Of a DNA stretch of 35,095 bases, positions 1 through 35,095 are shown piece by piece; position 1 is the first letter of the stretch; every line of letters begins with the position of its first letter. The stretch covers positions 1 to 35,095 of the forward strand of contig JAUIGH010000004.1 of the NCBI GenBank assembly GCA_030429935.1, given 5' to 3'. Position numbers and translations under genes: made by a program. Below the pieces are notes generated by a model, which saw only the letters and a list, made by a program, of their open reading frames with translations, did no database searches and was not told the origin of the DNA. This DNA is from a bacterium (GTDB lineage: Bacteria; Patescibacteriota; Saccharimonadia; Saccharimonadales; Saccharimonadaceae).

Positions 1-39
1 TTCCTCATCACCTTTCTTCTCGTCGGCTTTCTTTGCCAT
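1..39 (-). CDS. 5' end of a minus-strand gene running off the window (MAKKADEKKGDEE...)
   Basis: Reverse complement reads ATGGCAAAGAAAGCCGACGAGAAGAAAGGTGATGAGGAA, preceded by a GGAGGG Shine-Dalgarno and an upstream TATACT box. Confidence 0.6.
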   Translation of the reverse strand, partial: MAKKADEKKGDEE

Positions 40-98
40 CTCGTATTTCCCTCCGTTCTTCTACTCATCAGTATAGCACTCTGGTACAATAGAGGCTA

Positions 99-497
99 AT
101 GAATGCACGGCGTGGATTTACAGTTGTCGAAGCGATCGTAGTGATCATTTTTTTGGTGATTGCTCTGGCGCTATTCATCACCCAAAAAACCAGCGTCGAT
201 GCAGCGATCCGTGACACCGAGCGCAAAACCGCTGTGAACGCCATGCACTACAGCCTGGAAGAAGTCTACTTTGAGCGCGCCGGCTACTACCCAGCTACGC
301 TCGAGCCAGAAACATTGACGGCGATCGACCCCGAGCTGATGACCGACCCAGACGGCAATGATATCGGCGACCCGAACTCGAGCGTCATCTACGAGAGCAA
401 CAACTGTTCACTCGACGGTGAATGCCAGGGCTACACACTTCGCGCCCAACTGGAACGCGAAGCCGAGTACGTCAAAACCGAGCGCGAACGTGACTAG
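99..497 (+). CDS. Type IV pilin-like / pseudopilin protein
   Basis: N-terminal class III signal RRGFTVVEAIVVIIFLVIALALFI (G|F cleavage site, Glu at +5, hydrophobic helix). Confidence 0.75.
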   Translation: MNARRGFTVVEAIVVIIFLVIALALFITQKTSVDAAIRDTERKTAVNAMHYSLEEVYFERAGYYPATLEPETLTAIDPELMTDPDGNDIGDPNSSVIYESNNCSLDGECQGYTLRAQLEREAEYVKTERERD

Positions 498-1315
498 TTC
501 ATATCTTCGGTGACGTCCTCGACCGGACGACCGTTTTTGAATGCTTCGACCGCATTGTTCAGGATGGCGATCTGTTTCTTTGGATTATCGACAAAATGAA
601 AGCGATAGGTGGTCTCTTCACCTTCGGTGCTGAGCCGAATCGTGCCGTAGTTGAACGCTGTCTGGATGATGCCGGTTTGACGAAAACTGGCGTCCTCGAT
701 ACTGCCCAAACTGACAGTCTGCTCGTGTTTCGAAAACAAGCTGTGCTGAATTTCCTGAATCACACTTTCGTTCGTCAGATAAAACGTATTGCGCAGATAC
801 ACCCACACCGCGGCATAGCCACCGATACCCACGAGGACGATCAAACATAGTATGACAGTCGATACCGGCAACAGATATTCGACTTCACCGGCGGCATTTG
901 CGGTCAGGAGCGGAAAGCTAATCAACGCGGCAACCAGTATTACGATCAGTGTAATCGTCGTTACCATCGGTATCAACAAACCAATCGGATGTCGGGTAAT
1001 GCTTTTGAGCACAAATTCGCCTTCGGATAGGTTTAGATTCGGATGACGCCGGTGCGATTCTTCGCATTTTGCACGCAGTTGATCGCTCATTCTTTCGATC
1101 TTTGGCTCGTGTTGGCGCGGGTGATGGACAACCTGGGGTTCATTGGAGTACTGAGCGCGCATTTTTGGGTCAAAGTTGTGACCTTTGTGCGAATCGGGTG
1201 TCGAGTGCACGTACGAATCACGCGGCGGAGGTGGTGGAGGCGGCGCAGCGTACAGCGGATTGCCATCGGCGTCGTAGGCAACGGGCTTTGGCGCTTTCGG
1301 TTGCTCGGGGTTCAT
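494..1315 (-). CDS. PH-domain (bPH2-like) membrane protein with Pro-rich N-terminus
   Basis: ORF with two TM segments then NTFYLTNESVIQEIQHSLFSKHEQTVSLGSIEDASFRQTGIIQTAFNYGTIRLST; start set at MNPEQPKAP (1315) just after a TATAAT box. Confidence 0.65.
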   Translation of the reverse strand: MNPEQPKAPKPVAYDADGNPLYAAPPPPPPPRDSYVHSTPDSHKGHNFDPKMRAQYSNEPQVVHHPRQHEPKIERMSDQLRAKCEESHRRHPNLNLSEGEFVLKSITRHPIGLLIPMVTTITLIVILVAALISFPLLTANAAGEVEYLLPVSTVILCLIVLVGIGGYAAVWVYLRNTFYLTNESVIQEIQHSLFSKHEQTVSLGSIEDASFRQTGIIQTAFNYGTIRLSTEGEETTYRFHFVDNPKKQIAILNNAVEAFKNGRPVEDVTEDMN

Positions 1316-1337
1316 GCGCCCATTATACCGCACTTCA

Positions 1338-2336
1338 TCAGGATTCGAGGTGGCGTTTGGCTTTTTGGGTGACCGCACGACCTCTGGGGGTACGCTCGAT
1401 AAAGCCGATTTGCATCAAATATGGCTCGTAAAAGTCCTCGATCGTCGTCGCTTCGTCGCCTGTCAGCGCCGCAATCGTATTGAGTCCGACCGGTCGATCA
1501 CCATATGTCTCGATGATACTGGTCAGCATGCGGCGGTCGGCCGGATCGAGCCCGAGTTCGTCGACTTCCATCAATGCCAGTGCTTCGGTCGTCATGACAG
1601 TGTCGATGATACCGTCGCCATTGACATCGGCGTAGTCCCGCACGCGTTTAAGCAAACGATTGGCAATACGCGGCGTCAAACGCGCGCGCGTCGATAGCAA
1701 TGCGGCGGATTCAGGTTTGATTTCGCTCTCCAGGATAGCTGATGCTCGTGTAATAATCGCGGCGATCTCGTCAGGTGTATAAAACTCTAGCCGGTGCAAA
1801 TGACCAAAGCGATCGCGCAGCGGCGCGGCCAAGCTGCCCGTCCGTGTCGTCGCACCGATGACGGTAAATTTCGGCAGATCGAGCCGAATACTACGTGCCG
1901 CCGGCCCTTTGCCGATGACGATGTCGAGTTTGAAATCTTCCATAGCGCTGTACAGCACTTCCTCGACCGCCCGTCCCAGCCGATGGATTTCGTCGATAAA
2001 TAAGATATCGCCGTCCTGGAGGTTTGTCAGGATGCTCGCTAGGTCACCAGCCTTTTCGATGGCCGGTCCACTAGTGATGCGAAAGCCTGCGCCCATCTCG
2101 TTGGCGATGACGTTTGCCATGGTTGTCTTGCCGAGGCCCGGTGGCCCATACAGCAACACATGGTCCATCGGCTCGTCACGCTTTTTGGCTGCATCGATCG
2201 CCAGACGTAGATTTTTCTTGAGCCGCTCTTGGCCGATATACTCGTCAAAATTCTGCGGCCGCAGCGTCACCTCGATAATCTGCTCATCACTATCATCGTC
2301 ATGCACGCTGGTGTCAACGATTCTATCAATTGCCAT
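1338..2336 (-). CDS. ruvB: Holliday junction branch migration helicase RuvB
   Basis: [63 protein letters not shown]. Confidence 0.97.
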
Positions 2337-2794
2337 TAGATGTAAACCTGAATTTTATTTGCAATTTTTCGAAGGGCAACTTTACTAACCACATGATCTC
2401 TCTTTTCTTCTCGCGGATACCATTTTGTATCTTCAAACGTTTCGTTATCTACGACAACAGCGTTTTTATAACGCGGATGTAAATGCCAGTGAACGTGTGT
2501 ATCTTGACCACTCATTGCAGCAAGGTTCATGAGACATGACCAATTAAAATGCGAGGGTTGGAAGGCACTTCTCATAGAACTTTCTAGTCTTGCGACTAGC
2601 AACCTAAAGTCATCCCAATCTTCTTGTGTAAGTTCACTCAGAGTAGATTTATGCTCAAGTAGTGTCACAAATGCTTTTCCCAAAAACTGTTGGTTTGGAT
2701 CAAGAACAACGCGCCATTTTTTGGTCTGTATAACTTCGATATCCTTCCCCTCATTGTGCGATGCGAGAATTGAACAGATTTCACAACTACTCAT
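2336..2794 (-). CDS. HIT family (histidine triad) protein
   Basis: Small ORF with [11 protein letters not shown] triad and N-terminal CEICSILAS. Confidence 0.85.
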
Positions 2795-3363
2795 GACCTC
2801 AACGCCTCCGTGATGCGTTGGTTCGTCGGCAGCGAGGTGTCGACACCTTCGAGTGCTTTTGTGGCATCGGCCAGCGTGTAGCCGAGCGCCATCAGAGCTT
2901 CGAGTGCTTCGTCATTGGTGTTCAGCTCGGTTTGGACGGCGGCCGTCTGCTGGTAGTGGGTCGGCAGGCCGACTTTGTCAGCCAGGTCGACGACGACGCG
3001 CTCAGCGGACTTTTTACCGACACCACTTGCGCGCTGAATAAACGCCACGTCACTATTTGCGATAGCGTTTCGGACTTGTTCAGCTGTACCTAGTGACAAT
3101 ATCGCCAGCGCGGCTTTTGGGCCGATGCCTTGCACGGTAATCAATAATTCAAATAACTTTTTAGCGGCTAGACTACTAAAGCCGAACAATTCTTCGGCTT
3201 GTTCGCGCACATGATGATACGTATAAAGCTTGACATCGGTATCGAGTGTCAGCGCATCGTAATCACCAGCTGGTACAGCAACTTCATAGCCAACGCCTTG
3301 CACATCGACGATCACGCTACCAGCAAATTTTTCGGCCACTACGCCGCGAATATGGGCAATCAT
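2791..3363 (-). CDS. ruvA: Holliday junction DNA-binding protein RuvA
   Basis: MIAHIRGVVAEKFAGSVIVDVQGVGYEV, YHHVREQAEELFGFSS, GIGPKAALAILS, GVGKKSAERVVVDL. Confidence 0.96.
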   Translation of the reverse strand: MIAHIRGVVAEKFAGSVIVDVQGVGYEVAVPAGDYDALTLDTDVKLYTYHHVREQAEELFGFSSLAAKKLFELLITVQGIGPKAALAILSLGTAEQVRNAIANSDVAFIQRASGVGKKSAERVVVDLADKVGLPTHYQQTAAVQTELNTNDEALEALMALGYTLADATKALEGVDTSLPTNQRITEALRS

Positions 3364-3382
3364 ATTCTACCAGTATAGCAAA

Positions 3383-5743
3383 CTACTGATTGTCTTCCGG
3401 TGGTTCAACAGGCAGACCTGAATCACTCGGATCAGGCTCTTCCTCTTCGGGCGGCTGACAGTTGTTGATGTTGCGCGAATGCAGCTCTGGATCGAACTCA
3501 TCTTCGTTGATAGTGATGACTTCACCGGTGGCAGTATCACAGACTTCGATAGTTTCTGGCTCGTCTTCACAGTCCGATAGGTCATGTGAATATCGGTCCT
3601 CGTCGTAGTCGTCTTCGTCGATTTCAACGACTTCTTGATCGCGCAGACGACAGACTTCGATTGGCTCTGGTTCTTCTGGTGTGCACGTCTTGGTCGGGAG
3701 GGCGCTCGATAGATAGAACTCGCGGTACGTGCCTTCACGAATATCATTTGTCGCGATACCGTAATTGCTCAGACAGGTCGACCGCTCGACGACGCTGGAC
3801 GGTCGAGAGAACTGCTCGTCCGCCGTACCGCTCAGGCCTTGCGCCATGGTATTGAGCCAAATCGGACCAGCCATGCCAGAGCCACCATTGAGCATCGGTT
3901 CGTTGTCGTTGTTGCCGACCCAGATACCAACCGCCAAACTCGGCGTGTAGCCGATTGTCCAGGCATCGCGGTTTTCGTCGGTCGTACCAGTCTTTACCGC
4001 TACGGTGCGACCAGGCACGTTGAGACTGCTGCCAAATATCGGCGCCCGAGCCGAAGCGTCTGACAACACATCCGAGATCAAAAACGCGCCGCCCTGAGAA
4101 ATCGCTTGTGAGGTGTCTTGTTCGGCCGTAAAGATTTCGTTGCCGAGTTTGTCGTCGATGCTTTTGACGTAAATCGGGCTATACTGTTTGCCTTGGTTGG
4201 CGAACGCTGCGTAAGCATTCGTCATGTCCAGTAGCGTGGCTTCGGCTGCACCAAGTGATAGTGCGAGACCGTAGTTGTTTTCTGATTGGATCGTGTCGAT
4301 GCCCAGCTGGCGTGCCGCGTTGACTGAATTTTCGACACCATAATCTTGCATGACTTTGACGCTCGGGATATTGAGCGATTGGTTGAGTGCGTCGCGGACA
4401 GTTACTTGACCACGGAAGCCGCCGTCGGCGTTGCGCGGCGAAAAGCCATTGATGTTGATTGGTTCATCGACGTAGGTGGTTGCAGGCGTGATCTTGCCTT
4501 CGGCCATGGCAGCTGCGTAGTAGATCGGTTTGAAGCTGGAGCCAGGCTGACGAGCTGTTGTCACCATGTTGACTTTACCAAAATCGTCATTGGCATAATC
4601 GACGCTACCTGCAAGAGCGCGGATTTCGCCAGTTGCCGGGTCGATCGCGACGCCACTCGCGTTGCTGCCGCCATTGCCTTCGATAAAGCTAATGTGATTC
4701 TCGATATTGTCGTTCATCTGACGTTGCAATTCGCTGTCGAGCGTGGTCTGGACACGGTAACCGGAGCGCATGACTTGCTCGTAGCCGTATTCCTCGGACA
4801 ATTGCTGCGTCACCATCTCGACGAAGTGCGGCGCGATCGACTCGTTGTCGTCTTGCTCAGCGTAGCTGAGTTTTTGGTTGAGCGCGTTCGTGTACTCGGC
4901 ATCTGTAATATAGCCTTCATCTTTCATACGATTGAGCACTGTGGTCTGGCGCTGTTTGGCGTATTCAGGGTTGCCGCTAATTGGTGAATAGGCACTCGGT
5001 GCCGGCAAAATACCGATCAACATCGCGCTCTCAGCCAAGTTGAGCTCAGCCGGCGTCTTGTCGTAGTATGTCTCAGCAGCATCTTCGATACCGAACGAAT
5101 TTTCACCGTAGTAGACCGAGTTGAGGTACATGGTTAGGATTTCGTCTTTGGTGTAGTTTTGTTCGATGGCGATCGAGATGAACAACTCTTGATATTTGCG
5201 CAAATAGCTGCGTTCTTTGGATAGCAGCGTGTTTTTGGCCAGCTGCTGCGAGATTGTCGAGCCGCCACCATAGCCAGTGATGGCTGCTCGTCCGATGGCA
5301 AAGATATTAAAACCACTGTGCTCGTAAAATTCTTGGTCTTCGGTCGCAATCAACGCGTTTTCGAGCGTGTCTGATATTTCATCGAGTGGCACGAGGTTAC
5401 GCTCCTCGGCTGTACCTATGCTATAAAACGCCTCACCTTCGCGGTCGAGGAACACCACGCCGGTGTTGTTGCGATTCATCAAACGCTCTTGGTCTTTGAT
5501 GTCATTGGCAAAGTAAATGTAAGTTGCTATTGGCACAATGATCAAAAACGCCAGAATCGGACCGCCGATCAGCGCGGTCTTTTGCTTCCATGACAGTCCG
5601 CGGAACCACGCAACACGCCCACCGACGAACTGACCGAACTTGCTCTGGCCCAACCGAGAGTTCGCCAAGCGCGACTGTGTCTTTCGTACGCGAGCACGCG
5701 CACGGCGCTGTTTGGTGAATCGACTGGTTTTTCGGGTATTCAT
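3383..5743 (-). CDS. Class A penicillin-binding protein (transglycosylase/transpeptidase)
   Basis: ALIATEDQEFYEHSGFN, GGSTISQQLAKNTLL (GT51), RQPGSSFKPIYYAAAM and VKTGTTDENRDAWTIGYTP (transpeptidase); acidic Cys-containing C-terminal extension. Confidence 0.95.
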   Translation of the reverse strand: MNTRKTSRFTKQRRARARVRKTQSRLANSRLGQSKFGQFVGGRVAWFRGLSWKQKTALIGGPILAFLIIVPIATYIYFANDIKDQERLMNRNNTGVVFLDREGEAFYSIGTAEERNLVPLDEISDTLENALIATEDQEFYEHSGFNIFAIGRAAITGYGGGSTISQQLAKNTLLSKERSYLRKYQELFISIAIEQNYTKDEILTMYLNSVYYGENSFGIEDAAETYYDKTPAELNLAESAMLIGILPAPSAYSPISGNPEYAKQRQTTVLNRMKDEGYITDAEYTNALNQKLSYAEQDDNESIAPHFVEMVTQQLSEEYGYEQVMRSGYRVQTTLDSELQRQMNDNIENHISFIEGNGGSNASGVAIDPATGEIRALAGSVDYANDDFGKVNMVTTARQPGSSFKPIYYAAAMAEGKITPATTYVDEPININGFSPRNADGGFRGQVTVRDALNQSLNIPSVKVMQDYGVENSVNAARQLGIDTIQSENNYGLALSLGAAEATLLDMTNAYAAFANQGKQYSPIYVKSIDDKLGNEIFTAEQDTSQAISQGGAFLISDVLSDASARAPIFGSSLNVPGRTVAVKTGTTDENRDAWTIGYTPSLAVGIWVGNNDNEPMLNGGSGMAGPIWLNTMAQGLSGTADEQFSRPSSVVERSTCLSNYGIATNDIREGTYREFYLSSALPTKTCTPEEPEPIEVCRLRDQEVVEIDEDDYDEDRYSHDLSDCEDEPETIEVCDTATGEVITINEDEFDPELHSRNINNCQPPEEEEPDPSDSGLPVEPPEDNQ

Positions 5744-5761
5744 ATCTCGTCAGATATTATA

Positions 5762-6235
5762 CTAAGTTCGGCTGACAAATGCACACATGATCGCCGCTGC
5801 CAGAGCGTCGGCGCAGTCGTCAGGCTTTGGCACTTCGCTCAGGCCCAGCTGCAAACGCACCATCTCTTGGACTTGTTTTTTGTCCGCTTTGCCATAGCCA
5901 GTCATGGTTTGTTTGATCTGCAGTGGTGTGTACTCTTCTATCTGTAAATTGGCCTGGTGGCCGGTCAGCATGGCGACGCCACGAGCGTGTGATACGCTCA
6001 TAGCTGTCGTCACATTACGCGCAAAAAATAGCTTTTCGATCGCCATCATTTCTGGCTTGGTTTCAGTGATAATTTCCGATAGACCGTCGTAAATTTCACC
6101 CAATCTCTCAGGCAATGGCGTGTGCGCTGGCGTGCGTATGACACCGGCAGTCACCAGCTTGGTTTTTGCGCCGTGTGCGTCGATGACACCGAACCCTAAA
6201 ATACCCGTACCCGGATCGATCCCGATGATTCTCAC
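5762..6235 (-). CDS. ruvC: Crossover junction endodeoxyribonuclease RuvC (GTG start)
   Basis: (M/V)RIIGIDPGTGILGFGVID, AIEKLFFARNVTTAMSVSHARGV, DDCADALAAAI; GTGA overlap with the upstream ORF. Confidence 0.95.
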   Translation of the reverse strand: MRIIGIDPGTGILGFGVIDAHGAKTKLVTAGVIRTPAHTPLPERLGEIYDGLSEIITETKPEMMAIEKLFFARNVTTAMSVSHARGVAMLTGHQANLQIEEYTPLQIKQTMTGYGKADKKQVQEMVRLQLGLSEVPKPDDCADALAAAIMCAFVSRT

Positions 6236-7842
6236 TCGACTTTTCCTGATGACACGATGCGTTGTATAATTGCTCCTATTTCGCGGCGCCATTCCCAGCC
6301 CGCGTAGCCTGCGCCTAATACTAGCATACCGCCCAGAGCCCACCAGCCGACGAATGCCTGGGCTGTATCGGCGATCGGCTCGACCGGAAAGTCGGTCGCA
6401 GCGAGCACGCTGGTGCTCACTTTGCGGCAGCGATTAGTTTCTGGGTTGCGCTCCTGACCAGGATCGCAGGGTTTGAGTGTGCTGGCGGCTGTAGCCAGTT
6501 TCTTGCAGCGATTGGTGGCTGGGTTGCGGTATTGGTCGGCGGCGCATGGCACTAAATTACTACTGCTTGTTGTCAACGATTTACATCTATTTGTTTCTGG
6601 ATTACGAAATTGATTGGCGGCGCACGGCGTCAACGTGGTAGCGGCACTGGCGATCAATTTACAGCGATTGGTTTCAGGATTGCGATACTGGTTTGAGGCG
6701 CACGGTGTCAATGTGCTCGTCGAGCTAGTAATCTTTTTGCAACGGTTGGTTTCGGGATTACGATATTGATCAGCGGCGCACGATTTGAGCTCGTCGTCCG
6801 GATCGTCAGTATCTTCGGTCGAAGCAAGCGGCAGCGTAAATCGGCTTGGTTGGTTGTATGGCGTGGTGGTCGATGTCCATTTCCATGTCTCATCGCTCGC
6901 GTCGTACGCCCACGCCCAGCCGACTTGCTTTGAGCCCGCGCTCTCATACGCAATGATTGTTTCATCGTAACGCGCCAAACCGTAGGCGTCCTCCAGCCAC
7001 ACCCAGCCACCGCTATCGGTGATCGATAACGCATCTCCGCTGGATTTTTTGTGTATCAAACCATAGCTTGCAGCTGGCAGCTCACCACTCAGCTGGATCG
7101 AGTTACTCGTCGTGACCGACTGATCTTTGTGACCGATACGTAGCCGCAGATGTGACAAGTCGTACGTCTGGTCTGTTGGATTGTAAAGTTTGACATAGTC
7201 GGTGCAATCAGCCGACGGGTCATCAGGCGCACAATCAGTCGCACGAGGCAGAATTTCTGTTACTTGAACCGGCGTGCTGTCGAGCGGTTGGTAGAGTTCG
7301 TTCGCATACAGCGCCGACGGCTCACGTGAGTCGATCGCTGCAAAATTGTCGGTGAAGTCATCGTCTTCATCACGATAGGTCATCGTCAGGCCTTTGCGCA
7401 CCCACGCACCAGGCTGCACATCGTAAATTGTTTCTTGTACGTCACCTCGTGCATCGACAACTTGCAAGCTGTCAAACGGTACACCTTGATAACACGGCTG
7501 CTGATACGGTACGACCGGAACAGTATCGATAATGGTCATATCAGCCAAAGCCAGATATCGTTCAGGCAGAATATACATGCCAGGCATAACGATATCGAGC
7601 GTACAAACTACCGTACCCGCGGACAATCCGTTCACGCGCCAACCGTCGATCGACAGTGGCATGTCAGATTCGTTGTACAACTCGACTGCATCGAGCGTCC
7701 TCGCGTTGACTTGAAATGCACTGATGAATACGTTCGCTCGGAATTCGACAGGCGGCTCAGTAGCCTCGAGCGCACTAGCAGGTAGCGGTGCCAAGAGCAG
7801 CATCGCGAGGCTGGTGATCAATCCCCTCCTGATCCCTCGCAT
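6232..7842 (-). CDS. Exported lamin-tail-domain protein with five Cys repeats and C-terminal TM helix
   Basis: Signal-like N-terminus, two LTD-like segments (ELYNESDMPLSIDGWRV; KLYNPTDQTYDLSHLRLRIG), repeats C-x5-[YFE]RNPETNRC, TM WWALGGMLVLGAGYAG. Confidence 0.75.
   Translation of the reverse strand: MRGIRRGLITSLAMLLLAPLPASALEATEPPVEFRANVFISAFQVNARTLDAVELYNESDMPLSIDGWRVNGLSAGTVVCTLDIVMPGMYILPERYLALADMTIIDTVPVVPYQQPCYQGVPFDSLQVVDARGDVQETIYDVQPGAWVRKGLTMTYRDEDDDFTDNFAAIDSREPSALYANELYQPLDSTPVQVTEILPRATDCAPDDPSADCTDYVKLYNPTDQTYDLSHLRLRIGHKDQSVTTSNSIQLSGELPAASYGLIHKKSSGDALSITDSGGWVWLEDAYGLARYDETIIAYESAGSKQVGWAWAYDASDETWKWTSTTTPYNQPSRFTLPLASTEDTDDPDDELKSCAADQYRNPETNRCKKITSSTSTLTPCASNQYRNPETNRCKLIASAATTLTPCAANQFRNPETNRCKSLTTSSSNLVPCAADQYRNPATNRCKKLATAASTLKPCDPGQERNPETNRCRKVSTSVLAATDFPVEPIADTAQAFVGWWALGGMLVLGAGYAGWEWRREIGAIIQRIVSSGKVE
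6415..6790 (-). repeat. Five tandem ~25-aa Cys repeats (CAADQYRNPETNRCKK...)
   Basis: Read directly in the translation of 6232..7842; codons differ between units. Confidence 0.85.
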
Positions 7843-7860
7843 AGTGCTTACAGTATAGCA

Positions 7861-8574
7861 CTAAATCTGAATATCGGCGTTGGTGTGGACGTTTTGGACG
7901 TCGTCTAGATCGTCGATGGCGTCGAGAACTTTGAGCAACTTATCAGCTGTCGTTTGGTCATCGACCGGCACGTCGTTATTTGCGACGTATGATAGTTCGG
8001 CATCGGCTACTTCCAGACCGGCGTCTTTGATAGCGCTGGTTACCGCATGCAAATCTTTCATATCGGTGTAGACAATCAGCTCGCCGTCTTCCTCTCGAGC
8101 ATCTTCGGCGCCAGCATCGAGCACCGTTAGCAGTGCGTCTTCACCGCTGGCTTTGACGCGGATGACGCCTTTTCTGGTAAATTGGAACATCACGCTGCCG
8201 GCATCAGCCATGGTGCCGCCGTTTTTTGTCAGAGCGGTGCGGACTTCTGGGTAAGTGCGATTGCGATTGTCGGTCGCGACTTCGATGATAATGCCGACAC
8301 CGCCTGGGCCGTAGCCTTCGTAGGTGATTTCTTCTAGCTGAGCAGCGTTTTTGTCAGCGGCGCGGTCGATGCTACGCTGGATATTGTCTTTGGGCATGTT
8401 GGCTTGGCGAGCTTTTTCGATCGCTAGCGCCAACGCCGGATTCATGCTCGGATCAGTGCCTTGTTTGGCAGCCAGGGCAATCATGTTGCCAATCTTGGTA
8501 AATACCGCGCCTCGCTTCGCATCATTAGCGCCCTTGTCGCGTTTGATTTTGCTCCATTTGTTATGTCCAGCCAT
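7861..8574 (-). CDS. YebC/PmpR (TACO1) family protein
   Basis: MAGHNKWSKIKRDKGANDAKRGAVFTKIGNMI and EEITYEGYGPGGVGIIIEVATDNRNRT. Confidence 0.96.
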   Translation of the reverse strand: MAGHNKWSKIKRDKGANDAKRGAVFTKIGNMIALAAKQGTDPSMNPALALAIEKARQANMPKDNIQRSIDRAADKNAAQLEEITYEGYGPGGVGIIIEVATDNRNRTYPEVRTALTKNGGTMADAGSVMFQFTRKGVIRVKASGEDALLTVLDAGAEDAREEDGELIVYTDMKDLHAVTSAIKDAGLEVADAELSYVANNDVPVDDQTTADKLLKVLDAIDDLDDVQNVHTNADIQI

Positions 8575-8612
8575 AGGGAAAAATCCTTTCGTTCACTCTT
8601 GTCATCAGTATA

Positions 8613-10070
8613 TCACTCGACAATACTCGAGTCACGCAGACGGTATCCAGTGGCGCGCTGCATCCACCAACACGCAGCGACGATAGTTGCGAAGCACATA
8701 CCAACACCCCACAGTGGCAACTGAAATTCCGTAATCGCCCAGCTCAAATTCGCGGTGTACGTCGCGACGCCAACCATGTAGTCCAACAGCCACTGAGCCG
8801 GCAGGCCGACGATCGCAGCCAGGCCAGCACCGAAATACTCAGCCAGTCCAGTCACAAAAGTCAGTATCATCGCCAATGGCACCAACGGCAACACGAGCGC
8901 ATTGGCGATGACGGCGACATTGGAAATATAGCCAAAACTGTAGAGCAAGAGCGGAGCTGTGACTATTTGTGCCGAGATCGTCTCGCCCAATATCTGCCGT
9001 AGCCAACCAGGTTTTTGCTCACCGAATAAGTACGCTTGCGCGAGTGGCGCCAGTACCATCACACCGGCAAACGCAGCAAAACTCAGCTGCCAGCCCAGGT
9101 TGCCCCAGACATAGCTCGGATTGACCAGGCCGGTCACCGCCGCAGCAAACACCAGCAGCGTGATCGGGTGAAATTTCCGACCGACATACCATGCCGCCAG
9201 CGCTAGTCCGGCTACCAATCCCGCCCGAGACATACTCGGGCTCAATCCCGTGATAGAGATAAAGCTGATGATTAATAATCCCGACAAAAACACCGTCAGA
9301 TACCGCGAGCGATTCTCGAATAGCCGCTTAATAAACCGCACCAAGATCGTCAAATTGTACCCGCTCGCCACCACGATATGGGTCAAGCCAGCTGTCACCA
9401 GTGCAGCGTCCAGCTCTGTCGGCAAACTACGTCGCTGCCCTGTCAGATAGCCCATGCCCAGACTAGCCGATGGCTCATCGATACCGTTGCGGACTTTGTC
9501 GCCAAAATCTTCGCGAACATCCAACGCCAGGTCACCTGGCACCGGCCGCTCGACTGCTAATAATTCCGCACGATACATGCTGGCGGCAAAACTACCAAAC
9601 CCCTCACTCAGCTGACCGCGAAGCGTCACGATATCACTTCGTCGCACACTCTCGATCATATCCATACTCACCCACACCTGCGCCGGCAGTCGCTGATCGC
9701 CCAGTTGTACGCGGCCCAATCGAATCAACGCATCGCCCTGGTCGCTAGTATCAATATCTTCGCTGATTACACCACGTAGCGTCACGGCCTGACCAATCAA
9801 TCCGTCATAGACTGTGCGGTTGGATACATCACCTGCGCCGCGCGCCAGCCCCACACACATGCCACCGATCATTGCCAGCACCAGTAGCCATCGCCATTGT
9901 TTCCAGCAGGCAAATACCAGCAACAATCCACCGATCACCACCCACTGCCAAGTCGCGAACAGACTCGCCCAGCCCAGAGTACTCAGCGCCAACCCAACCA
10001 CCACGCCACCACACCAGGCGGTCAGATGCCACGTAGCATGCACCGGAATGCGAAGTTGCCAGAGTTGCAT
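8613..10070 (-). CDS. comEC: ComEC/Rec2-type DNA uptake channel, competence domain only
   Basis: LTHIVVASGYNLTILVRF, GLSPSMSRAGLVAGLALAAWYVGR, WQLSFAAFAGVMVLAP; start set at MQLWQLRIPVH. Confidence 0.85.
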   Translation of the reverse strand: MQLWQLRIPVHATWHLTAWCGGVVVGLALSTLGWASLFATWQWVVIGGLLLVFACWKQWRWLLVLAMIGGMCVGLARGAGDVSNRTVYDGLIGQAVTLRGVISEDIDTSDQGDALIRLGRVQLGDQRLPAQVWVSMDMIESVRRSDIVTLRGQLSEGFGSFAASMYRAELLAVERPVPGDLALDVREDFGDKVRNGIDEPSASLGMGYLTGQRRSLPTELDAALVTAGLTHIVVASGYNLTILVRFIKRLFENRSRYLTVFLSGLLIISFISITGLSPSMSRAGLVAGLALAAWYVGRKFHPITLLVFAAAVTGLVNPSYVWGNLGWQLSFAAFAGVMVLAPLAQAYLFGEQKPGWLRQILGETISAQIVTAPLLLYSFGYISNVAVIANALVLPLVPLAMILTFVTGLAEYFGAGLAAIVGLPAQWLLDYMVGVATYTANLSWAITEFQLPLWGVGMCFATIVAACWWMQRATGYRLRDSSIVE

Positions 10071-10089
10071 ACACCGTATTGTACTCTCT

Positions 10090-10129
10090 AAAGCAAAACG
10101 TCCATCCGAATGGACAGACATTTTGCTTT
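10090..10129 (-). terminator. Long imperfect hairpin with TTCG loop between tRNA-Lys and comEC
   Basis: Minus strand AAAGCAAAATGTCTGTCCATTCGGATGGACGTTTTGCTTT folds into a bulged stem. Confidence 0.5.
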
Positions 10130-10132
10130 GGA

Positions 10133-10205
10133 GGGGCCACTGGGGCTTGAACCCAGGACACCCTGCTTAAAAGGCAGGTGCTCTAACCAGCTGAGCTATG
10201 GCCCC
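10133..10205 (-). tRNA. tRNA-Lys (anticodon TTT)
   Basis: Minus strand GGGGCCATAGCTCAGCTGGTTAGAGCACCTGCCTTTTAAGCAGGGTGTCCTGGGTTCAAGCCCCAGTGGCCCC gives a full cloverleaf; no encoded CCA. Confidence 0.96.
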
Positions 10206-10208
10206 GTT

Positions 10209-10281
10209 TTACAGGAGAGGCTTACCTCTCCAGCTCGCTTTGAAATAAATTCAAAGCCTCGCCTCCTCACCCTAAAGCTCG
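10209..10281 (-). repeat. Two-hairpin structured repeat, copy A
   Basis: Minus strand CGAGCTTTAGGGTGAGGAGG...GCTTTGAATTTATTTCAAAGC...GGAGAGGTAAGCCTCTCC; similar to copy B. Confidence 0.65.
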
Positions 10282-10358
10282 GGCAAAGCCCTCGTGCCAT
10301 CGGCATACTCGCTACAGCGAAAAGACTCTTAAAAATGTATCAAAATAGAGGTGAAAAG

Positions 10359-10838
10359 TCAATGCTTCCGGCCAGCGGTGCGGTGTTTTTTGTGATACAC
10401 CACGTCGATCAGCGCCAGAATAATACAGACGGTGATAATCGCGTTGTCATACGGCAGCAGCTGCAGCACCACGCCTTCGCTCATGGCATCGAGCACGACA
10501 GCATTTGCAAATGCGCCATAGGTCAACATGACGGCCAGCGCGCCAAAGACAATACTGCCGTAGATCTGATGACCGAGCGAGTGTGCTTTGGTGGCACGTG
10601 TCATGACAATCAGCGCCGGCAATAATGTCAGCGCAACCGCTACGATGCTATGGAGCGGCGGCACCTCGACGACGAACCCCGCATCTGCCACCAGCGGCGT
10701 CAACGAATCGGTCCACAGCCGCGCCAATACAGCGCCGGCCGTCAATCCCAGTGCCGGCATGCCGATATGCCGACGGCTCAGGAAAAACACACCAGCCAGT
10801 GCCGCGAAATAAAACCCAAGAACGATCAAAAAGGTCAT
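10359..10838 (-). CDS. Small multi-TM membrane protein, unknown function
   Basis: 159-aa hydrophobic ORF directly downstream of an extended -10 (TGCTATACT). Confidence 0.6.
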   Translation of the reverse strand: MTFLIVLGFYFAALAGVFFLSRRHIGMPALGLTAGAVLARLWTDSLTPLVADAGFVVEVPPLHSIVAVALTLLPALIVMTRATKAHSLGHQIYGSIVFGALAVMLTYGAFANAVVLDAMSEGVVLQLLPYDNAIITVCIILALIDVVYHKKHRTAGRKH

Positions 10839-10874
10839 GCTATCAGTATAGCAGTCAAACCACTATCGAGCAGA

Positions 10875-10948
10875 GCGAGCTTTAGAGGTGAGAGTAATTT
10901 TGCGAATTCATTTCGCGAAATTGCGGGAGGGTTGACCCTCCCTATAAC
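10875..10948 (+). repeat. Two-hairpin structured repeat, copy B
   Basis: GCGAGCTTTAGAGGTGAG...ATTTTGCGAATTCATTTCGCGAAAT...GGGAGGGTTGACCCTCCCTATAAC. Confidence 0.65.
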
Positions 10949-10950
10949 TA

Positions 10951-11856
10951 TCACGCGCCAATCTTGTCTTTGCGTGGCTTGCGCTTGGCGTTCATCTCGA
11001 CGTATTCGATGATCTTTTCGGCGACGTTGCGGCCAGTTATCAGCTCTGGCGTCTTGATACTCGCGCTCGAGTTGACTTCGAGCACCAACGGACCGCGTTC
11101 GCTGCGCATCATGTCGACACCACAAATCGGAAGACCCATAGCTTTGGCAGCTTTGATCGCCGTCTTTCGTTCTTCGTCGGTCAGTTTGACTTTTTGGCCT
11201 TCGCCGCCCTGGTGGGTATTACTACGGAAGTCACCATCTAGACTCTGGCGTTTGACGCTGGCAACCACGCGACCACCGACGACGAGAGCACGGATGTCAG
11301 TGCCGGCCGATTCTTTGACAAATTCTTGGACCAAAAAGTTTACACCCTCGACGTAAAATGCCTGCATTACGGCTTTGGCGGCCTTGGCGGTCTCGGCTAA
11401 TACCACGCCGTTGCCGTGGGTGCCTTTGGCGACTTTGATGATCAGCGGAGCACCGCCGGCTAGCTCGACGATATCGTCAAAGCTCGCTGATTCGCGGGCA
11501 AACACGGTCTTTGGGATGCCGACGCCGGCTTTTGCCAATATCTGATAAGCGCGTAGTTTGTCGCGTGAGCGATTGATAGCCAGGCTGCTAGCCGTCGAGT
11601 ACGAACCTTGTGATTCAAACTGGCGCACGATGGCCGTGCCGTACTTGGTGTAACTCTGGGCGATGCGCGGGATGATGGCATCGTATTTGTCGAGTGTTTC
11701 GCCCATGTAGCGCACTTGATTATTGTTGGCTTCGACTGCCGTATATGCGTCTTTGTACTTGATGACGGTCACATCGTGACCGCGTTTGAGTGCTTCTTCT
11801 TTGAGCCGTTTAGTCGTGTAGTTACCTGGTCCGTTACTGAGTATCGCGAGTTTCAT
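10951..11856 (-). CDS. RimK-type ATP-grasp amino-acid ligase
   Basis: MKLAILSNGPGNYTTKRLKEEALKRGHDV, PLIIKVAKGTHGNGVVLAE, FVKESAGTDIRALVVGGRVVASVKRQ, PLVLEVNSSASI. Confidence 0.9.
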   Translation of the reverse strand: MKLAILSNGPGNYTTKRLKEEALKRGHDVTVIKYKDAYTAVEANNNQVRYMGETLDKYDAIIPRIAQSYTKYGTAIVRQFESQGSYSTASSLAINRSRDKLRAYQILAKAGVGIPKTVFARESASFDDIVELAGGAPLIIKVAKGTHGNGVVLAETAKAAKAVMQAFYVEGVNFLVQEFVKESAGTDIRALVVGGRVVASVKRQSLDGDFRSNTHQGGEGQKVKLTDEERKTAIKAAKAMGLPICGVDMMRSERGPLVLEVNSSASIKTPELITGRNVAEKIIEYVEMNAKRKPRKDKIGA

Positions 11857-13268
11857 TCATCATCTCCTTCAAAGTTATCTGGGTCTTCTTCGTGCAACGC
11901 ATCGCCGGCTTGACTGCAGTCGACTAGAAAATGCCCAGCTAGTGTGTTGCGACCGAGCAGAATCGGATACAACTGCCTGGATCTGTCAGCTAACGTGAAT
12001 TCTGTATGGATAGCGGTACCATTTATGGTAACACCCATAGTTATAACGTAGCGTTCTTCGCGTGCACCCATCGAGCTTTTGACAGTACGAACATCGACAA
12101 TTTCTCGCTCAATAACCTCTCCGGTGTAGTCCGGATGACTTGGACTAAATAGACAAAACGATACAGTATCGTCAGATGTCTTGTTGATATCACTAGCCCA
12201 CATCGAGGACGTTCGAGCGCCACTATCGACGCGTGCGGGTACGTGTTCATCTATCGCAGTGTGATCGAAATCAACCCGGGCGGTGACGCCAATAGTCGGC
12301 AGTGATGCTGCGTCATACGCAGTCAATAGCTTATCGACAAAGATTTTCGTTACATCTACCGAATCACCTATCGCTGGCATGGTATGGAGCAAAAAACTTG
12401 GACTGGCATTGACTTCCATGATCCACCATTGCGTGAAATCGGGACTAGCGATGACGTCAAAACCGCACGTAAATATACCGCTGAGCTGAGCAGCACGCTC
12501 AGCTGCTTGGAGTATCTCGTTCGGCATATCGTCATAGCACTCTTGAGCGCTACCGCCAGCACCGATATTCGATACGCCGACGACTTGCACCTCTTCGCTA
12601 ACAGCCGGAACTCGCTCCAGCTCAGCCTGCGACAAGTATCGCTTCACGGCATCCATGTCGATCTTGTTCATCGGCGATGTGTATGCGTGCGCACCACGCA
12701 TAGGGTTTGTGTCGTTTTCTGACTCCACGAGCTGTTCAACTGTACGTGATCCATCACCGATAACATGAGCTGGTTTACGACGCACGGCGGCAATAGCCTC
12801 ACCGTCTATGACAAGCACTCGGTAATCATCACCCGACACGTGCTTTTGTATTTCAACTTGGTTTCGTGGGCTACATTGTTGAGCAACATCGAGAGCGCTC
12901 CGTGCTTGATCAAGATCAGTGATACCGACTGTGATACCGTCACCATGATCGGCATCAGATGGCTTGACGACAATCGTTCCATGCTCTGCCAGGAATTCAT
13001 CAACTGTTTCCGTGCTAGCGGTGGGCACGAGTCGCATGTCTAACTCGGCGTCGGTAGATAACAGCCGATAGGTTAGCGTCTTGTTATCACCCAGCACACT
13101 GCTGGTGCCAGATGATAGATCCGGATTAACGCCTGTTACCTGCCTGGTTTTATCACCGTACGTAAATATGTGATGACTCAGATTTGACTGCTGGTAAGTA
13201 TCAACCTCGATACCGCGTCGATGTAGCTCGTCATATACCAGTTTAGCAGTGCCAACTACCTCGCTCAT
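11853..13268 (-). CDS. Fusion of ATP-grasp ligase domain and C-terminal retropepsin-like (RimB/ATP-dependent zinc protease, DUF785-like) domain
   Basis: TIVVKPSDADHGDGITVG, VSGDDYRVLVIDGEAIAAVRRKPAHVIGDG (ATP-grasp); ARVDSGARTSSMWAS and RSRQLYPILLGRNTLAGHFLVD (retropepsin-like). Confidence 0.82.
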   Translation of the reverse strand: MSEVVGTAKLVYDELHRRGIEVDTYQQSNLSHHIFTYGDKTRQVTGVNPDLSSGTSSVLGDNKTLTYRLLSTDAELDMRLVPTASTETVDEFLAEHGTIVVKPSDADHGDGITVGITDLDQARSALDVAQQCSPRNQVEIQKHVSGDDYRVLVIDGEAIAAVRRKPAHVIGDGSRTVEQLVESENDTNPMRGAHAYTSPMNKIDMDAVKRYLSQAELERVPAVSEEVQVVGVSNIGAGGSAQECYDDMPNEILQAAERAAQLSGIFTCGFDVIASPDFTQWWIMEVNASPSFLLHTMPAIGDSVDVTKIFVDKLLTAYDAASLPTIGVTARVDFDHTAIDEHVPARVDSGARTSSMWASDINKTSDDTVSFCLFSPSHPDYTGEVIEREIVDVRTVKSSMGAREERYVITMGVTINGTAIHTEFTLADRSRQLYPILLGRNTLAGHFLVDCSQAGDALHEEDPDNFEGDDE

Positions 13269-13386
13269 CGTATCTCCATCTCTATTTTTGACAATTAATA
13301 AGTATATTCTACCATATTTCTATCTGTAATGGTAGTACAGACTTTTCGCTAGATACATTGCTCTGTAGGTGTGCTAGGATGACGGT

Positions 13387-13860
13387 ATGACGGCTGTCGA
13401 CATCGACTTTCGTGCACTGACCATCGATGATCTCGCTGCTTTGCGGCACATTTCTCCAGATACGCCCACGGAAAAACTTGTTGAACGTATCAACCGACAG
13501 AGTCCCTCTACATATAGCTACATCGGAGCTTTCAGTCATAATAGGCTACTAGGAGCCATTCAGGTACGACGTATTGGGCCATACGATGCCACAGCTCAAT
13601 CTTTGTCGACATATCCAGAATTGGGTTGTTTGGTCGTCACCGAGTCTCAACGCGGCAAAGGTTACGGCAAAGCACTGATCGCATACGCTGAAGCAATACT
13701 GAAACACGAACATTTCACTGGTGCAGGCTTGGGTGTCGCCGAAACGAATCAGGCAGCTTTAGCTCTCTACCGCAAACTCGGCTACCAGCCGATTGGCGCC
13801 ATCGGTCCAAAACATCCAGACCCTACAAACCGTCAGTATTACATAAAATTATTTACGTAA
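13387..13860 (+). CDS. GNAT family N-acetyltransferase
   Basis: ELGCLVVTESQRGKGYGKALIAYAEAIL and NQAALALYRKLGYQPIG. Confidence 0.85.
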   Translation: MTAVDIDFRALTIDDLAALRHISPDTPTEKLVERINRQSPSTYSYIGAFSHNRLLGAIQVRRIGPYDATAQSLSTYPELGCLVVTESQRGKGYGKALIAYAEAILKHEHFTGAGLGVAETNQAALALYRKLGYQPIGAIGPKHPDPTNRQYYIKLFT

Positions 13861-16245
13861 ATCTTGCACGTCGCTCTTCAGCAACTTCACCACCGCCAGG
13901 ACAATCAGCCCGATACCAAGCAATGCCAGCAATATAAACGTGTAACCGCGCAGCATCCACAATAGCGCGATGCCGATGCCGATTGCGCCCCACAGTAGAC
14001 CGAGCCGCTTGCCCATCGCAAAACCGACGAGCAACATCAACACATGTTCGATCAAAAACACGACCTGGTACATGCCGCCAGATGCGATGGCGGCGATGCC
14101 CGTCGGCACGCTGACAGCCGTCAATGCAATGATCGCCCGTGCCCGCACGCCATCAGCCGACCTGCCAAACCTATGCCGGATATAGGCTTGCAGACCTATC
14201 GCCGCCGCCCACCAGTGGGTGTAGACCAACACATTCGCGTCTGGATACGCTTCGTAGACCAGCCGCTGCAATGCGACGGTCACAATCGGTACGGCCAACT
14301 CATACGCCGACACCATGCGACGCTCGTAGCCTTCGTACACCAACATGCCTGCCGCTACCAACACGGTCAGTGCAGCGGCCACGACTGTGCTATCGAGCAC
14401 AAATAGTCCTATCAATCCGACCACAAGTAACACTATCAACGTCGACACGCTCATAATGTCACGGCGCATGTCATCTCTGCGAGAGACATACCACCAGCGA
14501 AGTCCATACCATAGTGCACCGCTCAGCCAGGCCGTCAGCATTAGCTGCCACTGCGCATCAATATCAATCAAGCTTACAAAGTTGGCAATAGCCACAATCG
14601 ATAGCACGTTTGCCGCAACCGCAACGTACGGCTGTTTTTCGACAAACGAACTCACGAACGCGACGACAGCAACCACCGCAAATACTGTGCCGACCCAAGC
14701 TGCATCAAATACCATGATCGCCATCGCAAGCGCTTGCACCGACAACAGTAGGTAGCTGGCAATCGCGGTTTGTCGCCAATACCCACGCAGATACACCGCG
14801 CGCGTCACCAGCCAGATGACTGCACCGCATGTCGCGATCGCAGCCAACCACTCATATATCGCATCGACACGCCACACTCCACCCAACAGTGTTGCTGGCA
14901 CGCACAACATCGCGATCACAAAACCGACCGACGACCACTCGAGTCGTGCCACAAATGCCTGCCACAAGCTGATAACACCAAGCGTCACCAGTCCATACGC
15001 CACTAGCGGCCATTCTCCGACCCAGAGCAAACAAGACAACACCAACATGCCTTGAGACGCGGCCAGCCAAGCTTGCTCATCAGTCTCGTCATGATGTCGG
15101 ATCGAATATACCGTCGTCAGCACCGCTAAAATCGCCAGCGCGTAACCGACCACCACATACGAGTCGCTCAGCGCATAGCTTGCCAACAGTACCGACAAAA
15201 TGCCTAAGACTCGCGCCAATATGACGGACACTCGCAAACTACGCATGTCTGTCGTGCTCAGTGCTGCGATCGCGTAGTGGATCGTCGCCACGGTAGTGAT
15301 GATCGCATAATCTAGCGTGCTGAGTGTGCCGACCAAAAACAAACTACCAACCAGCGCCACTAACACACCCAGTTCACCCGTATGCTGAATCGGCCGCACC
15401 AGCGGTAACGCCACAGAATCGTCACGACGCGCGCTGATCCATGTCAATACACTGCTGACCACGATCAGAGCCACGAAATACCAGACAAATGGCACGCTCA
15501 GCAGCGACACCGACGACACCGCAAACGAATAAACAAATCCGAGCGACAAATAGCCGATGACTTCAGATCGGATGCGTATCAATGCGCCGAAATACAGCAC
15601 CAGGCCCAGGACCGACGTCAGCCACCACGCCAACTGTCCGTTATCGACGACGAAATTATAAAACGCCAGTCCAACAAACGGCACAATTGCCAGGCCCGTA
15701 CCGACAAATGCTGTCGCGGCGGGCTGCAAGCGCTTCGAGACACGATACACCTCGAGTCCGATCAGGTAGAACACCATCATCACCACGATCAACCCGATAA
15801 ATTTGGCAATCGGCGGTAGTGCCGCGCCGATGAACAGCACGGCCGCACCGACGATCATAAAGCTCGCCACGTACAGTATGGTGTTGATGTTTCGTGTGTC
15901 ACGCTCGGCCTGTGTGGCGGCTGTGTTGACCGTCGGCTGTTCGTGCATCAACGCCACTGTAGCAGCTGGCTCGTCGCTCGATTGTGTGATGATGTTCAGT
16001 TCAGTCGTCGACTGTGCCGTGCTGCGCGTACCGAGTGCACCCACATAATCGCTATCGATCTGTTTTCCAGATTCGATATCTTCGGCGAGCTGCCGTGTAA
16101 CCGCTCGCTCGCCATCGCTGTACCCGCGCCGATAGTCATCGAGTGATTGCGCTGAGTCATTCGATTTCGATTTATTTTTCTGCCTCTCGTTGTCATACAT
16201 ACTGGCAAAAACTAACGTCGTGATCAGCAAAAACAAAACTAACAT
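13849..16245 (-). CDS. Large polytopic membrane protein (798 aa), unknown function
   Basis: Many consecutive hydrophobic segments after a charged N-terminal region; single long ORF with TGCTATACT promoter. Confidence 0.7.
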   Translation of the reverse strand: MLVLFLLITTLVFASMYDNERQKNKSKSNDSAQSLDDYRRGYSDGERAVTRQLAEDIESGKQIDSDYVGALGTRSTAQSTTELNIITQSSDEPAATVALMHEQPTVNTAATQAERDTRNINTILYVASFMIVGAAVLFIGAALPPIAKFIGLIVVMMVFYLIGLEVYRVSKRLQPAATAFVGTGLAIVPFVGLAFYNFVVDNGQLAWWLTSVLGLVLYFGALIRIRSEVIGYLSLGFVYSFAVSSVSLLSVPFVWYFVALIVVSSVLTWISARRDDSVALPLVRPIQHTGELGVLVALVGSLFLVGTLSTLDYAIITTVATIHYAIAALSTTDMRSLRVSVILARVLGILSVLLASYALSDSYVVVGYALAILAVLTTVYSIRHHDETDEQAWLAASQGMLVLSCLLWVGEWPLVAYGLVTLGVISLWQAFVARLEWSSVGFVIAMLCVPATLLGGVWRVDAIYEWLAAIATCGAVIWLVTRAVYLRGYWRQTAIASYLLLSVQALAMAIMVFDAAWVGTVFAVVAVVAFVSSFVEKQPYVAVAANVLSIVAIANFVSLIDIDAQWQLMLTAWLSGALWYGLRWWYVSRRDDMRRDIMSVSTLIVLLVVGLIGLFVLDSTVVAAALTVLVAAGMLVYEGYERRMVSAYELAVPIVTVALQRLVYEAYPDANVLVYTHWWAAAIGLQAYIRHRFGRSADGVRARAIIALTAVSVPTGIAAIASGGMYQVVFLIEHVLMLLVGFAMGKRLGLLWGAIGIGIALLWMLRGYTFILLALLGIGLIVLAVVKLLKSDVQDLRK

Positions 16246-16285
16246 AGCGTCAGTATAGCATCAGACATACATATTCAGCTTATGG

Positions 16286-17401
16286 TTAGCTGAATATACC
16301 GCGTTTTTTCGAGGTGTCGAATTGTTCGAGCAGTTCTTTTTGCTTTTTGGATAATTTCGTCGGTGTGTCGACGATGATTTGGACGATGTGCGCACCGCGA
16401 GTGTCGTTACGTAGGTGCGGCACGCCGTGATTCGATAGCTTAAAGTCAGTGCCGCTCTGCGTACCGGCTGGGACTTTCATCGTCACCGTACCATCGACGG
16501 TTTCGACGTCGATCTCGGTGCCGAGTGCGGCATCGATCATGCTGACATGTTCTTCGGATAGGATCAGGTCGCCTTCGCGGGTGAATTTTTTGTGCGCTTT
16601 GACGCGGATGTTAACGTACAGATCACCGCGCTCGCCGCCGCCGATCGCTTCGCCGCGCTCGCGTAATCTCAACGTCGCACCGTCGTCGATGCCAGCTGGG
16701 ATCTTCACTTTGATCGACTGCTCTTTGCTGGTGACGCCGTCGCCTTTGCAGACGCTGCAAGCTTTTTCGGGCACTTTGCCTTTGCCGCGACACGTCGGAC
16801 AGACGGCAGCTTGCTGGATTGCACCAAACATCGTGTTGACGACGCGGACAGTTTGGCCGGCGCCCTTGCAGGTCTCGCAGGTCTCTAGGCTGTGGCCCGG
16901 CTCAGCGCCGTCGCCGTGACAGTGCTCACACTCGGCGTCAAATGTCAGCTTCAGGTCTTTTTCAACGCCAAATACTGCGTCTTCGAATGTCAAGTTGACG
17001 GTTGTTTCGACATCACGGCCGCGTGTCGGCCCGGATTGTCGGCCGCCGGCGCCGCCACCAAAAAACTGCCCAAAGATATCACCAAAATCACCGCCGCCGA
17101 AGTTAAATTCAAAGCCTCCGGCCTGGTTGCCAAATCCTTCGAAGCCACCGCCAAATGGGTTACCGCCACCTCCGCCTGACGCACCACCGACACCAGCGTG
17201 CCCGAACTGATCGTAGCGTTGGCGTTTTTGCTGATCTTTCAGCACTTCATAGGCTTCAGACGCTTCCTTGAACTTAGCTTCATCACCGCCCTCTTTGTCC
17301 GGGTGATGTTTGACAGCCAGTTTACGAAACGCCTTCTTTATCTCATCAGCAGAGGCATCTTTTTTGACACCCAGCACTTCATAATAATCACGTTTGCTCA
17401 T
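16286..17401 (-). CDS. dnaJ: Chaperone DnaJ
   Basis: [36 protein letters not shown], Gly-rich linker, four CxxCxGxG-type zinc motifs. Confidence 0.97.
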
Positions 17402-17420
17402 CTGTTACCAGTATACGGTT

Positions 17421-17447
17421 CTAGCACTCGCTCGTCAAGAGTGCTAG
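17421..17447 (-). promoter_or_regulatory. CIRCE element of dnaJ with embedded -35
   Basis: CTAGCACTC-N9-GAGTGCTAG; minus strand TTGACG-17-TATACT. Confidence 0.93.
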
Positions 17448-19106
17448 CTAGAATTTGTCACGGATGTGACTAAAGCTAAAGTCCCAGTTGGCGTCGGTTT
17501 TCTTGTGAGGGTTGAAGATATTGTGTGGGTCAAAGATGTCTTTCACTTCGCGGAAGATGTCGACAACCTCTTTGCCATACTGAGCTTCTAGCCACGGGCC
17601 GCGCACCATGCCGTCGTTGTGCTCGCCGCTGACACTACCGCCATATTTCAGCACCAGCTCGTTGACTTCTTTCATGCACGGCTCCAGCTTGGCGCGCTCT
17701 TTGGGGTCTTCGATTTTCATCAGTGGGATGATGTGGAAGTTGCCATCACCCATGTGACCAGCGATGGTTGCAAATAACTTGTACTTTTTGATAATTTGGC
17801 GGAGTTGCGGGAAAAATTCTGGCAAGTTCTCGGGCGGTACAATCAAGTCATCGATAAATGGCGCGGTGTGCTTGTCTTTGACCTTGCTGCGCAAGATCTG
17901 AAAACTATTTCGTCGCATCACCCAAAATCGCTCGCTCTTAGCTTCTGAATCATTGTTTTCGATACCGTTAATTTCATAGCGCGCTCGTTCTTTGCCCAGT
18001 GCCTTGTGTAGATTCTTTACCTTTTGTGTCACCTCTTCATCGGTGTCACCCTCAAATTCGACCATCAGCACGAGTTTTGGAATACCGCGAATTAGTTGCA
18101 AACCATCTGGTATCAAACTGATCAGCAGCCAAACAAATTTCTTGAATCCTAGCATCTTGTAGAAACTCGGCAAGAATTTAATAGTTAACCACAAGGTTTG
18201 GTCGTCAAAACTCTCAAACGTCGCCGGGTTGTGTTCGAGAACTTTTGGTATCAACTCGCCAAGCTTGTTAACATCACGCAGAAACAGCACCAGCAAACCA
18301 GACTCTTTTTGCTTTGGCACCAAACTCAACTGCGCATCTGTCATCAACCCCAATGTTCCCTGCGCACCGACAAACAATTTCGTTAGGTCAAACACGCCCG
18401 TCTCGCGGTTCCAGACATCCCACAGATGATAGCCGGTCGAATCTTTGCTGACGCGCGGGCGAGCGGCTTGGATTTTGTCATAGTTGGCTTCAATCAGATC
18501 AAATGTTCGCTTATACAAATCGCCTTCGTAGTCGCCTTGGCTCATCTTGCGCACCATGTCGTCTTTTTGCAGCGGTTTCACGGTGTAGCTATTGCCGTCG
18601 GCCAGCACCATGTTCAGCTCGGTCACGTAATTGGCCGTCTTGCCAAAACGCAAAGATTTCTCACCGCCCGAGTTGTTGTTGACTAGTCCACCCATGCCGG
18701 CCAGTTCTCGGCTGGCCGGGTAGCTCGGCATGTAGCTGCCTTGTTTGAGCGTTTCGACCTCGAAGTGTTTGTACATGACGCCCGGTTCGGTACGTGCCGA
18801 TTCGGCCGACACATCCCAGACACGCGTCATATGCCTGCTGGTGTCCATGATGATCGATTCGTTGATCGCCCCACCGCTCATGCAGGTGCCTTGGCTACGC
18901 GCCGTTACGCTTAGTTCGGGGTGCTCGGCTTTGTTGTCAGCGACGTATTTTACGATGGCTCGCACGTCATCGGCGTTTTTTGGGAAAGCCACGACTTGTG
19001 GCCGCAGTTCAAATAGGCTCGCATCGTGCGAATATTTTTCGAGTGTCGCGTCGTCGTTCTCGACCTCACCTGCGATGAGGTCTGATAAGTCTTTTTTTAG
19101 ATCCAT
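17448..19106 (-). CDS. FAD-binding oxidoreductase (GlcD / D-lactate dehydrogenase type)
   Basis: ELSVTARSQGTCMSGGAINESIIMD (FAD_binding_4), GQGTLGLMTDAQLSLVP-like, GSVSGEHNDGMVRG, FDPHNIFNPHKK. Confidence 0.88.
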   Translation of the reverse strand: MDLKKDLSDLIAGEVENDDATLEKYSHDASLFELRPQVVAFPKNADDVRAIVKYVADNKAEHPELSVTARSQGTCMSGGAINESIIMDTSRHMTRVWDVSAESARTEPGVMYKHFEVETLKQGSYMPSYPASRELAGMGGLVNNNSGGEKSLRFGKTANYVTELNMVLADGNSYTVKPLQKDDMVRKMSQGDYEGDLYKRTFDLIEANYDKIQAARPRVSKDSTGYHLWDVWNRETGVFDLTKLFVGAQGTLGLMTDAQLSLVPKQKESGLLVLFLRDVNKLGELIPKVLEHNPATFESFDDQTLWLTIKFLPSFYKMLGFKKFVWLLISLIPDGLQLIRGIPKLVLMVEFEGDTDEEVTQKVKNLHKALGKERARYEINGIENNDSEAKSERFWVMRRNSFQILRSKVKDKHTAPFIDDLIVPPENLPEFFPQLRQIIKKYKLFATIAGHMGDGNFHIIPLMKIEDPKERAKLEPCMKEVNELVLKYGGSVSGEHNDGMVRGPWLEAQYGKEVVDIFREVKDIFDPHNIFNPHKKTDANWDFSFSHIRDKF

Positions 19107-19167
19107 ACTGGTTATACTTTAGCACAACTGTTCTGGTGTATTTAAATTTGTTTATCTAAACAGCCCG

Positions 19168-19692
19168 TCAAGCTTCGTCCTGCAAAGAGCGCGGCGGCAT
19201 ACCGTTTTTAAATTTGTCAGTAAAACTCATTAGTTCTTCGGTATCGTCTCTAAGATCCCTAACTGCAATGTCGATATCCTCGAGTTTATCAGGAGTAGTT
19301 TTCAAAATTGTGTGTGCAATTTTATTTCTCGACTTATTAACTCTGCTGAGAATTTCAAGAAGTTCATCTCGTGAGGCAAACTCAAAGCCTTTAATTATTT
19401 TAATGGCTTCGCTTATTGGAATATCCTTTGTTTTTTCAGGCCTAATCGATAGTTGCTTGTAATAATATTGCTCGATGCCAACATTAACGACTTCTTGCAT
19501 GCTACGGGCAAACCACTGAGCTAGATAGTCGGCTTGGTTCATGTACAACAAGGCAGAAGACAGCGCAAAAGCCACACTGTCTTCTCCTTCAACTTCATCA
19601 CTGTTCGCACGATCGAAGTGACGACGTGCGAGATCTCTGAAGCGATGCTTGGTGTCGAGATCTGAGTGATAAAATGGTTGGAATTTTACCAT
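19168..19692 (-). CDS. HEPN-domain-like alpha-helical protein
   Basis: 174-aa ORF with SRNKIAHTIL (R-N-x3-H pattern) after predicted long helices; 9 nt after dnaK. Confidence 0.55.
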   Translation of the reverse strand: MVKFQPFYHSDLDTKHRFRDLARRHFDRANSDEVEGEDSVAFALSSALLYMNQADYLAQWFARSMQEVVNVGIEQYYYKQLSIRPEKTKDIPISEAIKIIKGFEFASRDELLEILSRVNKSRNKIAHTILKTTPDKLEDIDIAVRDLRDDTEELMSFTDKFKNGMPPRSLQDEA

Positions 19693-19701
19693 TAAAACAC
19701 T

Positions 19702-21642
19702 CTACTTCTCGTCGACGACTTCGGCTTCGGCGGCTTCATCGTCCTTTTTCTTTTTCGACTTTTTGCCCTTCGAATCTTTGACTTCTGACTCCGATTCACC
19801 AGCTGCAGCGTCGCCAGATTCACCCGCTTCTTTGGCAGCTTCTTCGTACAGCTTGGCGCCGATTGGCATGATTGTATCGTTCAGCTCTTTGGCGGCTGCT
19901 TCCAACGCGTCTTTGTCAGCTTTGTCGTCTTTCAGCACAGCTTCCGCTTTGTCTGCTGCGTCAGTGATGGCTTTTTTGTCGTCATCACTGATCTTGTCTT
20001 TGTGCTCGTCTGGCAGTTTCTTTGCCTGGTAAACGGCGTTTTCGAGTGTGTTACGCGCATCAACTGATTCACGCTTGGCTTTGTCTTCATCGGCGTGGGC
20101 TTCGGCGTCTTTTTGGGCAGCTTCGATGTCTTCTTTCGACATGTTGCCTGATTCTTGGATGGTAATCGACTGTTCTTTGCCCGTTCCTTTGTCTTTGGCA
20201 GTCACATTCAAGAGGCCGTTAGCGTCGATATTAAACGTCACTTCAATCTGCGGCACGCCGCGCGGTGCCGGTGCGATACCGTCCAGGACGAATCGTCCGA
20301 GTGATTTGTTGTCGGCGCTCATTTCGCGCTCTCCCTGCAGGACGTGGATTTCGACTTGCGGCTGGTTGTCCGCAGCGGTAGAAAACGTCTCTGATTTGCT
20401 GGTCGGCACGGTGGTGTTGCGCTCGATCAGCTTTGTCGTCACGCCGCCCATGGTCTCGATACCAAGACTCAGTGGTGTTACGTCGAGGAGCAACACGTCT
20501 TTGACATCACCCTGCAACACACCAGCCTGGATAGCCGCGCCGACAGCGACGACTTCGTCCGGGTTCACGCCCTGCATTGGGTCTTTGCCAAAAATCTTCT
20601 TGACCTTCTCGACAACGGCTGGCATACGGGTCATACCGCCGACCAGGACGATGCTGTTGATGTCGCTTGATTTCAGTTTGGCGTCTTTGAGAGCTTTTTC
20701 GACAGGCCCAGCCAGGCGGTCGATTAGATCTGCAACTAGTTCTTCCAGTTTCGAGCGTGTCAATTTGTATTCGAAGTGCTTTGGACCATCGGCATCAGCC
20801 GTGATAAATGGCAGGTTGACTTCGTATTCGTTGGTGCTCGATAGCTCTTTTTTAGCTTTTTCAGCTTCGTCTTTCAGGCGCTGCAGAGCGGCTTTATCAC
20901 CCGATAGGTCGACGCCTTCGTCGTTTTTGAATTGCTCGATAAAGTGGTCAACGATGCGGTTGTCAAAGTCCTCACCGCCTAGGTGTGTGTCACCATTGGT
21001 GCTCTTGACTTCAAACACGCCGTCGCCGAGCTCCAGGACCGAGACGTCAAATGTACCACCACCCAGGTCAAATACCGCGATGGTTTCGTCTTTACCCTGA
21101 TCCAGACCGTAGGCCAGTGCGGCAGCGGTCGGCTCGTTGATGATGCGCTTGACTTCTAGGCCTGCGATTTTGCCGGCATCTTTGGTGGCTTGGCGCTGTG
21201 AGTCGTCGAAGTAGGCCGGCACCGTGATGACGGCTTCGGTGACTGGTTCGCCTAGGTGCTTTTCGGCGTCTGATTTAATCTTGCCCAGGATCATGGCCGA
21301 GACTTCTTCTGGCGTGTATTCTTTGTCGCCCATCTTTACGGCGACACCAGATTTGTGCTCGACGATTTCGTATGGCATGATGCCGAGGTCTTTTTGGACT
21401 TCTTTGTCTTTGAACTTGCGACCAATTAGCCGCTTGACGCCATAGATAGTGTTTTTGGCGTTTGTCACACGCTGACGCTGTGCGACTTGACCGACCAGAC
21501 GGTCGCCTTTTTTGTTGATGGCGACGACGCTTGGTGTCGTGCGGTTGCCTTCGGCGTTGGCGATAACTTCTGGCTTGCCGGCTACCATGTACGCAAACGC
21601 ACTGTTGGTGGTACCGAGGTCAATTCCGATAATTTTTCCCAT
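19702..21642 (-). CDS. dnaK: Chaperone DnaK
   Basis: [52 protein letters not shown]. Confidence 0.98.
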
Positions 21643-21692
21643 GATATGTTGTTCCTCCGTGTTATATATAGATTTTGCTTAAGGGGGACGAT

Positions 21693-21719
21693 CTGGCACT
21701 CCTCGCAAGTGAGCGCCAG
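21693..21719 (-). promoter_or_regulatory. Second CIRCE-like element in the dnaK leader
   Basis: CTGGCACTC-N9-GAGCGCCAG (one G/T mismatch), downstream of the -10. Confidence 0.8.
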
Positions 21720-21740
21720 ATACTGTGTCCAGTATAAGCA

Positions 21741-21769
21741 GTTGGCACTCTCATGTCAAGAGTGCCAAC
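21741..21769 (-). promoter_or_regulatory. CIRCE element of dnaK with embedded -35
   Basis: GTTGGCACTC-N9-GAGTGCCAAC; minus strand TTGACA-17-TATACT. Confidence 0.95.
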
Positions 21770-21786
21770 TAAGATTTTCGCCTCCG

Positions 21787-22590
21787 TTAGGCTGATGTTT
21801 TTCGCGTAAACACGTATGTCGCGACGGGCATAGCCACAACGATGATGCCGACCAGCCACAGCAGTGCAATCCACCACGAATCGCCGAGCGGCGTACCGAT
21901 CAGCAGCGCACGATAGGTATCGACGATGTGGGTAATCGGCTGATGTTCAGCGAATCCGCGCAACCACGAGCTCATGGTTTCGGGGTCGACAAACGCGCTA
22001 CTGGCAAATGTCAGCGGAAAGACTGTCACGAACGTCAGCCATTGTACGCCTTCGACACTCTTTGAAACGATGCCGAGGATAGCTGATAGCCACGAAAACG
22101 CCAGCGTCAGCAGCACCGTCAATAAAATCAGCAGCAACCAATCGACGAAGCTTGCATCGGGCCGAAACCCAATCACAAATCCAGCAACAATCAGAACTAC
22201 TGCAGAAATCATATTGCGCAGCACGTCTGATACCACGTGGCCATTGAGCACGGCGATGTCACTCATCGGCAGGCTGCGAAAGCGATCGATGATGCCTTTT
22301 TGCAGGTCATTTGCCACCGCGATCGCTGTGGTCGTCGATCCAAACGCCAGGGTCTGGACGATCAGCCCAGCCATCAGATAATTCGTATAACTGTCGTCAC
22401 TACCGACGTTGATCGCGCCCGAATAGACGGCGGTAAACAGCACCAAAAACATAATCGGCTGAAAAAATGTGCCCAGCAGCTGATCGGTATTGCGCAGTAT
22501 GTGGCGCGAACTGCGCAAAATCATCACCCATGAATCACGCAGCGACGACACGATCGCCGGCTGTTTCGATACTTCGATATTTGTTGCCAT
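21787..22590 (-). CDS. ABC-2 type transporter permease (DrrB-like)
   Basis: Polytopic ORF directly after an ABC ATPase; LLGTFFQPIMFLVLFTAVYSGAI, LQKGIIDRFRSLPMSDIAVLNGHV. Confidence 0.88.
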   Translation of the reverse strand: MATNIEVSKQPAIVSSLRDSWVMILRSSRHILRNTDQLLGTFFQPIMFLVLFTAVYSGAINVGSDDSYTNYLMAGLIVQTLAFGSTTTAIAVANDLQKGIIDRFRSLPMSDIAVLNGHVVSDVLRNMISAVVLIVAGFVIGFRPDASFVDWLLLILLTVLLTLAFSWLSAILGIVSKSVEGVQWLTFVTVFPLTFASSAFVDPETMSSWLRGFAEHQPITHIVDTYRALLIGTPLGDSWWIALLWLVGIIVVAMPVATYVFTRKTSA

Positions 22591-22591
22591 G

Positions 22592-23530
22592 TTATGAATC
22601 CTTTTTGTCGGTTAGTTGTAGAAATACGTCGTCGAGCGTCGGTTTTTGGATTGCCATAGAAGCGATGTTGATCTTGGCGCGAGATAGCTTGGACAATACC
22701 TGTCGCACGTCGGCGTTGGTATCGTTGATCTTGATCGTCACGGTTAGTGATTTGTCATCGTCGCCAGTTAGCGATGATACGAGGAGTTTTTTCGCCGCAT
22801 CATACGTCGCGATGTCGTCAAATGTCAGCTCGAGGCGATCATTACCGATCTTACTCTTGAGCTCTTTTGCGGTGCCTTCGGCGATAACTTTGCCGTGGTC
22901 GATCACCACGATCCGATCCGCCAGCTGATCGGCTTCTTCGAGATACTGCGTCGTGAGCAATATGGTCGTGCCCTGACTTTTGAGTTTTTCGATGATCTTC
23001 CACATCGCCAAACGACTGCGCGGATCCAGACCAGTCGTTGGTTCGTCGAGAAAAATCACCGGTGGCGTGGCAATCAAACTGACCGCGAGATCGAGTCGGC
23101 GACGCATACCACCCGAATATGTCTTGGCTGGCCGATCAGCGGCATCGACCAAGTCAAAATCGTGCAAGAGCTCGTCAGCTCGCTGACGGGCGCTGCGACT
23201 GGTCAACCGATACAGTAAGCCGACCATTTCTAAGTTTTCACGGCCAGTCAGTAGCTCGTCGACGGCGGCCGATTGTCCGGTCAGACCGATGACCGATCGC
23301 ACCTCGTCCGGCTGGGTTTTCACATCGTAGCCATCGATTGTCAGCGTGCCGCTGTCATAGCCCAGTAGCGTACTGAGTGCGCGAACTGTCGTGGTCTTGC
23401 CGGCGCCATTTGGACCGAGTAACGCCACCATGCTGCCGCGCTTGACGCGAAACGAGACGCCTTTTAGGACACTGGTTTTACCGTATGATTTCTTGAGATT
23501 TTTGATAACAATTGCATCAGATGTAGCCAT
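22592..23530 (-). CDS. ABC transporter ATP-binding protein (DrrA-like)
   Basis: GPNGAGKTTTVRALSTLL, YSGGMRRRLDLAVSLI, PVIFLDEPTTGLDPRSR. Confidence 0.95.
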   Translation of the reverse strand: MATSDAIVIKNLKKSYGKTSVLKGVSFRVKRGSMVALLGPNGAGKTTTVRALSTLLGYDSGTLTIDGYDVKTQPDEVRSVIGLTGQSAAVDELLTGRENLEMVGLLYRLTSRSARQRADELLHDFDLVDAADRPAKTYSGGMRRRLDLAVSLIATPPVIFLDEPTTGLDPRSRLAMWKIIEKLKSQGTTILLTTQYLEEADQLADRIVVIDHGKVIAEGTAKELKSKIGNDRLELTFDDIATYDAAKKLLVSSLTGDDDKSLTVTIKINDTNADVRQVLSKLSRAKINIASMAIQKPTLDDVFLQLTDKKDS

Positions 23531-23566
23531 CGGGCGGTTCCTCGTACAAATGTACGCTCAGTTGAT

Positions 23567-24034
23567 TTATTGCTTGGTGACACGGACCATGGCGTGACGA
23601 ATCACGCGGTCGTGGAGTTTGTAGCCAGCTTGCAGCTCTTCGGCGATGACTTCGTGTTCTCCCTCGGAATCTTCATCGAATTGCACGGCTTGGTGCAACT
23701 CGGGGTCAAACGCCACACCGGCCGTCGCATCGATACGCTCGACGCCCAAATCAGCCAGCACACCGTCCAGTTGTTTGATCAATCCGCTTATACCACGCAC
23801 CCACTGGTGTTCAGCGATGTCTTCGGGGATGTGAGCTATAGCGCGCTCGACGTTGTCGATCACCGGCAGCATCTGCATGGTTGCTTTTTCGGCGCCGACC
23901 GCCCGAGCATGGTCACGATCACGTTCAGATTGTTTGCGGTAGTTTTCGAAATCCGCGCGTAGTCGCTGAATATCGATAGTCAATTCAGCGATTTGCTGGT
24001 CTTTGGCGTCAGGTTTGTCGGTCTTTTTTGGCAT
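23567..24034 (-). CDS. grpE: Nucleotide exchange factor GrpE
   Basis: RLRADFENYRKQSERDRDHAR, MLPVIDNVERAI, GVERIDATAGVAFDPELHQAV. Confidence 0.93.
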   Translation of the reverse strand: MPKKTDKPDAKDQQIAELTIDIQRLRADFENYRKQSERDRDHARAVGAEKATMQMLPVIDNVERAIAHIPEDIAEHQWVRGISGLIKQLDGVLADLGVERIDATAGVAFDPELHQAVQFDEDSEGEHEVIAEELQAGYKLHDRVIRHAMVRVTKQ

Positions 24035-24036
24035 CG

Positions 24037-24744
24037 TTATAACATCTCCTCTAGTTTAGTTCCGGCATGGCTGACCAGGCGCATGGTGCGGGCGTAATCC
24101 TGGCGCGTCGGGCCGAGCACGCCGATATAGCTCTGGTCACTGAATGGTGAGCGGAATTTGCTAATAATTAGTGTTGAGCCGCTAGTTTTGCCGACCGGGT
24201 TTTCGGCACCGATGTATACATTCAGCGGTTCGTTTGGTGCGGCTTCGCGTAGCCACGGCTCGAGGTTATCGAGCAATCGCGCGACTTGTTGCGCGTGATC
24301 GCCGATCAAAAACTCCGGCTGCGAAAACAAATTGCCTATACCGTTGAGATACAGTTCGTCGCCGATCGTCGCTAGCCCCAAGTTGTGCGTCAATTCGACG
24401 AGGCTATCGACGGCGCCGCGGATGGCGCGATCCGCCCGGCTGGTGTGCGACGACACGCGTGCGTCGATAGCGCGGGCGCCACGCGTCAGCTTTGGCGTGT
24501 CGGCCATCTCGGCGGCGGTCAGTGTGTTGACGTACATGCGGTAACCTTTGTCGGTGGGGATACGACCGGCGCTGGTGTGCGGCGCTTTGATCAGGCCGGC
24601 TTCTTCCAGTTTGGCCATCTCGCTCCGAATCGTCGCGCTCGACACGCCGAATAGCTTGGCCAACGTCACGCTGCCGACCGGCGACGCGATCTCGGCATAC
24701 TGCTCGATGATGGCAGCCAATATCTGGGCTTGTCGTTCTGTCAT
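24037..24744 (-). CDS. hrcA: Heat-inducible transcription repressor HrcA
   Basis: MTERQAQILAAIIEQYAEIASPVGSVTLAKLFGVSSATIRSEMAKLEEAGLI..HTSAGRIPTDKGYRMYV; CIRCE sites nearby. Confidence 0.95.
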   Translation of the reverse strand: MTERQAQILAAIIEQYAEIASPVGSVTLAKLFGVSSATIRSEMAKLEEAGLIKAPHTSAGRIPTDKGYRMYVNTLTAAEMADTPKLTRGARAIDARVSSHTSRADRAIRGAVDSLVELTHNLGLATIGDELYLNGIGNLFSQPEFLIGDHAQQVARLLDNLEPWLREAAPNEPLNVYIGAENPVGKTSGSTLIISKFRSPFSDQSYIGVLGPTRQDYARTMRLVSHAGTKLEEML

Positions 24745-24767
24745 ATTACTCGACAGTATAGCGTAAT

Positions 24768-24794
24768 TTGGCACTCTGCGTCAATGAGTGCTAA
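24768..24794 (-). promoter_or_regulatory. CIRCE element of hrcA with embedded -35
   Basis: TTGGCACTC-N9-GAGTGCTAA; minus strand TTGACG-18-TATACT. Confidence 0.93.
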
Positions 24795-25357
24795 GAGTGT
24801 TGCCACTGCCTGTACTGCTCGAGAATATGTTCGACGACTTGATCGAGATTGTACTGCGAAGTATCTATCACTAAATCGTAATTATCAGCAACAGCGGGGT
24901 CAATATCATATAGCTTTTTGTAACGCTTATTCTCGCTGGCCAGACGAGCATCGAGCTGCTTGGCATATTCGTCCACAGACTCAGGCACCTCTTCGTTCGC
25001 ATCGCGTCGTTCGTGCATCTGATCGATTATCCGCTGTGCGGCAATGGTCGTCGGCAAATCCAAATATACTTTGAATGATTTCGACATCCAATGCCATGCC
25101 GTACGTGAATCAATTACCTTTCGATTGTCGTGTTCGCCTATTTCACGTAATCTTTGATCAACCAAATGATCGATCGTGGCGTCTTTTTCAGCTGCAACGT
25201 TAGCGTCTAGCACATTTTGTGACTGCTCGGCTGCGATAGTTCGAAACAAGTCTCCTGACGAAAAGTGGTCGTACCCTAGTTTCTTAGCTAATAGCTTGGC
25301 AGTTGATGACTTTCCGCTACCTAACTTGCCTGCAATGGTTATGATGTCTTTTTTCAT
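24791..25357 (-). CDS. Cytidylate kinase-like P-loop kinase
   Basis: MKKDIITIAGKLGSGKSSTAKLLAKKLGYDHFSSGDLFRTIA, IDSRTAWHWM. Confidence 0.8.
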   Translation of the reverse strand: MKKDIITIAGKLGSGKSSTAKLLAKKLGYDHFSSGDLFRTIAAEQSQNVLDANVAAEKDATIDHLVDQRLREIGEHDNRKVIDSRTAWHWMSKSFKVYLDLPTTIAAQRIIDQMHERRDANEEVPESVDEYAKQLDARLASENKRYKKLYDIDPAVADNYDLVIDTSQYNLDQVVEHILEQYRQWQHS

Positions 25358-25364
25358 ATACTTC

Positions 25365-26315
25365 CTAATCTCTTTTTAGCATGACTGTAAATGCTTCTGA
25401 CGGTATGTCTACTTTACCAAATCGCTTCATGCGTTGCTTGCCTTTTTTTTGCTTGGCGAGGACTTTTTTCTTGCGCGAGACGTCGCCGCCGTAGAGACCT
25501 TTGGTGACGTCTTTGCGATAGGCCGAGATGTCTTCGCGGGCGATGAACTTACCGCCGATGCCAGCCTGCAAGGCGACTTGGAAGCTCTGGCGCGGGATGA
25601 CATCTTTGAGTTTGCCGACGATCTCACGGCCGAGCGATTGCGATTCGCTGCGGTGCGCCATGACGCTGAGTGCGTCGACCATCTCGCCGGCGACGTAAAA
25701 GTCCACGCGCACCAAGTCTTCTTCGTGATAGCCAGCTAGTTCGTAGTTGAAGCTGCCGTAGCCGCTGGTCACGCTCTTGAGCTGGTCGTAAAAGTCCGTC
25801 AAGAGGTTTGCGAGCGGCGCTTCAAAACTAATCAACGCGCGCTCGTCGATGTAGCTGAGATTTTTTTGCCGACCGCGTTTACTGACAACCAATTGGATGA
25901 CCGCGCCAACATACTCGCTCGGTACGATGATCTCGCCGTTGATCCATGGCTCACGGATTGCTGCGATATTCGTCCGGTCCGGTAATTCGCTGGCCGATTT
26001 GATATCGAGTTCGCTGCCGTCGTTCATCGTCACTTGATAGTCGGTCGATGGATTCGTAACGACGAGATCCAGATTGTATTCGCGCTCCAATCGCTCGCGG
26101 ATAATATCCATATGTAGCAAACCGAGAAAACCGATGCGTACACCAAAGCCGAGCACCGGCGAGTTTTCTGGCTCGAATTGCAGCGCACTGTCACTCAAGC
26201 TAAGCTTTTCGATGGCATCTTTGAGATCATTGTAGTCTTCGTTCGACACCGGAAAAAACCCCGCATAGACGAACGGTTTAATTTCTTTGTATCCGGGTAG
26301 TGGTTGAACGCTCAC
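25365..26315 (-). CDS. lepA: LepA/EF4 C-terminal half (domain III onward), GTG start
   Basis: QPLPGYKEIKPFVYAGFFPVSNEDYNDLKDAIEKLSLSDSALQFEPENSPVLGFGVRIGFLGLLHMDIIRERLEREYNLDL...VAKRG-type C-terminus KQKKGKQRMKRFGKVDIPSEAF. Confidence 0.95.
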   Translation of the reverse strand: MSVQPLPGYKEIKPFVYAGFFPVSNEDYNDLKDAIEKLSLSDSALQFEPENSPVLGFGVRIGFLGLLHMDIIRERLEREYNLDLVVTNPSTDYQVTMNDGSELDIKSASELPDRTNIAAIREPWINGEIIVPSEYVGAVIQLVVSKRGRQKNLSYIDERALISFEAPLANLLTDFYDQLKSVTSGYGSFNYELAGYHEEDLVRVDFYVAGEMVDALSVMAHRSESQSLGREIVGKLKDVIPRQSFQVALQAGIGGKFIAREDISAYRKDVTKGLYGGDVSRKKKVLAKQKKGKQRMKRFGKVDIPSEAFTVMLKRD

Positions 26316-26875
26316 GTTTCAATCACCTCAAACTCACCTTCGCGAATTCGTACTGTCGGGACATTCGGAAACATATTCGCAAGCTCGTCAGTTCGCTTAA
26401 CACTCCGCGACTCTTTATGGTCGTCAGCATCATAGTGGACCGCCAAGTTTATGGGTAAAACTGCCAACCCTTGTTTAATGCTTTCGTGGCCCAGAAAATG
26501 CTCCGAGAGATAGTTCGCACCAGCAGACGATCCAATGTGGACTTTGTCTTTGAGCAACGACATATAGTCATCGAGTGGTTGAATATTTCTTAATAACACC
26601 GCAGTGGTCCCGCCATGAACATAAACGACATTTGCCCACGCCATGACTTCCTGATAATTATCGAGTGTCACAAGCTTACGTTCAACCGTTGGAAAATGTT
26701 CAGCAAACCACGGTTGGTAATCATCAAAACGCTGCTGCATACTTTCCAAACCACTGGCAAAATACACATCAGCAAGTTTGATAGAATCAAGCCTTGAATA
26801 CAGCTCTTCGTGTAGTTTTCTCGCAAAATCAGGCATTTTGCGATCAGCACCACCGCATAGAATATATGTTCCCAC
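26312..26875 (-). CDS. Peptidase S51 / type 1 glutamine-amidotransferase-like protein (GTG start)
   Basis: (M/V)GTYILCGGADRKMPDF, VVYVHGGTTAVLLR, VHIGSSAGANYLSEHF (GxSAGA nucleophile elbow). Confidence 0.8.
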   Translation of the reverse strand: MGTYILCGGADRKMPDFARKLHEELYSRLDSIKLADVYFASGLESMQQRFDDYQPWFAEHFPTVERKLVTLDNYQEVMAWANVVYVHGGTTAVLLRNIQPLDDYMSLLKDKVHIGSSAGANYLSEHFLGHESIKQGLAVLPINLAVHYDADDHKESRSVKRTDELANMFPNVPTVRIREGEFEVIET

Positions 26876-27720
26876 TATAACTGCTCCTTCGTCACATGTT
26901 TTTTCAACGTCACCGTATCGCCTACTTTCGCATCACGAGTCGTTTTGAGGTTAGTAACGATGTAGCCGATTTCGCCGGTCGCGAGACTCGGGTCGGCGGT
27001 CATCGTTGGACTCAGGTGACCGACTTCCAGCGCCAGCCCATTCGCGCCCGTGGCCATCATGTGAATCTGCGCGCCTTTTACGATCTCACCATCGACCACG
27101 CGCACGTACAGGATGACGCCGCGATAATCGTCGTAGTAACTATCGAATATCAACGCCCGTGTCGGGTCGTCTGTCTGACCAGTCGGTGCTGGTACGCGCT
27201 CGACGATGGCGTCCAGTACTTGCTCGACGTTTTCGCCTGTCTTGGCACTGATCTTGATAATGTCGGATTCATCGCAGTCCAACAAACTGATAACTTCCAG
27301 TGACACCCGCTCGACATCCGCCGCTGGCAAATCGACTTTGTTGAGCACCGGGATGATCGTCAGGTCTTGCTCCATGGCCAGATAGACATTTGCCAGTGTC
27401 TGCGCCTGGATACCCTGGCTGGCATCGACGACCAACACAGCGCCCTCGCAGGCTTGCAGACTGCGCGAGACTTCGTAACTAAAATCAACATGTCCGGGTG
27501 TATCGATCAGGTTCAAATCAATTCCCTGGTACTGCATACGGACCGGCGCGAGCTTGATGGTGATGCCTTTTTCTTGCTCGAGCTCCATGCTATCAAGTAA
27601 TTGACCGCGCTTCATATCGCGCTTTTCGACCGTGCCGGTCATCTCCATCATGCGATCGGCCAGTGTCGATTTGCCATGATCGATGTGGGCGATGATACAA
27701 AAATTGCGAATCTGCTGCAT
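26875..27720 (-). CDS. lepA: LepA/EF4 N-terminal half (GTPase plus domain II)
   Basis: [96 protein letters not shown]; ends [17 protein letters not shown]. Confidence 0.95.
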
Positions 27721-27721
27721 A

Positions 27722-29344
27722 CTAACGCCGCCTCGCAAAGATCACTGTACTGATCCGCGCCATGACTTGTTTGGCTTCGACCAGCCCCATCTGCGCCGAA
27801 ATCAACACGTATACGATGCCGCTGACAGCCACGATGGCCGCAAACTTTGGTATGGTCGAACTGAGGCTGAGGTCGTCGCGCTCAAACTGCAGTAGCTGTA
27901 CTGTCGTATAGGTCGCTAATGCCATAAATCCAGCCGCGCTGGCCATCCGCCCGATCGCACTGATAAATGGCATGTCGATCAAACCACCAGGCAGTCGCCG
28001 CTGGATGATAGCCAACAATACGATAACTTCGACGACAGCGACGATCGACTGAGCGTAGGCCAGTCCGTAAGCTCCCATGTTGAGGCTCATCGTGAACCAG
28101 ATCGCTAGCGCGACATTGAGGCTGATGGCAAAAATCGAAACATACAACGGCGTCTTTGTATCCTGCTGGGCATAAAAACTGCGCGAAGCGATGTGATAAA
28201 TCGTCCGGAACAGCATTGCTATCACCAATGCACCCAAGATACCAGCGATCAATGGATCACCACCCTTTTTGATAAAGCTGACCACGTACCCGCGGGCGAG
28301 GAAGGTAATCACGGCGATTGGCAGTGCAATCCAGACGATCACCCGGATGGCTTGCTGCAACTCTTTGCGAAATAAGTCTTTGCGGTCTTCGTTGAGACGC
28401 TCGGTCAGGCTCGGGAACACAGCTGTCGAAATCGCCACACCGACCAAGTTGACCGGCATCATGTGCAGCACCGACGCCTGGTCATACGCACGCACCGTAC
28501 CGCTGGCCATGCGTGACGCTAGGTTGGTCTCGACGAAACCGACCATGTAGTCCATGCCCTGATCGAACGACCTCGCCGGCAGTAGCCGCAATACATCGCG
28601 AAATCCGCGGTTACGCCAAAAGACTTTGAACTGATAATCAAACCCGAGCCCGATGAGGCCGATCGAGCTGACTACCAACTGCAAAGCCGCCCCGAGCACC
28701 ACGCCGAGTGCTACGCCCATGATGCCGCCGGCGAAGACTTCTTGGCCAAAGATCGAAATGCCATCCGTGAAATACAATGCGCCAATAATAATACCGATGT
28801 TGTACATAGCCGGCGCCAGCGCATAAAACGTATAGCGCCCGACCGCCTGCTGCATACTGGCGATGACGGTCGCGATCGCAAATAGAAATGGATTGACGGC
28901 GATGACGCGCATCAAACTAGTCGCCAGCTGCAAGCCTTCTTCATCAAATCCCGGGCTGATCAGGTAGACGATTTGCTCGGCAAAAACCATGATCAATATC
29001 GTCGCCACAAACGTCACCAGGGCCATAAAGTTGATCATGCTGGTGCTCAGTTGCCAGGCGGATTCTTTGTTGCCGGTCGACAGGCGTTTGGTGAACACCG
29101 GGATAAATGTCACGCTGAGCGCTCCGGACACCAGGATAAAGAACATAAAATCCGGCACCTTAAACGCCGCCGTATAAGCGTCGATCGCTACCGGATAGGT
29201 ATCGAGATAGAGCGAGTTCAGCAAACGATCTCGGTACAGCCCCAGCAAGCTGCCGACCAGCAGCGAGCCAGACAAGAGCCAAGCGGCTGAGGATACACTC
29301 AGCCGCTGATTAGCCCGGGAGACGACTCGCGATACACGTCCCAT
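27722..29344 (-). CDS. murJ: Lipid II flippase MurJ/MviN
   Basis: 540-aa polytopic [56 protein letters not shown]-type [13 protein letters not shown]. Confidence 0.9.
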
Positions 29345-29353
29345 GCATGCTAC

Positions 29354-31225
29354 CTACGCTGCGTGCAGCATAGCCTCCTTTGGTAGTACGGCGTCTTTGA
29401 GCACCAGGGCGGCTTGTTCTTCGTCCAGAGTTTCTTTTTCGAGCAACTCGTCGACCAGTTTGTCGAGTACCTCACGGTTGGTTTTGTCGGTAATCACCAG
29501 CTCGGCGCGCTTACTAGCTTCGCGCATCAGCTCGGCGACTTCATCGTCGATCAATTTTGCGGTCTCGTCGCTGTACGGACGTTCGTGAGTGATTTTGTCG
29601 AACACCATGCCGCCGTTGTCTTCGTGGAAGACTTGGTCGCGGAGCTTCTTGCCCATGCCTTGTTCGATCACCATATCCCGAGCGATTTCGGTGGCTTTTC
29701 GCAGATCGCTACCCGCACCCGTCGTTATGCCGTCGTCGCCGTACAGGACTTTTTCGGCGATCCGGCCACCAAGTGCGCGGGCCAAGATGTCTTTGAATTC
29801 GTACACGTTCGTGTAGCTCTTGTCTTCGGGCGGCAAGAACCACGTCACGCCACCGGTGCCACCGCGCGGAATGATAGTGACCTTGTGCACTGGATCGCTG
29901 TCTGGCAACACGTGACCGACCAACGCATGACCGGCTTCGTGGTAGGCGGTCATTTTCTTTTCGGCTTCGTTCATGACTTTGGCTTTACGCTCTGGCCCGA
30001 TGGCGACTTTTTCGAATGCTTCAGTCAAATCATGATTCGAGATCTCTTTGGCGTCACGACGCGCTGCGATGATGGCGGCTTCGTTTGCGATGTTGGCTAG
30101 ATCCGCACCGCTGCTACCGGCAGTTTTGGCTGCCAGTTTATCCAAGTCAACGCTACCATCGATTGGTTTTTTCTTGAAGTGAACCTTGAGAATCGCTTCA
30201 CGGTCTTTACGCTCTGGCAACGTGATATTGGTGCGGCGATCGAATCGTCCTGGTCGGAGCAGGGCAGGGTCGAGCACGTCAGCTCGGTTAGTCGCTGCCA
30301 GCACGATGACGTTGGTGTCGGTCTCAAAGCCGTCCATCTCGGTCAAGATTTGGTTGAGCGTCTGCTCGCGCTCGTCATGACCGCCGCCCATACCGCTACC
30401 GCGTTTGCGACCGACCGCATCGATCTCGTCGATAAAGATAATACACGGCGCATTCTTTTTGGCTTTGGTAAATAGGTCGCGCACCCGGCTGGCACCGACG
30501 CCGACGAACATCTCAACGAATTCAGAACCACTGATGCTAAAGAACGGCACATCAGCCTCGCCTGCTACCGCCCGAGCCAGCATAGTTTTACCAGTACCCG
30601 GATTACCGACCAGCAGGACGCCTTTTGGAATCTTGGCGCCGAGTTGTTTGTATTTTTTCGGGTGTTTCAGGAAATCAACCACTTCTTCGAGGTCTTGTTT
30701 GGCCGCATCATTACCGGCGATGTCTGCGAATTCGACTTTTTCTTTGTCGATGCCGTATAACTTGGCTTTCGATTTACCAAAGCCCATCGCTTGGTTGTTC
30801 TGCCCCTGCGCCTGACGCATCATGTACATGAAAAACGCCACGATCAAGATGACCGGAACGAAGATCAATGCCAATTGCCACAGCGTCTCGCCAGTCTGCG
30901 ACGGCGCGCTGGCGACGACTTCAGTGGCGCCTGGTTCCAGACCCTGCTCTTGCAGGTTACCTTCTTGCTTGTATGACTTTTGGCTCGGCTCGTCTTCACC
31001 ATCGCGGGTCACGAGGACCTCATTACCTTGGACCTCGAGCTTGGCAATCTGGCCATCATTTGCCTCACGGATGACATCGCTGATCGCCACATCGTCGAGC
31101 TGGGCTTCTTGGGAACTAAACGCCCAAAACAAGCCGATACCGACGGCGATTACGATCCAAAATAGCGCCATGCGCACGTTGTTATTCATCTTTTCACTAC
31201 CCTTTGGGGCCTTTTTCTTCGGCAT
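29354..31225 (-). CDS. ftsH: ATP-dependent zinc metalloprotease FtsH
   Basis: [54 protein letters not shown]-type [32 protein letters not shown]. Confidence 0.97.
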
Positions 31226-31299
31226 GCCTACAGTCTGTCCTTTCGATTACGATTCTATACAGTCGCATTAATCAGTTAGATCTATTCTACCACCTCTGG

Positions 31300-32118
31300 T
31301 CAGGCCGTGGCAACAAAACCACGGGCCGAAAGCTGCAATCGAACCCCCGGTGCGATGTCGTAGCTGCGACCAGCTCGGCCGGTTTTGAGCATCAGTAGAA
31401 ATTGTTCGGCTTGCGGCATGGTGAGTCCGTAGCGATATTTGATGATTTCGCGGGCAATGCGCGGTTCGATCATGGCGTAGGGATGTCGGCAATCGCCAAA
31501 TTGGTTGATGACGCGGTCGATTTCGCGGTCGATATCATGACGTAGTTGTAGCTGACGTTGACGTAGTGCCACTAGTTGCTGCCGCGCGTCATCATCGAGT
31601 CGCATGACGTTACCGCGCATCGCGTTGCGCAGATACATATCGTTCCGGTTGGTTGCGTCTTCGACCCATTCCAGCCTATGCTCCAGTGCGTACTGGTAGA
31701 TTTTTGATTTGCGCCACCCCAGCAGAGGCCGCGCCAATCCGTCCCGTGCCAGCACGGCAAGTCCACGCCAACCCGTGCCGCGCTCGATATTGATCGCCAG
31801 CGAACCAATCACATCATCCAGATGATGCGCCGTGACAACGTCGGCATCAAATTTTTTGGCTTGTTCGAGCAAGAAATCGTAGCGGCCATCACGCGCCGTA
31901 TCCTCGCTAGCCGATTCATCGAGTTGTAGCGCTACCTGCACGTAGGGCAATCCATACTTCTGCGCCAGCGCTTCGACAAACCGCGCATCGGCCGACGATT
32001 CCTGCCCACGAATACCATGGTCGACATGCGCCACCACCAAGCGATCATCGCCGCGCGCCAATATGTCGAGCAACACCACCGAGTCCACCCCGCCACTGAC
32101 GGCAACAATTCGATTCAT
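31300..32118 (-). CDS. tilS: tRNA(Ile)-lysidine synthase TilS
   Basis: MNRIVAVSGGVDSVVLLDIL, VTAHHLDDVIGSLAINIERGTGWRGLAVLARDGLARPLL. Confidence 0.92.
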   Translation of the reverse strand: MNRIVAVSGGVDSVVLLDILARGDDRLVVAHVDHGIRGQESSADARFVEALAQKYGLPYVQVALQLDESASEDTARDGRYDFLLEQAKKFDADVVTAHHLDDVIGSLAINIERGTGWRGLAVLARDGLARPLLGWRKSKIYQYALEHRLEWVEDATNRNDMYLRNAMRGNVMRLDDDARQQLVALRQRQLQLRHDIDREIDRVINQFGDCRHPYAMIEPRIAREIIKYRYGLTMPQAEQFLLMLKTGRAGRSYDIAPGVRLQLSARGFVATA

Positions 32119-32119
32119 G

Positions 32120-32299
32120 CTACCAATCTAACCGTTTGCCCAGCCACACCGCTAGCCAGATGCCGACGAATCCGCCGATCATCGCTGTCAAAATCGACGT
32201 CAATCCGAACGAGTTGTAGTCGCCCCACAACCACGGCACAATCGCCCCTACGGTCATCCCGCCGATCGCTCCGAACATGGCTGTGCGTTTACTAATCAT
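32120..32299 (-). CDS. 59-aa Gly-rich membrane protein (below ORF-track cutoff)
   Basis: Minus strand translates MISKRTAMFGAIGGMTVGAIVPWLWGDYNSFGLTSILTAMIGGFVGIWLAVWLGKRLDW*; -10 box 6 nt upstream, tilS start 1 nt after stop. Confidence 0.65.
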   Translation of the reverse strand: MISKRTAMFGAIGGMTVGAIVPWLWGDYNSFGLTSILTAMIGGFVGIWLAVWLGKRLDW

Positions 32300-32320
32300 G
32301 TGTATAGTATACTAGTTTCC

Positions 32321-32842
32321 ATGAAAGAGCGTTTAGTGATTGTGGATGAAGATGACAGTCCAGTCGGCGTAGCGACTCGCGAAGAAGCCTGGCAAAATGG
32401 TTTGATACTGCGCCATGCATACTGTGTGTTACGCGACGCGGACGGTAATTTTTTACTTCAACAACGAAGTCAATCTAAGAAAACTAATCCTGGCAAGTGG
32501 ACTTGGGCGGCGACTGGGCATGTCGACGAAGGCGAAACATACGAAGTCGCTGCTCCTCGAGAGATGCTAGAGGAGATTGGTGTGCAGGTTCCGTTAACTT
32601 TTGTGGGCAAGATTCGCTTGTCACACCCGAATCCGTTTGGTGTTTTGAACGCCTTTGTCGGTGTGTTTACAGGTGTCATCAATCAAAACACTCCTATCAC
32701 TGTCGATCCCGGCGAGGTCGAAACGACACGCTGGATTAGCCCCGATGAACTTCGCAAAGAAATCACCGAACACCCAGAAAACTTCAGCTACAACATGCGG
32801 CGTACGTACGAAGAGTTTTTCGCCTCACATATACCGCGTTGA
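32321..32842 (+). CDS. Nudix hydrolase (IPP-isomerase-like / YfcD-type)
   Basis: AYCVLRDADGNFLLQQRS, GHVDEGETYEVAAPREMLEEIG (Nudix box); start set at MKERLVIVDEDD. Confidence 0.88.
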   Translation: MKERLVIVDEDDSPVGVATREEAWQNGLILRHAYCVLRDADGNFLLQQRSQSKKTNPGKWTWAATGHVDEGETYEVAAPREMLEEIGVQVPLTFVGKIRLSHPNPFGVLNAFVGVFTGVINQNTPITVDPGEVETTRWISPDELRKEITEHPENFSYNMRRTYEEFFASHIPR

Positions 32843-34213
32843 GCCGAATGGGATTTTGGCGTGTAAAAACGCGTTCGTCTGTACAGTGTTGGCGCTGACG
32901 ATCGTCCGGGTGCCATAGCGTTGATTGATGTCGTCGACGGCGCTGGTGACGGCGCGCTCGCGGGCCAGTTCGTCGCCCCACAGATACAACTGGCTGTCGT
33001 CAGGTTCAGATAGTTCGTAGCAAGTAACGCCGATTTCTTTGAGCGGGTAGGGCGCGTCGACAAATAGTTGCCGGGCGATTTCATAGATCGCTTGATTGGA
33101 AAAAAACGGCGTCGGCATCATGATGCGTTTGTGCCAATAGCTCCCCCGCCAGCCGCGACCAGCATGGTCGTAACTGCGAGCATGGACGCGGACGCCGCGC
33201 GCTACCAACCCCTGCGAACGGACTTTCCAGCCAACTTCTTCGCAGAGATGATGGAGGCGCTGCAGCACAGCGTCGGGCGGCAGTTTGTACTGCTCCAGTA
33301 CGTACTGTCGACCGGCCGAGCGCAGTGGGTGATCGACTTTGTCGACTTCCCAACCGCGCAGTCGCTGATGCCACTTGGTGCCGTCGATACTCTTGAATAC
33401 AATTCGTCGCAGCGTTTCTTCGCTGGCATCGAGAAACTCCAGCGGTGTCATGATGTCGACCGCTTCGAGTCTGGCGCGATTGCGACGTGCGATGCCTGTG
33501 ATGTCTTCGAGGTCGAGTCCGGCGAACACCTCACGAACGTTGTCCTGGGTGATAACATCCAGACCGTCGGGTTTGTGTAGACCCGCAGCGGTCTTGGCCA
33601 AAAACCGATTGGTGCTGATGCCGACATTGCAGCGCATGGCGCAGCCGACTTCGTCGCGCAGGCGTTGCTTAATTTCGTGTCCAATCTCGACGATATCTCG
33701 CGCCTGCGTAGTGCTCGTCGCCTCACCAAAATCAATCACGCCCTCGTCGATCGACTTCATGCGGATATGCGCCGAGTAATCGCCCATGATGCGCATCAGC
33801 TGATGATAGACGTACTTGTATTTTGCCGGGTCGCTTTCGAGCCACACCAGGTCAGGACACAGCTTACGGGCTTCTTTGACACTCATGCCGAGTTTGACGC
33901 CGCGAGCCTTTGCCTCATAGCTGGCCGTGATGATCATGGTGTGCTCAGTGCGCCGATTAATGATCGCCACCGGCCGACCGCGCAGTCGTGGCCGCGCCTG
34001 CTGCTCGACGGTCGCAAAGCAACTATTGAGATCGATGTGCATGACACTTGGTTGAGCGAAATTGTGCTGCGACTGAGCACGGAGACTCGGCGTCTCATCC
34101 GAGCGACATCTGCAGCCCGCATTGTGACGGGCGCAGAGGCCCCGCTCACAATCCGGCGCGAAGCCGTCCGAGGATGAGGTGTCGAGCGACGTGCGAGACG
34201 TGCTACCCATCAT
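32825..34213 (-). CDS. Y-family DNA polymerase (DinB/Pol IV-like)
   Basis: MHIDLNSCFATVEQQARPRLRGRPVAI, ASYEAKARGVKLGMSVKEARKLCP, SIDEGVIDFGE, NRFLAKTAAGLHKPDGLDVI; possible beta-clamp motif QLYLW. The MHIDLNS start lies near 34042, so the N-terminal extension is uncertain. Confidence 0.9.
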   Translation of the reverse strand: MMGSTSRTSLDTSSSDGFAPDCERGLCARHNAGCRCRSDETPSLRAQSQHNFAQPSVMHIDLNSCFATVEQQARPRLRGRPVAIINRRTEHTMIITASYEAKARGVKLGMSVKEARKLCPDLVWLESDPAKYKYVYHQLMRIMGDYSAHIRMKSIDEGVIDFGEATSTTQARDIVEIGHEIKQRLRDEVGCAMRCNVGISTNRFLAKTAAGLHKPDGLDVITQDNVREVFAGLDLEDITGIARRNRARLEAVDIMTPLEFLDASEETLRRIVFKSIDGTKWHQRLRGWEVDKVDHPLRSAGRQYVLEQYKLPPDAVLQRLHHLCEEVGWKVRSQGLVARGVRVHARSYDHAGRGWRGSYWHKRIMMPTPFFSNQAIYEIARQLFVDAPYPLKEIGVTCYELSEPDDSQLYLWGDELARERAVTSAVDDINQRYGTRTIVSANTVQTNAFLHAKIPFGSTRYM

Positions 34214-34469
34214 GCTCCGCCTCCATCACCAACTTCCATACCAACCGTTCGGCATCAAATTCCAGCCGATAATCCGCCTCACCGTCCGTCACATCGAACA
34301 TGTGCACCATGCGTTTCCCCTGCGTCGTCGGATGACGCAGCCCGATCTCTGTTACTGTGACCTCTCGCCCATTTGCCCGGCGAAACCGCACCGGCTCACA
34401 CATCGTCCGTCCCGGCCGAAACACCGCCACGACGTCTACCTGCTCATTCAAGAATTGCTCATCATTCAT
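34203..34469 (-). CDS. Small (88 aa) protein coupled to the Y-family polymerase
   Basis: ORF MNDEQFLNEQVDVVAVFRPGRTMCEPVRFRRANGREVTVTEIG..., overlaps the polymerase ORF start by 11 nt. Confidence 0.65.
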   Translation of the reverse strand: MNDEQFLNEQVDVVAVFRPGRTMCEPVRFRRANGREVTVTEIGLRHPTTQGKRMVHMFDVTDGEADYRLEFDAERLVWKLVMEAEHDG

Positions 34470-34625
34470 GTAGAAAATACCTCGATATTAGTAGTTCGAG
34501 AAACGATTTCCTCATGGTTCGCCCGTTTTTTAGTCCGTTTCTAACCAAAACCCGTAGACGATGATGATCCACTGGCGAGGGACGCTTACCTAAGGTAGGG
34601 CAGTGTGTATCGCCGGGAAGTACCT

Positions 34626-34665
34626 CTAGTATAACACTATTTTGCCCGAGAGTAGTGTATGCTAG
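34626..34665. promoter_or_regulatory. Imperfect palindrome carrying divergent -10 boxes
   Basis: CTAGTATAACACTA-N13-TAGTGTATGCTAG. Confidence 0.6.
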
Positions 34666-34673
34666 GAAGTAAT

Positions 34674-35095
34674 ATGGCCAGTATCTTTCGATCGATCATC
34701 ACTGCTGGACGTGATCGACAGCTGCGTGATATTGGCGCCCTGCGCACCTACAATCTGGTGGTGGCAGCCGTCCACGCTGGGCTGCTGTACATGTTTATGC
34801 AGATCGACATGAGTCGGCCAGTCACCATCCTGGCCATCGAGTCCCACGCCAGCACCGAAGGCGTCATCCAAACCGCCACCGACACCGTTCTAACCGTTGA
34901 TATCTTTGTCATCATCGCTAGCTACCTGGGTATCGCTATCACCGCCCACCTACTGGTCGCGACCGTGCTGTGGAAGCGCTACGTCAGTTACCTCAAACAA
35001 CATCGCAATCCACTGCGTTGGATCGAATACTCACTGTCGTGCTCACTGATGCTCGTCGCGCTGGCATTGGCCGTCGGCATGGCCGATTATGCCCT
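34674..35095 (+). CDS. Heliorhodopsin, N-terminal part (truncated by the window end)
   Basis: Open from ATG at 34674 to the window edge: LRTYNLVVAAVHAGLLYMFM...IVITAHLLVATVLWKRY-like TM2 and NPLRWIEYSLSCSLMLVALALAVGMADYA, matching the heliorhodopsin TM3 pattern RWxEYSxSxSxM...GxxD. Confidence 0.88.
   Translation, partial: MASIFRSIITAGRDRQLRDIGALRTYNLVVAAVHAGLLYMFMQIDMSRPVTILAIESHASTEGVIQTATDTVLTVDIFVIIASYLGIAITAHLLVATVLWKRYVSYLKQHRNPLRWIEYSLSCSLMLVALALAVGMADYA

Follow-up and report, generated by a model that had tools for sequence, protein, structure and literature searches.

A three-hairpin palindromic repeat of Saccharibacteria, probably mobile, lies between genes and in frame within conserved genes

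In this work, we describe two inverted repeats, A and B, contained in a 35,095-nucleotide stretch of Saccharibacteria DNA, hereafter the window (contig C57 of an 823-kb genome, G000, assembled in 66 contigs and about 88% complete). The two repeats are probably copies of a non-autonomous palindromic element of Saccharibacteria, similar in behaviour to the Rickettsia palindromic elements (RPE) and spread by copy-and-insert. Both were recovered where the initial annotation had placed them, and they match each other. The relevant features of the window are the following:

10129..10205, minus strand: tRNA-Lys gene (TTT anticodon), its mature end 8 nt past the H3 end of copy A
10213..10296, minus strand: element copy A, from CACGAGG at 10296 (H1 side) to CTCCT at 10213, the last T falling just after H3
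10281-10291, minus strand: hairpin H1 of copy A
10277, minus strand: start of the CTTTAG block of copy A
10237-10257, minus strand: hairpin H2 of copy A
10214-10231, minus strand: hairpin H3 of copy A
10359..10838, minus strand: gene for a 159-aa membrane protein, resident between A and B, with no Pfam match
10865..10943, plus strand: element copy B, with the architecture of copy A
10880, plus strand: start of the CTTTAG block of copy B
10894-10924, plus strand: hairpin H2 of copy B
10925-10942, plus strand: hairpin H3 of copy B
10951..11856, minus strand: RimK-like ATP-grasp gene, its stop codon a few nt past the H3 end of copy B

Copy A lies between the 3' end of the 159-aa gene and tRNA-Lys, and is probably transcribed as part of the tRNA-Lys leader; copy B lies immediately upstream of TGCTATACT, the -10-like sequence of the 159-aa gene.

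The repeat unit is about 82-90 bp long and contains three hairpins, in the order H1, CTTTAGGGGGWGGAG, H2, H3. H1, conserved in the family, is a short variable stem (GGGC-TTT-GCCC in copy A, GC-AGA-GC in copy B), set within a CGAG...CGAG frame; the block CTTTAGGGGGWGGAG which follows is nearly invariant; H2 is a free stem closed by the core GRATTYAYTYC, and H3 has the form GGAGGGG-4 nt-CCCCTCC. The initial annotation had described the block, the AT-rich hairpin H2 and the 7-bp GC-rich hairpin H3, all of them present in both A and B, but its two-hairpin design overlooked the upstream H1, a feature absent from the single-sequence minimum-energy folds of the two copies. Single-sequence folding gave z = -6.1 for copy B and z = -2.3 for copy A.

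Compensatory change in the stems, originally proposed from A and B only, is borne out by the family at large. Across 125 distinct copies, whose alignment (A3) was fitted to the structure and is hence biased towards it, double-sided pair changes occupy 391 cells, against 104 expected (0 of 500 shuffles), and standard pairs make up 92.9% of the pair cells, against 75.4% in shuffles; sliding of the partners abolishes the signal. A set of 20 copies aligned with MAFFT alone already has double changes in 13 of 18 pairs. As it is the pairing of the stems, and not their letters, that is kept, the fold is probably the recognition target of the copying machinery. Pairing conservation of this strength is atypical of purely selfish DNA, leaving room for a function.

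BLAST searches with copy A returned matches in other genera, with E-values down to 5.6e-15, eight of them in one genome. A first covariance model, based on 20 copies, showed the window's genome to contain at least 5 copies, and identified as carriers 30 of the 151 genomes of its family, where the copy number per carrier ranges from 1 to at least 24, and 28 of 245 genomes of the class; copy counts are lower bounds, few candidates having been scored per genome. A second model, R2, trained on other genomes only, with nothing from the window's genome, scored copy A at E=2e-20 and copy B at E=1e-14, and also recovered three further copies in the same genome (contigs 39, 35 and 32). More copies thus exist both in this genome and in its relatives, where the initial annotation had recommended a covariance-model search, and chance similarity is ruled out. 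A strict family pattern, run over GTDB with one genome per species (85,462 species), was matched only in Saccharibacteria, Patescibacteria and unnamed MAGs; viral contigs gave 0 matches with this pattern, which yielded 36 stretches in genomes. No curated Rfam family matches the element, and the open-access literature searched contains no description of such elements in Saccharibacteria or Patescibacteria.

The distribution is patchy, with copies arranged in tandem in places and clear empty sites. Tandem arrays are found near contig ends in one genome, G020 (L153, L155, L156, L157, L158, L057), where H2 modules are common to copies whose H1 and H3 loops differ, pointing to recent amplification and exchange among copies; G020 is probably the most active host. 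An extra hairpin, CGGATCTTAGATCCG, takes the place of the CTTTAG block in these arrays.

Relatives suitable for a comparison of sites A and B were found through RimK, and the empty sites that the initial annotation had suggested looking for were identified at both. At site A, the tRNA-Lys of G126, G112 and G044 is preceded by a plain spacer of about 40 bp; site B is without the element in G089, G019, G112, G017 and G069, where the 159-aa orthologue comes directly after rimK. Neighbouring genes are unchanged at the empty sites. G126 features an element at site B, at an equal distance from the rimK stop, with different stems. In G112, G017, G069 and G044 the 159-aa gene is found at the same place with neither repeat present: the gene is therefore not a cargo, and the idea that A and B bound a cassette is refuted.

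Site A contains only unrelated sequence in G019 and G089. In G089 (L193, about 3223-3470, reverse strand) the intact tRNA-Lys is preceded by a decayed tRNA-Lys copy, interrupted by the small palindromes CCCGCCTGCC...GGCGGGCAGG; the 159-aa gene is followed by additional sequence. In G019 (L194) the spacer before tRNA-Lys holds about 100 bp of unrelated, hairpin-rich sequence.

The ends of the element are best estimated from the region upstream of dnaX, where G137 has ACGAGCC...CCCCTCCT (82 bp) and G019 has 31 unrelated bp instead; no target duplication is seen in this pair. The element has no terminal inverted repeats, its ends ACGAG and CTCCT not being mutually inverted, and short direct repeats at the ends are in no excess over permuted flanks, a few long gene-end duplications aside. 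Short target duplications, also sought at the suggestion of the initial annotation, were thus not found at the element ends. An apparent nested insertion is found in G137:C1 (L165, about 45908-46090), where the H3 loop of a copy is interrupted by a different hairpin-rich sequence, about 85 nt long; the G019 orthologue is without it.

Fourteen distinct copies are located within long conserved ORFs, in frame and stop-free, in both orientations. They are antisense to the gene in fpg (G126, G137, G138 and G088) and mnmA (G156 and G020), and sense in gltX (G018, G066 and G088); topA is occupied at two different sites, in G018 and G088, and single copies are found in der (G093), tilS (G018) and recJ (G018). 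Homologues of these genes are present in most relatives without the insert. Gene names were assigned from recognisable sequence; for Fpg, comparison with solved MutM structures served as a check: the two conserved blocks on either side of the insert are about 57 residues apart, versus about ten in the solved structures. In the AlphaFold2 model, of moderate confidence overall (mean pLDDT 70), the Fpg insert (87-118) forms a loop between strands, predicted with low confidence. The fpg genes of G137 and G019, 87% identical at the DNA level, form a filled/empty pair with a difference of 102 bp, a net 34 codons. On the fpg tree the insert of this family requires at least two state changes, gain and loss being indistinguishable; a single gain without loss was accordingly rejected.

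The in-gene search demanded an open frame, so that in-frame insertion is partly built into this set; a separate search for gene-splitting copies found none, and non-genic copies have 0.67 of 3 sense frames open, against 0.70 in shuffles, showing no coding pre-adaptation. The simplest reading is therefore that gene-breaking insertions are removed by selection.

The same protein sites also host palindromic families unrelated to the one described so far (family 1). A second family, of sequence GGGGCAGCACCC ... AGGGGCGGAC ... GACAGGACC, is found in frame within the fpg loop of G020 and G018:C41 (L239, L242) and the gltX loop of G002 and G153 (L255, L259). A third one occupies, again in frame, the fpg loop of G002 and G156 (L247, L250), with 98.5% identity over 135 bp between these genomes, which belong to two genera.

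Junctions on the H3 side of family 1 follow a pattern, which could result from targeting or from selection. In 10 of the 125 copies a tRNA end (six 5' ends and four 3' ends) lies 6-12 nt beyond H3; no tRNA end lies 13-109 nt beyond H3, and the 120 nt next to the H1 side contain none. Two orthologous copies adjoin rnpB in like manner, and -10-like hexamers are about six times commoner in the first 10 nt past H3 than farther out. Copies adjoin the ends of tRNA genes and rnpB, and none was seen within an intact RNA gene. These junctions, together with the strong covariation and the conservation of orthologous copies between G019 and G137, would suit a conserved cis-acting RNA element, recruited many times, whose fold acts in each transcript, for instance in processing, in protection or as a leader preceding tRNAs and downstream genes. 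We regard this reading as unlikely, since copies are found in unrelated ORFs in either orientation, the same sites are empty in most relatives, copy numbers in a single family span 0 to at least 24, and Rfam holds no corresponding family.

In the preferred reading, a non-autonomous element spread by copy-and-insert, copying would be carried out by a trans-acting enzyme on a folded strand, or by template switching during replication, in machinery which probably recognises the element's fold; selection would retain only those insertions that leave genes, promoters and tRNAs functional, and a benefit for the host would not be required. Sites occupied in several genera (fpg, gltX, mnmA, the lepA 3' end and rimK) could reflect either old insertions followed by losses, or recombination.

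Y1, reverse transcriptase and TnpB genes were considered as possible sources of the mobilising enzyme, and none of these candidates was identified as such; reverse transcriptases show no association with carriers. For Y1 the case is that of REP/BIME repeats mobilised by a RAYT (TnpA-REP) transposase, which would be in keeping with the hairpins and tandem copies, and 9 of the 30 carriers have Y1 genes, as against 18 of the 121 non-carriers (p = 0.06). However, the surroundings of 30 sampled Y1 loci, to about 1.5 kb, contain no copy, and no Y1 match was obtained in G020 and G162, two of the highest-copy genomes, or in the window's genome, as far as its about 88% completeness extends. The transposase link raised by the initial annotation thus finds no support, and this origin appears improbable. 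Intrinsic transcription terminators of similar shape are a still poorer candidate, to be given little credence: the 7-bp GC-rich H3 is found near gene ends, but in most copies no U-tract follows it, the unit includes two more hairpins and a conserved block, and copies occur upstream of tRNAs and within ORFs. A mobile omega-RNA, or IS200/IS605-type ends served by TnpB, can practically be dismissed, since the small, hairpin-rich element recalls them but the TnpB domain PF07282 has 0 matches over the cut-off in the 151 genomes of the family.

Among known systems, the closest are the RPE, described in the accounts of Ogata et al. (2000, 2002) given in PMC10969869 and PMC2229807 as palindromic repeats of about 100 bp, both intergenic and in frame within conserved genes, with several families per lineage and a mobiliser that is unknown; they are also reported inside RNA genes (tmRNA and RNase P RNA), and Wolbachia palindromic repeats are cited alongside them. 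The Saccharibacteria element likewise lies both between genes and in frame within conserved genes, and several families coexist in the lineage. In contrast to RPE, it belongs to an unrelated host group, has three hairpins with conserved blocks of their own, and features many tRNA-adjacent junctions and some gene-end duplications. It works as an RPE, but is not an RPE member by sequence, from which the taxon range of the strict-pattern scan sets it apart.

The initial annotation had envisaged a REP/BIME-like or MITE-like family. This holds as regards a dispersed, multi-copy, patchy and partly tandem repeat with empty sites, but neither class is supported in the strict sense. Like enterobacterial REP/BIME with RAYT, the repeats are small, palindromic, dispersed and sometimes tandem; unlike them, the unit is longer, copies are often within genes and no Y1 gene lies beside copies. 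RUP, Correia and ERIC, listed as MITEs in a table of PMC2229807, are comparable as small non-autonomous repeats able to fuse with ORFs, whereas neither terminal inverted repeats nor a short target duplication were found for the Saccharibacteria element. The coding palindromes of nematomorph mitochondria (PMC6649704) are also hairpins in protein-coding genes, gained or lost between species, but they are single perfect inverted repeats of up to 142 bp per arm, while the Saccharibacteria elements are short-stemmed and share a family signature.

In-frame palindromic selfish DNA has been described from Rickettsia and Wolbachia, its spread being still unexplained. Saccharibacteria offer a second, unrelated case, in which close filled/empty pairs (fpg and the region upstream of dnaX) make the insertion mechanism testable. 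The seeming lineage-specific loops of Saccharibacteria Fpg, GltX, MnmA and TopA can, moreover, derive from the element, which calls for caution in annotation. A bolder proposal, which we put forward tentatively and hold to be doubtful as a whole, is that Saccharibacteria host independent, multi-family protein-coding palindromic elements, whose insertion is directed by folded-strand recognition to exposed boundaries (tRNA and rnpB ends, -10 boxes and gene 3' ends), through a copying mechanism undescribed in any bacterium. If true, boundary-directed insertion would account both for the H3 junctions 6-12 nt from tRNA ends and for the gene-end duplications.

In some cases where the element lies at the 3' end of a gene, a duplicate of that gene end, 60-110 bp long, is present on the far side of the element. 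Such duplicates are found at lepA in G018, G112 and G088, with a short one in G020 (lepA loci L046, L175, L132 and L152), and at two genes in G248 (L094, L189). Between the two lepA ends of G018 there are about nine differences, all of them synonymous; the two had thus probably diverged before being joined, and recombination with foreign DNA fits this case better than simple duplication. In appearance, the gene-end duplicates resemble an attachment site or a recombination scar.
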